A stretch of DNA of 64,000 nucleotides from the NCBI RefSeq assembly GCF_000299415.1, contig NZ_AMPG01000001.1:496001-560000 (forward strand), in the 5' to 3' direction. The notes below the pieces were generated by a model. The model had not been told where the DNA came from. It worked only from the letters and a program-made list of their open reading frames with translations, and did not search any database. This document shows, in pieces, positions 1 to 64,000 of the stretch. This DNA is from Candidatus Microthrix parvicella Bio17-1. GTDB taxonomy: Bacteria; Actinomycetota; Acidimicrobiia; Acidimicrobiales; Microtrichaceae. The stretch's first letter is position 1. Each line of letters opens with the position of its first letter. The position numbers and the translations under genes were made by a program.

Positions 1-66
1 CGTGTTGGCAGTGCCAAGGTCGATCGCAAGATCTCGGCCCATCGAGAACGGGTTTCGTATGGCCAT
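1..66 (-). CDS. mreB: MreB, N-terminal 22 residues (runs off the window)
   Basis: The first 22 codons of a minus-strand gene are present. They read MAIRNPFSMGRDLAIDLGTA followed by NT, the characteristic amino end of the actin-like rod-shape protein MreB; DLGTAN is the phosphate-1 motif of the actin fold. The ATG is at 66, with an AGAGG ribosome site a few bases upstream. MreB polymerises under the membrane and directs lateral wall synthesis. The gene continues beyond the left edge, so nothing can be said about mreC or mreD. It follows ndk on the same strand across a 215-bp gap (67-281) that could hold its promoter; I see no clear motif there. Confidence 0.85.
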   Translation of the reverse strand, partial: MAIRNPFSMGRDLAIDLGTANT

Positions 67-281
67 GGGGGTACCTCTGCCTCACTGGTGCCGGTCGGAG
101 CCAGCCCATGGACCAACCCTAGACCAGACCCATGATGACGACCGGTAGGGACGAACGACGAATGGGATCGTTACAGTACCATCGCGGCACCGTAACCAGA
201 TCTCAATGTTAGATCCATTGAGGGCCGCGGTCCAGGGCAGGGCCACAGAAATTCTCGGAGCGCCGGTCCACCGTGCGCTCC

Positions 282-689
282 CTACAGGTTGGGAAAGAAG
301 ATCCCGATCTCACGCGCTGCCGAATCACCCGAGTCCGAACCGTGGATCAGGTTCTCGGTGAAGAGGGTGCCGAGATCGCCTCGAATCGTTCCGGGGGCGG
401 CGTCGGCCGGGTTGGTCGCACCCATCATCGACCGAACCATCGCCCACGTGTCGGTCGGACCCTCCAGCACCGCCAGCAGGCTTGGCCCGCGGGTGATGAA
501 ATCCTCCAGCTCGGCGTAGAAGCCCTTCTCGACGTGTTCGGCATAGTGCCGGCGGGAGGTCTCCACGTCGATCACGCGTAGTTCGGCGGCGACGAGGCGA
601 AGTCCCTTGGCCTCAAATCGACCGAGGATCTCGCCCACGAGGTTGCGTTCGACGGCGTCAGGTTTGCAGATGATGAAGGTACGGTTCAC
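282..689 (-). CDS. ndk: Nucleoside diphosphate kinase
   Basis: The 135-residue product has the usual length of bacterial NDP kinase. It transfers the terminal phosphate of ATP to NDPs and dNDPs through a phosphohistidine. The N-terminal TFIICKPDAVERN block and the active-site histidine H116 in NLIHGSDS are both present, as are the nucleotide-binding residues around RGPSLLAVLEG. It lies between folC and mreB on the same strand, an order common in actinobacteria. The 99-bp gap to folC leaves room for its own promoter. No anomaly is seen. Confidence 0.97.
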   Translation of the reverse strand: MNRTFIICKPDAVERNLVGEILGRFEAKGLRLVAAELRVIDVETSRRHYAEHVEKGFYAELEDFITRGPSLLAVLEGPTDTWAMVRSMMGATNPADAAPGTIRGDLGTLFTENLIHGSDSGDSAAREIGIFFPNL

Positions 690-788
690 GGCGCCGAACG
701 ATAGTTCACCTCACCCGCCACCCCGAACCGGGGCCTCCCGGAGCAACCTCGGAGCAGACCTCAGCCACCCACTTGGCCTGGGGTCGGA

Positions 789-2162
789 TCAGTCGGGCTC
801 GAGGAACTCCGGTTCGGGTCCCTGTCCCGAGCCACGACCATCAACCTCGAGAATGGCCTCGATCACATCGCGCGCCAATGGCAGGAGTGTCATCGAACCG
901 GCGACGACCAGGAGGTCCTCCTCCTCGGTGTGGCGCATCGCCCGGGCGAGGGCGGTTTCGGGGTCGACCACCGACTCCACGGACAATCCGGCGGCGGTGA
1001 AGGCGGCGACCACGTCGGCCAGGTCGGCGGCGCGCGGCGACGGCGGACTGGTGAGAATCACCGAATCCAGACGGGCCTGCACCAGCGCCTCGGCGATCAA
1101 CCGCGGATCACGACCGACCAGCAGGCCCACCACGGCCATGCGTGAGCCCACCACATCAAACTCGGTGCTCAGCGTGTCGGCCAGGGCCATCACCGCCTCG
1201 GGGTTGTGGGCCGAATCAAGGATGATCAACGGCTGCCGAGCAAGCACCTCGGCGCGACCCCGAAGGCGCACTCCGGCAAATGCCTCGTCGATCACCTCAT
1301 CGTCCAGGGCCCGGTCGAAGAACGCCTCGGCGGCCGCGACCGCCAGCAACGCGTTCGGCGCCACCCACGAACCGAACGCCGGCACAAAGACCTCCGGATG
1401 GATTCCCCATTCGGTGCGCAACTCAGCCTGGTGGCCACCCACCGCCAACTGGTCGCCATCCACCTCCAACCCATGACCCACCCGCACCACGCGCTCAGGC
1501 CCCTCAGCCTCGATCACGGCGGCCAACTCATCGTCCATCCCGCCCAGCACCACGGTGGACTCACGTCGTACGATGCCCGCCTTGGCCGCAGCAACCTGTT
1601 GCTCCCAACCCGGCCCGCCCGGCGTGTGATCACGGCCGATGTTGGTCACGACAGCCACCTGCGCATCGGCCACGTTCGTTGCGTCGCTGCGACCCAACAT
1701 GCCCACCTCGACCACCATCACCTCAACCGCAGCATCGGCGAACGACCGGTATGCGGCAGCGATCAGCGCCTCGAATCGCGTTGGCGGTGCCTCCAGCGCC
1801 CCCGCCGCCAACTGAACGGCCTCCAACGCCTCGGACAGCACCTCGGCCTCAAGAGGCTCGTCATCCAACATCACCCGCTGGAGGACAGAGCCAAGATCGG
1901 GGGACGTGGTGGTGCCGACCGTCAGGCCAGATGCCATCAGCAGACGGGTGAGCAGCGTGGCCACCGTGCCCTTGCCGTTGGTGCCGGTCACCAGGATCAC
2001 CGGCGCTGCGTGCTGCGGATCGCCCAGAAGCCCGCACAACTGGCGCATCGACTCCAGTTCGTCATCGGCGATGTCCGACCCGGCAACCGAAGTACCCCCA
2101 GGCCGGAGACGACCCTCGGCAATGCCTGGCGTCGACGTCTCGTGGTCGACGAGTCCGTCCAA
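789..2162 (-). CDS. folC: Bifunctional dihydrofolate/folylpolyglutamate synthase
   Basis: A Mur-ligase-type ATP-dependent enzyme of 457 residues that adds glutamate to folates. The P-loop VTGTNGKGT is at residues 59-67, and the metal/folate region VEVGMLGRSDATN and the later DSAHNPEA motif are present. The called start is a TTG. The reading frame stays open upstream up to the clpX stop, and DPFRWLDGL just before the TTG looks like the family's usual amino end, so translation may begin slightly earlier, near the clpX stop, at a rare codon. Translation may be coupled to clpX, which ends at 2204. Confidence 0.93.
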   Translation of the reverse strand: MDGLVDHETSTPGIAEGRLRPGGTSVAGSDIADDELESMRQLCGLLGDPQHAAPVILVTGTNGKGTVATLLTRLLMASGLTVGTTTSPDLGSVLQRVMLDDEPLEAEVLSEALEAVQLAAGALEAPPTRFEALIAAAYRSFADAAVEVMVVEVGMLGRSDATNVADAQVAVVTNIGRDHTPGGPGWEQQVAAAKAGIVRRESTVVLGGMDDELAAVIEAEGPERVVRVGHGLEVDGDQLAVGGHQAELRTEWGIHPEVFVPAFGSWVAPNALLAVAAAEAFFDRALDDEVIDEAFAGVRLRGRAEVLARQPLIILDSAHNPEAVMALADTLSTEFDVVGSRMAVVGLLVGRDPRLIAEALVQARLDSVILTSPPSPRAADLADVVAAFTAAGLSVESVVDPETALARAMRHTEEEDLLVVAGSMTLLPLARDVIEAILEVDGRGSGQGPEPEFLEPD

Positions 2163-2203
2163 CCAGCGGAAGGGATCGCCGGTTGAGGGCGTGCCCGACG
2201 CGC

Positions 2204-3508
2204 TCAGGAGGCGGCCCGGCTCGGCCGGGTGGTGCGCGCCATTTCCTTGCGAAGCACCAGCGTTGGGTTCACCTTATCCAGCACCACAGCATCGTCGATG
2301 AGCACCTTGCCCACATCGGTGCGACCGGGCAGGTCGTACATGACGCCCAGCAACACCTCCTCCATCAACGCACGAAGCCCACGGGCCCCGGTACCACGCA
2401 CCAACGCCAGATCCGCTATGGCGGACAGGGCGTCGTCGGTGAACTCCAGCTCAACATCGTCCAACTCGAACATGCGCTGAAATTGCGCCACCAAGGCGTT
2501 TTTCGGCTCGGTGAGAATGGAGGTCAGCGCCTCTCGATCGAGCCCGTCCACCACCCCGATCACCGGCAGGCGACCTACAAACTCCGGGATCAACCCGAAC
2601 TTCAACAGGTCCTCGGGCATCAGTTGCCGGAACAGCGCACCGGCATCCTTTTCGTGGAGGGTGCGCACATCCGCCCCGAACCCCATCGACTTTTTACCGA
2701 CACGATGTTCGATGATGCCCTCGAGCCCGGCAAAGGCCCCAGCACAGATGAACAACACGTTGGACGTGTCGATCTGGATGAACTCCTGGTGGGGATGCTT
2801 GCGCCCACCCTGAGGCGGCACCGACGCCACCGTGCCCTCCAGGATCTTCAACAGCGCCTGTTGCACGCCCTCCCCAGAGACGTCCCGGGTGATCGAGGGG
2901 TTCTCGGCCTTGCGTGCGACCTTGTCGATCTCGTCGATGTAGATGATGCCGGTCTCGGCCTTCTTCACATCGAAGTCGGCCGCCTGCAACAGCTTCAGCA
3001 GGATGTTCTCGACGTCCTCGCCCACATAGCCGGCCTCGGTCAGGCTGGTGGCGTCGGCAACGGCGAACGGCACGTTCAACATGCGGGCCAGGGTCTGGGC
3101 CATCAACGTCTTGCCGCAGCCGGTGGGGCCGACCAGCAACAGGTTGCTCTTCGACAACTCCACGTCGTCGCGCGCGGACTTCTGCTGGTGTTGCACCCGC
3201 TTGTAGTGGTTGTACACCGCCACGCTGAAAATACGCTTGGCCGACTCTTGACCGATGATGTAATCGTCGAGAAACGCCGAGATCTCCTTCGGCTTCGGCA
3301 GATGCTCCAGCGTGAAGTCGGAACCCTCGGCGAGTTCCTCTTCGATGATCTCGTTGCACAACTCAATGCACTCATCGCAGATGTACACGCCGGGACCGGC
3401 GATCAGCTTCTTCACCTGCTTCTGCGACTTTCCGCAGAACGAGCACTTGAGGAGTTCGCTTCCTCCATCGAACTTGGCCACGTCGTTGGCTTCTCCCTCG
3501 TCACTCAC
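2204..3508 (-). CDS. clpX: ClpX, ATP-dependent unfoldase of the ClpXP protease
   Basis: The 434-residue protein has the complete ClpX architecture. A zinc-binding domain (C22, C25, C44, C47) is followed by an AAA+ module with Walker A GPTGCGKT (127-134), the pore loop GYVGED (161-166) and Walker B IIYIDEID (189-196). The ClpP-docking loop reads MGF at about 276-278 where IGF is usual. It feeds unfolded substrates to ClpP, encoded 134 bp upstream on the same strand. The start is GTG at 3508. Confidence 0.98.
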
Positions 3509-3642
3509 ACGATCGGCTACCCAGCGTAGGCGCTTCGGAGCCCGACCTCGGGGACCTTCGCTCAGCAGCTGTTCCGCCCACAGTGTAGGACAACAGGACG
3601 CCGAGCAGGAGCCTTTTGTGCTCCTACACCGGCGCCGGCCGG

Positions 3643-4335
3643 CTACTTCGCAGGCGCGATGGGGCCGTCGGTCCGCTCGCCGGAACGTGCGGTGATGATC
3701 TCGTCGATCACGCCGTAGGCCAAGGCCTCCTCGGCGGTCATGATGAAGTCACGCTCGGTGTCCCTGGCGATCTTCTCCAGGTCCTGACCGGTGTGATGGG
3801 CCAGCACCTCCTCCAGGGCGACCTTCATGCGAAGGATCTCCTTGGCGGCGATCTCGATATCGGACGCCTGGGCGTAACCCGACTGACCATGGGGCTGATG
3901 GATCAGGACACGGGCGTGGGGCAGCGCCATGCGCTTGCCCTTCGTGCCGGCGGCCAGCAGCACCGCTGCGGCCGAGGCAGCCTGACCCAGGCAGATCGTG
4001 TTGATCTCGGGACGGATGAACTGCATCGTGTCGTAGATGGCGAACAGCGCGTTGATGTCACCGCCGGGTGAGTTGATGTAGAGGTTGATCTCCTTGTCGG
4101 GATCCTCGCCCTCGAGGAACAACAGCTGGGCGCACACCAGGTTGGCCACCGTGTCGTCGATCGGCGTCGACAGGAAGATGATGTTCTCCCGCAGCAACCT
4201 GGAGTACAGGTCGCTGTAGCGCTCACCCCGCGAGGTCTGCTCGATGACGTTGGGCACCATGTAATTGGTGACCTGCAGCGAGGCCAACCCGGATCCGGCC
4301 TGGTGAACGCTTGCAGTCGGGGGCAGGTAGGTCAT
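3643..4335 (-). CDS. clpP: ClpP protease subunit (tig-clpP-clpX locus)
   Basis: Serine protease subunit that forms the barrel of ClpXP. From the ATG at 4335 it has 230 residues with catalytic S121 (GQAASAAA), H146 (LIHQP) and D192 (RDTERD). The frame is open further upstream into tig, but this ATG fits the family's amino end and lies one base after the tig stop (TGA-G-ATG), with GAGG in the tig tail as ribosome site, so coupled translation with tig is likely. The amino end has a stretch of about 20 residues before the conserved [14 protein letters not shown] second, different clpP is at 35.6-36.2 kb. Confidence 0.97.
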
Positions 4336-4336
4336 C

Positions 4337-5830
4337 TCAGGCCTCATCTTCGGGGTCGATCTCAGCGTCGTCTTCGACGACGTCTGCACCGGTGGGCTGA
4401 CCAGTGTCGGCCGCGTCGCCCTCATTTGCCCCGTCGCCCGGCTCATCTTCCTCAGAATGCTCGTCATGCCCGTGATCGTGCGGATCGATCTTCAGCAGTT
4501 CCGGGTCGACCGGGGCACCGGAGGCGTCCGTGATCGACGCGGTGTCGATGAGCCAATCCATTGCCTTGCGCTTGGCGATGTCGGCGCGCAGCGCCGGCAT
4601 CTGACCGTTGTCGGCCAGGTTGGTACGGGCGGTCTCAAGCTCCACCTCAGCGTGCACCGCCAGGTGCGCCAGCTCCTCGTCCAGTTCCTCGTCGGACGGG
4701 GCCAGGTTCTGGTCGGCTGCCACAGCACGCAATGCCAGGTCCACCTTGGCCTGCCGCGCACCTTCCTCGGTGAGTTGGGCGCGGAACTCGTCGGGCTGCT
4801 GACCGGTCATCTGCAGGTACTGGCCAAGCTCAATGCCCGACTGGCTCAACATACGAGCCATCGACTCCAGCTGTTCCTGGGCGGCCGCCTGCACCAGGGC
4901 CTCCGGAACCTCGTCGGTGACCAACTCCACCAGAGCGGTGGCCAGTTCGTTACGAACCTGAGACTGGGCCCGATCGCGTGCCTGGCCGCTCATGCGGTCC
5001 ACGATGTCGTCGCGCAGTTCTGCGACGGTTTCGAACTCGGTGGCATCCGCGACCCACTCGTCGGTCAGCTCGGGAAGCTCGCGCTCCTGGATCCCCAGCA
5101 CCTCCACCTCGAGGGTGATGGTGGCCTGGCTGTCGTCCGCGTCGTCCTCATCCGCCTCGGAGGGGGCGGCTGTGGGGTCAGCGGCCTCGAAGGTGGAACT
5201 CTCACCCTGCTCCAAACCAACCAGGTTGGTGTCGAGTTCGGGTACGACGCCGCCGGAACCCACCTGGTACAGGTAGTTCTCGGCGGTCATGCCGGCGATC
5301 TCCTCGCCGTCACGGCTCGCCACCAGGTTGATCGTGACGTAGTCGTCCTGGCCCACCGCCCGCTCGACGTCCACCAGTCCACCGAACTGGGTGCGCAGTT
5401 TGTCGATCTGGTCGGCGACCTCGTCGTCAGCCGGATGCGGGTTTGCCACGGTGACCTCGAGGCTGCCGTAGCCCTCCAGGGTCAACTCGGGCCGTACCTC
5501 CACCGTGGCGGTGAAGATCACCGGGCCTTCCTCGGCACCCTCATCGAGTTCGATGTCAGGCTGATCGATCGCATCGATCTCGTGTTCGCGAATCGCATCC
5601 TCATAGGCGCGGGGTACGGCGGTCTGAATCGCCTCGCCTCGTGCGAAGGACGCATCGACGCGACTCTTCACCACCTGCTTGGGCACTTTGCCCTTTCGGA
5701 AGCCGGGGAGGCTCGCCTCTTTGGCGATGGTTCCCCATGCTTCGTCGAGCGCGGTGGTGAACTCCGCGTCGTCGAGTTCGATCCGGACCTTGACCTTGTT
5801 GCCTTCAAGAGGCTCTACAACAGACTTCAT
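4337..5830 (-). CDS. tig: Trigger factor, ribosome-associated chaperone
   Basis: The 497-residue protein binds ribosomes near the exit tunnel through the signature GFRKGK (residues 43-48) and helps nascent chains fold. A central PPIase-like domain (about 155-255) contains an acidic insertion of roughly 20 residues ([11 protein letters not shown]). A helical C-terminal domain follows, then a long tail of about 60 acidic residues. The acidic tail makes it longer than the usual 430-470. It is the first of the tig-clpP-clpX set and is preceded 12 bp upstream by a small membrane-protein gene on the same strand. Confidence 0.96.
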
Positions 5831-5842
5831 CGGTCGGGCATC

Positions 5843-6130
5843 CTAGGGGTCAACACGGGGGGTCACCGAACGGGGCGACGAGATCTTGCCGTTTTCGGCC
5901 GCAGCGACGGCCGGACGAACCCGTGTCAGGTAGTACAGCGAGAGCCCGATCCCGAGGATCGAAAGGAAGGTCCCCACCAGGATCATCCCCATCCACATGG
6001 CCTGCGGCCGCTCGGCCAACGACCATGCCCAGGCCGGACGACGAGCAGCATCCAACAGCGCAAACACCGACAAGGCCAACGGCGTTGCGGCCACCAACAG
6101 CACCCCCAGCATCACCAGCACGTCGCCCAT
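5843..6130 (-). CDS. Small two-helix membrane protein, DUF2516-like
   Basis: A 95-residue protein with two predicted membrane helices (about residues 3-27 and 46-68). They are joined by a loop containing ALLDAARRPAWAW, and the second helix is followed by YYLTRVRPAV. This pattern matches my recollection of the actinobacterial DUF2516 family, whose function is unknown. It ends 12 bp before tig on the same strand. The assignment to DUF2516 rests on motif memory only. Confidence 0.72.
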   Translation of the reverse strand: MGDVLVMLGVLLVAATPLALSVFALLDAARRPAWAWSLAERPQAMWMGMILVGTFLSILGIGLSLYYLTRVRPAVAAAENGKISSPRSVTPRVDP

Positions 6131-6232
6131 CTCACCAAGTGTGGCCGGTCCAGACGCGCCGGAGCCGCCACCCCTGTGAGGGGCGCCAACGGCGGAGCCG
6201 ATAGTGTCATGGGCCGTCGACGACGTCGACCA

Positions 6233-6306
6233 CGGGACGTGGCGCAGCCTGGTAGCGCACCTGCTTTGGGAGCAGGGGGTCGGGAGTTCAAATCTCCCCG
6301 TCCCGA
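6233..6306 (+). tRNA. tRNA-Pro (anticodon TGG)
   Basis: A complete cloverleaf. The acceptor CGGGACG pairs with CGTCCCG, the anticodon arm is CCTGC-TTTGGGA-GCAGG, and the T-arm is GGGAG-TTCAAAT-CTCCC. The discriminator is A and CCA is not encoded. Confidence 0.96.
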
Positions 6307-6389
6307 CGAAAACTTCTCAGCCAGAAATGTTTAGAGCTCACGAGTGCGGGTACAGCAGCTGCTCCCCCACCGAACGAGGAGTTCACAAC

Positions 6390-6632
6390 ATGGCAGATCA
6401 CAACGATTCCGCAGCCAAGAAGGGCGTCGAGGGCGTCGTCGAGGACGTAAAGGGTCGGGCCAAGGAAGCCGTCGGCTCGCTGGTCGGCAACGACGACCTC
6501 AAAGACGAAGGCCAGGCCCAGCAGGACAAGGCTGAGGCTCAGCGCGAGGCCGCCGAGGCACAGACCGAGGCCCGCAAGGCCGACGCCAAGGCCGAGGCAT
6601 CCGAGGCACGCCAGAAGGCCAACCAGGACTGA
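6390..6632 (+). CDS. CsbD-like stress protein with an Ala/Glu helical tail
   Basis: An 80-residue hydrophilic protein. Residues about 10-45 (EGVVEDVKGRAKEAVGSLVG, then NDDLKDEG) match the CsbD family, small general-stress proteins of unclear function. The remaining half is a charged coiled-coil-like run of Ala, Glu and Gln rich repeats. The start is the ATG after GAGGAG. A strong hairpin at 6666-6697 probably ends its transcript. The longer frame that begins inside tRNA-Pro is not the gene. Confidence 0.82.
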   Translation: MADHNDSAAKKGVEGVVEDVKGRAKEAVGSLVGNDDLKDEGQAQQDKAEAQREAAEAQTEARKADAKAEASEARQKANQD

Positions 6633-6665
6633 GGCGCAGGCGCAGCGACGGTTGCGCACGACGTG

Positions 6666-6697
6666 ACGGCCCATCGGGACCCTTCTCGGTGGGCCGT
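6666..6697 (+). terminator. Hairpin after the CsbD-like gene
   Basis: ACGGCCCATCG pairs with CGGTGGGCCGT over 11 positions (one T-G) around a 10-base loop, followed by TTGTTG. It is a likely intrinsic terminator between the CsbD-like gene and tRNA-Gly. Confidence 0.65.
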
Positions 6698-6731
6698 TGT
6701 CGCGTCCGGGGGGCTACAATCGGCGCCACCC

Positions 6732-6803
6732 GCGGGTGTAGCTCAATGGCTAGAGTCCCAGTCTTCCAAACTGGTTATGCGAGTTCGATTCTCGTCACCC
6801 GCT
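6732..6803 (+). tRNA. tRNA-Gly (anticodon TCC)
   Basis: The acceptor GCGGGTG pairs with CACCCGC, the anticodon arm is CCAGT-CTTCCAA-ACTGG, and the T-arm is CGAG-TTCGATT-CTCG within the usual frame. The discriminator is T and CCA is not encoded. Confidence 0.96.
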
Positions 6804-6856
6804 CTCTTTCGTCTCGGAAAGTTCAAGCTGTCAGGCCGGTTCCTCGCAGCCGAAGC

Positions 6857-7174
6857 TCAAAGAGGGTCGGCGGCCGCCCGAGCGTCTGCGAGCACTGCCT
6901 GCGCCGCCGGGTCGTCCGCCTCCAGTTGAATGAAGTGCACCTGTCCGGCATCGTCCACCTTGGTGACCCGGACCACGGCCCAGCGGTTGGCCATCCCGGC
7001 GGTGGCCACCAGCCCAGGCACCACGCTGGGCGCATCCAGCGCGTCCCGCAACAGCGACCGACCCACGCCGTCGGCGCCTGCCGCGGCGAGATCGGCGGGC
7101 AGATCAATACGTGGAACGGTCATGGGGCCTCCAGCAACGGGTGGCGTCGAGGATATGGGGAGAGCCAAGGTCAT
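6857..7174 (-). CDS. Small conserved-looking protein downstream of argJ
   Basis: I do not recognise this protein. From the ATG at 7174 it has 105 residues and overlaps the argJ stop (ATGA), suggesting coupled translation. A second in-frame ATG at 7123, after CTGGAGG, would give an 88-residue protein and is equally plausible. The predicted fold is mixed, with a possible beta pair (RWAVVRVTKV and QVHFIQLEA) and a helical Ala-rich end. No signal peptide or metal motif is seen. Confidence 0.55.
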   Translation of the reverse strand: MTLALPISSTPPVAGGPMTVPRIDLPADLAAAGADGVGRSLLRDALDAPSVVPGLVATAGMANRWAVVRVTKVDDAGQVHFIQLEADDPAAQAVLADARAAADPL

Positions 7175-8334
7175 GTGGTGTAGTCGGCGTTGATGCGGAC
7201 GTAGCCGTCGGTCAGGTCGCATCCATAGACCGTCCAGGCCCCATCGGCGATGCCGAGGTCCACGCCAATGTGAACCTCGTCGCCACGCATGTACTCGGCC
7301 AACGATTCCAGGCCGGCCTCGTCGGGCACTCCGGGGTACACCTCGTCGTTGCCGAAACGAATCGAAACGGCCTGTTGATCGATATCGACGTCATCGGACA
7401 GTTTGCCGATGGCCATCGCCACCCGACCCCAATTGGGATCGGCGCCGTGCACCGCCGTTTTCACCAAAGGTGAGTTCACCACCGATTTGGCTGCTCGCCG
7501 AGCCTGATCATCATCCCGTGCGCCCTCCACTCGGACAACGATCAGCGTCTCGGCCCCCTCGCCATCGCTCGCCAACTGGCGGGTGAGGCTGACGCACACG
7601 TCCTCGAGACCTGCCGCGAACGCGGCAGTGTCCACTGGGCCTGCCAGACCCGAGGCCAGCACAGCGGCAGTGTCGGAGGTGGAGGTATCGGTGTCCACCG
7701 ACAGCGAGTTGAACGTGCGATCGACCACGCTCCCGAAGACCCGATCCAACTCGGCCGCCGGCAATTCCGCGTCCGTGAAGACGAACGCCAGCATCGTGGC
7801 CATGTCGGGCTCGATCATGCCGACGCCCTTTGCCACCCCGACCACCCGGCACTCCCCCACCCGCGCCTCCGCCACCTTGGGCACCGTGTCGGTGGTCATC
7901 ATCGCCGACGCCACAACGGTGGCATCGGTGACCGGAAACCGGTCGGTCCATTCGGCTCCGGCGATGCCGTCGAGGTACGCCCGCACCCTGTCCATCGGGT
8001 AGGGCCGTCCGATCACCCCCGTCGAGGTGACCAACACGTCGGTTGCCATGCCCCCCACCAGGTCACCGACCCGCTCGGCCAACTCCTCGGCGTCGGCCAG
8101 ACCTGTCGGGCCGGTGGCCACGTTTGCGTTCTTGGAGACGACCACCACCGCCCGCAGCTGTTCGTCTGCCATCGATCGACGGGACACCTCCACCGACGGT
8201 CCTGCGAATCGGCTGCGGGTGAAGCGGGCCGAGGCCGTGGTGACACCCGAGGCGGCAACAATGGCAAAGTCGGTGCTGTCGTCGCGGATGCCGATGTGGC
8301 CCACGTGGGCGGTGAAGCCTGAGGGAAGTTCCAT
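7171..8334 (-). CDS. argJ: Glutamate N-acetyltransferase/ornithine acetyltransferase
   Basis: The 387-residue protein moves acetyl from N-acetylornithine to glutamate, recycling the acetyl group in arginine synthesis. The oxyanion region TSTGVIG (103-109) and the autocleavage block KGVGMIEPDMATML are present, with the nucleophile T180 that becomes the new amino end of the beta chain. The length is normal. No other arg genes are in the window, so it stands apart from an arg operon. A small gene overlaps its end by four bases. Confidence 0.96.
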   Translation of the reverse strand: MELPSGFTAHVGHIGIRDDSTDFAIVAASGVTTASARFTRSRFAGPSVEVSRRSMADEQLRAVVVVSKNANVATGPTGLADAEELAERVGDLVGGMATDVLVTSTGVIGRPYPMDRVRAYLDGIAGAEWTDRFPVTDATVVASAMMTTDTVPKVAEARVGECRVVGVAKGVGMIEPDMATMLAFVFTDAELPAAELDRVFGSVVDRTFNSLSVDTDTSTSDTAAVLASGLAGPVDTAAFAAGLEDVCVSLTRQLASDGEGAETLIVVRVEGARDDDQARRAAKSVVNSPLVKTAVHGADPNWGRVAMAIGKLSDDVDIDQQAVSIRFGNDEVYPGVPDEAGLESLAEYMRGDEVHIGVDLGIADGAWTVYGCDLTDGYVRINADYTT

Positions 8335-8429
8335 ATCCCCACATTAGGTTTGGCCCGAACCGGCATGGAACCCGGCTTGGAACCTCCGTTCAGCGGCCCC
8401 TCATGGCCACGACCCCAGCAAGGATCACC

Positions 8430-9578
8430 ATGGAACGCACCCTGTTCGACGACGACCACGAGTTGTTTCGCCGCAGCGTCGCCGACTGGATCACGGCCGA
8501 CGTCGTGCCGCACTATCTGCAGTGGGAGACGGCCGGTTTGGCACCGCGCAGCCTGTTCGCCGATGCCGGTTCGCACGGATTTTTGGGCATGGCCGTACCC
8601 CAAAGCCTTGGCGGCGGGGGCAGCGACGACTTTCGCTTCAACGTGGTGCTGGCCGAAGAGTTGGCCGCAGCCGGCATCGGTGGGGCGGGCCTGGGTCTCA
8701 CGCTGCACAACGACATCACCACGCCCTACTTCCTGACCTACTGCGACGAAGACCAACGCAACCGCTGGCTGCCGGGTATCGCCTCAGGCGAGCTGATCAC
8801 CGCCGTTGCAATGACCGAGCCGGGCATCGGATCCGACTTGGCCTCGATGACCACCACCGCCATCCGCGACGGCGACCACTACGTGCTGTCGGGGTCGAAG
8901 ACCTTCATCACCAACGGCATCAACGCCGATTTGGTGATCGTGGCGGCGAAGACCGATCCGACCCAGCGCCACCGCGGCATCTCACTGATGGTGGTCGAGG
9001 CGGGCATGGCCGGCTTCGACCGGGGCCGCAACCTGGACAAGATCGGCCTCCACTCCCAGGACACCGCCGAGCTCTTCTTCAACGACGTCGAGGTGCCGGT
9101 CGCCAACCTCCTGGGCGACGAGGGTGGCGGGTTCGGCTACCTGGTTTCCAACCTGGCCCAGGAGCGGCTGAGTATCGCCGTCACCGGCGTTGCGACGGCC
9201 CGAGCGGCGTTGGGTTGGACGCTGGAGTACGCCAAGGAACGTCAGGCATTTGGTCAGGGCATCGGCTCGTTTCAAAACAGCCGGTTTGTTCTGGCCGAGT
9301 GCCACACCGAGGTGGAGGTCGCCCAGGCGTTCGTCGACCAGGCCATCGTCGCCCTCAACGCGGGCAGCCTCACCGTCGAGGAGGCCGCCATGGCCAAATG
9401 GTGGTGCACCGAGTTGCAGGGTCGCGTGGTCGACCGGGGTGTCCAGTTGCACGGGGGCTACGGCTACATGACCGAGTATCCGATTGCACGCGCCTACGCA
9501 GACGCCAGGGTGACCACGATCTACGGCGGCACCACCGAGATCATGAAGGAAATCATCGGTCGCTCGCTCGGTCTTTAG
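8430..9578 (+). CDS. Acyl-CoA dehydrogenase, long-chain/isovaleryl type
   Basis: A FAD-dependent dehydrogenase of 382 residues that makes the alpha-beta double bond of an acyl-CoA. The FAD and substrate blocks AVAMTEPGIGSD and GSKTFITNG are present, as is GVQLHGGYGYMTEYP. The position used as catalytic Glu in short- and medium-chain enzymes reads IYGGTTEI with Gly, while LAQERL carries the Glu used by isovaleryl- and long-chain enzymes (about residue 245), so it should belong to that class. An upstream ATG at 8403 is possible; 8430 has AAGGA spaced correctly. Confidence 0.92.
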   Translation: MERTLFDDDHELFRRSVADWITADVVPHYLQWETAGLAPRSLFADAGSHGFLGMAVPQSLGGGGSDDFRFNVVLAEELAAAGIGGAGLGLTLHNDITTPYFLTYCDEDQRNRWLPGIASGELITAVAMTEPGIGSDLASMTTTAIRDGDHYVLSGSKTFITNGINADLVIVAAKTDPTQRHRGISLMVVEAGMAGFDRGRNLDKIGLHSQDTAELFFNDVEVPVANLLGDEGGGFGYLVSNLAQERLSIAVTGVATARAALGWTLEYAKERQAFGQGIGSFQNSRFVLAECHTEVEVAQAFVDQAIVALNAGSLTVEEAAMAKWWCTELQGRVVDRGVQLHGGYGYMTEYPIARAYADARVTTIYGGTTEIMKEIIGRSLGL

Positions 9579-9689
9579 CTCCCACCCAAGACCTGCCGGT
9601 GCCGCCACAGGCCGGAAGCAAGGGTTGGATGCGGATGTCCGGCGGCCCGTCATCGAACGGCTCTTCACAATTGTCGGTAGCGTTGACGA

Positions 9690-10409
9690 ATGTCCGATCC
9701 AGCCCAGACTGACGAGGCAGGCGCCGACTCCGAACCAATCGAGATGACCACCGGCCCCGAGCCGATGGAGACGAACACCGACCCCCAACCGGCGGAACGT
9801 GAGGTCCGATCCGCGGCTTCGAAGATCCGCTCGATCCTCGGCGTGGCCGTCGTGGCGGTCACCGGGCTGTTCATCGTCATCTACGCCCTCCCCGATTCCC
9901 CCATCAAGCGCCACGTTCCGCTTTGGGTTTTCCACACCGGCGACGCCCTGTCCCTCAATCAGAACTGGGCGCTGTTTGCTCCTGACCCTCCAACCACCGA
10001 TGTGCAGTTGGACGTGGTGGTGACCGACGCCGACGGCGCCATCACCGTGGAATCGTTGCCAACCGGTCCAGTGTGGGTGCCGACGGTGCGATCCGAACGC
10101 TGGCGCAAGGTTCGGGAGCGCGTCACCCCCACGTCCGGAGCTGAACGTTGGCCAGAGGTACTGCAATGGTCGTTGCGGCAACTCCGATCACGGGGCCGGG
10201 ACCCTCAGCGAATCGAACTGCGCCGTCGTTGGATCGAACGACGGGCCGACGACCCCGACGACCGAGGGACCGAGAGGACCTTTCCGTTTGCCCGGCTGGA
10301 GGTGTCAACCGACACCTATGTGGTGCTCGACCCCGACGCCCCGGGTGCGGTCAAGAACCCACCGGTCGACGATTCCCCTGACGGACGAGCGAAGAAGTCC
10401 GACCAATGA
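9690..10409 (+). CDS. Single-pass membrane protein, partner of the HTTM protein
   Basis: A 239-residue protein with an acidic cytoplasmic head, one membrane helix at about 49-68, and an outer domain containing NQNWALFAPDPP. That motif is typical of small proteins found next to HTTM (vitamin-K-carboxylase-like) membrane proteins; DUF5819 is the family that comes to mind. It overlaps the next gene by four bases (ATGA), so the two are co-translated. The function is unknown. Confidence 0.68.
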   Translation: MSDPAQTDEAGADSEPIEMTTGPEPMETNTDPQPAEREVRSAASKIRSILGVAVVAVTGLFIVIYALPDSPIKRHVPLWVFHTGDALSLNQNWALFAPDPPTTDVQLDVVVTDADGAITVESLPTGPVWVPTVRSERWRKVRERVTPTSGAERWPEVLQWSLRQLRSRGRDPQRIELRRRWIERRADDPDDRGTERTFPFARLEVSTDTYVVLDPDAPGAVKNPPVDDSPDGRAKKSDQ

Positions 10410-11398
10410 GCAACCCCGCAGCCCACCGATCTTGGCTCTCGCGTCTGGTCGAGGTGCCGGCGGGAAGGCTCAATTCCGTTCTGTTGCGACCGCAACGGTT
10501 GGACAGTTGGATCCTGCTTCGCAGCGGCGTCGGCACCTTGGTGGTGTTCTGGGCCATGATCCTGTTGCCGGACCTGAACGATCTTTACGGCCCGACGTCG
10601 ATCGTGCCGTCGCAGGGGCCCCGCCCCGCCCAACTCTCCATCTTCAGGTGGTGGAGCGGCGATGTGGCGGTGGGTGTGGTGCTCGGCCTGGCCGTGCTGG
10701 GCGGACTGGCATTGATCGTCGGGGTGGCGGTGCGCCTGGCAGCACCGGTCGCCTTCGTGACGGTCACCAGCCTCATGGCATCGTCGCCACTCATGCTCAA
10801 CGGGGGCGACGATGTTCTGCGGCTCCTCCTTTTGTTCCTCGCGCTGTACGCGCTCATCGCTCCGGCAACCGGGCTGAACACTCCGCTCAGCGGCCTTGGG
10901 GTGGCACAACCACCCTGGGGCCCGCCTTGGGGTTTGGCGGTGATCCGCCTCCAGATCGTTGCCATGTACGTGGTCACGGTGATGGACAAGATGGAAGGCA
11001 GCACGTGGTTGGGGGGCACCGCCACCGTTCGGGCCCTCTACCTCCAATCGATGCGCCGTTTCTGGATTCCCGACTTCATCATCACTTCCTCCCTCGCCCA
11101 CAACCTGATGACCTGGGGCACCTTGGTCATCGAGGTTTCCCTGCCGATCCTGCTCGTGAATCGAAAGACCCGACGGTGGGGCATCGTGTTGGGTCTCGGA
11201 TTCCACGCCTTGCTGGGGTATGCGATGCGGCTGGGATTGTTTCCCGCCACGGTTGGCGTTGCATACCTGGCATTCCTCTCTGCTGAGGATGCAAGCGCTG
11301 TCATCGCCTGGGTAAGGCGCCAGCTCGGTCGCGTCAAGCGAACGCAGCCTGCCGATCAGGTGATCCTCACCGGAACCGACACACACCACGCTGGGTGA
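10406..11398 (+). CDS. HTTM-domain membrane protein (VKGC-like)
   Basis: A 330-residue multi-helix protein with at least six hydrophobic segments. The pattern of RSGVGTLVVFWAMI, the WLGGTATVRALYLQ block and FHALLGYAM is that of the HTTM family, membrane domains related to vitamin-K-dependent gamma-carboxylase. Most bacterial members are uncharacterised, and no catalytic assignment is justified here. It is translationally coupled to the upstream single-pass protein. It is the last chromosomal gene before the integrated element. Confidence 0.75.
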   Translation: MSNPAAHRSWLSRLVEVPAGRLNSVLLRPQRLDSWILLRSGVGTLVVFWAMILLPDLNDLYGPTSIVPSQGPRPAQLSIFRWWSGDVAVGVVLGLAVLGGLALIVGVAVRLAAPVAFVTVTSLMASSPLMLNGGDDVLRLLLLFLALYALIAPATGLNTPLSGLGVAQPPWGPPWGLAVIRLQIVAMYVVTVMDKMEGSTWLGGTATVRALYLQSMRRFWIPDFIITSSLAHNLMTWGTLVIEVSLPILLVNRKTRRWGIVLGLGFHALLGYAMRLGLFPATVGVAYLAFLSAEDASAVIAWVRRQLGRVKRTQPADQVILTGTDTHHAG

Positions 11399-11527
11399 CC
11401 CGGACTTCCGTCGCCGAGCCTGGCGTCCGCGGGCAGCTCAAATTGGCGCTTGCAAGTCACGCTTTCACGCCCGGCCCTCATGGCGGTCGCTACCGAGAAG
11501 GACGCTGGTGTGCCAAACAGCGTCCTG

Positions 11528-11574
11528 GAAGTGCCCCCGGCAGGACTCGAACCTGCAACCGTCGGATTAGAAGT
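11528..11574. repeat. attL: displaced 3' part of tRNA-Arg
   Basis: 47 bases identical to 23479-23525, beginning GAAGTGCCCCCGGCAGGACT. It reads as the antisense of the T-arm, variable loop and anticodon region of tRNA-Arg(TCT) and then diverges. It is not a functional tRNA because the 5' half is absent. Confidence 0.93.
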
Positions 11575-11887
11575 GAGCTTCAGGCCGTCCACTCGGTCCT
11601 ACAGCGTCGGAAGCGTCCCGCAAACAGGGCAATCCCGTCGGCCAAGGTCGTTTGGGTCGGGCTCCGTGCGCCTGGTCCGTGGGATAGGGCGTGGGATATC
11701 GAGGCTCACCCAGGCCCGGATGAAGGCACCCGTGGAGGTTCGTGGCTGGTCAAGCTGGTCGAACTGGGCGATGGAGGTCGGTGTCTGAACGACGACGGCA
11801 GCACCGAACGGGAGCGCCGCCCGGAGCGGAGCGCAGCGCAGCGAGCACCGCCCGGGACGGCGCCACGCTCGGGGCGCCCGCCGACGC
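11575..11887. other. Element left end with two putative integrase arm sites
   Basis: No convincing gene lies here. Two copies of CGTGGGATA occur at 11678-11686 and 11690-11698, same orientation, 12 bp apart. The same nonamer pair recurs beside the right end (23403-23421). Paired short direct repeats at both ends of a tyrosine-recombinase element are typical arm-type integrase sites; that role is inferred. Confidence 0.55.
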
Positions 11888-12133
11888 TCAGCCAACGCCA
11901 CCAAGGCGCAGGTGGTCCGAGCCGACCAGGCGGCCGACGTCCTCGGCGGACATGGCCAGAACGTTCCCCAGGTCCTTCAAGGTCTCCTCGCCCCGGGCGG
12001 CACACGTATGGGCGTGAGTGACGGTGGCGGCGTGCGCCCGGTTGGTGAGCGTTGCGGCGTGACACATGCGCTCGAACGGGTCCAGGTCGGGATCGGTGGC
12101 GAGTGCTGCGAGGTCCGCAAGTGATCGGCCCAT
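11888..12133 (-). CDS. Small helical protein of the mobile element
   Basis: An 81-residue, mainly helical protein (LADLAALATDPDLDPFERM near the start) without a motif I can name. The ATG is preceded by AGGAG at good spacing, and codon usage is normal for high-GC genes, which makes it more credible than the overlapping frames. Small proteins of this type are common in actinobacterial integrative elements, probably regulatory. The function is unknown. Confidence 0.5.
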   Translation of the reverse strand: MGRSLADLAALATDPDLDPFERMCHAATLTNRAHAATVTHAHTCAARGEETLKDLGNVLAMSAEDVGRLVGSDHLRLGGVG

Positions 12134-12523
12134 GTTGGGTGGCTCCTGTCGGTACTGAGGCTTTCGGACGGTTGAGGCGTCCGGAACGGCGCCTCGACCA
12201 TGTGTCGACAGGGTGCGCTCGGGGGCGGTGGGTCAAGGGCGAAGAGCGGAGACACGGGGAGCGCAGCGGAGCATGTCGCAGCGTTCCTTGAGGCTCCGCA
12301 CACGGGTGCAACAGCACGGGTAGAAACTGGCCGAGGTTGGCCGTTCAAGGGCTCCCATGGTGGGGCCGCTGCCGGACCAGCACCGGCGGTCTTCAATAGG
12401 CGTTCAGCACGACAAGCCGCTACGCCGCACCCGCTAATGGGGGCGCTGGGTTCGTGAGATCCTGGTTTCGAGCTACCAGTCGGTGAGCACTTCCTGACGC
12501 TGGAGCCCTTTGGGATTCCTAGT
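12134..12523. other. Non-coding stretch between a small gene and the IS copy
   Basis: About 390 bp. I see no frame with a ribosome site or plausible composition, no tRNA and no repeat shared with other parts of the window. It probably holds the promoter of the minus-strand small gene. Confidence 0.4.
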
Positions 12524-12529
12524 TCTAGA

Positions 12530-12660
12530 TCGTGCCCCGGCTGGTCGGTTCGGGTTGCCCATCAAGCGCTCATGGGGTGTCGTGCCGCAGAGCACTGATC
12601 CATTAGGTCGCCGCTCGGGAAGCCCGCACGCTCACCTGTTGAAACCCAACCAAGGAGGCA
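12530..12660 (+). ncRNA. Candidate bridge RNA region of the IS110 copy
   Basis: The non-coding left end of the IS110 copy lies between the probable element edge and the transposase ribosome site (AAGGAGG at about 12652). IS110 elements of this layout transcribe a bridge RNA from this place, with two loops that pair with target and donor DNA. The stretch is GC-rich and could fold, but I have not derived the loops. Position is the only evidence. Confidence 0.35.
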
Positions 12661-12664
12661 CACG

Positions 12665-13891
12665 ATGACAATCTTTGTGGGCGATGACTGGGCCGAGACC
12701 CATCATGACGTCCATCTGATGAACGACACCGGCGACAGGCTCGCCGCCAAACAGTTTCCTGAAGGACTCGAGGGGATCGCCGGGCTCCACGCCCTGATCG
12801 CCGAGCACACCACCGACCCTGGCGACGTGATCATCGGGATCGAAACCGAGCGAGGCATGTGGGTCCAAGCGCTGATCGCCGCCGGCTACCGGGTGTACGC
12901 GATCAACCCGTTGTCGGTGTCGCATTATCGAGGCCGCCACAATGTGGCCGGGGCGAAGTCCGACCCGGGCGACGCCAAACTGCTGGCGGATCTGGTGCGC
13001 ACCGATCGGCACAACCACCGGCCAGTCGCCGGTGACACCGACCAGGCTGCCGGGCTGAAGGTGCTGGCGCGGGCACACCAGAACCTGATCTGGGACCGGA
13101 CCCGTCACACCAACCGTCTCCGCAACGACCTCCGCGAGTTCTTCCCCGCCGCACTTTAAGCGTTCGAGAGCCTCGCCGATCGTGACGCTGTCGCGGTGTT
13201 GACCAAAGCGCCGCACCCGGACCAGGCCCGACGGTTGTCGGTTACACAGCTCCGTTCCGCGCTCAAACGCGGTGGACGGCAACGGAACCTTGAAGCGCGG
13301 GCCACCGAGATCCATGCCGCGTTGCGTACGCCTCAGCTTGCTGCGCCCCCAGCAGTCGCGGTCGCGTTCGCTGCGACCACCAAAGCGCTGATTGAGGTCA
13401 CTGCTGGGCTCAACGGGGCCATCGCAGACATCGAGCGGGAGCTGGCCACCCATTTTGATGAACACCCGGACGCCGACATTTACCTCTCCCTGCCAGGACT
13501 CGGTGTTGTGCTCGGCGCCCGGGTGCTCGCAGAGTTCGGGGACGACCCCGACCACTACGACAACGCCAAGTCTCGCAGGAACTACGCGGGCACGTCACCG
13601 CTCACCATCGCCTCAGGCAAGAAACACGCCGTCCTTGCCCGACATGTCCGCAACCGGCGCCTCTACGACGCGATCGACCAATGGGCGTTCTGCTCGCTGC
13701 ACACCAGCCCCGGTTGCCGCGAGTTCTACGACCAACGACGAACCGCTTGCGACCTCCACCACCAAGCACTCAGAGCGCTCGGCAACCGGCTCGTCGGCTA
13801 CCTCCACGGCTGCCTCCGAACACGCAGCCCCTACGACGAACACACCGCATGGGCACACCGCCAACCAGCCCAAACCCAGACTGCTGCTTGA
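12665..13891 (+). pseudogene. IS110-family transposase, split by a stop codon
   Basis: The frame is continuous for 408 codons except for one TAA at 13157-13159, where the sequence PAAL-stop-AFESL strongly suggests a Glu codon changed to stop. The N-terminal half carries the RuvC-like DEDD residues (VGDDWAE, GIETERG, AKSDPGDAKLLADL). The C-terminal half carries the Transposase_20 domain with SLPGLGVVLGARVLAEFGD and the serine region YAGTSPLTIASGKK. The ATG has a strong AAGGAGG. Unless suppressed, the product would be a truncated 164-residue N-terminal domain. Confidence 0.88.
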
Positions 13892-14028
13892 CACCTTCCA
13901 CACCTGGGGTATCTAGAACCCACCCACCTTGCGACTCACCCTATTGGGCCTCAAACACCCGAGAGCTACGATCCAAGCGTTTCCGTGATCAACCTGGTTC
14001 ACGCCGCTACAGATCGGTCGCCTCCCCC

Positions 14029-14739
14029 ATGTTTGCAGCACCGCTTAGTATCGATGTTGGAGTCCCGTACGTACTCTCCGCCTTATTCCTGGTGACCGCA
14101 CCTTGGGGACTCGTATCATCGGCAGTCCAATTCGCCCGCGACCGCCAGAACGCTAAAGTGCGTCAGCCGAAGGGCGGCTTCGATCAGACCAACCTTGACC
14201 CGGTATCGCTGACGTCCGAGCAGCTCGACCTTCTTTCGTTGGAGGACCTTGAGGCGTTAGTTGAATGGGTGTCCACCGAGTGGGAGGACGAGGTATCCCC
14301 CGTCGATGAGGGCTCAGACCGCCAGGCACCAGCTACGCCAACGGCAGAGGAGGCGGACCTTTCCGCGACATCAGCAACGGACCTTGCCCGTGCCAACCAA
14401 CTGGCTGTTGCTGCGCTACTCAGCCGGGACGTGCCAGAGCAGTCTGGGCGGTACGGCGGGGTCAAAGTATTTGGTCCGCTATTCGTGGGCATACTTGCAT
14501 CGATCGCTGTGCTGGTCACCGGGCTTCAGAGGAATCCGAGCGATTGCGCAGCGGTTCTCGATTCGGTAGTGGCCGCAAAGACGAGTTACCCCAGTCTGCA
14601 GCTGACGGACCGCTTTCGAAGTGCGGAGGCCTGCGGGCTTGATGACGCCTTCTTCCGCTCCATCGAGGTACCGGTCGTGCCCGACGACCTTGCGCCAAGT
14701 TCAGCCCCAACGACAACCACACCTGTCGAGGGCGGATAG
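14029..14739 (+). CDS. Unknown membrane protein with two hydrophobic segments
   Basis: A 236-residue protein from the ATG at 14029. A hydrophobic segment near the amino end (about 7-27) and a second one at about 145-162 (FVGILASIAVLVTG) flank a soluble acidic region that contains repeated Leu/Ser-rich helices. A Thr/Pro-rich tail ends the protein. I do not recognise the family. It lies between the IS copy and the first 20-bp cargo-flank repeat, on the opposite strand to the channel-like cargo gene. It could be accessory cargo. Confidence 0.55.
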   Translation: MFAAPLSIDVGVPYVLSALFLVTAPWGLVSSAVQFARDRQNAKVRQPKGGFDQTNLDPVSLTSEQLDLLSLEDLEALVEWVSTEWEDEVSPVDEGSDRQAPATPTAEEADLSATSATDLARANQLAVAALLSRDVPEQSGRYGGVKVFGPLFVGILASIAVLVTGLQRNPSDCAAVLDSVVAAKTSYPSLQLTDRFRSAEACGLDDAFFRSIEVPVVPDDLAPSSAPTTTTPVEGG

Positions 14740-14837
14740 GCCGATCGAGGCCCGACCAATGCAGCGGTGATGACGAAGTGATGACAAATCCTGGCTCGTC
14801 TGCCTCGGATCCCATGCCGCCGTAGCGGACTTTTCAG

Positions 14838-14857
14838 TGTCGGAGGACCGAACGGAC
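14838..14857 (+). repeat. 20-bp flank repeat, left copy (L1)
   Basis: TGTCGGAGGACCGAACGGAC. It matches 19479-19498 in the same orientation with one mismatch. Each copy lies a few dozen bases beyond the 3' end of a minus-strand cargo gene. The two copies bracket a segment carrying the serine recombinase, which fits attL/attR of that recombinase. Confidence 0.7.
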
Positions 14858-14897
14858 GCAACACGGGTTGGCGGCTCCACGACCCAGCCAGCGGGTC

Positions 14898-16400
14898 TCA
14901 CTCCAGCTCGTCGTAGTTCTCTGGCAAAGCCGAACCGAACAAGCTCAGACCGATGGTCAATCCAAGCTGTTCGAGCCTGGCTGCGGCCTCCCTCGGAGAA
15001 ACGCCAAAGTCCTTGCGAAACCGGTCACTAACCAAACCACCCTGTTGCCGCAGATCGTCCACCGCTGAGTCGAGATCCTCATCCTGCCTTGCGTTCCGGC
15101 GATCGAGCCGTATATTCGCCAGCAAAGTAAGCAAAAGTACGGGGCCCAGGATGCCCGCGTAGATCCTGATGGCGACGGCTAGGTCTCCCGCTGGCGCGAT
15201 GCCCTCAGTTCCGCTCAGCGCTAGAGCGGAAAGAGAATAAAACCACCACTTCACCAGCGAGGGCGCAACAGCGACGTCAAATTGCGACGGATTGATACCG
15301 TAAAGCGCCATGTTCGTCAATCCGAGTAGGACGAACGACGTAATAAATAGCGCTACAAAGTACAGGGTGGAAATCATGGCGCTCGTGCCGCTCTTTCCGT
15401 ACCGCTGAAGGTTCTTGGCCCAGACATACACCGCTCTGTGTAGAGTCAATCCGAATCCGATCTTAGTGGTGATCGATTGAATCTGTGTAGCGTTGTACTT
15501 AACGATACCGGGGGCCTTAAGTTCGTCTTCAAGGCCCACCATTTTCCATGTCAATTCGGAACGGACCAACCACTGGATGGACTCTAGCTGCTGACGCACG
15601 AAACGGGATGGGCTAAGGGCCGAACGGAAGCCTCGAAAATAGAGGACAAGCAAGAATGCCATCATCCAGACACCCGCGAATCCTAGAACCGCCCGATTCT
15701 GTGATAGAAATATTGCAGAGGCGAGGAGGATAGTTGTCGCCCCAGCGGCAAATCGCCAGCGAAAGCGGTAGCCTGCTGAACTTATGATATGAACAGCAGC
15801 GAACAGCAGCTGCATGGTGCCTTTTTTGTATATGAGCATCGGCAGATAGACGCAGGTGACGATAACAGGGAAGAAAAACACATAAGCTAGAGGCATCCAT
15901 GAACGTCTGACCAGCAGAACGGTCAAGGCCACAAGAGCCAATATGATAAAAGGGCGATAATTCACAATGGCGTCGTTGCCAAGTAGCGAACTTGCGAGCC
16001 ATCTATCCAAGTCGAAAACAAATACCTTAAGGAAGACGTAGACCCATATGATGATCGCAACGGCGGTCCATGCCATCATCATGCGTTTAGTAGGTTTATT
16101 TAAGGGCGAACCCAATTGCGGTTTCGTCTCACCTTGTTCTGAGGCCTCGTCAGTTTCCGGAACGATGACAGCTGCAAGTGATGGATCAATCCGCTCCCAG
16201 ATATCAACCCCAGCAAAGTCCGAGTTAGCTTCTGAGTTCTCGTCGGTCAAAGCGTCAGGGGCGTCCCTCGCCTGATTTGGGGGTACATCACGCTTCGGAC
16301 CTGATCTATCTGGGTTGTTAACCACGGAATGCCCTTCTTGCGGTAACGCCGACCTTTCGGTCGGGTGCGCTTCCTGTAACACAGCACCCACAAACTGCAT
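14898..16400 (-). CDS. Cargo 1: channel-like multi-pass membrane protein
   Basis: A 500-residue protein. After a soluble acidic head of about 105 residues come five or six hydrophobic segments, a soluble stretch, then a helix-pore-helix arrangement near the end. TMVALF-type helix ISTLYFVALFITSFVLLGL is followed by WWFYSLSALALSGTEGIAP and a last helix IYAGILGPVLLLTLLAN. This resembles the two-helix potassium-channel pore, but the filter reads SGTEG instead of TVGYG. Base composition is clearly more AT-rich than the surroundings, indicating transfer. It could be a defence or toxin effector; that is speculation. The ATG lies inside the repeated cargo leader. Confidence 0.65.
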   Translation of the reverse strand: MQFVGAVLQEAHPTERSALPQEGHSVVNNPDRSGPKRDVPPNQARDAPDALTDENSEANSDFAGVDIWERIDPSLAAVIVPETDEASEQGETKPQLGSPLNKPTKRMMMAWTAVAIIIWVYVFLKVFVFDLDRWLASSLLGNDAIVNYRPFIILALVALTVLLVRRSWMPLAYVFFFPVIVTCVYLPMLIYKKGTMQLLFAAVHIISSAGYRFRWRFAAGATTILLASAIFLSQNRAVLGFAGVWMMAFLLVLYFRGFRSALSPSRFVRQQLESIQWLVRSELTWKMVGLEDELKAPGIVKYNATQIQSITTKIGFGLTLHRAVYVWAKNLQRYGKSGTSAMISTLYFVALFITSFVLLGLTNMALYGINPSQFDVAVAPSLVKWWFYSLSALALSGTEGIAPAGDLAVAIRIYAGILGPVLLLTLLANIRLDRRNARQDEDLDSAVDDLRQQGGLVSDRFRKDFGVSPREAAARLEQLGLTIGLSLFGSALPENYDELE

Positions 16401-16410
16401 TCGAGATTAG
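16364..16410 (-). repeat. Conserved cargo-start sequence, copy R1
   Basis: About 46 bases nearly identical to 20374-20419. Both copies cover the start of a minus-strand cargo gene and encode the same first residues, MQFxGAVLQ, after which the two proteins have nothing in common. The copies differ at a handful of positions and by one single-base gap. Confidence 0.8.
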
Positions 16411-16472
16411 CCGACGTCCTGGCGAACCACAGCGTTGACATTCGCTCGCAGCTCTGCGAGTGTTACTCGCAT
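16407..16472 (-). CDS. Possible 21-residue leader ORF before cargo 1
   Basis: MRVTLAELRANVNAVVRQDV plus G, ending six bases before the cargo 1 ATG. Its start codon overlaps the 17-bp palindrome. It may be a translated leader or the relic of a longer gene: at the matching place before cargo 2 there is a full 124-residue gene. There is no recognisable ribosome site. Confidence 0.3.
   Translation of the reverse strand: MRVTLAELRANVNAVVRQDVG
16455..16471. promoter_or_regulatory. 17-bp palindrome TGCGAG-N5-CTCGCA
   Basis: A perfect 6-5-6 inverted repeat (7-3-7 if extended), preceded by an overlapping CTCGCA-N4-TGCGAG. It lies between the divergent cargo 1 leader and the HTH/Rep genes, so it is a likely operator for both. 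The spacing matches the two GTGCCA palindromes before the second Rep gene. Confidence 0.6.
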
Positions 16473-16876
16473 GTTCGCAAGTGGGTCGTTCGACCGTGGC
16501 CGCTGACTTCCGTTCGGAACCCAGTGACTCCCCCGAGGGTAAGGGGATTGCTCGTCGTGCGTGGGATTCGTACGAGTCGAAGATGAGGCCGGTGACTGAC
16601 CCGGTCTTTCTGCCTCTGGGCGAGGCGGTTGCTCGTAAGTGGATAGTTGAGATGTTCGGCTTCTACGTCGCCTGGCACCTGTACGGGGGGTTCGAGGGTT
16701 TGCAGGAAACGCTTGGCATGCACCCCTCCACGATCTGGCGGAAGGTTGCGAAGTTCCGGAAGATGTTCGGGGTGCACCCTGACGAGGCAAAGTTCGCTGG
16801 TGTGAGCCTCGATCCGAAGTTGTTCTGGAACGCTGCTGAGACGGTGGCGAATCCGGCGACTGACTCCGAGAGCTGA
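16460..16876 (+). CDS. Helix-turn-helix protein preceding Rep
   Basis: Up to 138 residues. The amino end is uncertain: GTG codons at 16460, 16481 and 16496 are in frame and none has a clear ribosome site, and the first overlaps the palindrome. Residues about 85-110 (LQETLGMHPSTIWRKVAKFR) look like a DNA-recognition helix-turn-helix. It ends directly before the GTG of Rep (TGA-GTG). It is probably the regulator of the element and a binder of the adjacent palindrome. A faint resemblance to the 124-residue gene at 20.4-20.8 kb lies around FRK-x-F. Confidence 0.6.
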   Translation: MLLACSQVGRSTVAADFRSEPSDSPEGKGIARRAWDSYESKMRPVTDPVFLPLGEAVARKWIVEMFGFYVAWHLYGGFEGLQETLGMHPSTIWRKVAKFRKMFGVHPDEAKFAGVSLDPKLFWNAAETVANPATDSES

Positions 16877-17971
16877 GTGGTCGTCGTGCCCGCAACAGCG
16901 CATCCTTCTCAACCCATACTCGCAAAGACGGGAGTAGAACGTCGAGAGCTTTGCTCGGGGATTGATGCGCTCTACCTCTCCGGCATCGGAACAGCCCCGG
17001 TCGGGCTGCTCGACGAGCTCGACGTGCTGAAGACGGAAGCGGTCGAGACCGGTGCTCCGGTCGATTCCGTGCTGGGCGGCTATCCCGTGAGGGTGATCGG
17101 CACGGCGATGGGCAAGTGCCGATACTGCGTGGCCCATGAGTTGGCCCGGTTTGGTTTCACGCCAAGCGAGGCACTTCCGGCGGTGCGGGTCCAGCCGACA
17201 TCGCACGCTCTTCACGGGCTCGGCCCAGAGGGCACGGTTGCCTGGGTTCGTGGTGTCCTTGCCAACGCCGGGATTGACGTGAGGTTGCAAGTTGCTCGCC
17301 TTGATCTGCATTCCGACTGGCAGGGCCTGTGGATCGAGGCCGAAGAGCGGTCGAACTTCGTTACCTACTCTGACCGTCGCTCGCTTTACGAGGTCACTGA
17401 GGACTTGTCGGGGTTGAACTTCGGCACCCGGGGCGCAGCGCTCTACGCCCGCCTGTACGACAAGACCCGCGAAATGGAAGCCAAGGGCGACGACTGGTGG
17501 CTCGACGTCTGGGGCAGCGCCTACCGGCGTGGTGAACGGGTCCTGCGGGTCGAGTTCGAGTTCTCCCGGCAAGGCCTCAAAGAGTTCGGCGTCACGATTC
17601 CTGAGGACGCATTCGACCAGGTCGGGCCGCTCTGGGTCTACGCCACCGGCCGATGGCTTTCGCTTCGGGTGCCAGCCGATGACGCCACCCGTGCCCGCTG
17701 GCCGGTCGATCCCCGGTGGACCGCCGTCCAGCAAGCGACGTTGGCCGGTGCGGCGCTACCCGCTGAACGGATTCGGGCCGGTGAAAACGCTGGAACGATG
17801 CGACGGCTTCTGCCTGGCCTCGTTGGTTATCTGACCGGCGCCGCTGTTCCGCTGGGCACCAACGACGTCGACGACACCCTCGAAGCAATCCGTCCCTACC
17901 TCGACGCTTACGCCGAACAAACCGGGGTGTGGTTCGACCAGCGAGTCGCCGACAAGCGGCGACAGCTATGA
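16877..17971 (+). CDS. Rep-like replication initiator, intact copy
   Basis: A 364-residue protein resembling rolling-circle initiators of the Rep_trans / phage replication-initiation-factor group. The ordered blocks are GIDALYLSG, VARLDLHSDWQG, ALYARLYDKTREM, DDWWLDVWG and VLRVEFEFSRQGLKEF. The tyrosine of ARLYDK and the acidic RxD/E residues are in the expected places, but I cannot prove nickase activity. It follows the HTH gene without a gap. A broken paralogue lies at 20908-21983. The start is GTG. Confidence 0.75.
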   Translation: MVVVPATAHPSQPILAKTGVERRELCSGIDALYLSGIGTAPVGLLDELDVLKTEAVETGAPVDSVLGGYPVRVIGTAMGKCRYCVAHELARFGFTPSEALPAVRVQPTSHALHGLGPEGTVAWVRGVLANAGIDVRLQVARLDLHSDWQGLWIEAEERSNFVTYSDRRSLYEVTEDLSGLNFGTRGAALYARLYDKTREMEAKGDDWWLDVWGSAYRRGERVLRVEFEFSRQGLKEFGVTIPEDAFDQVGPLWVYATGRWLSLRVPADDATRARWPVDPRWTAVQQATLAGAALPAERIRAGENAGTMRRLLPGLVGYLTGAAVPLGTNDVDDTLEAIRPYLDAYAEQTGVWFDQRVADKRRQL

Positions 17972-18123
17972 CCAAGCCCGACTACCAACGCCTGGCAATC
18001 GTATTTGCTGCGGTCATGACCCGTATGGTCTTGTCTGCTGGGGCCGACGAGGAGACTCAACCCGATGCTGACCGTCGCGTACGTAAGGGTGTCAACCGAC
18101 GACCAGGTCGAACACTCCCCTGA
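17968..18123 (+). CDS. Possible 51-residue ORF between Rep and recombinase
   Basis: It starts with ATGA over the Rep stop (MTKPDYQRLAIVFAAVMTR) and runs into the serine-recombinase start in another frame. Short proteins beginning MTKxDY are frequent beside Rep genes in actinobacterial elements, which makes a real gene possible. There is no other evidence. Confidence 0.35.
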   Translation: MTKPDYQRLAIVFAAVMTRMVLSAGADEETQPDADRRVRKGVNRRPGRTLP

Positions 18124-19561
18124 CGCCCAACGCCGACGCTGCGCCGAGTACGCCGCCCAGAGGAACCTCGGCCCGGTCAAGTTCCTGTCTGACGAGGGCC
18201 AATCCGGCAAAGACCTCGAACGTCCTGCCATGCAGGAACTCGTCGGTCTTATCGAGGCCGGCCAAGTCACGAATCTCATCGTGTGGCGCATGGACCGGCT
18301 TTCCCGAGACAGCGGCGACACCAGCCGACTGCTACGGCTGTTCGAACAGCACTGCGTCAACGTGCACTCGCTCAACGAGGGCGACCTAGAAACAGGATCG
18401 GCCTCGGGACGCTTCACCGCCGGGCTTCACGGGCTCCTTGCCCAACTCGAGCGGGAGAAGATCACCGAAAACATCCACCTCGGGAACGAACAAGCTGTTC
18501 GTACCGGCTTCTGGATCAACCGGGCCCCGACTGGTTACGACACTGTGGACCGGGTCCTGGTCCCCAACGACGACGCCCACCTGATCCGACGAGCCTTCAA
18601 GCTTCGAGCAGGCGGCCAGTCCTACCCCCAGATCGAACAGGGCACCGGGCTCAAGTACTCGACCGTCCGCCACGCCTTGGAGAACAAGGTTTACCTCGGG
18701 TTCACCCGCCTGCGAGATGAGCGGTTCCCGGGCAAGCACGAGCCGCTTGTGAGCCAGGCCGAGTTCGATGCAGCCCAGCGGGCACACACCCCTGGCCGTC
18801 GTCGAGGCAAAGACCTCCTCAGCGGCAGAGTTCGCTGCGGAGAATGCGGACGGATCACCGGCATCGACACCAACGGCCGGGGCAAACCGATCTACCGGTG
18901 TCGCACCCGAGGCAATGGCTGCGCCATCCCTGGCCGGTCTGCAGCTGGACTTCGCCGAGCGGCCCGACTCAGCGTCGAGCTGCTCCGGACCGACGACCAG
19001 CTAGTCGAAGCGATCCGGACGCATTTTGCGGAGAAGACGGAGCGAGCCGGAGCGGGGACGGCGGAGCCGTCCCGGGCCGGCACGCTCGGCTCCCTCCGCT
19101 CGAAGCGGCAGAAGCTCTTCGAACTGCTGCTCGCCGGCAAGATCACCGACGACTTCTTTGCCGAACAAGAACGCCAGCTCACCGCCAAGATCGAAGCCAC
19201 CGAAGCCCATCGCACCGAAGCGATCGAGACCCACCGCCACCACAACGCTCTGGCCGAAGCATTCGAACAAGCCGCCGCCATGCTCCGAGATCCAGCGTTC
19301 GAACTCGCCGAGATATGGGACAACGCTTCCGCAGCCGAACGACGAGTGATCGTCGAAGAACTCATCGAGTCAGTCACCATCTACGCCGACCGACTCGAAG
19401 TGAACGTCACCGGAGCACCGCCGCTACTCGTCACCCTTGCCGAAGTCGGACTTCGGGAGCCTGGTACGGCACCTGTTGTGTCGGAGGACCTAACGGACTT
19501 TCGTTCGAGTGGCGCCTGGGGTCTGTCAGGTAGGACCCGACTGATCGACTGGGTCGCCTGA
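18065..19561 (+). CDS. Large serine recombinase
   Basis: A 498-residue site-specific recombinase. The resolvase domain has catalytic S10 in VAYVRVSTDDQ and the arginines of WRMDRLSRDSGD. A recombinase domain follows, then a zinc ribbon (VRCGECGRITG and YRCRTRGNGC) and a coiled-coil region (about 340-420). It should insert or excise DNA between att sites without host factors. The last about 30 codons read through the 20-bp repeat L2 and on into cargo 2's tail, so the protein's end was probably created by integration. The start ATG follows GAGGAGA. Confidence 0.9.
   Translation: MLTVAYVRVSTDDQVEHSPDAQRRRCAEYAAQRNLGPVKFLSDEGQSGKDLERPAMQELVGLIEAGQVTNLIVWRMDRLSRDSGDTSRLLRLFEQHCVNVHSLNEGDLETGSASGRFTAGLHGLLAQLEREKITENIHLGNEQAVRTGFWINRAPTGYDTVDRVLVPNDDAHLIRRAFKLRAGGQSYPQIEQGTGLKYSTVRHALENKVYLGFTRLRDERFPGKHEPLVSQAEFDAAQRAHTPGRRRGKDLLSGRVRCGECGRITGIDTNGRGKPIYRCRTRGNGCAIPGRSAAGLRRAARLSVELLRTDDQLVEAIRTHFAEKTERAGAGTAEPSRAGTLGSLRSKRQKLFELLLAGKITDDFFAEQERQLTAKIEATEAHRTEAIETHRHHNALAEAFEQAAAMLRDPAFELAEIWDNASAAERRVIVEELIESVTIYADRLEVNVTGAPPLLVTLAEVGLREPGTAPVVSEDLTDFRSSGAWGLSGRTRLIDWVA
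19479..19498 (+). repeat. 20-bp flank repeat, right copy (L2)
   Basis: TGTCGGAGGACCTAACGGAC, one mismatch from 14838-14857. It is inside the 3' end of the serine-recombinase gene and 27 bp beyond the stop of cargo 2. Confidence 0.7.
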
Positions 19562-20410
19562 CGTAGATGGCTCTAAGGCGGCTGGCTCGGAAGATGGTTC
19601 GGGACCCGGCATAAGGGCCTTCGGGGTCAGGTCAATTTCGATCGTCGTCGCACAGGAAACCGCAGTGATCTCCACTTGATGGTGCGTCGGGCCCAGCAAA
19701 CCTGCAAACGGGGCGAATCCAACTAGAGCGCAAATGGCCGCAGCTGTTTGGAGACCAGAGTTTGCGCGTATCAACCATTGGCGCATTTCCTCGCCATTCT
19801 CTCCTGAACGCTTTGTGCGGTCTTGGAGGACAGAAAGTCGCTCTAATAGCCGCAAGCACGGCCCCGTGAGGTCGCTCGTCGTCCGCGAGCCGCTCTGAGC
19901 GGCTCGCAATATTTCCTGGACGGCGGATCGCATCTGACCGACTATTAGGTCGTCGGGTTCGACCAATGGGACCTCGTCGAGCAATTCCAACAGTTGCGCG
20001 AACGCAGAAACCAGTTCGTCGCTGTCCGCAATTCGGAATAGGTCGTTCGGCGATGTTTCATCCAATTGCGCTTGTAACGTCAGAATGTGTTCGTACGGGG
20101 ACACGTCATATGCGAATGTTTCCCATTTGGCATTTAAGCTCCCTATCAAGAGCTCGCCTAGCGGCCGTAGAGTTATTCCATCGTCATATCTTTGAGTTAA
20201 AAGTACACATTGGCTAATCTCGTGAGTCCAGTTAGCACCAAAGTACTTCGCCCATATGGATTTAGCAGAGCTAGCTGTCTCACTGCGTCCGACTTGTTCG
20301 GCACCCCTGAGGTGCCGAAGAAGCAGTCTGGCTGGGCTACCTTCAAGGACTGTCACTGGGCTCCTTCCGGGCAGGTGCGTTCCCTGTAACACAGCACCCG
20401 CAAACTGCAT
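19526..20410 (-). CDS. Cargo 2: unknown protein with one C-terminal helix
   Basis: 294 residues from the ATG at 20410 inside the repeated leader. It is mostly helical and acidic, with one hydrophobic segment at about 235-255 (ICALVGFAPFAGLLG) and a short Pro/Ser-rich tail. I do not recognise it. The frame is open far upstream but that part overlaps a real gene on the same strand, so the MQFAG start is preferred. Its 3' end overlaps the recombinase end by 36 bp on the opposite strand. The lower GC than its neighbours suggests transfer. Confidence 0.55.
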   Translation of the reverse strand: MQFAGAVLQGTHLPGRSPVTVLEGSPARLLLRHLRGAEQVGRSETASSAKSIWAKYFGANWTHEISQCVLLTQRYDDGITLRPLGELLIGSLNAKWETFAYDVSPYEHILTLQAQLDETSPNDLFRIADSDELVSAFAQLLELLDEVPLVEPDDLIVGQMRSAVQEILRAAQSGSRTTSDLTGPCLRLLERLSVLQDRTKRSGENGEEMRQWLIRANSGLQTAAAICALVGFAPFAGLLGPTHHQVEITAVSCATTIEIDLTPKALMPGPEPSSEPAALEPSTSGDPVDQSGPT

Positions 20411-20419
20411 CGAGACTAG
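20374..20419 (-). repeat. Conserved cargo-start sequence, copy R2
   Basis: Partner of 16364-16410. It covers the cargo 2 start, 17 bases after the stop of the 124-residue gene. The shared core CCTGTAACACAGCACCC then CAAACTGCAT is identical in both copies apart from one base between the two blocks. Confidence 0.8.
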
Positions 20420-20426
20420 ACGATGT

Positions 20427-20801
20427 TCAAGACTCCGAAGCGTGGAGACCCACGTTGAGCAGCTCAGTGTCCTCGGGCGCTTCATCGGATCGGCGCCAAG
20501 CGTCGTACTTTGCCAGGACGTCGACGGTCCGCCGAACCTTCCGCATGGCTTCGTCGGTGGAGTAGATCGCAGCGGGGCTTTCGAGCATAGGGAAGCACTT
20601 CCTGAACGCTGACTGCTCCCGGAACGCAGACCGTCGAGGCGTGTTCCACCACTCGGCGACCTCATCGACGGAGGGGTCCCGATCGAGGGCAACTTGGACG
20701 TGAACCCAGGAGTGAGCCCAACTGAGCGCCTTGACGGCGTTCCGAAACCCTCCGTTAGAGACTGCGACGTCGAGCCAGGTCGCCTTGCGTTTGAGGGCCA
20801 T
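20427..20801 (-). CDS. Unknown 124-residue protein of the element
   Basis: Starts MALKRKATWLDVAV after a strong GGGAGGA. It is basic at the amino end and helical, with a Trp-rich segment (WAHSW) and SAFREQSAFRKCFP that could be a DNA-recognition helix. It is divergent from the Rep-like pseudogene, with two palindromes between them, so it is probably a regulator of the outer unit and its cargo gene. A weak resemblance to the HTH gene at 16.5-16.9 kb is noted, not established. Confidence 0.6.
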   Translation of the reverse strand: MALKRKATWLDVAVSNGGFRNAVKALSWAHSWVHVQVALDRDPSVDEVAEWWNTPRRSAFREQSAFRKCFPMLESPAAIYSTDEAMRKVRRTVDVLAKYDAWRRSDEAPEDTELLNVGLHASES

Positions 20802-20870
20802 CGTTGTCCTCCCTGCCTGCTCCGAGACCCACAGTGGACCTCGACGTCTCAAGAAACTTACACGAATGCA

Positions 20871-20914
20871 GTGCCAACGTCTGGCACTAGCGCTATGGTG
20901 CCAGCTTATGGCAC
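20871..20914. promoter_or_regulatory. Two palindromes GTGCCA-N5-TGGCAC
   Basis: Perfect 6-5-6 inverted repeats at 20871-20887 and 20898-20914, 27 bp apart start to start. The second overlaps the ATG at 20908 of the Rep-like pseudogene. They lie between divergent genes, fitting a two-site operator or Rep-binding iterons. Confidence 0.65.
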
Positions 20915-21983
20915 TACCCGACCAAGGCCGAGGGACTCCCCCTCTTCAAGAACTTGCTGCTGGCATCGACGCCCTTTATCTGTCTGGGCTGGGCTCGTTG
21001 CCCTCGCCCTTGGTCGAGAGCCTTGAGTCCGCTCGGACGGAAGCAGGCGAAGCCGGCGAACCTGCCGACGTTGAGGTAGGTGGCAGCCAGTGGAGGTTGG
21101 CCGGCCATGGGTGGGGGAAATATCGATTCTGTTTGGACAACTCCCGAGGGCGGGTGGGCTTGACGGACAGCGATCACCTGCCGACTGTCAGGATTCAGCC
21201 TCGGGCAGAGTTGCTGCATGCAATCGGCCCAGCCGACACGGTCCTGATGATGACTGAACCGTTCGAAGCGGCACTAGGCCCGCTGACGTGGTCGGTGTCT
21301 CGGGTGGACGTGCACTCTGATTGGCAGGGCTTGACCTGCATCGCTCGATGTCTGAGCGATTCGTTGGTCGTGCCGATGCTCGGGCGATCTTCGAGGACGC
21401 TGACCTGTGCACTGGCTTCACCTTTGGTGCCGGAAACGGCGGCGGCCTCTCCGCCCGCCTTTACGACAAGGTCGCCGAGATCAATCGAACGGGAAATGAC
21501 TACTGGTTCGACGTGTGGGGCGAGCGCTACGACCCCACCCGAGGCGTGCACCGGTTGGAGTTTTAGTGGGGGCGTGACGCCCTTCGGTCAATGCAGCTCG
21601 ACACTCCGGTTGACGTGTTGGCGGCGACGGGAGACCTGTGGAAGTACGGGACTTCAGAGTGGCTGACCCTGCGCAATCCGACGAGCGACGAGACCAAGTC
21701 TCGGTGGCCGATCGCTCCTGAGTGGGCTGACATTCAACGCAGCAGCCTGAACCACGACCTGCTTGGCGTCGCCCGCTTGAAGGAGGGCAGCCGGAAGGGC
21801 GCACTTCGACTTCTGATGCCGTTGCTCAACGGTTGCGCCTCGAGCGCTGCGGTGCATCTCGGTACGGAGGGCATCAGCGACACCCTGCAGGCGTTGGGAC
21901 CTGAGCTCCAGCGATACGCAAGATCGTCGGGTGAGGACTTCTCGGCACGGGTGGACAGGAAGCGGCGGGAGTGGTCGCTGTGA
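20908..21983 (+). pseudogene. Rep-like replication initiator, decayed copy
   Basis: Clearly homologous to the gene at 16877-17971 along its length (GIDALYLSGLG, SRVDVHSDWQG, SARLYDK, DYWFDVWG). A frameshift just after SDWQG (about 21330) moves the frame, and an in-frame TAG at 21564-21566 replaces what is Phe/Gln-rich EFxF in the intact copy, probably a CAG-to-TAG change. The frame then continues to 21983. The outer unit therefore lacks a full Rep and may rely on the intact copy for replication. Confidence 0.85.
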
Positions 21984-22192
21984 GTGCGGTGGACGACCCC
22001 GACGAAGGTGCCATCGACTTCTGGACGTGCGCCACTCTGAGCCTGACCGAGGCTGCCAAGGTTCTCGGCGTGCATCGCACCGCATGGGAGCTGTACAAGC
22101 GGGACGAGTTCCCGGTTCCTGTTCTGCAGATCGGGAACCGGCTCCGAGTGACGAAGCACCACCTCAGCCGGTTTCTGTTGGCTGACCGCTGA
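21980..22192 (+). CDS. Excisionase-like HTH protein
   Basis: A 70-residue protein beginning at a GTG that overlaps the preceding stop (GTGA). LSLTEAAKVLGVHRTAWELY followed by FPVPVLQIGNRLRV is the MerR/excisionase-type winged helix found in Xis proteins and helix-turn-helix domain proteins of integrative elements. It is convergent with the integrase and overlaps its 3' end by 29 bp. It would bias the integrase toward excision; this role is inferred from family and position. Confidence 0.8.
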   Translation: MSAVDDPDEGAIDFWTCATLSLTEAAKVLGVHRTAWELYKRDEFPVPVLQIGNRLRVTKHHLSRFLLADR

Positions 22193-23372
22193 TCGTCGGA
22201 CCGGACTGCCCTCCCGTTGCGGCACTGCGGGGACGGCTGGCGTCAGGATTGGCGACCAGGTCACCCATCACGTCGGCGGCTGACTGGTCGCTCGCCTCCA
22301 GGAAGTGGGCGTAGATGGTGAACGTCGTGGCTGCATTGGCGTGGCCGAGCCGACCCGAGACGGTTCGGACCGGGACGCCTGCGCCCAGGAGGCGTGTGGC
22401 GGCAAAATGCCGGAGGTCGTGAAGCCGGACATTCTCGAAGCCGAGGGCGTCTCTTGCCGATTGAAACCACTTGGTCGTGGTAGTCGGGGTCCAGGGAATG
22501 CTGCAGTCCGGCTCGGCTGAGAACACGTAGCCAGCTTCGGGGAGGACGACCTCGGCGGCGTCGGCTCGCTCTTCAGCCACCCTGCGTTGGTCAGCCAGAA
22601 CGCTCAGCGTTCCGGCATCGAGGGCGATGCGTCGGGCGGCGTGGTTCTTGGTGTCCTTCTCGACCAGGCCGCCCCTCACCGCCACGATTGCCCGTCCGAT
22701 CGTCAGGGTGCTGGCGTTCACGTCGATGTTCTGCCAGCGCAGGGCGCACAACTCGCCTCGCCGGGCGCCGGTGGTTGCTGCGAGGTGGAGGTACCGGCCG
22801 AACTCCGGGCGGTGCTCCTTGGCGTAGTCGAGCAACTGGCCAACCTGCTCGACGTCGGGGGGCGACAGCTCAGGACGTCGTACCCTGGGCGGGCTGGCCT
22901 CGGCGGCTGGGTTGGTGGCGATCCAACCCCATCGAACGGCCTGGCGCAGCGCCCGCCGAATGATTGCGTGGATTTGGCGCACCGATGCCGGGGACAGTCC
23001 TCGCTCCTTCACGAGCCCGACGTAGAGCCGGTCGAGGTCAGCCGTTCGCACCCTGCTGATCTTCACCGAACCGAGCCCGGGCAAAATGTGCAGCCTCAAC
23101 AGGTCCTCATATCGGCGCAACGTCGTCGGGCTCAGATCCGGGCCCGATTGCGCCAGCCAGCGATCCGAGAGTTCTCGGAACGTTGCGTCGGTGCCGTGGT
23201 CTCGGCCCTGGTCAGAGTCGGCCACGAGGGCGTTAAGGACCTTCTCGGCATCACGCCTCGATCCCCTAACAGTGCGGCTGATCTGTCGCCGCTTGCCGCT
23301 CACTGGGTCCCGGCCCGACTCGGCTCGGACTTCCCACACACCTGACGAACGCTCTCGGAGGCCACCTCTCAT
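22164..23372 (-). CDS. Tyrosine-family integrase
   Basis: A 402-residue phage-type integrase with an AP2-like/SAM-like N-terminal DNA-binding part (about 1-150) and a complete catalytic set: R204 (TGARRGEL), K242, H318 and R321 (LHDLRH), H344 (GRLGH) and Y354 (TIYAHF). It lies beside the tRNA-Arg att site, as expected for the integrase of the outer element. Its length is usual. A possible arm-site pair lies just upstream of its start. Confidence 0.95.
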   Translation of the reverse strand: MRGGLRERSSGVWEVRAESGRDPVSGKRRQISRTVRGSRRDAEKVLNALVADSDQGRDHGTDATFRELSDRWLAQSGPDLSPTTLRRYEDLLRLHILPGLGSVKISRVRTADLDRLYVGLVKERGLSPASVRQIHAIIRRALRQAVRWGWIATNPAAEASPPRVRRPELSPPDVEQVGQLLDYAKEHRPEFGRYLHLAATTGARRGELCALRWQNIDVNASTLTIGRAIVAVRGGLVEKDTKNHAARRIALDAGTLSVLADQRRVAEERADAAEVVLPEAGYVFSAEPDCSIPWTPTTTTKWFQSARDALGFENVRLHDLRHFAATRLLGAGVPVRTVSGRLGHANAATTFTIYAHFLEASDQSAADVMGDLVANPDASRPRSAATGGQSGPTISGQPTETG

Positions 23373-23402
23373 ACCTCTGACCGTAGCGGCGAGGTATGAC
23401 AG

Positions 23403-23421
23403 CGTGGGATAACCGTGGGAT
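23403..23421. promoter_or_regulatory. Putative integrase arm sites, right end
   Basis: CGTGGGATA at 23403-23411 and CGTGGGAT at 23414-23421, in the same orientation as the pair at 11678-11698. They lie between the integrase start and attR, so they could also control integrase transcription. Confidence 0.55.
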
Positions 23422-23478
23422 GGGCTCCTGCACAGCTCAGCTGTTGGCGCTAGGAACCCTTTGCTTGCAAGGGTTTTA

Positions 23479-23525
23479 GAAGTGCCCCCGGCAGGACTCG
23501 AACCTGCAACCGTCGGATTAGAAGT
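23479..23525. repeat. attR: 47-bp direct repeat within tRNA-Arg
   Basis: Identical to 11528-11574. It covers the 3' 43 bases of the tRNA plus four bases beyond its end. Confidence 0.93.
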
Positions 23526-23556
23526 CCGATGCTCTATCCAATTGAGCTACAGGGGC
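23483..23556 (-). tRNA. tRNA-Arg (anticodon TCT), integration target
   Basis: The acceptor GCCCCTG pairs with CGGGGGC, the anticodon arm is TCGGA-CTTCTAA-TCCGA, and the T-arm is GCAGG-TTCGAGT-CCTGC. The discriminator is A and CCA is not encoded. It remains intact after integration because the element carries the 3' part. Confidence 0.96.
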
Positions 23557-23764
23557 CCGCTTCGATGCAGCGACACGACCATCGTTCTCGTGGCGCTGGG
23601 TCTCAGGTGAGTCTATGGGAACGGGCTGCCCCGGCATTTTCCACGCGTCGACATCGCATCGCTGTGTGGTCGCCCTTCAGACGGAGTGGACGGAAGTCAC
23701 CCATTTCAACCCGCTCCGGTATCGTTCCCGCTGATCTCAGCGTTGTCCGCGACCAGGAGGCCCC

Positions 23765-25420
23765 ATGGCCGCAAGCCCAACCCTTCAGCCACACCGACGA
23801 CGAAGGGCGGGCCTGCTGGCGCTGGTCGGCATCGCACTGCTGGCGCTCGCCCCGGTGCACCCTGCCGGCGCCCAAACGACTCACTCATGGGATGCCTTCG
23901 AGCAGGTGACCGGGGCGAACGGCCGGGAGTACATCGCCGACTCTCAAGGCCGGGCCCTCCAACTCCGAGGCGTCAACATCAAGACCGGCGACCCAGCCGA
24001 TGGAGCGCGCGACGAGGTGCTCGACGCCATCGCCGCCCGAGGATTCAACCTTCTGCGGCTATCGGTGTTCTGGGAGCAGGTCGAGCCCGAACAGGGCGAG
24101 TACGACCAGGCGTACCTCGACGACATCGATGCCGTGATCACCTCAGCTGAGCAGCGGGGCATCTGGGTGGTCGTGAGCTTCCATCAAGACACCTTTGGCT
24201 CCGCATTTGGTGGGCACGGCATCCCGCCGTGGGCCACCAAGGACGACGGCCTGCCGTTTGAGGACACCGGCAGCTTCCTCACCAACTACCTTCAACCCGG
24301 AGTTCAGGCTGCATGGGAGAACCTGTACGAGGACCCGGACATCCGCGCCGCCCAGGCCGCCACCTGGACCCACGTGGCAGCCGAGTACAGCGACCATCCC
24401 AACGTGATCGGTTACGACCTGCTCAATGAGCCCTTTGGCAAGATACGCGAAGGCGAAGACCTCTTCACTGCCGCCAAACGGGTCGAGTCGGTCCAACTGA
24501 CGGCGATGTACCAGCGTCTCACCGATGCCATCCGCACCGCCGACGAACAAGGCTGGATGTTTATCGAGGCCCCGAACCTTGCATCACTCGGCATCGCCAC
24601 CTCCCTCGGCCGTGTCAACGATGAGCGCGTCGTCTTCTTCCCGCACATGTACAACACCGATATCGAGCTCGAGATCTACAACGGCTCTGGTGACCCGAGT
24701 GGCTACAACCCGGCGTTCTTCGAGAACTGGGCGAACGCGATCACCACCTACACCGATAGTTACAAGGTGCCGATGATGGTGGGCGAATGGGGTGTCCCCA
24801 CGCCATATCCCGGCATCGACCGCTACATCGCCCAGGTGCTGGAAACCATGGAGGCGACCACGTCAGGTTGGGCCCAGTTCAACGGATGCTTCGGTGAGGG
24901 CTACTGCACCTTCGGCCCCGACGGCGAGGACCGCGTACAAATCGACCAGATCGTCCAGCCCTATGCCCAGGCGATCGCGGGGCTACCCGACAACCATCAC
25001 TACGACCCGGCGACGCGCACCCTGCGGATCACCTACGCCGATGGTGACGCCACCGGTGCCACTGAGATCGCCGTACCGGCGACGAAGCTCTACCCCAAGG
25101 GTTGGCGCCTCGATGTCGATGGAACCAAGGTCGAGCCCAGCACCGAGCAGCCTGCGCCTGGCGTCGACCTCATTTCGGTGGAAGTACCAAACAACGGAAC
25201 AACACACACGCTGTGCCTCACGCCAACCGAGGCTCCGCAGAGCTGCGCGACGGCACCCGTCGATGCAGGATCTCCCCCGCCCGTCGGTCCCTCCTCACCC
25301 AACGACCCCCCATCGTCGGGGAACAATGCTTCACCATCGGAGAACAACGCTCCATCCAGCGAGAACCAACCGACATCCGGTGCGATTGCCAGGCCCCTTT
25401 CGCCCCGGTTCACCGGCTGA
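23765..25420 (+). CDS. Secreted GH5 glycosidase, endoglycoceramidase-like
   Basis: A 551-residue exported protein. The signal peptide is at about 1-36 (RRRR followed by a hydrophobic core, cleavage after AGA). The (beta/alpha)8 GH5 domain has the acid/base E222 in YDLLNEPFG and the nucleophile E341 in MMVGEWGVPTP. A beta-sandwich C-terminal domain (about 415-485) is followed by a Ser/Pro/Asn-rich tail. The overall pattern fits endoglycoceramidase-like enzymes that release the glycan from glycolipids, but other GH5 substrates are possible. It stands alone between tRNA-Arg and tRNA-His. Confidence 0.88.
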   Translation: MAASPTLQPHRRRRAGLLALVGIALLALAPVHPAGAQTTHSWDAFEQVTGANGREYIADSQGRALQLRGVNIKTGDPADGARDEVLDAIAARGFNLLRLSVFWEQVEPEQGEYDQAYLDDIDAVITSAEQRGIWVVVSFHQDTFGSAFGGHGIPPWATKDDGLPFEDTGSFLTNYLQPGVQAAWENLYEDPDIRAAQAATWTHVAAEYSDHPNVIGYDLLNEPFGKIREGEDLFTAAKRVESVQLTAMYQRLTDAIRTADEQGWMFIEAPNLASLGIATSLGRVNDERVVFFPHMYNTDIELEIYNGSGDPSGYNPAFFENWANAITTYTDSYKVPMMVGEWGVPTPYPGIDRYIAQVLETMEATTSGWAQFNGCFGEGYCTFGPDGEDRVQIDQIVQPYAQAIAGLPDNHHYDPATRTLRITYADGDATGATEIAVPATKLYPKGWRLDVDGTKVEPSTEQPAPGVDLISVEVPNNGTTHTLCLTPTEAPQSCATAPVDAGSPPPVGPSSPNDPPSSGNNASPSENNAPSSENQPTSGAIARPLSPRFTG

Positions 25421-25500
25421 GTCGACACGGCCGGAAGCACGGCCGGTGGGTAATCGACTTCCACCGGCGCGGCGCCACGGCCTAACATCGGGCGCACTTG

Positions 25501-25577
25501 GTGGGCGTAGCTCAGTTGGTTAGAGCGCCAGGTTGTGATCCTGGAGGCCGGGGGTTCGAGACCCCTCGCTCACCCCA
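25501..25577 (+). tRNA. tRNA-His (anticodon GTG)
   Basis: The acceptor GTGGGCG pairs with CGCTCAC and the anticodon arm is CCAGG-TTGTGAT-CCTGG. CCA is encoded. The base before the 5' end is G and faces discriminator C, as required for the extra G of tRNA-His. Confidence 0.96.
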
Positions 25578-25580
25578 CCG

Positions 25581-25613
25581 ACGACCGTCCGGCCCATTGG
25601 GTCGGGCGGTCGT
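25581..25613 (+). terminator. Hairpin after tRNA-His
   Basis: ACGACCGTCCG pairs with CGGGCGGTCGT (one T-G) around an 11-base loop. It lies four bases after the tRNA. Confidence 0.6.
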
Positions 25614-25703
25614 CTCGCGCCTGGGCGAATCAGGGCCGCTTTCTACGGTCCACCTCGAATCGTTGGTGGCGCGCGCACGCCGGCCTGTACACTTGGGCTC
25701 CTT

Positions 25704-25777
25704 GCGCCTCTAGCTCAATTGGTTAGAGCGTCGGACTCTTAATCCGTAGGTTCCGGGTTCGAGTCCCGGGGGGCGTA
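25704..25777 (+). tRNA. tRNA-Lys (anticodon CTT)
   Basis: The acceptor GCGCCTC pairs with GGGGCGT, with G-T pairs at the first and sixth positions. The anticodon arm is TCGGA-CTCTTAA-TCCGT and the T-arm is CCGGG-TTCGAGT-CCCGG. The discriminator is A. Confidence 0.93.
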
Positions 25778-25784
25778 CACCACT

Positions 25785-25832
25785 GAGACCCCAGGTCACC
25801 CGGCTTCCGGGAGGCCTGGGGTCTCGTTTGTT
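25785..25832 (+). terminator. Strong terminator after tRNA-Lys
   Basis: GAGACCCCAGG pairs perfectly with CCTGGGGTCTC (25815-25825) and is followed by GTTTGTT, a good intrinsic terminator. Confidence 0.75.
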
Positions 25833-25908
25833 CTCGAAGGATGCGGGTACTTTGCATCCGCTGATTGCCTGTCGAACCCATCCACACACCGCCACCGAGG
25901 GGCCCACC

Positions 25909-26433
25909 TTGAAGCCGCTACGTCGTTATCTGCTGTCGATCACGCTGATCGGTTCGATTGGCTTGACCGCGTGTGGCAACTCCGAGGATGTCGACACGAC
26001 GAGCGAGGCCGCGACGTCAACGGCAGCGCAGCCAGTCGAGTCGACCAAAGCGGCTCCGGCCTCGTCCTCCCAGCCAACGGAGTCCAGCACCTCCCTGCCA
26101 ACCAGCACAGCCCTGCCAACCAGCACAGCCCTGCCAACCAGCACAGCGCCGGTAACGACGGCGCCACCGGCCGTTGCCCCGGCAACCACGAGCCCGTCGG
26201 CCGCGTCACCGCTCGCCGACTTCGAGGAATACTCCGTGCTCCAGAGCACGCTCGATGATCTGGGCTCGCTGACACCCACGATCGAAACCGACAACCCGAA
26301 CACACGGGTGATCCTGTATGCCAACGCTGCCGGGCAGAAGGTCTACAAGTCGATCTACGTCAAGCGAAACAACCGCTTGAAGATCATCAAAATCAACGGC
26401 AACGGTCCACCGCTGTTCAATGGCGCGATCTAG
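25909..26433 (+). CDS. Lipoprotein with a Ser/Thr/Pro-rich stalk
   Basis: 174 residues from a TTG after GAGGGG. The lipoprotein signal (LKPLRRYLLSITLIGSIGL) ends in the lipobox LTAC. A long low-complexity stalk includes three exact LPTSTA units. A C-terminal domain of about 65 residues contains ADFEEYSVLQSTLDDLGSL and KVYKSIYVKRNNRLKII. I do not recognise the domain. It is probably a surface-anchored protein of the outer membrane face. Confidence 0.7.
   Translation: MKPLRRYLLSITLIGSIGLTACGNSEDVDTTSEAATSTAAQPVESTKAAPASSSQPTESSTSLPTSTALPTSTALPTSTAPVTTAPPAVAPATTSPSAASPLADFEEYSVLQSTLDDLGSLTPTIETDNPNTRVILYANAAGQKVYKSIYVKRNNRLKIIKINGNGPPLFNGAI
26095..26147 (+). repeat. Three tandem 18-bp units
   Basis: CTGCCAACCAGCACAGCC is repeated three times in frame, coding LPTSTA. 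Recent slippage expansion in the lipoprotein stalk is likely, and length variation among strains is to be expected. Confidence 0.85.
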
Positions 26434-26520
26434 CTCAGGGCGCTTGCGTCGATCGCTCCGGTTCGCTCACCGTGTGCGTGTCGAGCGGCGGTCCAGCCCC
26501 GAAACCAAGGAGATGACGAT

Positions 26521-26871
26521 ATGACGCAGTACCTACTGTCGGTGTGGCACGCCGAGGACGCCGAGGTGTACCCCGACGACGAAACGATGCAGCGTGCGTT
26601 CACACAGGTGGACGCATTCAACGAAGAGCTCCAAGCATCCGGATCCTGGTTGTTCGCAGGCGGGCTCCAACCGCCTTCGTCCGCCAGCGTCGTGCGGGTC
26701 ACCGACTCGGGGACGTCGGTCACCGACGGCCCACTCGCCGAGGCAAACAAGTACATCGGTGGGTTTTGGCTCCTCGAAACCACCGACCTGGACGCAGCGC
26801 ACGTTTGGGCACGCAAGGCGTCCGAAGCCTGCATGAACCCCGTCGAGGTTCGCCCGCTCCAGGGCGGGTAA
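26521..26871 (+). CDS. YCII-related (DGPF) domain protein
   Basis: A 116-residue protein. The MTQYLLSVW start, GSWLFAGGLQPP and the VTDGPLAEANKYIGGFWLLE block are the standard layout of the YCII/DGPF family, dimeric ferredoxin-like proteins. These often sit beside extracytoplasmic sigma factors, but none is next to it here. No enzymatic role is established for such proteins. The ATG follows GGAGATG. Confidence 0.88.
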   Translation: MTQYLLSVWHAEDAEVYPDDETMQRAFTQVDAFNEELQASGSWLFAGGLQPPSSASVVRVTDSGTSVTDGPLAEANKYIGGFWLLETTDLDAAHVWARKASEACMNPVEVRPLQGG

Positions 26872-26887
26872 CGGCGGCCGAAAGTGG

Positions 26888-27889
26888 TCAGGCTGAGGAA
26901 CGCACCACGACCACATCACCCGGCCGGATGCTCCCAGCGGTAAGTACTGCGGCGTACCAGCGGGCCCGACCCGGACTGACGTCGTGGCCCAGGCGCTGCT
27001 GGTCGCCGTCGGTGAACCAACGGCTGTTCTTGGCGCACGGTACCGCCGGGGCGGAGATCCTGGCGGACATCTCGCCAACCTCGATGATCAGACCGGACCG
27101 CATCGTGGCCCAGTCAAGACCCGCGATGCTCAGGTTCTCACCAGCAGCGCCAGGAAAGATGGGGTGGCCTTCGGCCGCCCACGCCTCGACCACTTCAACC
27201 GACCACAGACACAATGCCTGCCACGGTCGTCCGTGATACTGACGAGCCGCCTGGGTATCGCCGATCACGCCCCCGGCATCAATGTCAGCGCGGGGAATCG
27301 ACGGCTTGGGAACCCCGCCCTCGCTTGCATGCAGCGACGCCACCATCCCAGTGACCGGTTGGACAACATCGCCCAGTCGGTGGCGAAGCCGTGCGATGTC
27401 GGCGAGATGATGCATCACCTCGTGGGCGCCTTTGCGCACGAGCCATTCCAGCGACAGGACCTCCGTCCCGACCGTGACGGTATGGCGCCACTGCTCGTCG
27501 TCGACCGAGCGGAGCACACTGCCGAAGCGGCGAGCCTGGCCATCCAGCCCTTCGAGCGTGGCGACTGAATTGAGGCTGGGAACCTCGGGCGAGGCCGGCG
27601 GGTCCGGGATGCCACCAAGATCGGTCCCAGGGGCCTCAACCAATGTCTCGGCGACATGACGGTGAGACATGACGACGCCGACAAGGTCAGCGACGTGGTC
27701 GCCGACGGCCCCGTTGAATTGGTCCACCCGGGTGAGCCACATATCCTCCGGGAGGCGCTCCACGGCCAATCCGGTGAGCCACCCGGCTTTCTCGATCGTA
27801 CGAATCGCATCCTGGCGAGACCAGTGCGAGGCATCGAAACCACACTCGGTACAGGTTTCCGGCCGGGAGACGGGAGGTTCAGCAATCAC
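26888..27889 (-). CDS. DinB-like domain fused to a MOSC domain
   Basis: 333 residues from a GTG. The N-terminal about 170 residues begin with a CxxC (C13, C16; TCTECGFDASHW) and continue with the four-helix DinB/MDMPI pattern, including HxxxH-type residues in GAHEVMHHLADI. The C-terminal about 155 residues form a MOSC domain with YHGRPWQALCLWS, GENLSI and the family cysteine C285 in PCAKN. MOSC domains carry sulfur for molybdenum-cofactor or thiol chemistry. The fusion suggests a thiol-linked transfer enzyme. I have not met this pairing as a named family. Confidence 0.82.
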   Translation of the reverse strand: MIAEPPVSRPETCTECGFDASHWSRQDAIRTIEKAGWLTGLAVERLPEDMWLTRVDQFNGAVGDHVADLVGVVMSHRHVAETLVEAPGTDLGGIPDPPASPEVPSLNSVATLEGLDGQARRFGSVLRSVDDEQWRHTVTVGTEVLSLEWLVRKGAHEVMHHLADIARLRHRLGDVVQPVTGMVASLHASEGGVPKPSIPRADIDAGGVIGDTQAARQYHGRPWQALCLWSVEVVEAWAAEGHPIFPGAAGENLSIAGLDWATMRSGLIIEVGEMSARISAPAVPCAKNSRWFTDGDQQRLGHDVSPGRARWYAAVLTAGSIRPGDVVVVRSSA

Positions 27890-28148
27890 AGGTCGCGTCC
27901 GATGCGTCCAAGGTACCGACCGCGGACCGGGCGGTGTCAGAGCCCAAGCACCGGCGCCGGGTTCGGGGTCGGATGTTGATATGGCTTCACAATGCTTCGG
28001 CAGGGCTTCACATCACCCGCTCTTCGGCGTAGCGTGATCCAAAGGGATTTACGACGCGCTCAAGCCTTGCGGCTGGAAGCAGATGGGGGCGAGGCGACTC
28101 GCAGGTCCTTTGGCCGAAGTTCGGCCGTGGTTCTTCGGAGGTCCCAGA

Positions 28149-28664
28149 ATGTCTACTCATCCGTCCGCCGGCACCCACGCTCGCCGTCGCCACCGTCGCG
28201 CCGTGGCCGCGATCGGCATCGTGGTGCTGATGATCGCCGCCACCGCGTGTTTCTCGCTCGATCCCAAGTCCGGATCAGGAAACGGCATGGCCTACATCAC
28301 CGATGTGCGCAGCGCCCGGCAGGGCGACACCGACCGTGTGGTCATCGAGTTCGCAAACAAGCAGTTACCCAATTGGGATGTACGACTTGCGACGCCACCG
28401 TTCTACCAGGATGGCAGCGGCAAGAAGGTGAAGGTGTCCGGCCACGCATTCCTGGCGGTCAAACTCACCAACGCCGACGCTCACTCCTGGTTCGTCGGCC
28501 CCACCCGCTTCAGTCCGCCTGGCACCCCGAACGTGACCGAAATCGTGCGCAACGGAGACTTTGAAGGCCACGTCAACCATGTGATCGGATTGGAAAACAT
28601 GGCGGCCTTTCAGGTGACCGTTCTGAAGTCTCCATCCCGCTTGGTCATCGACATCCAGCACTAG
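28149..28664 (+). CDS. AMIN-like lipoprotein
   Basis: 171 residues. The ATG follows GGAGG. A basic amino end and hydrophobic segment end at the lipobox IAATAC. The domain (RSARQGDTDRVVIEFANKQL then NWDVRLA) matches the AMIN-like domain of actinobacterial lipoproteins, a wall-associated beta fold of unclear role. It ends 82 bp before the Asp/Gly mini-protein gene and could share its transcript. Confidence 0.68.
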   Translation: MSTHPSAGTHARRRHRRAVAAIGIVVLMIAATACFSLDPKSGSGNGMAYITDVRSARQGDTDRVVIEFANKQLPNWDVRLATPPFYQDGSGKKVKVSGHAFLAVKLTNADAHSWFVGPTRFSPPGTPNVTEIVRNGDFEGHVNHVIGLENMAAFQVTVLKSPSRLVIDIQH

Positions 28665-28746
28665 CCCGCGAGCGTCGACGACGAGCAACGACCTTTGACG
28701 CGGTTTCGCCGGTTACCGACAGCAGCGGCCGGGTAGGTTGGCTTAC

Positions 28747-28932
28747 ATGAGCATCACACTTGAAGAAATCCGTACCGACTGGCCCGAAGATGAGACGATT
28801 GTTGCCTCCACCGATGGAGACGGCGATGCCTCCGATCCCGGAGACGGTGATGGAGACGCCGGTGATGACGGCGACGGCGACGCCGGTGCTGGTGACACCG
28901 ACGGCGGCGATACCGACGGCGGGGATGCCTGA
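28747..28932 (+). CDS. Asp/Gly-repeat mini-protein, candidate precursor peptide
   Basis: 61 residues. A 21-residue leader-like start (MSITLEEIRTDWPEDETIVA) is followed by a tail made almost only of Asp, Gly, Ala and Thr in units such as DGDGDA, DDGDGDAGAG and DTDGGDTDGGDA, with 16 aspartates. The leader contains the ordered LEEIRTDWPED and no signal peptide. The gene stops 14 bp before the JmjC-type oxygenase frame. This is the layout of a ribosomally made, modified peptide. A Ca2+-binding repeat protein would be the alternative, but the DxDGDG spacing of RTX or EF-hand is not kept. The ribosome site is weak. Confidence 0.6.
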   Translation: MSITLEEIRTDWPEDETIVASTDGDGDASDPGDGDGDAGDDGDGDAGAGDTDGGDTDGGDA

Positions 28933-28946
28933 AACTGCTCTCCGAG

Positions 28947-30218
28947 TTGACCGCCTCCAGCGGCACCTTCCCACCGGCTACTCGCCGGGAGTTTCATGCC
29001 GAAGCTCCCCGACTCGCCGACCTGAGCGACCAACGAGGGGTCGTGCCCGGCGAACCGCTGGGCACGACCCCTCGCCATCTTCGCGGCATCGTCGAACCGA
29101 CCCATCGAGCCGACCCTGACGTCTGGTGGGAAGATCTGCTTCACCGTTCACAGCGTGCGCCCTCGTTCCGAATGGTGCGTGACGGTGCCGTCCTGCCTCG
29201 AAACCTGCTGTGCCGACGGGCGGGTGTCGGCCACCAGCAACTGGACGACCTGGTCGAACCCAACCGGGTGTTGCAGGCCTACGAGAACGGCGCCTCGCTG
29301 GTACTCCAAGGTCTACAACACAGCGATCCGGCGATGGCCAAGTTGTCTACCAACCTGGCACTTGAGCTGAACCAGCCGATCCAGCTGAACGCCTACCTCA
29401 GCCCGTCTTCGGCCCGGGGGTTGGACCTCCACTTCGACTATCACGACGTGATCGTGGTGCAGCTGACCGGTTCAAAAGCATGGCGTACCTGGCATCCACT
29501 GGAACGTTCCCGTCTGCCCCAGAAGCGTGGCGCCGGCATCCCCAGGCCGCAGTGGGATGAGCTGAGCGATCCGCTCATCGAAGCGGTGCTGAAGCCAGGT
29601 GATGCTCTGGTGATCCCTCGCGGTCATCCCCATGCTGCGTCCACCAACGATGACGAATCTGCGCACCTGACCGTCGGGGTGATGTCGCTCACCTGGCAGG
29701 CGCTCTTCGCTCAACTACTTCGCAGCAGCACCGGCGGATCGGCGTTGGCTGCGACCGCCAGCTTCGATGCCGACGGTCGACTCGATGCGCTGAAGTCGCT
29801 GGACTCGCAATTCAACGAGGACGTCCTGCAACGCGCTCACCGGCTGGAGGTGTGGAAGCGACAACCGCGTACCCGGTTACGCCCACGACGGGCAGTGTTC
29901 GCCCCGGAAGCACCGCTGCGGTTCACCCCTGGCCCGCTGCTGTGGCTCGACCATGACCGCCGAGCACTCAAGGCTTCTGCCGCCGTCAACGCCGGTCCCG
30001 GTGGCGATGAGGCCTCGGTCTCACTACAGCTGGGGGACATGGCATTGACCTTTCCGAGCGAGGCCGCGCCGTTTCTCGCACTGCTGCTGAATGAGGATGC
30101 ACCCTTCACGGTCAGATCCCTTGCCGATGCGCCCGGGCACGACCTGGATGACGCATCGGTGCAGACGGTACTGACCGCTCTGCACCGGGAAGGAGTGGTG
30201 GCACATGGCCCCCTATAG
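28947..30218 (+). CDS. JmjC/cupin-type Fe(II) 2-oxoglutarate oxygenase
   Basis: 423 residues from a TTG; CTG codons a few positions upstream are possible starts. The central domain is Cupin_4/JmjC, related to ribosomal-protein hydroxylases of the YcfD/NO66 type: FRMVRDG, NRVLQAYENGASLVLQGL, metal ligands H162 and D164 (HFD), the VVQLTGSKAWRTW strand and distal H229 in PRGHPH. A C-terminal winged-helix-like domain follows. Family members hydroxylate protein side chains. With the Asp-rich mini-protein just upstream, that peptide is the obvious candidate substrate; this is inference. Its stop overlaps the next gene by 14 bp. Confidence 0.85.
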   Translation: MTASSGTFPPATRREFHAEAPRLADLSDQRGVVPGEPLGTTPRHLRGIVEPTHRADPDVWWEDLLHRSQRAPSFRMVRDGAVLPRNLLCRRAGVGHQQLDDLVEPNRVLQAYENGASLVLQGLQHSDPAMAKLSTNLALELNQPIQLNAYLSPSSARGLDLHFDYHDVIVVQLTGSKAWRTWHPLERSRLPQKRGAGIPRPQWDELSDPLIEAVLKPGDALVIPRGHPHAASTNDDESAHLTVGVMSLTWQALFAQLLRSSTGGSALAATASFDADGRLDALKSLDSQFNEDVLQRAHRLEVWKRQPRTRLRPRRAVFAPEAPLRFTPGPLLWLDHDRRALKASAAVNAGPGGDEASVSLQLGDMALTFPSEAAPFLALLLNEDAPFTVRSLADAPGHDLDDASVQTVLTALHREGVVAHGPL

Positions 30219-31230
30219 CTGCGCTCGGGCAGCCTTCGAACGATCCGAGTCGATCTTCGCCACCGCTTCGGGCGTGCGCCGCTGGCTGTTGGTTGAGGTC
30301 TGTGGCTCTTGGGGGCACAACGCCCCCATCGACTCCGACCTCGGGGACCACGTCGACCGGGCGTGGCTGGCGGCCAACAAAACTCGGGGGATACGCACCT
30401 TGACCGTGCGCCGCAACCTGAGGCGACCAGGTGGCGCAGGGGAGGCTGACACCCGCGTTGAGTTGATCTATGTCGATCCGGCCGTATCCGGTGGCCGGGG
30501 CGGCCAAGCCTGGCACCGCCAGGTTGACGACCTGGCAGGTGTGGCCGCTGCCACCTCAGACCTTCCGGGTGTCAACCAACGGGGAGCACCCGACGGTTGG
30601 GACTGCTGGACCCAGCCATTGACGTTGGTGTGCACTCACGGCCGCCATGATGCCTGTTGCGCAAGCTTTGGACGGCCCCTGATCCGCCATCTGAGGGAAA
30701 GCCACTGGGCCGACAGCGCCTGGGAGAGCTCACACCTGGGCGGCGATCGCTTCGCCGCCAACATGGTGCTGTTGCCCGACAGCCTGTACTTCGGTCGTTG
30801 TGATCCCGAGTCGGCCGATGCCGTGCTGGAGGCGCACGCCGACGGCCGCATCCACCTCCCCAACTATCGAGGACGTTCGACGCTGGGGTTCACCCAGCAG
30901 GCGGCCGAGTACTTCGTGCGGACCGAGGTGGGGCTGGACCGCCTGAGAGACGTAGGCGCCGTTCATCGAGTGGAGCGCACCACCGGTGGCGAGAGTGGAC
31001 ATCAACTGTGTTTCAGGGTCGACACCTACGAGAACGGCAGCGAGACGGCGACGGGCGCCTATGAGGTGGTCGTGGAACGCAACACCACCCCCAGCCCATC
31101 GCCGCTCACCTGCAAAGGGCCCGACGAGGTCTCCTATCCCGTCTATCGGTTGGTGGACCTCGCCGAGGCCGCAGAGCCACCTGGGTCCGGTCTGATCACT
31201 CCCGAAGGCTCCACGGCACCAGCGGATTGA
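30205..31230 (+). CDS. Sucrase/ferredoxin-like (Apd1-type) Fe-S protein
   Basis: 341 residues with the thioredoxin-like ferredoxin fold of the Apd1/sucrase-ferredoxin family: LVCTHGRHDACC (C143, C151, C152), then WESSHLGGDRFAANMVLLP with H177. Apd1 in yeast binds a [2Fe-2S] cluster with two Cys and two His, the second His four residues after the first; here that position is Asp (HLGGD). It could be a ferric or siderophore reductase-like electron carrier. It overlaps the JmjC gene by 14 bp, so the two are translated together. The 3' end overlaps the convergent DUF2236 gene. Confidence 0.83.
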   Translation: MAPYSCARAAFERSESIFATASGVRRWLLVEVCGSWGHNAPIDSDLGDHVDRAWLAANKTRGIRTLTVRRNLRRPGGAGEADTRVELIYVDPAVSGGRGGQAWHRQVDDLAGVAAATSDLPGVNQRGAPDGWDCWTQPLTLVCTHGRHDACCASFGRPLIRHLRESHWADSAWESSHLGGDRFAANMVLLPDSLYFGRCDPESADAVLEAHADGRIHLPNYRGRSTLGFTQQAAEYFVRTEVGLDRLRDVGAVHRVERTTGGESGHQLCFRVDTYENGSETATGAYEVVVERNTTPSPSPLTCKGPDEVSYPVYRLVDLAEAAEPPGSGLITPEGSTAPAD

Positions 31231-31999
31231 GGGTGAGCGTCTGAGGCAAACGCGGAATGACCCGCCTGCCCCGCCGCTGCCAGGCCAGAATCTTGGCCAC
31301 CTCGCCGGGCCTCGCCGCCGGCAACTCGAGTGCTTCCCGCACTGTTGGGGGGAGCAGATCGCATGCCAGCACCGCGCCAAACCGCTTGGCAGGGCCAGGC
31401 ACCCAACGCAGCGGCGGGTCGAGGATCGAGCGCGCCGAAGCCCGCGACCGATCATCGGGTTGCAGCGCCTCCGCTCTGGAGGAGAACCACGCACGAAACT
31501 CGGTTGCATCGGCCGGGAACCGGTCGAGATCAATGTTGAAGGAACGGGCCAACATCCGCGTTTCGGTGACCGACCGATTTCGGTCGGTCTCGCTCAGGCG
31601 GCCAACAAAGCGGCGCTCCACCTCCCACAGGCTGTCAATCAGGGTGGCCAGCACCCAGGCCTGCGCATCGGGGTCGTCGGCGTCGTAGCCCACGCCATCG
31701 TCGGTTCGTCCCACGATCGAGCCGTGCACCCTGCCGAGCGCCTCCGCTTGGTCACTTGCGGCCGAAGCCGAGCCAAACGAAAGCCGGAGCATGGCCCTCA
31801 GCGTTGCTACCAGCCGCTGCAGGCTGCGAGCCTCCCAGTTGGAGTGCTCGGAAACGGCTGCCGCCACCTGAGGGTGCGCCACCTGCAAAAGCAGGGCACG
31901 TTGCCCACCCAGGACCGCCCACCACCGGGCCGCCGTGTCCCATGCCACCGAGGTGCTGTCCAGCAGTGCGTCCTGGGCTGGTCGGGTGTTGAAATTCAT
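31196..31999 (-). CDS. DUF2236 (MpaB-like) oxygenase-family protein
   Basis: 267 residues. GGQRALLLQVAHPQVAAAVSEHS near the start, GRVHGSIVG and the long helical remainder are the DUF2236 pattern, a haem-associated family that includes latex-clearing and MpaB-type oxygenases. The likely ligand histidines are in AHP and RVHG. The substrate is unknown. It overlaps the glutaminyl-cyclase gene by four bases (ATGA), forming a two-gene operon. Confidence 0.8.
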   Translation of the reverse strand: MNFNTRPAQDALLDSTSVAWDTAARWWAVLGGQRALLLQVAHPQVAAAVSEHSNWEARSLQRLVATLRAMLRLSFGSASAASDQAEALGRVHGSIVGRTDDGVGYDADDPDAQAWVLATLIDSLWEVERRFVGRLSETDRNRSVTETRMLARSFNIDLDRFPADATEFRAWFSSRAEALQPDDRSRASARSILDPPLRWVPGPAKRFGAVLACDLLPPTVREALELPAARPGEVAKILAWQRRGRRVIPRLPQTLTLNPLVPWSLRE

Positions 32000-32847
32000 T
32001 TCCCATCCTCAATCGGGACGAAGCGCACCACAAAGGCCTCCGGCCAGAGCTTTCCCGTGATCAGGAACTCATCGTCGGGGAGCGCCGCAATGCCGTTGAG
32101 CACATCGGCATCGGTCGCCTGTTCATCGCTCAACAACCCGGACGCATCAACCGTGGCGACCAGCCGGCCGGTGGCGGCGTCGATGCCCACGATGGTGTCG
32201 GTCTGCCACACGTTGGCCCACACACGACCAGCGACGCACTCCAGCTCATTGAGCCGGGTGACCGGCTTGTCGTTGGCATCGGTCACCTCCTCGGTTCCTG
32301 TCACCTTGAAGGTGACCGGGTCGCGGAAGGTCAGGGTTGCCGAACCGTCGCTCATGATCAACCGATTGGTCGTCTCATCCATACAGATACCCCACCCTTC
32401 CCCCTGATAGGTGAAACGATCGACTTCGCGCAGGGTGTCGGGATCCCGCACCAACGCCGTGCCCTCCTTCCAGGTGATCTGAACCAGTCGGCCATCGGGC
32501 AACTCGGTCATACCCTCGGCAAAGTATTGCTTGGGTACCTCCACCTCGGCGGTGGTCGTGCCGGTGCCAAGGTTCCAACGTCGGGCCGTCGACCGGCCGT
32601 AGAGACCGGTCGACTCGATGACTTCACCGTTGACCACCTCCAAGCCCTGGGTGAAGGCCGAAGCGTCATGGGGTAGCCGCCGTTGCACGCTGACGGTGAG
32701 TTCCCCGGCCGCCTCGGGGCTCGAATCACGCTGCCCCCACCAGACTGCCGCCAACAACACCGTCGCAATCAGCGCCGCCAAGACCATCAGGCGGCGCTTA
32801 CGGAGAAGTGGCTGACCCGATTCGGTATCCTCATCGACGTTGCCCAC
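31996..32847 (-). CDS. Glutaminyl-peptide cyclotransferase, plant-type, membrane-anchored
   Basis: 283 residues. One membrane anchor (about 21-40) is followed by a five-bladed propeller domain of the Glu_cyclase_2 family: LPHDASAFTQGLEV, ESTGLYGRSTARRW, KQYFAEGMT, QGEGWGIC and RLNELECVAGRVWANVW. It would convert N-terminal glutamine of exported proteins into pyroglutamate on the outside of the membrane. It is first in an operon with DUF2236. Confidence 0.88.
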   Translation of the reverse strand: MGNVDEDTESGQPLLRKRRLMVLAALIATVLLAAVWWGQRDSSPEAAGELTVSVQRRLPHDASAFTQGLEVVNGEVIESTGLYGRSTARRWNLGTGTTTAEVEVPKQYFAEGMTELPDGRLVQITWKEGTALVRDPDTLREVDRFTYQGEGWGICMDETTNRLIMSDGSATLTFRDPVTFKVTGTEEVTDANDKPVTRLNELECVAGRVWANVWQTDTIVGIDAATGRLVATVDASGLLSDEQATDADVLNGIAALPDDEFLITGKLWPEAFVVRFVPIEDGK

Positions 32848-32925
32848 CGGCGAACGCTACCGGCTCGGGGGCTGCGGGTTCGGTCCAGCCAATCCGGGCC
32901 ATTCCCCCGAGTAGTCTGCAGCCAA

Positions 32926-33546
32926 ATGTCCGATCCGTTTGACCCTGACCCTCCCCCGCAGTTCGTGCTCCAAGCACACGAGCGGCTGCTGTGGTCTGGC
33001 CGCCCTCGCCAAGGCCTGATGTTTCGAGCGGAGGACGCGTATGCAGTTCCGTTTTCCATGCTCTGGTTGGCGTTCGCGATCTTCTGGACACTTGGAGCGG
33101 CGACGGCCTCCCTCGTGTTCGCATTGTTCGGGCTTCCATTCGTAGCAATCGGCATCCACGGGTTCATCGGCCGGTTCGCGATCGATGCGCGGCGAAGGCG
33201 CAGGACCGAATACGGACTGACCGATCGCCGTGTGCTGATCCGAAGTGGAAAAACGAACACAGAGATCAGATCGCTTCCGCTGTCCACGCTTGGTGATGTG
33301 TCGGTTCGCCAACACAGGAACAGCCGGGCAACGATCACGTTCGGGGCCTTCCCATCGCCGGACGGGATGCCGGCGTCTCGTTCGCCAAGACGTGGCGGCG
33401 TCGTTGCTCCCGCCTTCGAACAAATCGAGAATGGCGCTGCGGTCTACGACCAGCTCATCCAAGCGCAGTACGCCATTCAAGCAAGCGGCTTGGGCACCCC
33501 GCCCAACCCGCCGGGTAGCGCCTGGAGCCCATTCGGGCCCGTCTGA
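32926..33546 (+). CDS. Two-helix membrane protein with a PH-like domain
   Basis: 206 residues. LLWSGRPRQGLMF precedes two membrane helices (about 45-85). TEYGLTDRRVLIR and the following strands to QHRNSRATITFG are typical of bacterial PH-like domains (bPH2). The exact role is unknown. It is divergent from glutaminyl cyclase and convergent with the RNA methyltransferase. Confidence 0.68.
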   Translation: MSDPFDPDPPPQFVLQAHERLLWSGRPRQGLMFRAEDAYAVPFSMLWLAFAIFWTLGAATASLVFALFGLPFVAIGIHGFIGRFAIDARRRRRTEYGLTDRRVLIRSGKTNTEIRSLPLSTLGDVSVRQHRNSRATITFGAFPSPDGMPASRSPRRGGVVAPAFEQIENGAAVYDQLIQAQYAIQASGLGTPPNPPGSAWSPFGPV

Positions 33547-33564
33547 GCCTCGCTTGAACGAACG

Positions 33565-34899
33565 CTACCGGGAGAAGACCGCAACCGACTCGGTGTGGTG
33601 AGTATGAGGGAACAGGTCCACCAGCGTCAACGACTCGAGGGTGTAGCCCCGCCGCACCAGCAGCCCGACGTCACGACCGGCTGCGGCTGCATCACAGCTG
33701 ATGAGCACCACCCTGGCGGCACCCGTGTCCTCCACCTTGCCCACGCCGGCCTTGCCCAGGCCCGCCCGAGGTGGGTCGGCCACCAGCGCGTCGGCCTTGG
33801 ATGGGCGCCACTTGGCAACCTGCGAGGCGATCACCCGTGCCTCGCCCGCCTCATTGGCGTTGGCAAGGTTCACTTTGGCATCCGCCACCGATGAGCGCGC
33901 CGACTCCACGGCGGTCACCTTCAAGCCGGGTGTGCGGTCTGCGAGGGCAGCACCAAACAAACCCACGCCGGCGTACAGGTCGACCAGGCGGTCGCCCGCG
34001 GCGAGAGGCCCCAGGCCGTCGGCGACCAACGACACCAGCGCCTCGGCGCCATCCAGACGGGTCTGAAAGAACGACTGCGCCGAGATACGGAAGCGACGCC
34101 CGGCCACCTCCTCGTGGATCCAAGCCCTCCGGGCGGCCAGCTCGTCCAGTCCCACCACCCGCACCTCGGACTCGGCGCCATCGAGATCGGGATCGGGCAC
34201 CGTCACGTCCTTGGCGTTGGGGGTGACGAGGACCAGCGCTTCGCCGGTGGCCGACCCGACGCGCACCATCGCCTCGGTGGCGTCGGCGAACCCGCCCTCA
34301 GTCACGATGCGTTCCACACGGGGATGGGCCACGACGCATACCGACAGCGGCACCAGGTCGTGGGTTCCCACCTCAAAGAGACCCGCTCGACCATCGGTCA
34401 CGCCGAGCCGCATTGTGGTCCGAAAGTTCTCGGTGGGAAGGTCGGGACCGGCGCCAACCTCGGGTGGCTCGATCTTGCCCAAGCGCTTGACCGCATCGGC
34501 AAGCACCTCTGCCTTCATCCGACGCAACAGTGCCGGTTGTGCGTCGGCGTGATCGCAACCGCCGCACCCGTCTGCCACATGAGGACAGTGCGGCACCTCA
34601 ACCCGACCGGGGTTCGCCTCCAGCACCTCAACGACCTCACCAAACGTGGTCCGTTGGTCTTCCACGAGGTCCACCCGCACCAGTTCACCGGGCAGGGCGC
34701 CGTCCACCAGCACCACCCGACCATCATCACGTCGGGCCAGACCCAGCCCACCCGCAACCGGACGTTCTACCCGCAACTCGACCTGTTCCACCCCCAATTC
34801 GTACCATGAGGTTGTGCCTCCCACCGCTTCGCCCTCATTCGCTCCGTCCACGTCCGCTTCGAACGCCATCGGGTCGAACCCCGGGACCGACCGAAACAT
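33565..34899 (-). CDS. TrmA/RumA-family RNA uracil-5 methyltransferase
   Basis: 444 residues. A TRAM domain (about 40-95), a 4Fe-4S cysteine set (CPHVADGCGGCDHA) and an SAM fold (LVDLYAGVGLFGAAL). The catalytic cysteine is in LISCDAAAAGRD, which departs from the common SCNP(A/S)T form, and the Glu base is in HTHHTESVAVFS. It methylates C5 of a uridine in 23S rRNA or tRNA. The ATG at 34899 has GGAGGG upstream, but it overlaps the divergent rpe start by 85 bp. Later starts at 34869 or about 34791 would remove the overlap. Confidence 0.87.
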   Translation of the reverse strand: MFRSVPGFDPMAFEADVDGANEGEAVGGTTSWYELGVEQVELRVERPVAGGLGLARRDDGRVVLVDGALPGELVRVDLVEDQRTTFGEVVEVLEANPGRVEVPHCPHVADGCGGCDHADAQPALLRRMKAEVLADAVKRLGKIEPPEVGAGPDLPTENFRTTMRLGVTDGRAGLFEVGTHDLVPLSVCVVAHPRVERIVTEGGFADATEAMVRVGSATGEALVLVTPNAKDVTVPDPDLDGAESEVRVVGLDELAARRAWIHEEVAGRRFRISAQSFFQTRLDGAEALVSLVADGLGPLAAGDRLVDLYAGVGLFGAALADRTPGLKVTAVESARSSVADAKVNLANANEAGEARVIASQVAKWRPSKADALVADPPRAGLGKAGVGKVEDTGAARVVLISCDAAAAGRDVGLLVRRGYTLESLTLVDLFPHTHHTESVAVFSR

Positions 34900-35572
34900 C
34901 GAGATCGTGCCCTCCGTGCTGCCCGCCGACTTCTCGCGATTGGGCGAGGAGTGCGCAGCGCTCGCCGATGCCGGGGTGGACCGAATTCAGTGGGACGTGA
35001 TGGACGGGCGGTTCGTACCCAACCTCACCTTTGGCCCCGATGTCATCGCCGCCTGCCGCGACAGAACCGACGTGCCCTTTGAGGCGCACCTGATGGTGGA
35101 GGCACCCGAGGAGCTGGCTCATCTGTATGTAGAGGCGGGTTGCCAGATGCTGATCGTGCATGCCGAATCCACCAAGCACCTCCACCGAACCCTCGGCTCG
35201 ATCCGTGACCTGGGAGCGCAACCCGCCGTGGCACTCAATCCGTCGACGCCACCCGAGAGCGTGCGCTACGTGCTGGAGTTGTGCGACATGGTGTTGGTGA
35301 TGACCGTGAACCCCGGGTTCGGCGGACAGGCGTACATTTCCGAAATGGAGCCCAAGGTTGCCACGCTGCGCCGCTGGATCACCGACGCCGGGTTGAACTG
35401 CGACATTGAGGTGGACGGAGGCATCGGCCCCGCCACCATCTCTGGAGCAGCGGCATCGGGGGCCAATGTGCTGGTCGCCGGCAGCGCCCTCTACAAGGAC
35501 CCTGAGGGCCTCGCCCACGCCGTGACCGAGTTGCGGGACCAGGCAACGACCGCCGTCGGGCAGGCCGGTTAG
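34814..35572 (+). CDS. rpe: Ribulose-phosphate 3-epimerase
   Basis: A TIM-barrel epimerase of the pentose phosphate pathway. VPSVLPADFSRLGEE, DVMDGRFVPNLTFGPD, FEAHLMVEAPE, MTVNPGFGGQAYI and EVDGGIGPATI contain the metal-binding His and Asp residues. The only usable start is GTG at 34814, giving 252 residues with about 34 residues before the family's normal amino end. It overlaps the divergent methyltransferase. It is convergent with clpP2. Confidence 0.93.
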   Translation: MPPTASPSFAPSTSASNAIGSNPGTDRNIEIVPSVLPADFSRLGEECAALADAGVDRIQWDVMDGRFVPNLTFGPDVIAACRDRTDVPFEAHLMVEAPEELAHLYVEAGCQMLIVHAESTKHLHRTLGSIRDLGAQPAVALNPSTPPESVRYVLELCDMVLVMTVNPGFGGQAYISEMEPKVATLRRWITDAGLNCDIEVDGGIGPATISGAAASGANVLVAGSALYKDPEGLAHAVTELRDQATTAVGQAG

Positions 35573-35588
35573 CCTCCGGCGCTGACGA

Positions 35589-36206
35589 TCAGGCCAGTTC
35601 GCCCTTGCCGATGATGACGTTGTCGATAATGCCGTAGTCCTTCGCCTCGTCGGCGGTGAACCAACGATCCCGATCGGAGTCGGTGTTGATCTGCTCCGCG
35701 GTTTGGCCGGTATGGAAGGCGATGCGTTCCGCCAGCATCTTCTTGACGTAGATCATCTGCTCGGCCTGAATTGCGATGTCGGCCGCCTGGCCCTGAATCC
35801 CACCCAACGGCTGGTGCATCATGATTCGGCTGTGCGGCAATGCGAAGCGCTTGCCGGCGGTGCCCGCACACAACAGGAACTGCCCCATCGACGCTGCAAG
35901 GCCAACACACACCGTGCCCACGTCGGCGTTGACGAACTGCATGGTGTCGTAGATGGCCATGCCCGCCGTCACCGAGCCCCCGGGCGAATTCACGTACAGC
36001 ATGATGTCCTTGCTGGAGTCCTCGGCATCGAGGTACAGCATCTGTGCCGTGACGAAGTTGGCAAGCTCGTCGGACACCTCGGCGCCCAGAAACACAATGC
36101 GGTCCTTCAACAGCAGCTTGTAGATGTCCGCCGAGGGATCCATGCCCGACAGCGGGCCCGAGCGGGGGGCCTGGTAACCGGTGGGTGCGAACAACGAGTC
36201 GCTCAT
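35589..36206 (-). CDS. clpP: ClpP protease subunit, second copy
   Basis: 205 residues with S106 (GLAASMGQF), H131 (MMHQP) and D175 (NTDSDRDRW). The ATG at 36206 follows GAGGAG. An ATG 12 bp upstream is less well placed. It differs clearly from the clpP at 3.6-4.3 kb, including MG after the catalytic Ser in place of AA. Actinobacteria use mixed ClpP1P2 barrels, and here the two subunits are encoded far apart. It has no Clp ATPase gene next to it. Confidence 0.95.
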
Positions 36207-36377
36207 AAAACTCCTCAACTACTGCTGACGTCAACGGGGCTGAATACGGCCGAGGCTGGATGCCGGGCCGGTGCGAGAGGCTACCCGGTGTCCAGACCAT
36301 CGCCCCGCCGCTTCCAACTCAACGCCACCGTCAAGGGACAGGTAGCGTTGAGCGCTACAGCGAATGTGCTGTGCCAC

Positions 36378-36461
36378 GCGGACGTGGCGGAGTTGGCAGA
36401 CGCGCCAGGTTTAGGTCCTGGTATCCGAAAGGGTGTGTGGGTTCGAATCCCACCGTCCGCA
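36378..36461 (+). tRNA. tRNA-Leu (anticodon TAG)
   Basis: An 84-base class II tRNA. The acceptor GCGGACG pairs with CGTCCGC, the anticodon arm is CCAGG-TTTAGGT-CCTGG, and a long variable arm follows. The discriminator is A and CCA is not encoded. Confidence 0.96.
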
Positions 36462-36507
36462 CCGAAACACCAGGGCACCCACGGTCAAGCGGTTGCCTGG
36501 CGAGGAG

Positions 36508-37524
36508 CTATTCAGCCAACGCTTGGGCCTGTTGGACCCAGCCATTGCGACGCATGCGACCCCTGAGGCCTTCAAGCGAAGAAGGAAGTGGACCGGCGGG
36601 GTCCAGACGAGCCAACCGTGCAAACGATGAGATGCCCGCATCGGTCAACTCTCCGGCGATCTTTGGGCCGATTCCCACCAGCTTGGTGAGGTCATCCGGC
36701 GAGTCGAGAGGGACCTCCAGCGGCCCCCCTCCACCCGCCGGAGCCATCGGACGCTGAGGATCGCTGCCCCTTTGAGCCTGGCGCGCCTGGCGGCGCTCTC
36801 GAAGATCGATGATCTGCGGATCGTCCTGACGCACGCGCGGTCCCACCATTCGAACCGAGAGTCTCGGCGGTTGGGGGTCGGGCTTGGCGACCCCACCGTG
36901 CTGGATATCCGACTCCCCCGTGGGGGAGGAGCCGATCATTTGGGGATCGTCAACGTTCGCCGTTGATTCCGACACGGTGGGTTCTGCGCCGAGCGGGAGG
37001 CCGGTGGCAGGATCGATGACCGAACGGCGTCTTGAACGAATCTGCGAGGGTTCCACCGAAATCGCCAATACCGGAGGTGGGACGGATTCGGACCCTGCGG
37101 CAACTTCAGCGACGTCCGCCGGTTCAACATCCACAGGTTCGGAGTCGACGGCTGCGACGGGAACGGCTTCGGCGTCGATCGCTTCGTGTTGTTCCCGTAA
37201 GACCCCGAGCTCGCGCTCACGGTGCCGCAGTTGCTCGACCAACTTGCGTCCGGCCGCGGTCAATTCTGCTTCCCGCTTGACGAACGTGTCGGATCGTTGC
37301 GAGTAGTCCGCTTCCAACTGCGCCAGACGACGGTCGAACGTTGCAGACTCTGCATCCGACAACGCGCCGGTCGACTCATCGGACCCAGACAACCTGCCGA
37401 CCGATACCAGATCCGGTTCGGCGGACTCTGTTCGCTCGCCGGTCCGGGCAAAGAACCAACCCGCCACAAAGCCGATGACGGCCGCCGCCACCAGTGGAAT
37501 CACGATGCTTCCCAAACTTCCCAT
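36508..37524 (-). CDS. Membrane-anchored coiled-coil protein with HhH domain
   Basis: 338 residues from the ATG at 37524. A single N-terminal membrane helix (VIPLVAAAVIGFVAGWFFA) is followed by a coiled coil (about 60-115), a long disordered middle and a C-terminal helix-hairpin-helix (DDLTKLVGIGPKIAGELTDA), similar to domains labelled flap-endonuclease-like. It may link DNA or RNA to the membrane. The layout is typical of uncharacterised actinobacterial proteins. It ends 46 bp from tRNA-Leu. Confidence 0.7.
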   Translation of the reverse strand: MGSLGSIVIPLVAAAVIGFVAGWFFARTGERTESAEPDLVSVGRLSGSDESTGALSDAESATFDRRLAQLEADYSQRSDTFVKREAELTAAGRKLVEQLRHRERELGVLREQHEAIDAEAVPVAAVDSEPVDVEPADVAEVAAGSESVPPPVLAISVEPSQIRSRRRSVIDPATGLPLGAEPTVSESTANVDDPQMIGSSPTGESDIQHGGVAKPDPQPPRLSVRMVGPRVRQDDPQIIDLRERRQARQAQRGSDPQRPMAPAGGGGPLEVPLDSPDDLTKLVGIGPKIAGELTDAGISSFARLARLDPAGPLPSSLEGLRGRMRRNGWVQQAQALAE

Positions 37525-37641
37525 GCTGACGCCCCCTCTTCCGGCCGGCTCCGCCGAGCCCCCAGAGGTCGACCAGCCAACCACGCAGCACGGATTGGGG
37601 CAAGGGTTGGCAGAACCAATTCCCCGATGCACCTGCCGGCG

Positions 37642-38163
37642 TCAGGCGACCGCCGAGAGAAACGGCCGCCAGGTCACCGGCACATCGTCAACGTCCAACA
37701 GCGGCCAGGCACCACCCTCCGCGGGCGGCTGAAGGTGAAGCCTCCAGCCCAACTCCCCTGGGGTGCGATTGCCCTTCAGCTGATTGCATGGCAGGCAGGC
37801 GGCCACCAGGTTGGTGGGCTCATCGCCGCCGCCCCGAGAGCGCGGCATCACATGATCGATCGATGTCGCCCGTTCGACGCACACGGGGCTGGAGGTGCGA
37901 TAGGCACACAGGTGCCCGTCGCGCCGCAGCACCGATCTGCGCGTTGACCCGCCGAGATTTTCGGCGGACGAGTACACGTAGCGCCTCAGGCGGATCACCG
38001 CCGGGAACGGGTATTCGGCCCGCGCCGAACGGATGCCGCGCCCCTCCTCAAACGCTTCCACCGTGACCTTCTCGGCCAGAACCAGACAGATGGCCCGGTG
38101 CCAGTGGATGAGAGCCAGGGGTTCGTAGGAGACGTTGAGCACCAGCACCTGTTCGGTGGTCAC
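37642..38163 (-). CDS. HNH endonuclease family protein
   Basis: About 173 residues from GTG at 38163 (AAGGGA upstream); the frame is open to 38223. The opening VLVLNVSYEPLALIHWHRAI and the core DGHLCAYRTSSPVC then TSIDHVMPRSRGG and NLVAACLPCNQLKGN give the HNH metal site (DH, N, and the CxxC-like pair). Small stand-alone HNH proteins of this type are conserved in actinobacteria, with unknown targets. Confidence 0.85.
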   Translation of the reverse strand: MTTEQVLVLNVSYEPLALIHWHRAICLVLAEKVTVEAFEEGRGIRSARAEYPFPAVIRLRRYVYSSAENLGGSTRRSVLRRDGHLCAYRTSSPVCVERATSIDHVMPRSRGGGDEPTNLVAACLPCNQLKGNRTPGELGWRLHLQPPAEGGAWPLLDVDDVPVTWRPFLSAVA

Positions 38164-38277
38164 GTCGGATCCCTTCCACTCGTCGAGTTGCTCGCCGGAG
38201 CTGACGGCACCCGACTGGCACAAGCATTGCCGAGTACGGCCGAAGATGCGCCCGTTTTTCGGTAGGCGGCCACAGGA

Positions 38278-38970
38278 TCAGCCCGGTGTGGCCATCCCGG
38301 CTGGCCATCCATGCGACGCCATCGTCCGGATCAGCGCGGTCAGTGCCCGGCCTCGGTGCGATATCGACGCCTTCTCGGCTCGGCTCATCTCGGCGAAGGT
38401 GGCCCCGTGCCCATCGTCCGGAACGAACATCGGGTCATAACCGAAGCCATTCTCACCGCGACAGGTGGTGACGACCCGACCCTCGACCACGCCATCAGCA
38501 CGCAGCCAGACCTTGCCCGTCGGATCGGCCAACGACAGCGCACACCGAAACCGTGACCGGTCCGACGATGCACCAGGCCGCGACGCCAACTTGGCGGCCA
38601 ACGCTCGCCGGTTGGCCTCGTCCTCCGACTCGGCCGTCACGCCATTGCCGGTACCGTCCCACGTGTCACCGAGCGCTGCAAGGTCGGCCGCATATCGTGC
38701 GGAGCGCACGCCAGGAGCGCCGCCAAGCGCATCAACCTCCAAGCCGGAATCGTCGGCCAAGGCCCACTCCCCCACAGCGCCGGCAACCGCCACCGCCTTC
38801 AGGTCTGCGTTGGCTTCAAACGTGGTGCCTGTCTCGGCCACCTCAGCCACCCACTGTGGCCGTGCCAGCACTTCGATGTCGCGGGGCAGTGCGGCCAACA
38901 ACTCCGCCAGCTCGGTCACCTTGTTCGGATTGGCAGTCGCCAGTACCAGCCTGGTTACCTCAGGCGCCAC
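38278..38970 (-). CDS. rdgB: Non-canonical purine NTP pyrophosphatase (RdgB/HAM1)
   Basis: 230 residues. LVLATANPNKVTEL, EWALADDSGLEVDALGG, GENGFGYDPMF and SHRGRAL are the substrate and metal-binding blocks. It hydrolyses dITP and XTP to keep them out of DNA. It is the last gene of a likely MBL-rph-rdgB operon on the minus strand, 56 bp after rph, the same order as in mycobacteria (Rv1339-Rv1341). Confidence 0.94.
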   Translation of the reverse strand: MAPEVTRLVLATANPNKVTELAELLAALPRDIEVLARPQWVAEVAETGTTFEANADLKAVAVAGAVGEWALADDSGLEVDALGGAPGVRSARYAADLAALGDTWDGTGNGVTAESEDEANRRALAAKLASRPGASSDRSRFRCALSLADPTGKVWLRADGVVEGRVVTTCRGENGFGYDPMFVPDDGHGATFAEMSRAEKASISHRGRALTALIRTMASHGWPAGMATPG

Positions 38971-39026
38971 GACGACACCTCTGCGCTACACGGTCGAGCC
39001 CGTGCCCCAAACAACCGCTCACGCCA

Positions 39027-39782
39027 CTAATCGGGTCGACCGATCGACCGGGGCTCGGGGCGAGTCGCCGTGTAACGCCGCTGATGCTCGAACAGCGTCG
39101 CGGCCCCACCTTCGGCCAGCGCCATCAGCTCATCGAGCTGTGCCCGGCTGAATGGCGACCCCTCGGCGGTTCCCTGCACCTCAACGAACCGCCCATCACC
39201 GGCCACCACCACGTTCATATCCACCTCGGCGCGTGAATCCTCCTCATAGGGAAGATCCAGCCGTGCCTCGCCATCGATGAGACCCACCGACACGGCCGCC
39301 AACGGCTGGGAGATGGGGTTGGACTCCACCAGACCGGCCTGAACCAACCGCTCGCATGCGTCCCACAGCGCAAGCCAGGCGCCCGTGATTGAAGTGGTCC
39401 TGGTGCCACCGTCGGCCTGCAGCACGTCGCAGTCAACCAGCAGCTGGCGCTCACCCAGCGCGGCGTGGTCGACCACGGCCCGAAGCGAGCGACCGATCAA
39501 CCGCTGAATCTCCTGGGTACGCCCTTTGGGCCCCTTGGTCTCACGGCGAATCCGTTCCGGTGACGACCCGGGCAGCATCGAGTACTCGGCGGTGACCCAG
39601 CCCGATCCACGGCCACGCATCCAACGCGGCACGTCCTCGTCAAGACTGACCGTGCACAGCACCCAGGTGTGGCCACACTTTGCCATCACCGATCCGAGCG
39701 CGAACTCGGTGGCGTCGCGCTCGAAGCTGATCGCCCGAAGCTCATCGTTGGCTCGACCGTCGGCACGGGGAGATTGGGTCAT
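39027..39782 (-). CDS. rph: Ribonuclease PH
   Basis: 251 residues. RADGRANDELRAISFERDAT, GSVMAKCGHTWVLCTVSLDE, GRGSGWVTAEYSMLPGS, RQLLVDCDVLQADGGTRTTS and the phosphate-binding RxxR are all present. It trims tRNA 3' ends by phosphorolysis. The ATG at 39782 is preferred over upstream codons that lie in the MBL gene. It starts 13 bp after the MBL stop. Confidence 0.96.
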   Translation of the reverse strand: MTQSPRADGRANDELRAISFERDATEFALGSVMAKCGHTWVLCTVSLDEDVPRWMRGRGSGWVTAEYSMLPGSSPERIRRETKGPKGRTQEIQRLIGRSLRAVVDHAALGERQLLVDCDVLQADGGTRTTSITGAWLALWDACERLVQAGLVESNPISQPLAAVSVGLIDGEARLDLPYEEDSRAEVDMNVVVAGDGRFVEVQGTAEGSPFSRAQLDELMALAEGGAATLFEHQRRYTATRPEPRSIGRPD

Positions 39783-39795
39783 GAAAAAATCACGC

Positions 39796-40524
39796 TCACA
39801 GTTCAAATCGAAGGTGGGGGGTGGCCATGTGGACCTCGCTGCCGAAGGCGTCGGCGGCTGCGGCCTCGATGGCGGTGCGATCCTGTCCGGGCACGATATG
39901 GGTGACCGAAAGAAATGGCACGTCGGCGTCGCGGGCCATGTTGCCGGCTTGTGCCGCCGAGAGGTGGAGTCCGCCGGTGTCGGCATCATCCAGGTACGAC
40001 GCTTCGCAGACACCGAGCGTGATCGGGGCGTTGAACTCTTTGAAGCTCCACCCCGGCCCGGTGTCGGCCGAATAGGCGATTGCGGCCTCGCCCGCCGACA
40101 TGTGAAAAGCCAGGGTGTTGCCGGGATGATCGGTGGCCGAACAGCGCAGCTCGATGGGACCCAGGTCGAACTCGTCGCCATCTGCGGCCTCTTCGAGCGC
40201 AAACGTCGGACTCACCGGGGCACCGAACGCCTCCTCCAGGCAGGTGAGCACCTCTTGCGGACCGATGACCGGAAGGTCGTCACGCCCCAAGACGAACCTG
40301 AAGGCATTGCACAGAGTGGGAAGTTCCGTCCAATGGTCGGGGTGGGCGTGTGACAAGAGGACGGCGTCCAACCGATCGAGTGGAACGTGTTGCTGCAGGT
40401 TTGACAGCGTGCCGGGGCCCGCATCCATGAGCAGCCGAAAACCGTCGTGCTCGACCAGATAGCCGGAGCATGCGTCGTCCGGACCGGCAAACGTGCCGGA
40501 TGATCCAAGCACTGTGAGACGCAT
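39796..40524 (-). CDS. MBL-fold phosphodiesterase, Rv1339-like
   Basis: 242 residues from the ATG at 40524, after GGAGGAA. RLTVLGSSGTFAGP, LLMDAGPGT, the metal motif SHAHPDHW, SADTGPG and the late VTHIVP form a metallo-beta-lactamase fold related to RNase Z. Its place before rph and rdgB matches mycobacterial Rv1339, an atypical cyclic-nucleotide phosphodiesterase. A cAMP role here is inferred from that synteny. Confidence 0.83.
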   Translation of the reverse strand: MRLTVLGSSGTFAGPDDACSGYLVEHDGFRLLMDAGPGTLSNLQQHVPLDRLDAVLLSHAHPDHWTELPTLCNAFRFVLGRDDLPVIGPQEVLTCLEEAFGAPVSPTFALEEAADGDEFDLGPIELRCSATDHPGNTLAFHMSAGEAAIAYSADTGPGWSFKEFNAPITLGVCEASYLDDADTGGLHLSAAQAGNMARDADVPFLSVTHIVPGQDRTAIEAAAADAFGSEVHMATPHLRFEL

Positions 40525-40665
40525 AGGGTCAGATTCCTCCGAATGTGTCGCTGAAGTCACGTAGCGTAACGGAACCCGCCACAGAATCCGCGCTCACCAA
40601 CGACCGTTTCGTCGGCGATCTTGCCAATACCGCGTTCACCGAACGGACGGCTCGGCGCCACCGAT

Positions 40666-42822
40666 TCAGATGGACCGGAAGAACTCCAACTCGGTGTCGA
40701 GCGCGTCGACGATGGTGTCGGCTCGGCGCCAACCATGAGCCTCCCCCTCGTAGCGACGCTCCTCCACCCGCACTCCACGTTCACGAAGTGCGGCCACCAG
40801 CGCGTCCGCCTGGCTGGGGGGAACCACCGGGTCGTCGCTGCCCTGCAGCACCAGCACCGGCACGTCGATGCCATCCACGTGAAAGAGCGGCGAACGGGCC
40901 CGGTATCGCTCCGCCTCCTGCGGGTACAGGCCCACCAGCGAGTCCAGGTAGCGACTCTCAAACTTGTGGGTCTCGGCGGCCAGCAAGGCCAGATCCGCCA
41001 CCCCGTAGCTGGAGGCCGCCGCAGCGAAGGTGTCGTGGAATGCAACCGCAGCCAGTGCCGTGAACCCCCCTGCCGACCCACCCCGGATAAACAACCGCTC
41101 CGGATCGGCCAGACCTGCCGCAGCGAGACCATCGGCCACCGTGACGCAATCGGCCACATCGACGATGCCCCAACGACCCTTCAGCGCATCCCGGTAAGGG
41201 CGGCCGTATCCGGTGGATCCGCGGTAGTTCACGTCGGCGACGGCGAAACCCCTGGTGGTCCAAAACTGCACGTCCGGGCGGTAACGCCACTCGGCTGCGG
41301 CCGTTGGGCCCCCGTGGATGCGGACCACCAGCGGCGGCGGCTCATTCGGCTCGCCGACGTCTGGGTTACGGGGCGGGTAGTACAGCGCGTGGGTGTTCTC
41401 GACCGCTGCGTCGGCCCCCGGATGCTCGATGGGGAAACTCAGGTGCTGCGGAACCGAGATCCACTCGGGAGCCAGGTCCGCCTGGCCGCTGGGCACACCG
41501 AACCCGGCCATCAGCCGCCCCGCCGGTGCACGGCCGGGCGGTGCGTCGGTCGGGGTGGCAGCGCGGCCCTCGGGACCAGGTGAGCCTCCGATCGCGGCCA
41601 CCAACTCGTCGACGGTCCACCACCGCACATGCGGCGCAACGTCCGCCCCCATCACCACGGCCGCCACCACACGTCCGCCGCCGGGGCCATCACCCACTGC
41701 GAACGTCTCCACCTGGGTGAGCTCAGGCGCCACGTCCAACCCGACGGAGGCTGGGACGTCCACACTCGCCCGGCCCGCTCCGTCCCGGCTGCTCAACCGG
41801 ACGGCGACCGCCTCGCCCAGACCTGCTGGGGACGCGTGCGAAGGAAGCAGGGTCAAGTGGTCCCGACCACCGAGGCGTCGGGCGCACAGCAGACCACCAC
41901 CGGGAAGTGGGGCCAGACGGGTCCGGCCAAACACCCAATGAGGCTGGGCCAACTCCCAAGGCCCGGGGTCCACCGGCCGAGCCGAGCCGGGTCGAGCGTC
42001 ACCCGGCGGGCACACCATGGCGTTCCAGTAACCGTTGAGGCCATCGGAGGCGAACCACAGCGCCCCATCGTCACCCCAGGCCGCGTCGGACACCGAAACC
42101 GGACCACCCCGGTTCTCGGGGGCCATGCGGCCGCCTGCAACCACCCGCGGATCGTCGATGTCCAACAGCCCGGCGGCATTGGCCGACAGGTCGGCCACCC
42201 ACAATGCCGAAGCGTCCCATGGCATGTCTGGATGACTCCACGCCAGCCAGCACAGCATCGAGCCGTCGACCGACACCCGGGGGTCGGCGACGAAGCTGGA
42301 CCCGGCGGCCAGGATGTTTACTGCGCCGTCCGACAGCCGGATCGCCACCAACTCCTGCAGCGCCTCGGCGCCGGGCACCGGCCGTTCCCGAACGCACAGA
42401 AGCGTCCCGCCGTCCGGGGTGAGCTGCAAGTCGGCATATCGGATGGTGGCGTCTGACGGACAAGCCGCCGTCACCGGCTGCGGGGCGCTCAGAGCGCCCC
42501 GTGGGCCAAACGGGAATGCCCAGACTCGTCCGTCAGACCGCGCTGAGGCGTACAGCACGCCGGGCGCCACGCGCCATGCACCGCCGCCGTACTCGTTCAC
42601 ACGGGTGCGAACGTCCGCGTCGGCCGGCACCACGTCGACGGCGCCATCCTCCGGGGCCCAACGAACGATGGCCACCCTGCCGCCCTCAGCAGCTCGACCT
42701 TCCGACCAGAACAGGGCACCATCGGCCACCTGCACCTCGCTGGGGCGAGAGCCTGGCGCCGCAACCTGGCGGGCACTCAGGGGACTGGGCCAGTGCCCCG
42801 GCTCGGGCGACCCCCTGTTCAT
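40666..42822 (-). CDS. Prolyl-oligopeptidase-family (S9) serine peptidase
   Basis: 718 residues. The N-terminal half is a beta-propeller with repeated WSPD-like blades. The C-terminal alpha/beta hydrolase has S583 (RGGSAGGFTAL), D664 (GSDDPVVP) and H696 (GEAHGW). It is closest in pattern to dipeptidyl-peptidase/acylaminoacyl-peptidase-like proteins. There is no signal peptide, so it is probably cytoplasmic. It follows the aminotransferase gene by 52 bp on the same strand. Confidence 0.9.
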   Translation of the reverse strand: MNRGSPEPGHWPSPLSARQVAAPGSRPSEVQVADGALFWSEGRAAEGGRVAIVRWAPEDGAVDVVPADADVRTRVNEYGGGAWRVAPGVLYASARSDGRVWAFPFGPRGALSAPQPVTAACPSDATIRYADLQLTPDGGTLLCVRERPVPGAEALQELVAIRLSDGAVNILAAGSSFVADPRVSVDGSMLCWLAWSHPDMPWDASALWVADLSANAAGLLDIDDPRVVAGGRMAPENRGGPVSVSDAAWGDDGALWFASDGLNGYWNAMVCPPGDARPGSARPVDPGPWELAQPHWVFGRTRLAPLPGGGLLCARRLGGRDHLTLLPSHASPAGLGEAVAVRLSSRDGAGRASVDVPASVGLDVAPELTQVETFAVGDGPGGGRVVAAVVMGADVAPHVRWWTVDELVAAIGGSPGPEGRAATPTDAPPGRAPAGRLMAGFGVPSGQADLAPEWISVPQHLSFPIEHPGADAAVENTHALYYPPRNPDVGEPNEPPPLVVRIHGGPTAAAEWRYRPDVQFWTTRGFAVADVNYRGSTGYGRPYRDALKGRWGIVDVADCVTVADGLAAAGLADPERLFIRGGSAGGFTALAAVAFHDTFAAAASSYGVADLALLAAETHKFESRYLDSLVGLYPQEAERYRARSPLFHVDGIDVPVLVLQGSDDPVVPPSQADALVAALRERGVRVEERRYEGEAHGWRRADTIVDALDTELEFFRSI

Positions 42823-42874
42823 CGAAAGTCGGCGGGTCGCAGGAATCCGGGCCGAACCACCGCAGGGCCCCGCC

Positions 42875-45339
<2,465 letters not shown>

Positions 45340-45340
45340 C

Positions 45341-45988
45341 TCAGCTCACCGCGATGTAGGGCTGCTGCTCGACTCGGGTGATGGCACCGCCTTCGACGGT
45401 GAAGAACAACACCGACGAGTCTCGAACGTCGAAACCGGTGTCCTTTTTGCCCATGGTGTTCCACAGTTGACGTGGAGTCGCCGACTGCAACCCTCCACCG
45501 CCAACGGGCACCAACAGAATTTCGGTTGCCGATGAGATCGACAGATCGGCCAGCCCCAACGGGTCCTCGTCGGTGGCCACCGGCACGCCGTCGACGAGGC
45601 CCACGCTCACCAGGTTCAACCCGAGCCTCGAGTCCGGGGCATCCACCGTGTTGATCGTGGCCGCATAGGTGCCGTCGGGCATTCCCGCTCCGACGGCGCT
45701 CTCGGGGCCCAGTTCCGGCAGCAGATAGGGCGTTTCGGTCGTGGTGGTCGCGTTGGACGTGGGGCCGGGTGTCGGGCCCGGTGTTGGAGCCACCCCGGTA
45801 ATGGTCGTGGGTGCGGGCGTCGTGCTCTCGCTCCCGGAACCAAACAGGTCGCCGTCGGATCCCCCACATGACGCCACTGCCCCGGAGCCGACGATGACAA
45901 CGCCTGCCAGCGATGCAAGCGACCTGCGGCCCCGGCCCTGGAGTGGTCTGCGTTGACCAGGCGAGGTGTTGAAGAACGTGTGTGCCAC
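45341..45988 (-). CDS. Lipoprotein-like exported protein of unknown function
   Basis: 215 residues. A basic start and hydrophobic segment lead to a lipobox-like VASC at about residue 41. A Thr/Pro-rich stalk (PTPGPTPGPTS) and a C-terminal domain of about 120 residues (DGTYAATINTVDA to ITRVEQQPYIAVS) follow. I do not recognise the domain. It is convergent with serC, with 1 bp between stops. Confidence 0.68.
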   Translation of the reverse strand: MAHTFFNTSPGQRRPLQGRGRRSLASLAGVVIVGSGAVASCGGSDGDLFGSGSESTTPAPTTITGVAPTPGPTPGPTSNATTTTETPYLLPELGPESAVGAGMPDGTYAATINTVDAPDSRLGLNLVSVGLVDGVPVATDEDPLGLADLSISSATEILLVPVGGGGLQSATPRQLWNTMGKKDTGFDVRDSSVLFFTVEGGAITRVEQQPYIAVS

Positions 45989-46122
45989 GGTCGAACCCTA
46001 TCCAGCGGGCGTCACGGCGTGTCACCGACTCGGGCCGGCATCACCGAGGCGTGGCAAACTCGTGGACTTCATGGCGCGTCCATGGCCGGCAGCGATGCAA
46101 ACCCGGGGCCATACTGAGACCC

Positions 46123-47931
46123 ATGACACATGGAGTCGAGCAGCCAGGCGACGGGGACCCCGCTCGAAACAAGGTCTCGACCCCCACGACGACCGAGATC
46201 ATCGCGGAGGTACGGTCCCAACTGATCGGTCCCGGCGGGGCCTTCGAGGTGGTCACCGAGCCGGTCGGGGGCATCGGTCAACCGGGCCCCATCGACATGC
46301 TGGTGTACGCCAATCGGCTCGCACATCTACGCGAGGTCTTTGCATTCGCCGCAGCACACGGCGACGCCACCTTCATCGTCTACGGCGAGCGACGCATCAC
46401 GTTCTCCCAGTTCGTCGCCGATGCCAACCGGGTGGCAGCCAACCTGGCCACCCTCGGGGTGGGACACGGCGACCGGGTTGCCGTGCTCAGCCAAAACAAC
46501 CCCGAGTGGTGCCTCACCTTCTGGGCCACGGTCAACCTCGGCGCGATCCTGGTGGGGCTCAACGGATGGTGGAACACCGACGAGATTCTCTTCGGTTTAT
46601 CCGATAGCGGCGCCAAGATTTTGGTGGCGGACCCCAAACGGCTGGCCCGGGTGTCGGGCTCGCTCGACGGCCTGCCCGACCTGCAACAGGTGGTGGTGAT
46701 CGGAGCGCGTGACCCAAACGACCAGAGCGACTCAGTGCCGGTTCGCCCATTTGCCGATCTGTTGGCAGGGGAGGATCCAGCACCTCCGGCCACACCATTG
46801 GCCGAAGCCGACCCCGCCGTCATCTTCTACACCTCGGGGACCACAGGCCGCCCCAAGGGTGCCATCTCGACACACCGCGGCATGGTGGCCAACCTGCAAA
46901 ACACCGTGTTTTCATTGACCGCCAACGGCATGGTGCTCGATCGGCTTGGTGAACCCAGCTCGACCGCACCCGGCGGCCCCCCGACGGCACTCTTCACCTC
47001 TCCGTTGTTCCATGTGTCCGGCTGCCACTCCACCCTGGTGGTTGGTCTGCTCGGCGGGCTGAAACTGGTGATGATGGAGGATCGCTTCACCCCGGAGGCG
47101 GCGTTGGCCCTGATCCAGGACGAGCAGGTCACCATCTGGTCCACCGTCCCCACCATGATCTGGCGCACGTGTGAGTACCCGGGGCGAGCCGACTACAACA
47201 CGTCATCGATCACCTCGGTGGCCTTTGGGGGTTCACCCTCGGCAGCTGAACTGCAGCGCATGATTCGGGAGACATTTCCCAATGTCCGGGCAACGTCCAA
47301 TGCATACGGCCTGACTGAATCGTCGTCGGTGGCCACCCTGCATCTGGCCGGTGCAACGCTCGACCGTCCGGATTCGGTAGGCCTGCCCATGCCTGTGGTC
47401 GAGTTGGCTATTGCCGATGCCGACGGAAGTCACCTTGGACCGAACGTTCAGGGTGAGGTGCTGATCCGGGGGCCGATCATCATGCCCGGATACTGGAACC
47501 GCCCCGATGCCACAGCGACGACACTTCGGGATGGTTGGCTGCACACCGGCGACCTCGGACATGTGGATGAGGACGGCTACCTGTTCATCACCGACCGTGC
47601 CAAGGACATGATCATCCGAGGTGGTGAAAACGTGTATTGCGTGGAGATTGAACAGCGTCTGGTGGAGCACCCACAAGTGGCCGACGCCGCAGTGGTGGGG
47701 GTACCGCACGCCGAACTGGGCGAACAGGTGAAGGCGGTCGTCGAATTGGTCGCCGACGCCGACATCGACGACGCCCAGCTTCGGTCATGGGTGGGCGACG
47801 CACTCGCAACGTTCAAGGTGCCGGCGATCATCGAACGATGGCCGGGCAAGCTGCCGCGCAACGCCTCCGGCAAGCTGCTCAAGAACGTCCTACGCGGCTC
47901 CGGCCCGGTCAGCTTCGCCGAAACGATGTAA
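46123..47931 (+). CDS. AMP-forming acyl-CoA ligase
   Basis: 602 residues. The ANL family motifs are VIFYTSGTTGRPKGA (P-loop), NAYGLTESSSVAT, GWLHTGDLG, the hinge ITDRAKDMIIRGGENVY, and the catalytic lysine in PRNASGKLLKN. The layout matches fatty acyl-CoA synthetases of the long-chain type with a long amino part (about 90 residues before YGERRITFSQF). The substrate is not predictable. The ATG at 46123 is chosen because earlier frames overlap the divergent lipoprotein. Confidence 0.92.
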   Translation: MTHGVEQPGDGDPARNKVSTPTTTEIIAEVRSQLIGPGGAFEVVTEPVGGIGQPGPIDMLVYANRLAHLREVFAFAAAHGDATFIVYGERRITFSQFVADANRVAANLATLGVGHGDRVAVLSQNNPEWCLTFWATVNLGAILVGLNGWWNTDEILFGLSDSGAKILVADPKRLARVSGSLDGLPDLQQVVVIGARDPNDQSDSVPVRPFADLLAGEDPAPPATPLAEADPAVIFYTSGTTGRPKGAISTHRGMVANLQNTVFSLTANGMVLDRLGEPSSTAPGGPPTALFTSPLFHVSGCHSTLVVGLLGGLKLVMMEDRFTPEAALALIQDEQVTIWSTVPTMIWRTCEYPGRADYNTSSITSVAFGGSPSAAELQRMIRETFPNVRATSNAYGLTESSSVATLHLAGATLDRPDSVGLPMPVVELAIADADGSHLGPNVQGEVLIRGPIIMPGYWNRPDATATTLRDGWLHTGDLGHVDEDGYLFITDRAKDMIIRGGENVYCVEIEQRLVEHPQVADAAVVGVPHAELGEQVKAVVELVADADIDDAQLRSWVGDALATFKVPAIIERWPGKLPRNASGKLLKNVLRGSGPVSFAETM

Positions 47932-47959
47932 CCCGGCCGACGTGCCGCTAATCACTGCC

Positions 47960-47979
47960 CCGCTAACTCTTGTTAGCGG
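47960..47979. terminator. Perfect 8-4-8 hairpin between ligase and lipase
   Basis: CCGCTAAC-TCTT-GTTAGCGG. It sits 29 bases after the ligase stop and 27 before the lipase start. There is no T-run, so it may be an operator for the lipase gene rather than a terminator. Confidence 0.45.
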
Positions 47980-48005
47980 CGGAATTAGTGACTACCATCC
48001 GTGTC

Positions 48006-48776
48006 ATGGGCCACACCTCTCGTGCAAATCCGTCTCGTCCGCTCAAGTTCGCCCTCACGGCGGCGCTGCTGATCGCAGCGACCGTGGCCACCGCGTGTCA
48101 GCCGGCCCCCACACCCGGGCGCGATCCGGTGATCGTGGTCGCCGGAACCTTCTCCCCCGGGTTTGCCAACGAGGTGATCGCCAACCGGCTGCGCAAGGAC
48201 GGCTACAACACGACCGTCTTCCAGCTGCCCACCCTGGGCACCCAGGACATCCGTGCCACCGCCCAGTCGCTCTGCAAGAAGATCGATGCGGTCAGGTCCA
48301 GCACCGGGGCCGCCAAGGTCGACCTGGTCGGCCACAGCCAAGGCGGCCTGGTGGCTCGGGACTGCATCAAGAACTACGGCGGAAAGACCAAGGTCGACAA
48401 GCTGGTCATGTTGGGTGCGCCCAACTACGGCACGGCACTGGCCAACCTGGCCACCGCCGTGACCTTGGGAACCTGTGTCAACCTCACCGCCTGCAAGCAG
48501 ATGGCAGTGGGGTCGACCTACCTCAACTCGCTGAACGCCGGGCCTGACGTCATCTCCCCGGTCAAGTACGTCAGCATCTATTCCGCCCTCGACGAGGTCG
48601 TGTTCCCGACCGGCAACGCCGCGCTGAAGGACGGCGCCACCAACGTCAAGGTGCAGAGCCAATGCCCGGTGCGCACGGTCGGCCACCTTGGGCTCATCGC
48701 TGACGGCACGGTCTACTCAGGCGTGGCCGATGCCCTGGCCAACCGCGCAATCACCCTGAGCTGCCTGGCGGTCTGA
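48006..48776 (+). CDS. Lipase-like secreted alpha/beta hydrolase (lipoprotein)
   Basis: 256 residues. The lipoprotein signal ends in the lipobox VATAC. DPVIVVAGTFSPGFANEV, the nucleophile motif LVGHSQGGLVARD, the acid in YSALDEVVFP and the base in RTVGHLGL form a full triad. It resembles class 2 (LipA/EstA-type) triacylglycerol lipases. It is preceded by a perfect hairpin. Lipid use fits the neighbouring acyl-CoA ligase. Confidence 0.87.
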   Translation: MGHTSRANPSRPLKFALTAALLIAATVATACQPAPTPGRDPVIVVAGTFSPGFANEVIANRLRKDGYNTTVFQLPTLGTQDIRATAQSLCKKIDAVRSSTGAAKVDLVGHSQGGLVARDCIKNYGGKTKVDKLVMLGAPNYGTALANLATAVTLGTCVNLTACKQMAVGSTYLNSLNAGPDVISPVKYVSIYSALDEVVFPTGNAALKDGATNVKVQSQCPVRTVGHLGLIADGTVYSGVADALANRAITLSCLAV

Positions 48777-48830
48777 ACCGCCTCGACCCAATCACAACCC
48801 ACCTGTGGCGAGCGCCGGTAGCGTTGGTGC

Positions 48831-49121
48831 ATGTGCGAAGGCGTCGATCAGTCAGCGTCCAAACAGGAACCCGTGGCCGCTCCCCTCGCCGACGGCGCCT
48901 ACGACGTCTTTCTGGTGGACGCCCACGCGGACATTGCCGACCCAGCCCGGATCCTGGTTGAAGTGACGCTGCTCGAGGGTGACGCCAAGGGATTCGTGCT
49001 CTCGGTGGGATGCCCCTCCACCGAGGTTCTCGGACCGACGGGCGATCCAATCGATCTGCTCGGCGAAACCGGGGTGCTCACCGTCGTCGACGGGGCACCC
49101 CGGTTTCGGCTCGACCGCTAA
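48831..49121 (+). CDS. Small conserved-looking protein of unknown function
   Basis: 96 residues, with a plausible beta-rich fold (GAYDVFLVDAHAD, RILVEVTLLEGDAKGFVLSV). There is no signal peptide or metal motif. Composition and codon usage are those of a real gene. It is convergent with metY. Confidence 0.6.
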   Translation: MCEGVDQSASKQEPVAAPLADGAYDVFLVDAHADIADPARILVEVTLLEGDAKGFVLSVGCPSTEVLGPTGDPIDLLGETGVLTVVDGAPRFRLDR

Positions 49122-49139
49122 ACCGCAGGCCGGCGCGGC

Positions 49140-50465
49140 TTAGGCCTTCGCGGCGGCGAAGCCCACCTCGAGGTCGGCGATGATGTCGCCGATGGTCTCG
49201 ATGCCGACCGACAGGCGCACCAGGCCGGGCTCGACGCCTGCAGAGCGCTGCTCCTCATCGTTGAGCTGGCTGTGGGTGGTGGAACCGGGATGCACCACCA
49301 ACGAGCGTGCGTCGCCCAGGTTGGCCAGTTGCTCGTGCAGTTCCAGCGCGTTCGCGAAGCGCTCCCCTGCATCCCGGCCACCCTTGATCACGAAGCTGGG
49401 CACCGAGCCGGCACCGGCCGGGACGTACTTCGCCGCCTGTGCGGCCCACGGAGACGACGCCAGCCCGGCGTAATTCACCGACTCAACCTGATTGTGACCG
49501 TCGAGGAACTCCACGACCGCCTTGGCGTTTTCCACGTGACGCTCCATGCGCAGCGACAGCGTCTCGAGGCCCTGCAACAGAAGGAACGCGTTGAACGGTG
49601 AGATCGCTGCACCGGTGTCGCGGAGCCACTGGAGGCGGGCCTTGAGGATGAAGCTGCCGTGGCCCAAGGACGGCCAGAAGGTCAGGCCGCCGTAGCTTTC
49701 GTCCGGGTCGTTGAAGCCCGGGAACCTTTCGGCGTCGCCAAAGTCGAAACTGCCGCCATCGACGATGACGCCACCGATCGAGGTGCCGTGGCCGCCGATG
49801 AACTTGGTGGCCGAGTGCACCACGATGTCGGCGCCGTGCTCCAGTGGGCGGCACAGGAACGGGGAGGCCACCGTGTTGTCGACGATCAGCGGCACGCCGG
49901 CAGCGTGAGCCACATCGGCCACCGCCGAAATGTCGAGGATGTCGTTGCGTGGGTTGCCGATCGTCTCGGCGTAGAACGCCTTGGTGTTCGGCTTCACCGC
50001 GGCCTTCCACGCCTCCAAGTCGGCGGCGTCTTCAACAAAGGTGACCTCGATGCCCATCTTGGGAAGCGTGTGCCGGAACAGGTTGTACGTGCCGCCATAC
50101 AGCGATGAGCCGGTGACAATGTGGGATCCGGCTTCGGCGAGGGTCATGATTGCGCACGTCTCGGCCGCCATCCCGCTGGCCACCGCCAGCGCGCCCGGCA
50201 GCCCGACAGCCGTGGTAACACCGCCCTCGAGTGCGGCCACACGAGCCTCGAACACCCCCTGCGTGGGGTTCATGATGCGCGTGTAGATGTTGCCCATCTC
50301 CGCGAGCGAGAACAGCGCTGCGCCGTGGGCCGCGTCTCGGAAGCTGAAAGCCGTGGTTTGATAGATCGGGGTGGCACAGGCGCCGGTGGTGGGATCGCTC
50401 ACTTGCCCGGCATGCACCTGCCGGGTCTCAAAGCCCTGGGGACGCTCGGTGGTCTCGTCGCTCAT
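49140..50465 (-). CDS. metY: O-acetylhomoserine sulfhydrylase
   Basis: 441 residues. The Cys/Met-metabolism PLP fold with [39 protein letters not shown], the PLP lysine in [18 protein letters not shown] and the late VRLSVGIE. It makes homocysteine from O-acetylhomoserine and sulfide. Its promoter region holds a perfect 9-bp inverted repeat (50534-50558), a likely site of sulfur regulation. No metX is adjacent. Confidence 0.94.
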
Positions 50466-50533
50466 GTATCTTCGCCTCGGTATCGTTGTGGTGGATCGGT
50501 CGGTGACCGGAATCGATGAGCCTAGGCATCGTC

Positions 50534-50558
50534 AAACCCGACTAACAAGGTCGGGTTT
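50534..50558. promoter_or_regulatory. Operator-like palindrome upstream of metY
   Basis: AAACCCGAC-N7-GTCGGGTTT, perfect over nine pairs, 69 bases before metY and 57 before the divergent CMD gene. Rrf2-type regulators of sulfur genes use sites of this size, but the binding protein is unknown. Confidence 0.6.
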
Positions 50559-50614
50559 AGAGTCCGGGTTTCAAGAACATCGGACGTCGCCGGGTGTTGT
50601 CGTATCCTGCGGCG

Positions 50615-51337
50615 ATGGGGAGACTGCGCCAGGTACCGCTGGATGAGGTGAACGACCCAAGGGTCGCCGCAACATACCGATACATCTTTGGAGACAAGGA
50701 CCCTGTCGCTGAGCCCGGAACCGCCACGGGATCGCCTGGGGACTGGTGGACCACCTTCGCCGCATCACCCGACGTGTTCGCGCACAATCTTGCCGGATTT
50801 GCGTTGTATCGCGATCCCGAACGGAAGCTGGACCCCATCCTTCGTGAACTCGGGCAGACCCGCGCCGGCTGGCTCCGGGCCAGCAACTTCGTGTACAGCC
50901 AGCATCGCAAATCATGTCGCGGGTTGGGCATGACCGAGGCAAAGATCGACGCCATCTGCGCCTGGGAACTGTCGGACGAGTTCTCCCCCACTGAGCGGGC
51001 GGTGTTGGCCTACACCGACGGCCTGGTGGGCGATCACGGGCGGGTGCCCGACGCGGTGTTCACCGAGTTGCAGCGGCACCTGAACGACGAGGAGATCGTC
51101 GAGTTCACCTACATCACCGCCTGGTATGCCATGCACGCTGACATCTCCAAGGCGTTGCGCCTGGAGTGGGACGACGTCGCTGACCCGGTGGCCGAGATGG
51201 ATGGAGGTGACGGCGCGGTGGACGTGATCGAGCCCGGTTTTGGCGGCGGCCGGTTTCGCAGGCACGGCCCCACCTTGGGCACACCGGCACCACAGACGGA
51301 AGCGGACGCGTCGGCTTCGGAGACGCCCGGATCGTGA
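50615..51337 (+). CDS. Carboxymuconolactone decarboxylase/AhpD-like protein
   Basis: 240 residues. RELGQTRAGWLRASNFVYSQ, HRKSCRGLGMTEAKID and the helical remainder (AVLAYTDGLVGDHGRV, ELQRHLNDEEIVEFTYITAW) match the CMD family of small helical antioxidant or lactonising proteins. The usual CxxC is reduced to one Cys (SQHRKSC), so a peroxidase role is unsure. It overlaps the Nudix gene by four bases. Confidence 0.8.
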   Translation: MGRLRQVPLDEVNDPRVAATYRYIFGDKDPVAEPGTATGSPGDWWTTFAASPDVFAHNLAGFALYRDPERKLDPILRELGQTRAGWLRASNFVYSQHRKSCRGLGMTEAKIDAICAWELSDEFSPTERAVLAYTDGLVGDHGRVPDAVFTELQRHLNDEEIVEFTYITAWYAMHADISKALRLEWDDVADPVAEMDGGDGAVDVIEPGFGGGRFRRHGPTLGTPAPQTEADASASETPGS

Positions 51338-51888
51338 CCGTCGAGGACGTTGCTGGTCGAAGGACGGCGCCGTCGGCTCGCTACCAACCGGTGTTGGGCA
51401 CGCTCGGCTTCGTGTGGGATCAGGCCGCCGACCAGGTGCTGCTCATCCATCGCACCAGGCGGCCTGATCGTAAGCACAACGGGTTGGGCGGCAAGTTGGA
51501 GCCCAACGAGGACATCGTCACCGGAATGGCACGGGAACTCCACGAGGAGGCCGCAATCGTGCCGACCGCCATGCGGCTTCGGGGCACCATCTCGTGGCCC
51601 GGGTTCGAAGGGCCTGGCGGCGACGATTGGTTTGGATTCCTGTTTCTCATCACCCGCTGGACCGGCGAGATACCCGACAGCAACGACGAAGGTGAGTTGT
51701 CCTGGGTGCCCCGCAGCCGTCTGATGGCCTGGTGCGATCCGGCCACACGGGCCGACAGCGGCCTCGACCTCCACGAAGGTGACACCCACTTTCTGCCGCT
51801 GCTGTTCGACGACGATCCCCGGCCGTTCCACGCCCTGATGCCCTGGGAGCAAGGGCGCCCCATCGGCTGGTCGGTCACCAGGCTGTAG
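51334..51888 (+). CDS. Nudix hydrolase, MutT-like
   Basis: 184 residues from GTG overlapping the previous stop (GTGA). The Nudix box GGKLEPNEDIVTGMARELHEEAAI is complete, read here as GGKLEPNED and RELHEEA. The pattern is that of 8-oxo-dGTP diphosphatases (RKHNGLGGKLE). It is coupled to the CMD gene, so both may deal with oxidative damage. Confidence 0.92.
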   Translation: MTVEDVAGRRTAPSARYQPVLGTLGFVWDQAADQVLLIHRTRRPDRKHNGLGGKLEPNEDIVTGMARELHEEAAIVPTAMRLRGTISWPGFEGPGGDDWFGFLFLITRWTGEIPDSNDEGELSWVPRSRLMAWCDPATRADSGLDLHEGDTHFLPLLFDDDPRPFHALMPWEQGRPIGWSVTRL

Positions 51889-51917
51889 GGATCACCCGAA
51901 CGAACCCCATCACCGGC

Positions 51918-52820
51918 CTACAGCAGGCCGGTAAGGACCGCTCGGGTGGCCGCGCCGTCGTCACCCCGCAAGAACTCAACGGCGGCAAAATCGGTGACGC
52001 CGATCTCGGCCAATTGCCCGATGCGGTCGCCGACCTCACCTGCGGAGCCGATGATCGCCACGTCGGCGGGACCCGCGGCACCCTCGCGGTCGAGCATGGC
52101 CCGATACGAAGGCAACATGCCGTACACAGCGAACGCCTTGGCCGCCACCTCCCTGGCAGCGGCAACGTCGGCGGTGACCGCAACCGGCAACGCAGCGGCG
52201 ACCCGTGCCGGGCCCCGACCCAGGTCGTCCCGGGCAGCGTTCAGCGTCGGAATCGTGTGGTCGGCCAGCGTGGCCGGGCCGGTCATCCAGGTGATGGTGC
52301 CGTCGGCGTATTCAGCCGCCAGTCGAAGCATTTTGGGGCCCAAGGCCGCGATCAACAACGGCACCGGATCGGCTTCGATCTCGAGCGAAACGTGAGCCGA
52401 GATGCGCTCACCCGAGGCGGCGGCCGCCTCGCCACGCAGCAGCGGGGTCAGGGCCTCGAGGTACTCGGCCATGTGACCCGCCGGGCGGTCGAAGCTCATG
52501 CCGAACATGTTCTCGATCACCATTTGATGGCTGAGGCCAATGCCCAGATGCAAGCGGCCACCCGACGCCTTTTGGGCGGTCAACGCCTCGGCAGCCATCG
52601 TCACCGGATGCCGGGGATAGGTCGGCACCACGGACGTTCCGAGGTTGATACCGGGTACCTCACGCCCGATCATCCCCAACAACGAGAGGGCCTCCATGCC
52701 AAAAATCTGGGGCAGCCAATAGCTGTCAAACCCAGCGTCGGCCGCCGCTCGTGCCGTCGCCACGTAATCGTCGACGGTCACGTGAGGTCCCGAGTTGCCG
52801 TCGAAAATACCCAACTTCAT
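51918..52820 (-). CDS. LLM-class F420-dependent oxidoreductase
   Basis: 300 residues from the ATG at 52820, after AGAGGGGA. A luciferase-like barrel: ARAAADAGFDSYWLPQ, GTSVVPTYPRHPVTMA, HLGIGLSHQ and ALGPKMLRLAAEYADG. The sub-family is usually annotated as F420-dependent TIGR03564-like. The substrate is unknown. It needs the deazaflavin cofactor that most actinobacteria make. Confidence 0.88.
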   Translation of the reverse strand: MKLGIFDGNSGPHVTVDDYVATARAAADAGFDSYWLPQIFGMEALSLLGMIGREVPGINLGTSVVPTYPRHPVTMAAEALTAQKASGGRLHLGIGLSHQMVIENMFGMSFDRPAGHMAEYLEALTPLLRGEAAAASGERISAHVSLEIEADPVPLLIAALGPKMLRLAAEYADGTITWMTGPATLADHTIPTLNAARDDLGRGPARVAAALPVAVTADVAAAREVAAKAFAVYGMLPSYRAMLDREGAAGPADVAIIGSAGEVGDRIGQLAEIGVTDFAAVEFLRGDDGAATRAVLTGLL

Positions 52821-52943
52821 GTGTGATCCCCTCTTGATGTGACCGGATGGGTCCGTACCTGTGTGGCACGGACCCATCCTTCACCACGACCGTTCGCCGG
52901 ACGACGCTGACTTCGTGCTCGGCAGGGAGTCTGGCAGGCGGGC

Positions 52944-53972
52944 TCAGTCGCCGCCGGAAATATCCTCGACCTTGGCCTTACCCTGCGAGATCCACGGCAT
53001 CATCGAGCGCAGTTCGGCGCCCACCTGCTCCACCTGATGCTCCTGACCGGCCTGGCGCAGTTCGGCGAAGCGGGAGCCACCGGAGCGCACCTCCTCGATG
53101 AACTCGTCGGCAAACTCGCCGCTGCGGATCTCGTCGAGGATCTTGCGCATCTCGGCCCGGACCCCATCGTTGATCACGCGGGGGCCACGGGTGAGGTCGC
53201 CGTACTCGGCGGTGGTGGAGATGGAGTAACGCATTCCGGAGATGCCCTGCTCGTACATCAGGTCGATGATGAGCTTGAGCTCATGCAGGCACTCGAAGTA
53301 GGCCGATTCCGGCTGATAGCCGGCGTCGACCAGCGTCTCGAATCCGGACTGAACCAGTGCGGTGAGCCCGCCGCACAGCACCACCTGCTCACCGAAGAGG
53401 TCGGTCTCGGTTTCTTCCTCGAAGGTGGTGTCGAGCACGCCGGCGCGGGTGCCACCGATGGCGTCGGCATACGCCAGCGCCAGGCCGCGGGCCGACCCCG
53501 AAGCGTCCTGTGCCACCGCGATGAGGCACGGCACGCCTCCACCCTCGGTATAGGTGCGTCGCACCAGGTGACCCGGGCCCTTTGGGGCCACCATGCCCAC
53601 GTCAACGCCATCTGGCGCCTTCACGTAGCCAAAACGCACGTTGAAGCCATGAGCGAAGAACAACGCGTCGCCATCGTTCAGGTTGGGGGCAACGTGTTCC
53701 TCGTACGCCGGGCCGATGTCCGTGTCGGGTAACAGCATCATGATCACGTCAGCCTGGGCGGCGGCCGTCGCCAGGTCGGTCACCGCCAGCCCGGCGGCCT
53801 CCGCCTTGGCGCGTGAGGACGAGCCCTCCCGCAGGCCCACGCGGACGTCCACGCCGGATTCCAAGAGGTTCAGCGCATGAGCGTGACCCTGGGAGCCATA
53901 GCCGAGGATGGCCACCTTACGGTTGGCGATAAGGGATCGGTCGGCGTCACGTTCGTAGGACACGGTGGCCAT
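52944..53972 (-). CDS. ilvC: Ketol-acid reductoisomerase
   Basis: 342 residues from the ATG at 53972. The second step of valine and isoleucine synthesis. The Rossmann motif is [16 protein letters not shown], followed by [14 protein letters not shown] (NADPH specificity), [15 protein letters not shown] and the metal-binding [12 protein letters not shown] and [16 protein letters not shown]. It is a class I, short enzyme. It is separated from ilvBN by two lipoprotein genes on the other strand. Confidence 0.97.
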
Positions 53973-54212
53973 GTAGGGCTCCATTCGTGGGTGGGGTAGG
54001 ACGGATCCAACCACGACAGGAGACTGCCGAGGGGACGCCCCCAGCGTAGGCGCCCGCCACGAACCGACGGGAAGCGATATCAACGACGCGCTCCCACCTG
54101 GTCAGCGGCGACGGGGCTTGGTGAGACCTTCAATGCCAAATGCAGGCGCTTTCTCAGATTTCTCAAGAAAATGTGCCGGGTTCGGCCAAAAACCAGGGTA
54201 ATATAGACCACC

Positions 54213-55067
54213 ATGAGTTCGCTCAAAGTGTTCAGCCGCCGACCAATCCGCTCTGCCATGGGCCTTGCCGGGGCACTTGTCCTGCTGGGCGCTCTCGGGG
54301 GCTGTGGCAACAAACTGGAGGAGGCGTCGACAGGTTCGACCGCTGTCGACGCACCGGAGAGCACCAGCATTGCATCAAGCACCACTGAGTCAGAGCAGCC
54401 CACCACCACCAAAGCGGGTGAGCTCACTGGCACCAACAGTGGGCTTGGAGCGAAGTTGGGCGGCGAGGCGGTGTCCCTGCCCGGGCTCGACACCGGTTCC
54501 GACTCGACCGAAGACGCCTTTGGCGCCGACGTGGAGCAGTGCCTTGACCAGGAGGCTTCCGACCTCTCCGCCTCCGACGCAGAGTCCGTGCAAAACGATG
54601 ACACCTTCTCGGGTCTTTCCGAGGAGGGCACCCGCATCGTGACCGACGCCATGAACACCTGCATCCCGGCCGACAGCCTGGGTGACCTGTTTGCCACCGA
54701 GTTCTTCAAGTCGCTCGGAAGCGAGCCCAACCCGGAGTTCACCAGTTGCTTGACCAGCGAACTGGATGGGCAGGTGGGTGACGTACTCCTCCAGTCGGCA
54801 GCTGCTTCGAAGGCCGGGGACGACGCTATTCCTCAACCGGTGCTGGATGTGTTGGACGCGTGCGGTGACATCATCATCGGCGACTTGTTCGCTGACCAGT
54901 TCGTCAAGGCCGGACTCTCGGAGGAAACGGCCCGTTGCATCGCCGACGGGCTCGGCGGCAAGCTCACGATGTCGGGCCTCGTCGAGATGGGCCAAGGTGG
55001 AGAGATCCCGGCGGACCTGGAGGCCGAGATCACCAGCCTCGCCCAATCGTGTGCAGCCGACGGTTAG
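54213..55067 (+). CDS. Cys-rich lipoprotein, paralogue A
   Basis: 284 residues. The signal ends in the lipobox LGGC. After an acidic linker the domain has Cys residues in EQCLDQEA, MNTCIPADSL, FTSCLTSEL, LDACGDI, ARCIADGL and a last one in AQSC. The blocks IVTDAMNTCIPADSLGDLFA and FTSCL are matched in the next gene, so the two are tandem paralogues. The function is unknown. It lies between ilvC and ilvN. Confidence 0.72.
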   Translation: MSSLKVFSRRPIRSAMGLAGALVLLGALGGCGNKLEEASTGSTAVDAPESTSIASSTTESEQPTTTKAGELTGTNSGLGAKLGGEAVSLPGLDTGSDSTEDAFGADVEQCLDQEASDLSASDAESVQNDDTFSGLSEEGTRIVTDAMNTCIPADSLGDLFATEFFKSLGSEPNPEFTSCLTSELDGQVGDVLLQSAAASKAGDDAIPQPVLDVLDACGDIIIGDLFADQFVKAGLSEETARCIADGLGGKLTMSGLVEMGQGGEIPADLEAEITSLAQSCAADG

Positions 55068-55114
55068 GCACCTCCCCCGAGGTGCCCGCCCCACCAACCG
55101 GTTAGCCTCGCCCG

Positions 55115-56005
55115 GTGAGTCGTCAACGACGCAGAACCCGTTCTTCCGCCATTTCGCTCGTCCTGACGGTGACGATCGCCCTCGGGATGCTCGCCCTTTC
55201 GGGATGCACCCTGAGCGACGAAGACGCCGCCCGGCAGGCACGCAACCCCGATGTTGTGTCCTCCACCGCCGAGGGCACACAGGCGACGGCACCATCGGAC
55301 ACCGATGTGACGGCCTCCACGATGATGAAACCAGTGGCCGGTCTCGGTGCGCCGATCGCCCTGCTGATCAACAACGCGGGCGTGCCCGGCTTGGGCAACA
55401 CCTCCATGGCGAACGTGAGGGTCACGCCCGAACAGCAGGCATGCCTGGAGCGGGAGGCGTCCGCCTTGGAGCGGGCAGATCTGCGTACCCTCACCACCAA
55501 CGGTGGGTTCGTCGACCTGACGGTCTCTGGCACCGTCATCGTGACCAAAGCCATCAATGCCTGCCTGCCTCCCAAGGTGCTGGCCGAGCGCCTCGGCGAA
55601 GAGTACGCGATGCGCCTTCGCGTCGATAAGCGGACCGATCCCAAGTTCGCAGCCTGTATCACCGAGCAGATACGTGGTGAGAGCGGCAGATTGGTAATGG
55701 AAGTGGCCAGGGTGGCAGGTCGAGGAGGCCAGAAGCTGCCGCAGGCCGTGAAGGCGGTGGTCGACCCCTGTGGCAACACGCACCTGCAAAGAATGCTGAT
55801 CGACCACTACGTCCGCGGTGGTTACTCCAGCACAACCGCCTCCTGCATGGCCTTTGGTTTCATGCCACGCATCACCATTTCGGACGTGCTTGACGAGGGT
55901 GGGATCACCAACTTCGAAAAGCAACTCTCCCCAACGCTGGCCCTGGACCTGAAAGATGTAACCCTGGAGTGCGACCCCAAAAAGGTCGGCAGGCAGCCCG
56001 GCTAA
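55115..56005 (+). CDS. Cys-rich lipoprotein, paralogue B
   Basis: 296 residues from GTG. The lipobox is LSGC. The domain pattern QACLEREA, INACLPPKVLAERLGEEYA, FAACITEQIRGESG, VDPCGNTHLQ and TASCMAFG parallels that of the preceding gene, with the same Cys spacing. It is convergent with ilvN, with 19 bp between stops. Confidence 0.72.
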   Translation: MSRQRRRTRSSAISLVLTVTIALGMLALSGCTLSDEDAARQARNPDVVSSTAEGTQATAPSDTDVTASTMMKPVAGLGAPIALLINNAGVPGLGNTSMANVRVTPEQQACLEREASALERADLRTLTTNGGFVDLTVSGTVIVTKAINACLPPKVLAERLGEEYAMRLRVDKRTDPKFAACITEQIRGESGRLVMEVARVAGRGGQKLPQAVKAVVDPCGNTHLQRMLIDHYVRGGYSSTTASCMAFGFMPRITISDVLDEGGITNFEKQLSPTLALDLKDVTLECDPKKVGRQPG

Positions 56006-56024
56006 CGCTCCAGCGGGTTCTGGG

Positions 56025-56531
56025 TCAGCCGTTCCGATTGTCGATCTTGGGCAACGCCACCCGGCCGGTGCGTTGCAATGACGCCACCCCGTAGGGCAGG
56101 AGCAACTGCTCGAAGGTGTCCAGCCGGTCGGGGCGTGCGTCGAGGGCCACGGTGATGGCGTGATGGCCAACATCCAGAATTCGACCGTTGAACACCTGGG
56201 TGAGCTCGATCACCTCACGCCGTCGGTCCGACTCTGCCTTCACCGTCACCAGCATCAGCTCGCGCTCCACCGACTCGCGAGGGTCGAGCTCGGTGATCTT
56301 CAACACGTTCACCAGCTTGTTGAGCTGTTTGACCATCTGCTCGAGAGGAGCCGTGTCGACGTTGACCGTCACGGTGATTCGGCTGAGCCCGGGGTCGGAG
56401 GTGGGGGCCACCGCAAGGGATTCGATGTTGTAGCCGCGGCGGGCGAAAAGACCGGCCACCCGGGCCAGGACACCGGACTTGTTCTCAACCAGCACCGACA
56501 ACACGTGATGGTGCACCTCGTCGATCATCAC
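56025..56531 (-). CDS. ilvN: Acetolactate synthase small subunit
   Basis: 168 residues with an N-terminal ACT domain (VLSVLVENKSGVLARVAGLFARRG, NIESLAVAPT) that binds valine for feedback control, and the second small-subunit domain (ELMLVTVKAE). It overlaps ilvB by four bases (ATGA). Confidence 0.96.
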   Translation of the reverse strand: MMIDEVHHHVLSVLVENKSGVLARVAGLFARRGYNIESLAVAPTSDPGLSRITVTVNVDTAPLEQMVKQLNKLVNVLKITELDPRESVERELMLVTVKAESDRRREVIELTQVFNGRILDVGHHAITVALDARPDRLDTFEQLLLPYGVASLQRTGRVALPKIDNRNG

Positions 56532-58393
56532 TTGATCCTTTCGTCGGGACGAACATTCGGGGCATCCAGGTTCTGGGAAACCACGATCTCGTCGTTGCCC
56601 TTGCCCGAGGGCACCATCGGAAACACCTTCTCGGAGGAGTCGGTGCGGAATTCGATCACCACCGGACGGTCGTCGATCTCGTTGGCCTTGATGATGGTCG
56701 GCGCCACCTCCTCGGGCGATTCAACCCGGAAGGCGACGCAACCCATCGCCTCGGCCCACTTGACGTAATCGGGCAGATCGGGGCTGAGATACACCTCGCT
56801 GTAGCGCTCCTCGTAAAACATCTCCTGCCACTGGCGCACCATGCCGAGGTAGGCGTTGTTCAGGATGGCCACCTTCACCGGGATGCGTTCGGTGGCGGCG
56901 GTCACCAGTTCCTGGGCCGTCATTTGAAAACAACCGTCGCCATCCACCGACCAAACGGTGCGCTGAGGCATGCCCACCTTGGCGCCGATTGCCGCCGGCA
57001 CCGAGAAACCCATCGTTCCCAGACCACCGGAGTTGATCCAGGTGTAGGGGTGCCGGAACGTCCAGAACTGGCTCGTCCACATTTGATGCTGTCCCACGCC
57101 TGAGACGACGATGGTGTCCTCCGGCGACAGGTCACGCAGCTGCTCCAGCACGAACTGCGGCTTCAGCAGCTCGCCCGGCTCGGATTGCTCGTAGGACAAC
57201 GGGAACTTCTCCTGCCATCCGGACACCGTCGACCGCCAGGCCGAAATGTCGGTGGCCACCTCCGCTCCGCCGAGGCGCTCCAGGTCCACCAGCAGCGCCT
57301 CGATCACCTCCTTCGCATCACCCACGATGGGCACGTTTGCGTTTCGAACCTTGCCCAACTCGGCAGGGTCGATGTCAACGTGAATCACTTTGGCCTCGGG
57401 GGCGAACTCATCCAGCTTGCCGGTGACCCGGTCGTCGAATCGGCTGCCCAAGGCGATCAGCAGGTCGCTGCGCTGCATAGCGGTGACCGCCGTGTAGTTG
57501 CCGTGCATGCCTGGCATGCCCAGGCACAGCTCGTGATCGTCGGGGAAGGCACCGCGGGCCATGAGGGTGGTCACCACCGGGATGCGGAGCAGCTCGGCCA
57601 GCTCGCGCAGCGCCTCGGCCGCCCGAGCCTTCAGGATGCCACCACCGATGTACAGCACCGGCCGCTCGGCGGCCAGGATCATCTCAGCGGCCTCACTGAT
57701 CTTCCGAGGGTGTCCGGTGGTGGTGGGCCGATATCCGGGCAGCGAGGCCAGCACCTCCTCGTCGGTGGGCCAACGCCAGTCAAACCAGGCGTCCGGATTG
57801 TTCGGGTCGACGATGTCCTTCGGGATGTCCAACAGCACCGGGCCGGGGCGGCCGGTAGTGGCCAGGTGAAACGCCTGACGCACCTTGAGGGGGATGTCGG
57901 CGGCCAACGTGACCAGCTCGTTGTGCTTGGTCACCGAACGGGTGATGCCAACCGTATCGGCCTCCTGAAAGGCGTCAGTGCCAAGCGACTTGGTGCCCAC
58001 CTGGCCGGTGATGCACACCATCGGCACCGAGTCCATGTAGGCGTCGCACAGTGGCGTGACGATGTTGGTGGCCGCGGGCCCTGAGGTCACCATGGCCACA
58101 CCCGGCCGCCCGGTGGCGTGGGCGTACCCCTCCGCCATGTGACCGGCTCCCTGCTCATGGCGCACCAGGATGTGACGGATCGGACTATCGAGAATGGGGT
58201 CATACACCGGCAGAATGGCGCCGCCGGGCAGCCCGAAGATCGTGTCGGTACCCTCCAGCTCCAACGAGCGGATCAGTGCCTGACCGCCGTTGATGCGCTC
58301 AGCGGCCGGGGGGGCCGATGGCGTGGCAGCCGGTGTCGCTGCTGTGCCTGACGATGATGTGCCTGACGATGATGTGGACGCTGCGGCTTCCAT
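56528..58393 (-). CDS. ilvB: Acetolactate synthase large subunit
   Basis: 621 residues from the ATG at 58393 (GAGGAA upstream). ThDP-dependent: RHEQGAGHMAEGYAHATGRPG with the catalytic Glu, TSGPAATNIVTPLCDAYMDS, GSRFDDRVTGKL (FAD region) and the ThDP-Mg site SVDGDGCFQM to ILNNAYLGMVRQWQ. The first about 35 residues form a Ser/Thr/Ala/Pro-rich extension with a repeated SSGTSSSGT. Its mRNA leader has an attenuator and a leader peptide (58524-58617). Confidence 0.97.
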   Translation of the reverse strand: MEAAASTSSSGTSSSGTAATPAATPSAPPAAERINGGQALIRSLELEGTDTIFGLPGGAILPVYDPILDSPIRHILVRHEQGAGHMAEGYAHATGRPGVAMVTSGPAATNIVTPLCDAYMDSVPMVCITGQVGTKSLGTDAFQEADTVGITRSVTKHNELVTLAADIPLKVRQAFHLATTGRPGPVLLDIPKDIVDPNNPDAWFDWRWPTDEEVLASLPGYRPTTTGHPRKISEAAEMILAAERPVLYIGGGILKARAAEALRELAELLRIPVVTTLMARGAFPDDHELCLGMPGMHGNYTAVTAMQRSDLLIALGSRFDDRVTGKLDEFAPEAKVIHVDIDPAELGKVRNANVPIVGDAKEVIEALLVDLERLGGAEVATDISAWRSTVSGWQEKFPLSYEQSEPGELLKPQFVLEQLRDLSPEDTIVVSGVGQHQMWTSQFWTFRHPYTWINSGGLGTMGFSVPAAIGAKVGMPQRTVWSVDGDGCFQMTAQELVTAATERIPVKVAILNNAYLGMVRQWQEMFYEERYSEVYLSPDLPDYVKWAEAMGCVAFRVESPEEVAPTIIKANEIDDRPVVIEFRTDSSEKVFPMVPSGKGNDEIVVSQNLDAPNVRPDERIK

Positions 58394-58523
58394 GGTGATT
58401 CCTCGGGATGTTGGGAGGGTGGGGCGGTGATCTGGGAGAGGGAGGACGGGAAGGGTGTGACCTGCGGTCGATGTGGTTCGATGGTGAGGTGCTTGAGAGC
58501 GAAGGATACGGCGCCGAAAACGG

Positions 58524-58548
58524 GAACGACCTCCCACTGGGGGAGGTC
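58524..58548 (-). promoter_or_regulatory. ilvB leader hairpin with alternative pairing (attenuator)
   Basis: In the transcript, GACCTCCC and GGGAGGTC form an 8-bp stem (58528-58548). The 3' arm together with the next bases, GAGGTCGTTC, is also complementary over ten bases to GAACGACCTC at 58606-58615 inside the leader ORF. The two structures exclude each other, the hallmark of translation-coupled attenuation. Confidence 0.7.
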
Positions 58549-58584
58549 ATCACACACGCGAACAGAGGGTCTCGGGTGTGCGCC

Positions 58585-58617
58585 TTAGCGCACTACGAGC
58601 AACATGAGGTCGTTCAC
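58585..58617 (-). CDS. Leader peptide of ilvB, MNDLMLLVVR
   Basis: Ten codons (GTG start, TAA stop) including Leu-Leu-Val-Val in a row, as in known branched-chain amino-acid leader peptides. An internal ATG would give MLLVVR. A G-run precedes the GTG, and the start region takes part in the alternative pairing with the attenuator hairpin. Slow decoding when Leu or Val is scarce should change which structure forms. Confidence 0.65.
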   Translation of the reverse strand: MNDLMLLVVR

Positions 58618-58694
58618 CCCCCCAGTGTGCACCGCGGACGGCGCCTTTCACAACCGGGAAGCACAATCCCCTTACTCAACACGGAGGTTTCACC

Positions 58695-59411
58695 ATGCGA
58701 CTTGGTCTGCTGATGTGCGGACGGGTGGCGCCGGCCGCGCAGCGAGCCGGGGGCGATTACCCCGAGTTGTTCGCAACGTTCTTCGCCCAACATGACATCA
58801 CCCTGCAACAGATCGACCTCGACCAGGGCAGGCTCCCCGACGATCTCGATGCGATGGATGGATGGATCACCACCGGTTCGGCCCACTCAATGGTGGTGGA
58901 TGACCTGCCGTGGTTGGCCGATGCGCTTGACCTGGTCCGCACGTTGGTCGCCGAGAACCGCCCCTACATCGGCGACTGTTTCGGCCATCAGCTCCTGGGG
59001 CGGGCGCTCGGCGGCACCGTCGAGCGGACCTCGCTCTTCCGGGTGGGGGTGCAGAACTACCGGGTGACGGCGCGCCGGCCGTGGATGATCCCGGATGCCG
59101 AGACATTCCGGCTGGTCGCCTCCCATCAGGATCAGGTGACCGTGCCGCCTGAGGGCGCCACGGTGTTCGCTGAGGGTCCCGAGTGTCCGGTGGCGGGCAT
59201 GGCCTTCGGCTCGGCCATCTCATTTCAGGGCCACCCCGAATACACCCCGGAGCTGTCTCACCTGCTGACCCTGGACCGCCGGGACCGCATCGGAGAGGAC
59301 GAGACCCAGCGTGGCCTGGCCTCACTGGACCGGGGCGTCACCCAAGGCCTGGTGGCCGACTGGATCGTCGAGTTTGTGCGCCGGAGCATGGCGGAGCGCA
59401 GCCGACGATGA
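58695..59411 (+). CDS. Class I glutamine amidotransferase, GMP-synthase-like
   Basis: 238 residues. MRLGLLMCGRVAP start, GWITTGSAHSM, the nucleophile in YIGDCFGHQLLGRALGG and the His-Glu pair in SFQGHPEYTPE make a full triad. It is a stand-alone amidotransferase of unknown acceptor, similar to predicted gamma-glutamyl hydrolase-type proteins. It is divergent from ilvB and overlaps the next gene by four bases. Confidence 0.88.
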   Translation: MRLGLLMCGRVAPAAQRAGGDYPELFATFFAQHDITLQQIDLDQGRLPDDLDAMDGWITTGSAHSMVVDDLPWLADALDLVRTLVAENRPYIGDCFGHQLLGRALGGTVERTSLFRVGVQNYRVTARRPWMIPDAETFRLVASHQDQVTVPPEGATVFAEGPECPVAGMAFGSAISFQGHPEYTPELSHLLTLDRRDRIGEDETQRGLASLDRGVTQGLVADWIVEFVRRSMAERSRR

Positions 59412-59929
59412 CAGCACCTGGTGAACGGCCCGCGCGCCTCGGGGTGTACCCAGGATCGTTCCACCCGCTCACCATCGCCCACGTGGCCATCATCGATGCC
59501 GCGCTCCAGCAGTTGGATCTGGCCCGGTTGGACCTGTCGATCAGCAGGGCCGCCTTCGACAAGTCCCACCTCGACGCTCACCTCGGCGAGCGCGTCGACG
59601 CGCTTCGTCGTTCGTTCACTCATCGACTTGAGGTCGGAGTGATCGTGACGGAGCACCGTTTGATCGCCGACGTTGCACGCGGCTACGACGCAGTGGTGAT
59701 GGGCGCCGACAAGTGGCACCAGTTACACGAGCTGCGATTTTACGACGGCAGGGTGAGTGCCCGCGACGCCGCCGTTGCATCACTGCCCGATGTGGCGGTG
59801 GCACCCCGCCTCGGTTGGTCCGCCCCGCCGGAGCACCGACTGCACCTCTCGCCGAACTTTGAAGGCGTCTCCGCCACCGCGGTGCGCGCCGGCCGGGACG
59901 AGTGGCGGGCTCCGACCGGCGAGCACTGA
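59408..59929 (+). CDS. Nucleotidyltransferase, NadD/cytidylyltransferase-like
   Basis: 173 residues. GVYPGSFHPLTIAHVAII is the HxxxH-type nucleotide motif of adenylyl/cytidylyl transferases, and FEGVSATAVR near the end resembles the ISSTxIR motif. VVMGADKWHQL is like the NadD substrate loop. It is not long enough to carry a second domain. Coupled (ATGA) to the amidotransferase, so both may act on one small molecule. Confidence 0.82.
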   Translation: MTAPGERPARLGVYPGSFHPLTIAHVAIIDAALQQLDLARLDLSISRAAFDKSHLDAHLGERVDALRRSFTHRLEVGVIVTEHRLIADVARGYDAVVMGADKWHQLHELRFYDGRVSARDAAVASLPDVAVAPRLGWSAPPEHRLHLSPNFEGVSATAVRAGRDEWRAPTGEH

Positions 59930-59969
59930 GCTGCCGGCGTTTCCTCGGATGACAACCGGCAGCGGGCCG

Positions 59970-61637
59970 TCACCGCGGGTCGACCGCGCTCAGCACCCGG
60001 TCCACACGACCGGTGAACATCCTGGTGGCTGATCGCTCGGCGATGGCGCCCAGCCCCACGTCCACCAGCAGCGAGCCGGCCACCAGGGCCACAACCACCA
60101 CGGGCCGCCCAGCGCCCAGGTAGCCGATGGCCAATGCCGGGGGCAGCGTGACCAGGCCCATCAACACCAGGCTGACGCCCAGGAACAGTCCGGACAGGCA
60201 ACCCTGCCCGGCGTCGGCCGACGCGAACGGGTTGGACGATTCAGGCTGGGCCACCGGTGCGTTGACGCTGACGAACACGGCCACCCCGGAGGCAAGCACC
60301 ACCGACCCGGCGGCGAGAACCAGGCCAACCGGCACCAGCGACCACCCTCCGGTGAGGGCTGCCACCATCGGCGGCACCACCACCACCGGCAGGGCACCCG
60401 AGAACATGGCTGCCAATCGCTTGCCACGCACCAGATGACGCAGGTCGCCGTTGGCCAGCACGTCGGCTGCCAAGGCCCGGCCATCGGTACCCAACGCGTT
60501 CTGGTTGTCGAAGATCACCGAAAACTGGGCCGCCGTGCCCAACAAGACCAGGGTGGGGCTTCGGGTTTCCCCTGCCGACAGCACCACCGCCAACGAGCCA
60601 CCGATACCAAGCGCCAGCGCGGCCACGTAACCGGTGACGAGCCTTGGCGAACGTAGCTTGAGCCGTACCGATCGAACCGCAACGGTCCAGGCCGACGATT
60701 CGGGAATCCAGCGGGGGTAAGGCCGCCTCCGTCGACGCCGACGCGCCGCTCGTGAGGTGGGTCCCGCTCCCGGCGTCGCCACCAGGAACTTTCGAAAGGT
60801 ACGGCCATGAAGCACGAACAGCGGTGGCAACACGACCAAACCCAGGACAAGGTGCCCAAGCGCCGAAGCGGGCGAGGCCCCCGCCTGGGTCACCGCCCGA
60901 GCCAACTGCCCGGTGGGTGTCCACACCAACTTGTCTGAGGCAGCATTCCACCAGTCGCTCTCACGGGTCATCAGGTAGCTCACCGATTGGGCCGCAGCGG
61001 CCAGCAACAGCCCCGCCGACGCCGTCAACAGGTTGGCGAAGCGACGGCCGCGACCTCCCGACAGGATGCCCAGGGCATTGGTCGTCAGACGCGCACAGAC
61101 GGCGACGAGCGCCAGCATCGCTCCGACCGCAAGCACCACGATCGGCGCGCCGAGGCCTACGGACGCGTAGCCGGCAATGATTCCAAGGCACAGCAACAGT
61201 CCGGCCAAGCCGGCCGGTCCTACCAGCGACGATGCCAACACCCCGCCAGACAGCGCCGAGTTTGAGAGGGGTAGCACCGCCAGCCTGCGGGGGTCGATCG
61301 TGCCCTCCGAACCCACCATGGCACCGAACAACACGGCCACGATCGGTGCGATCGTGGCCCCCACCACCAGCACCGGGTCCAGCCAATCGGTCTGCCGGGC
61401 AGCCACTGCGATGCCCACCCCCATGGTGCCGGCGAAGAGCCCGGCAGCGGCCGTTCCCACCACCAGACCAACGGCGTGCATCGCGGAACTCCGTGCCAGC
61501 GACGTCAGCAACGCCACCTTGAGCGCCAAGATTCTTCGGGTTGCGGCGAGGGCTCCCAGCGGCGGAGGGGCCCCATGAGCCGCCACCACGGCCACAGCCG
61601 GTGCCGGCGTTTCCGTGATGAGGTTCAGTTCGGTCAC
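59970..61637 (-). CDS. ABC-type exporter, membrane subunit
   Basis: 555 residues with about 12 hydrophobic segments in two halves, without an extracellular domain. It is coupled to the ATPase gene by an ATGA overlap. The pattern fits ABC-2-type permeases of unknown cargo. A hydrophilic Arg-rich loop (ARRRRRRRPYPRW) separates the halves. Confidence 0.82.
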   Translation of the reverse strand: MTELNLITETPAPAVAVVAAHGAPPPLGALAATRRILALKVALLTSLARSSAMHAVGLVVGTAAAGLFAGTMGVGIAVAARQTDWLDPVLVVGATIAPIVAVLFGAMVGSEGTIDPRRLAVLPLSNSALSGGVLASSLVGPAGLAGLLLCLGIIAGYASVGLGAPIVVLAVGAMLALVAVCARLTTNALGILSGGRGRRFANLLTASAGLLLAAAAQSVSYLMTRESDWWNAASDKLVWTPTGQLARAVTQAGASPASALGHLVLGLVVLPPLFVLHGRTFRKFLVATPGAGPTSRAARRRRRRRPYPRWIPESSAWTVAVRSVRLKLRSPRLVTGYVAALALGIGGSLAVVLSAGETRSPTLVLLGTAAQFSVIFDNQNALGTDGRALAADVLANGDLRHLVRGKRLAAMFSGALPVVVVPPMVAALTGGWSLVPVGLVLAAGSVVLASGVAVFVSVNAPVAQPESSNPFASADAGQGCLSGLFLGVSLVLMGLVTLPPALAIGYLGAGRPVVVVALVAGSLLVDVGLGAIAERSATRMFTGRVDRVLSAVDPR

Positions 61638-62395
61638 GCCGGCGCGTCCAGCCAGTCCAGCAGCGCTGCATCCGTGGGTGCCTCACCCACGATCGAGATG
61701 AACGCGTCCTCCAGCGTGCTGTTGCCCGACAGTTCCTCGACGGCCCCGGCGGCAAGCACCTCGCCTCGCCGGATGATCGCCACGTGATCGCAGACCTTTT
61801 GCAAGACCTCCATGACGTGACTGGACACCACCACGGTGCCGCCCGCCTCCCGGTAGCGGTCCAGCACCTGGCGAACGGTCATTGCCGACACGGGGTCCAC
61901 GCCCTCAAACGGCTCATCCAGGAGGAGTAGCGCAGGACGGTGGAGTAACGCCGTGGCCAGCGACAACTTTTTACGCATGCCGTGGCTGTAGTCGCCGATG
62001 GCCTCGTCGGCGGCTTCCGTCAAGCCCAAAACCTCGAGTAGTCCCCTGGAGCGGGTCTCGGTTTCGATCCGCCCAAGGTTGCGCAGCAGGCCGATGTGAA
62101 CGAGCTGTTCGATGCCGGTGAGACGCTCGAACAACAACAGTGGGTCGGGTACGACGCCGACGCGGCGGCGGGCCTCAACGGGGTCGGCCCACACGTCGAT
62201 GCCATCGACGAGCACCCCACCGCGGTCCGGCCGGAGCAACCCGGCACACATCCGCATGGTGGTCGTCTTGCCGGAACCGTTGGGGCCGATCAACCCAAAG
62301 CAACTTGCACGGGGCACCTCGAGGTTGAGCCCCGCCACCGCCACATTGCTCCCAAAGGCTTTAGCCAGGTCACGGGTGGACAGCGCTGACACCAT
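61634..62395 (-). CDS. ABC-type exporter, ATP-binding subunit
   Basis: 253 residues. Walker A GPNGSGKTT, the signature YSHGMRKKLSLA and Walker B LLLLDEPFEGVD are all present, followed by the H-loop SSHVMEVL. It is of the ABC-2 (CcmA/NatA-like) type. It is transcribed with the membrane subunit. Confidence 0.96.
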   Translation of the reverse strand: MVSALSTRDLAKAFGSNVAVAGLNLEVPRASCFGLIGPNGSGKTTTMRMCAGLLRPDRGGVLVDGIDVWADPVEARRRVGVVPDPLLLFERLTGIEQLVHIGLLRNLGRIETETRSRGLLEVLGLTEAADEAIGDYSHGMRKKLSLATALLHRPALLLLDEPFEGVDPVSAMTVRQVLDRYREAGGTVVVSSHVMEVLQKVCDHVAIIRRGEVLAAGAVEELSGNSTLEDAFISIVGEAPTDAALLDWLDAPA

Positions 62396-62454
62396 CGGGC
62401 GAGCGTATCGACCGATGGGCCGTTGGCCCCGGCAGACCCCAAGGACGGTTCTGG

Positions 62455-62934
62455 CTACTCCTCCACCGTGTTCTCGTGGATCGATTGATCGTTGTCGCCG
62501 TCGTCCCGGGATACGTGACGAGCGATACTCATGCAGAAGCCACCCAGCGCCGCGCGCAGCGCCGTGGCGGCGCCCGCCGACTGCACGCCGTTGATCGGAA
62601 CAAACGAGCCCGCCCAGGTCAGCAGGCTGCCCTCGGCCACCGGCTCGACGCTGACCGTGGCCTCGTAGTCCTGCAGCGGTAGGCCGGTGAGCAACTTGTA
62701 GCTGAGCGACCGCGGTGGGTCGAAAGCAGTGATCTGCTCCCGACTTTCCACGGGGGGACGTCCAACCTTGCGAATGGCGCCCACGCCGTCCGGGTGGCCT
62801 TCCCCCTCGGCCTCACGCTCGGATTCGATCCCGATCGCCCACCGGCCCCATGCCGAATTGTCGGCCACCAGGTCGAACACCTCCTCTGGAGATGCGGCGA
62901 TGAAACGGCGGACGGTCACGGTGCGGCGTGTCAT
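62455..62934 (-). CDS. SRPBCC-family protein
   Basis: 159 residues from the ATG at 62934. TVTVRRFIAASPEEVFDLVADNSAWGRW is the opening of the START/Bet-v1-like (SRPBCC, polyketide cyclase-type) fold, with VEPVAEGSLLTWAGSF in the middle. Such proteins bind hydrophobic ligands; the ligand is unknown. It is divergent from ung across 55 bp. Confidence 0.85.
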   Translation of the reverse strand: MTRRTVTVRRFIAASPEEVFDLVADNSAWGRWAIGIESEREAEGEGHPDGVGAIRKVGRPPVESREQITAFDPPRSLSYKLLTGLPLQDYEATVSVEPVAEGSLLTWAGSFVPINGVQSAGAATALRAALGGFCMSIARHVSRDDGDNDQSIHENTVEE

Positions 62935-62989
62935 GGCACCATCCTCGCGCCTCACGCAAGGGCCGCGCGCCACGAGGCAAACTGGAGCT

Positions 62990-63652
62990 GTGCCAACCAC
63001 CGATTGGAACCCGCTTCTTCGCGAACAGTTCGAGGCCCCCTATTGGCCCGCCCTGATGTCCTTCGTCGCCGCCGAGCGGGCGAACGGGCCGGTGTACCCG
63101 CCCCAGAACCAGGTGTTTGCGGCGCTCCATCTCACGTCCTATGCCAACCTTCGAGTGGTGATCCTGGGGCAGGACCCCTACCACGGCCCGGGACAGGCTC
63201 ACGGCCTGGCGTTCTCCGTGGCCGACGGGGTGGCGCATCCGCCTTCGCTGCGCAACATCTTCGTCGAACTGGCCGATGATCTGGGCTGCTCCACGCCCGC
63301 CAACGGCAACCTTTCGGCGTGGGCCACCCAGGGCGTGTTGTTGTTGAACACCACCCTGACGGTGCGAGCGGGAGCCGCCGCATCACATCAGGGCCATGGG
63401 TGGGAGACCTTTACCGACCGGGTGATCGCTGCCGCAACGGCTCAAACCAAACGCGTGGTGTTCATTCTGTGGGGTGCCTCGGCCCAGCGGAAACACTCGC
63501 TGATCGATGCCAAACGCCACACGGTCATCAAGGCGCCACACCCGTCACCGCTCTCGGCTCATCGTGGGTTCTTTGGCTCCAAACCGTTCAGCCGGGCCAA
63601 CGCCGCGCTGCTTGAGGCCGGTCGCACGCCCATCGATTGGTGTCTCGCCTGA
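62990..63652 (+). CDS. ung: Uracil-DNA glycosylase
   Basis: 220 residues from GTG (GGAG upstream). The family-1 motifs are complete: catalytic water-activating Asp in ILGQDPYHGPGQAHGLAFS, GVLLLNTTLTV and the His loop APHPSPLSAHRGFFGS. It removes uracil from DNA at the start of base-excision repair. Confidence 0.97.
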   Translation: MPTTDWNPLLREQFEAPYWPALMSFVAAERANGPVYPPQNQVFAALHLTSYANLRVVILGQDPYHGPGQAHGLAFSVADGVAHPPSLRNIFVELADDLGCSTPANGNLSAWATQGVLLLNTTLTVRAGAAASHQGHGWETFTDRVIAAATAQTKRVVFILWGASAQRKHSLIDAKRHTVIKAPHPSPLSAHRGFFGSKPFSRANAALLEAGRTPIDWCLA

Positions 63653-63722
63653 CGCCCCGCTTCCGCCTTCGACTGCTCGCCACCACATGGTTCGCCGGAA
63701 GGCCACTGGGCACACTGTGACG

Positions 63723-64000
63723 ATGCGCACCGACCGACGTTGGGATGGCGAGATCGTCGCGCTGGCCGTGCCCGCTGCGGCCACCCTGGCCGCCGAGCCC
63801 GCCTACCTGCTCACCGACACCGCTCTGGTGGGCACGCTGGGCACCGAGGCACTGGCAGGCCTGGCGGTGGCCAACACGATCATCCTGGCCGCCTACACGG
63901 TGTTCATCTTTTTGACCTTCGCCACCACTGCCGCCGTGGCACGACTCCTGGGCGCCGAGCGGCACCGGGATGCAGCAGAGGAGGGCGTCACCGCCACGTG
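63723..64000 (+). CDS. MATE-family efflux protein, N-terminal part
   Basis: 92 residues are visible before the window ends. EIVALAVPAAATLAAEPAYLLTDTALVG is the first helix and the characteristic Asp/Thr segment of DinF-type MATE transporters, and GLAVANTIILAAYTVFIFLTF the second helix. These exchange Na+ or H+ for drugs or metabolites. GTG at 63717 is an alternative start. Confidence 0.88.
   Translation, partial: MRTDRRWDGEIVALAVPAAATLAAEPAYLLTDTALVGTLGTEALAGLAVANTIILAAYTVFIFLTFATTAAVARLLGAERHRDAAEEGVTAT

Follow-up and report, generated by a model that had tools for sequence, protein, structure and literature searches.

The ilvB locus and its leader

The window analysed here, a 64,000-nucleotide stretch of the genome of Candidatus Microthrix parvicella Bio17-1, carries on its minus strand the genes for the large and small subunits of acetolactate synthase, ilvB and ilvN (Table 1). 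Before ilvB lies a short upstream open reading frame (uORF) of ten codons, GTG-AAC-GAC-CTC-ATG-TTG-CTC-GTA-GTG-CGC-TAA (58617-58585, minus strand). A sequence-only reading of this DNA had described the leader as MNDLMLLVVR, 192 bp before ilvB. The uORF is present as described, but its start codon is GTG and not ATG, and 191 bases lie between it and the ilvB ATG (58393). The uORF is followed by two hairpins, which we call H1 and T and which in the window have one base in common, 58551. The downstream hairpin had been given as 8 bp; the actual T helix has 11 bp, including G-U pairs (GATGACCTCCC/GGGAGGTCGTT), and the T run of the tail behind it is broken up (CCCGTTTTCGG). A third, anti-antiterminator-like hairpin is predicted for the ribosome-free leader of the window, and it leaves T intact. 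Inside ilvB, we noticed by eye a short repeat (58333-58383) that puts two copies of SSSGT into the N-terminal extension of the protein.

Table 1. Features of the ilvB leader and adjoining genes (positions within the window)
Feature	Positions	Strand	Description	Basis
ilvB, acetolactate synthase large subunit	56528..58393	-		NCBIfam NF005860, 895.2 bits (cut-off 881)
ilvN, acetolactate synthase small subunit	56025..56531	-	next gene 3' of ilvB	NCBIfam NF008864, 197.1 bits (cut-off 119)
putative promoter	58624..58653	-	TTGTGA (58653-58648), 18-base spacer, CACACT (58629-58624), 6 bases 5' of GTG	position-specific, -35/-10-like signal in a logo of 120 leaders
leader uORF, V(M)NDLMLLVVR-stop	58585..58617	-	putatively leaderless (start codon = transcription start)	sequence, codon positions, logo without Shine-Dalgarno-like column
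anti-antiterminator-like hairpin	58571..58599	-	CTCG..GTGCGC (58599-58588) with GCGCAC..CGAG (58583-58571)	predicted folds
hairpin H1, putative antiterminator	58551..58582	-	CGCACAC (58582-58576) with GTGTGTG (58557-58551)	compensatory changes, parse, state dependence
terminator-like hairpin T	58525..58551	-	GATGACCTCCC (58551-58541) with GGGAGGTCGTT (58535-58525)	folds, parse, double changes
terminator tail CCCGTTTTCGGCG	58512..58524	-	short T run, interrupted	sequence; relatives' tails compared
leader-start pairing of the sequence-only reading, span	58524..58615	-	58615-58606 with 58533-58524	pairing exists, conservation absent

Conservation of the leader across the order

We surveyed the upstream regions of ilvB in relatives of the window's organism; the collection searched held no other genome of its genus. 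IlvB-like matches at E≤0.001 occurred in all 33 family genomes, some of them as paralogues or fragments only, and matches at E≤1e-180 in 128 of 148 genomes of the window's order. The sample came to 149 upstream regions (28 loci of the family, 25 of the order and 96 fetched stretches), after two family loci had been left out, L029 with an incomplete gene and L031 as a distant paralogue. Among the 123 genomes of the order that have ilvB but lie outside the family of the window, G093 and G099 were excluded for an incomplete match. The automatic choice of uORF needed an I/L/V run of three close to the stop codon and was independent of the hairpins, codon choice and promoter; 15 uORFs were set by hand. 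A uORF was found in 138 of the 149 regions and both hairpins in 132, family and order taken together. No leader was assigned in 11 regions (L027, L030, L070, L073, L119, L121, L124, L128, L129, L136 and L137), some of which have cut contigs or genes and others no recognisable leader; L137 has two hairpins. Dropping 6 of the 138 parsed leaders without one hairpin and 3 with H1-T gaps of 9, 9 and 23 bases gave 129, and deduplication gave 121.

The uORFs share a compact design, with 10-13 codons in 90 of the 118 distinct sequences and a median of 12. At codons -2, -3, -4, -5 and -6 before the stop, the share of I/L/V is 81, 97, 92, 89 and 58%, respectively, although the amino acid and codon frequencies are partly selected because the choice of uORF required an I/L/V run. 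Codon -1 is I/L/V in 17%, and its commonest residue is Thr (50/118). Valine is encoded mostly by GTA, which accounts for 189 of 297 Val codons in the leaders versus 5 of 206 across six ORFs of the window; selection of the leaders was by amino acids and blind to codons. If GTA is charging-sensitive, this would agree with the theory that isoacceptors are charged selectively.

The position of the hairpins is equally regular. Counted from the first base of the stop codon, the 5' arm of H1 begins after 0-3 bases in 114 of 121 leaders (5 in the window), and 0-3 bases separate H1 from T in 108 of 132. Only 8 of the 132 have any base common to both hairpins, under a parse that permitted up to 3 bases of overlap. 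The standard deviation of the H1-T gap is 1.5, versus 4.7 for the length of the H1 loop (129 leaders, the gaps of 9, 9 and 23 removed). In an alignment of 100 leaders, itself fitted to the model, H1 and T together show 165 double-change cells versus 64.8 in shuffles and a covariation of 0.295 versus 0.170, and none of 500 shuffles was as high on either measure. The MAFFT alignment A1 of 39 leaders gave 77 double changes versus 44.0, again with 0/500 shuffles as high. For T on the family alignment, 93.0% of cells pair and the covariation score exceeds that of all 500 shuffles, and the count of further pair types is ordinary (238/500 shuffles). T-rich tails follow T in the sequences of relatives. 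The uORF and the hairpins are conserved and covarying throughout the order, far beyond chance.

We also observed a promoter-like signal in front of the uORFs. In a logo of 120 leaders, numbered from the uORF start, columns -38 to -35 are rich in T and columns -12 to -7 show an A..T pattern. The motif [TC]AnnnT stops 6-8 bases short of the start codon in 70 of the 120, with few occurrences at 0-5 or at 10 or more bases. A Shine-Dalgarno-like column is absent from this logo. The fixed distance of the signal from the start codon suggests that the uORF is leaderless, and in the window it suggests transcription from 58617, the first base of the GTG. The sequence-only reading had staked its attenuator on transcription not starting downstream of 58585, and the computed signal indicates a start at the GTG instead. 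A G-rich stretch 5' of the GTG, picked out by eye as a possible partner of the terminator loop, was dropped because the promoter-like signal places it outside the transcript.

Related elements before other branched-chain genes

A covariance model built from 39 leaders scores the window copy at 54.8 bits and has matches in 73 of 296 phylum genomes at E≤0.05 under strict filters, the window's genome counted. An ilvB homologue is present at 29 of the 33 loci drawn from the own-genome and phylum searches (L153-L185). Eleven loci lie outside the order, L176 still within the same class, and 10 of these have the homologue. Within the window's genome, matches at C1:449493 (17.2 bits) and C3:97412 (15.7 bits) have no IlvB homologue nearby.

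A further 20 matches were picked by hand and their genes read from the downstream ORFs, mostly by resemblance. On this basis nine precede leuA-like genes (L191, L194, L196, L198, L200-L203 and L205), five precede genes resembling citramalate synthase, cimA (L186-L189 and L199), and four precede leuB-like genes (L190, L192, L195 and L197); L204 is a further ilvB, and L193 has no gene assignment. NCBIfam models applied to four of the 20 matched fragments below the curated cut-offs, and named a citramalate synthase, a 3-isopropylmalate dehydrogenase and two 2-isopropylmalate synthases. The leaders before the leuA-like genes end in Leu runs (ELLLT, LLLLT), those before the cimA-like genes in Ile runs (AIIIIR, SIIIIR and similar) and those before the leuB-like genes in Ile and Val (LIVIIS, SIVIIR). 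The H1-T gap is -3 to 4 bases in 17 of the 18 elements, among the 20, that the parser resolved. Codon content in these putative elements tracks the pathway that each would regulate, which supports attenuation.

One of the leuA-like elements is a second copy in the window's own genome (G000:C6:54191-54285; L202), which lies before a 2-isopropylmalate synthase gene and scores 20.9 bits (E=0.45). Its uORF, NTLTGLLLS when read from GTG, has three Leu codons and is accompanied by a hairpin (GGCGGG/CCCGCC) and a terminator-like one (ACCCCCCG/CGGGGGGT). Despite the low score, this architecture and the downstream gene support its assignment as a putative leuA-like element.

Ribosome position and the proposed attenuator

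These features make it very probable that the leader is a translation-controlled transcription attenuator of ilvBN. In the mechanism that we propose, transcription would start at the GTG, and a ribosome would load at the 5' end and translate NDLMLLVVR. When Leu or Val is scarce, it would stall on the Leu/Val codons a few codons short of the stop; H1, the 5' arm of which starts right after the stop codon, would then be free to oppose T, and ilvB would be read through. With ample amino acids, a ribosome at the stop codon would cover the 5' arm of H1, so that H1 would be barred and T would terminate transcription. Without a ribosome, the 3' end of the uORF would, in this genome, pair with the 5' arm of H1, and T would form. 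A branched-chain leader-peptide attenuator before ilvB is what the sequence-only reading had proposed, and the conserved uORF with its Leu/Val codons, the conserved pair of hairpins and the promoter-like signal uphold it. A short ORF with regulatory Leu/Val/Ile codons before a pathway gene (138/149 regions) and an intrinsic terminator between leader and gene, recognised by the double changes in T and the T-rich tails, can both be read from sequence alone; the dependence of structure on ribosome position appears in the model, where the probability of H1, P(H1), goes from 0.97 to 0.00.

In this model the ribosome was represented in 121 leaders by masking positions -20 to +13 around the A site, with five states including a ribosome-free one. 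Mean P(H1) was 0.97 with the A site at codon -5, 0.74 at codon -3, 0.006 at codon -1 and 0.00 at the stop. Without a ribosome the mean was 0.88, but P(H1) in the window was 0.009. In these modelled states it is H1 that senses the ribosome, being predicted to form upon an early stall in the codon run. Mean P(T) was at least 0.99 in the masked states (up to 0.996) and 0.975 in the ribosome-free state, and in the window P(T) stayed at 0.975-0.982 in all five states. Because T is predicted in all five, equilibrium folding alone gives no switch.

We sought pairings that would exclude T, namely loop1 x T3, loop1 x T5, H1 arms x T3, H1 3' arm x T5 and uORF 3' end x T3, and none was on average more than 0.2 SD better than shuffles. 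Mean z scores were -0.17 ± 0.10 for loop1 x T3, 0.21 ± 0.08 for uORF 3' end x T3 and 1.04 ± 0.06 for H1 3' arm x T5; the best cognate pairing was 0.33 ± 0.19 kcal/mol better than non-cognate ones. An antiterminator that excludes the terminator by sharing its bases does not describe these leaders, given an overlap in 8 of 132 order-wide, a single shared base in the window and a mean P(T) of at least 0.975. One possible way for H1 to oppose T when the two abut and so rarely share bases, which we hold tentatively and think somewhat doubtful, is a steric antiterminator: H1 would pack at the RNA exit of the polymerase and stop T from closing its last base pairs, with no competition for bases. Positioned by the ribosome, it would serve ilvB, leuA, cimA and leuB with codons matched to each pathway. 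The short and little-varying gap between H1 and T points to such packing.

Several observations count against an attenuator: T in all states, the rarity of H1/T overlap, the interrupted T tail, the 11 of 149 regions without a leader, and a result from Streptomyces coelicolor, in which, by the account in PMC1262725, altering candidate codons of the ilvB leader left regulation unaffected. The prediction of T in every modelled state, the lack of a T-excluding pairing that stands out and this Streptomyces result would also suit a leader in which H1 is a mere pause hairpin that paces polymerase and ribosome, T terminates constitutively, lowering basal expression, and the Leu/Val codons are of minor importance. 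We consider this unlikely, since the codons follow the regulated pathway, GTA is strongly preferred and, as PMC13236596 describes it, changing LVVI to AAAA in the ilvB1 leader of Mycobacterium tuberculosis abolished reporter induction.

Pairing at the leader start

Ten bases at the start of the leader, GAACGACCTC, are exactly complementary to GAGGTCGTTC, which comprises most of the 3' arm of T and one base past the arm, just as the sequence-only reading had it. That reading went on to propose that the leader start pairs with the terminator 3' arm, so that ribosome loading as well as stalling would decide between termination and readthrough. Taken within the window, the match is striking: a ten-base run arose in 1 of 60,002 base shuffles of leader codons 2-6, the duplex has a z score of -5.2, and the fold in which the pairing is forced (-36.7 kcal/mol) lies a mere 2.2 kcal/mol above the best fold (-38.9 kcal/mol).

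It is less striking against real leaders. We counted the Watson-Crick runs that the first 18 bases of the leader can form with the 3' arm of the terminator (+6), in 121 cognate pairs. Runs of at least 7 occurred in 2.5% of cognate versus 2.4% of non-cognate pairs, runs of at least 8 in 2/121 (1.7%) versus 1.3%, and runs of at least 10 in 1/121 (0.8%, the window itself) versus 0.14%, so that the match is not clearly beyond chance. Compared with base shuffles, the duplex is slightly in excess over the 121 leaders (mean z -0.43 ± 0.11, 12% below -1.64), but the mean advantage of cognate over non-cognate pairs is just -0.16 ± 0.19 kcal/mol. The alignment of relatives that had been suggested as a check shows the leader codons kept and H1 and T covarying, but it does not show the leader-start pairing conserved: across the 26 aligned family sequences, 23 of them distinct, 45.2% of cells pair versus 47.2% in shuffles, 499 of 500 shuffles reach that level, and sliding the register yields 40.4 to 56.1%.

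Predicted folds of individual leaders point both ways. The leader L057 has a 9-base leader-start run and a ribosome-free P(T) of 0.09, its fold losing T, and in L058 ribosome-free P(T) is down to 0.36. In the window, however, P(T) is still 0.976 without a ribosome, and the competing pairing is made by the 3' end of the uORF and not by its start (CTCG..GTGCGC with GCGCAC..CGAG). A stalled ribosome would in any case cover the uORF start. With the pairing not conserved in the family, its forced fold the less stable one and modelled T unmoved, a role for the leader's initiation region is very improbable, and the pairing looks like a coincidence. The L057 leader, as a separate observation, opens with ATGGCGACCTCC, which almost repeats the 5' arm of the terminator.

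Least probable of all is that a riboswitch or T-box governs ilvB and the uORF is incidental: a structured leader does precede a biosynthetic gene, but no Rfam 15 family reached its gathering score at the leader stretch, where three sub-threshold matches at E≤5 were to snoRNA and lncRNA families, and the conserved codons switch with the pathway.

Relation to known attenuators

A literature search combining the window's order with leader peptides and attenuation found no paper, and the order is not named in the titles or displayed abstract lines of the papers listed on leuA and cimA leaders. Searches for branched-chain leader attenuators did bring up the work on Corynebacterium and Mycobacterium, among other papers.

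A close likeness is to the ilvBNC attenuator of Corynebacterium glutamicum, for which the account in PMC11857589 reports the same logic backed by mutation, and to the ilvB-II motif. As described in PMC11857589 and PMC10272879, these have a uORF that starts within about one base of the start of transcription and uses a Leu codon and GUA for control, and an anti-antiterminator, an antiterminator and a terminator 5' of ilvB, with adjoining antiterminator and terminator bases. The description in PMC11857589 has a GCC trinucleotide at which antiterminator and terminator overlap, whereas the leaders of the window's order abut, sharing bases in 8/132, and do not show the boundary-trinucleotide overlap of ilvB-II. 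By the same descriptions, ilvB-II uORFs are usually 15-17 residues long, versus the median of 12 codons here, and the H1 of the order differs in beginning at or just past the stop codon.

The M. tuberculosis ilvB1NC leader, in the account of PMC13236596, likewise has a uORF rich in branched-chain codons, LVVI regulatory codons that include GUA and a downstream intrinsic terminator, and a ribosome at the stop codon has been proposed to mask its antiterminator. That account is backed by reporters, SEnd-seq and codon mutation, whereas the window's leader is inferred. It also treats the two folds, terminator and antiterminator, as excluding each other, whereas the leaders of this order have no conserved base sharing. 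A 2005 comparative study (PMC1262725) reports candidate ilvB leaders of Corynebacterium, Mycobacterium and Streptomyces, which likewise combine short ORFs carrying I/V/L runs with terminators; its genome list has no recognisable member of the window's order. The 'LEU element' before leuA in its account is a pseudoknot, whereas the leuA-like elements of this order have the uORF-H1-T arrangement.

The leaders described here extend branched-chain leader-peptide attenuators of the Corynebacterium and Mycobacterium kind to a whole actinobacterial order, with a reach into other classes of the phylum as judged by model matches near ilvB. As natural variants, they conserve the codons that immediately precede the stop, the location of H1 at the stop, its contact with T and the use of GTA for valine; they do not conserve a base-sharing antiterminator or the leader-start pairing. 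This set of variants makes mutual exclusion of two neighbouring hairpins directly testable.

Elsewhere in the window, the minus strand at 13489-13570 has an Rfam match to Ms_AS-4, an actinobacterial sRNA, at 92.3 bits.
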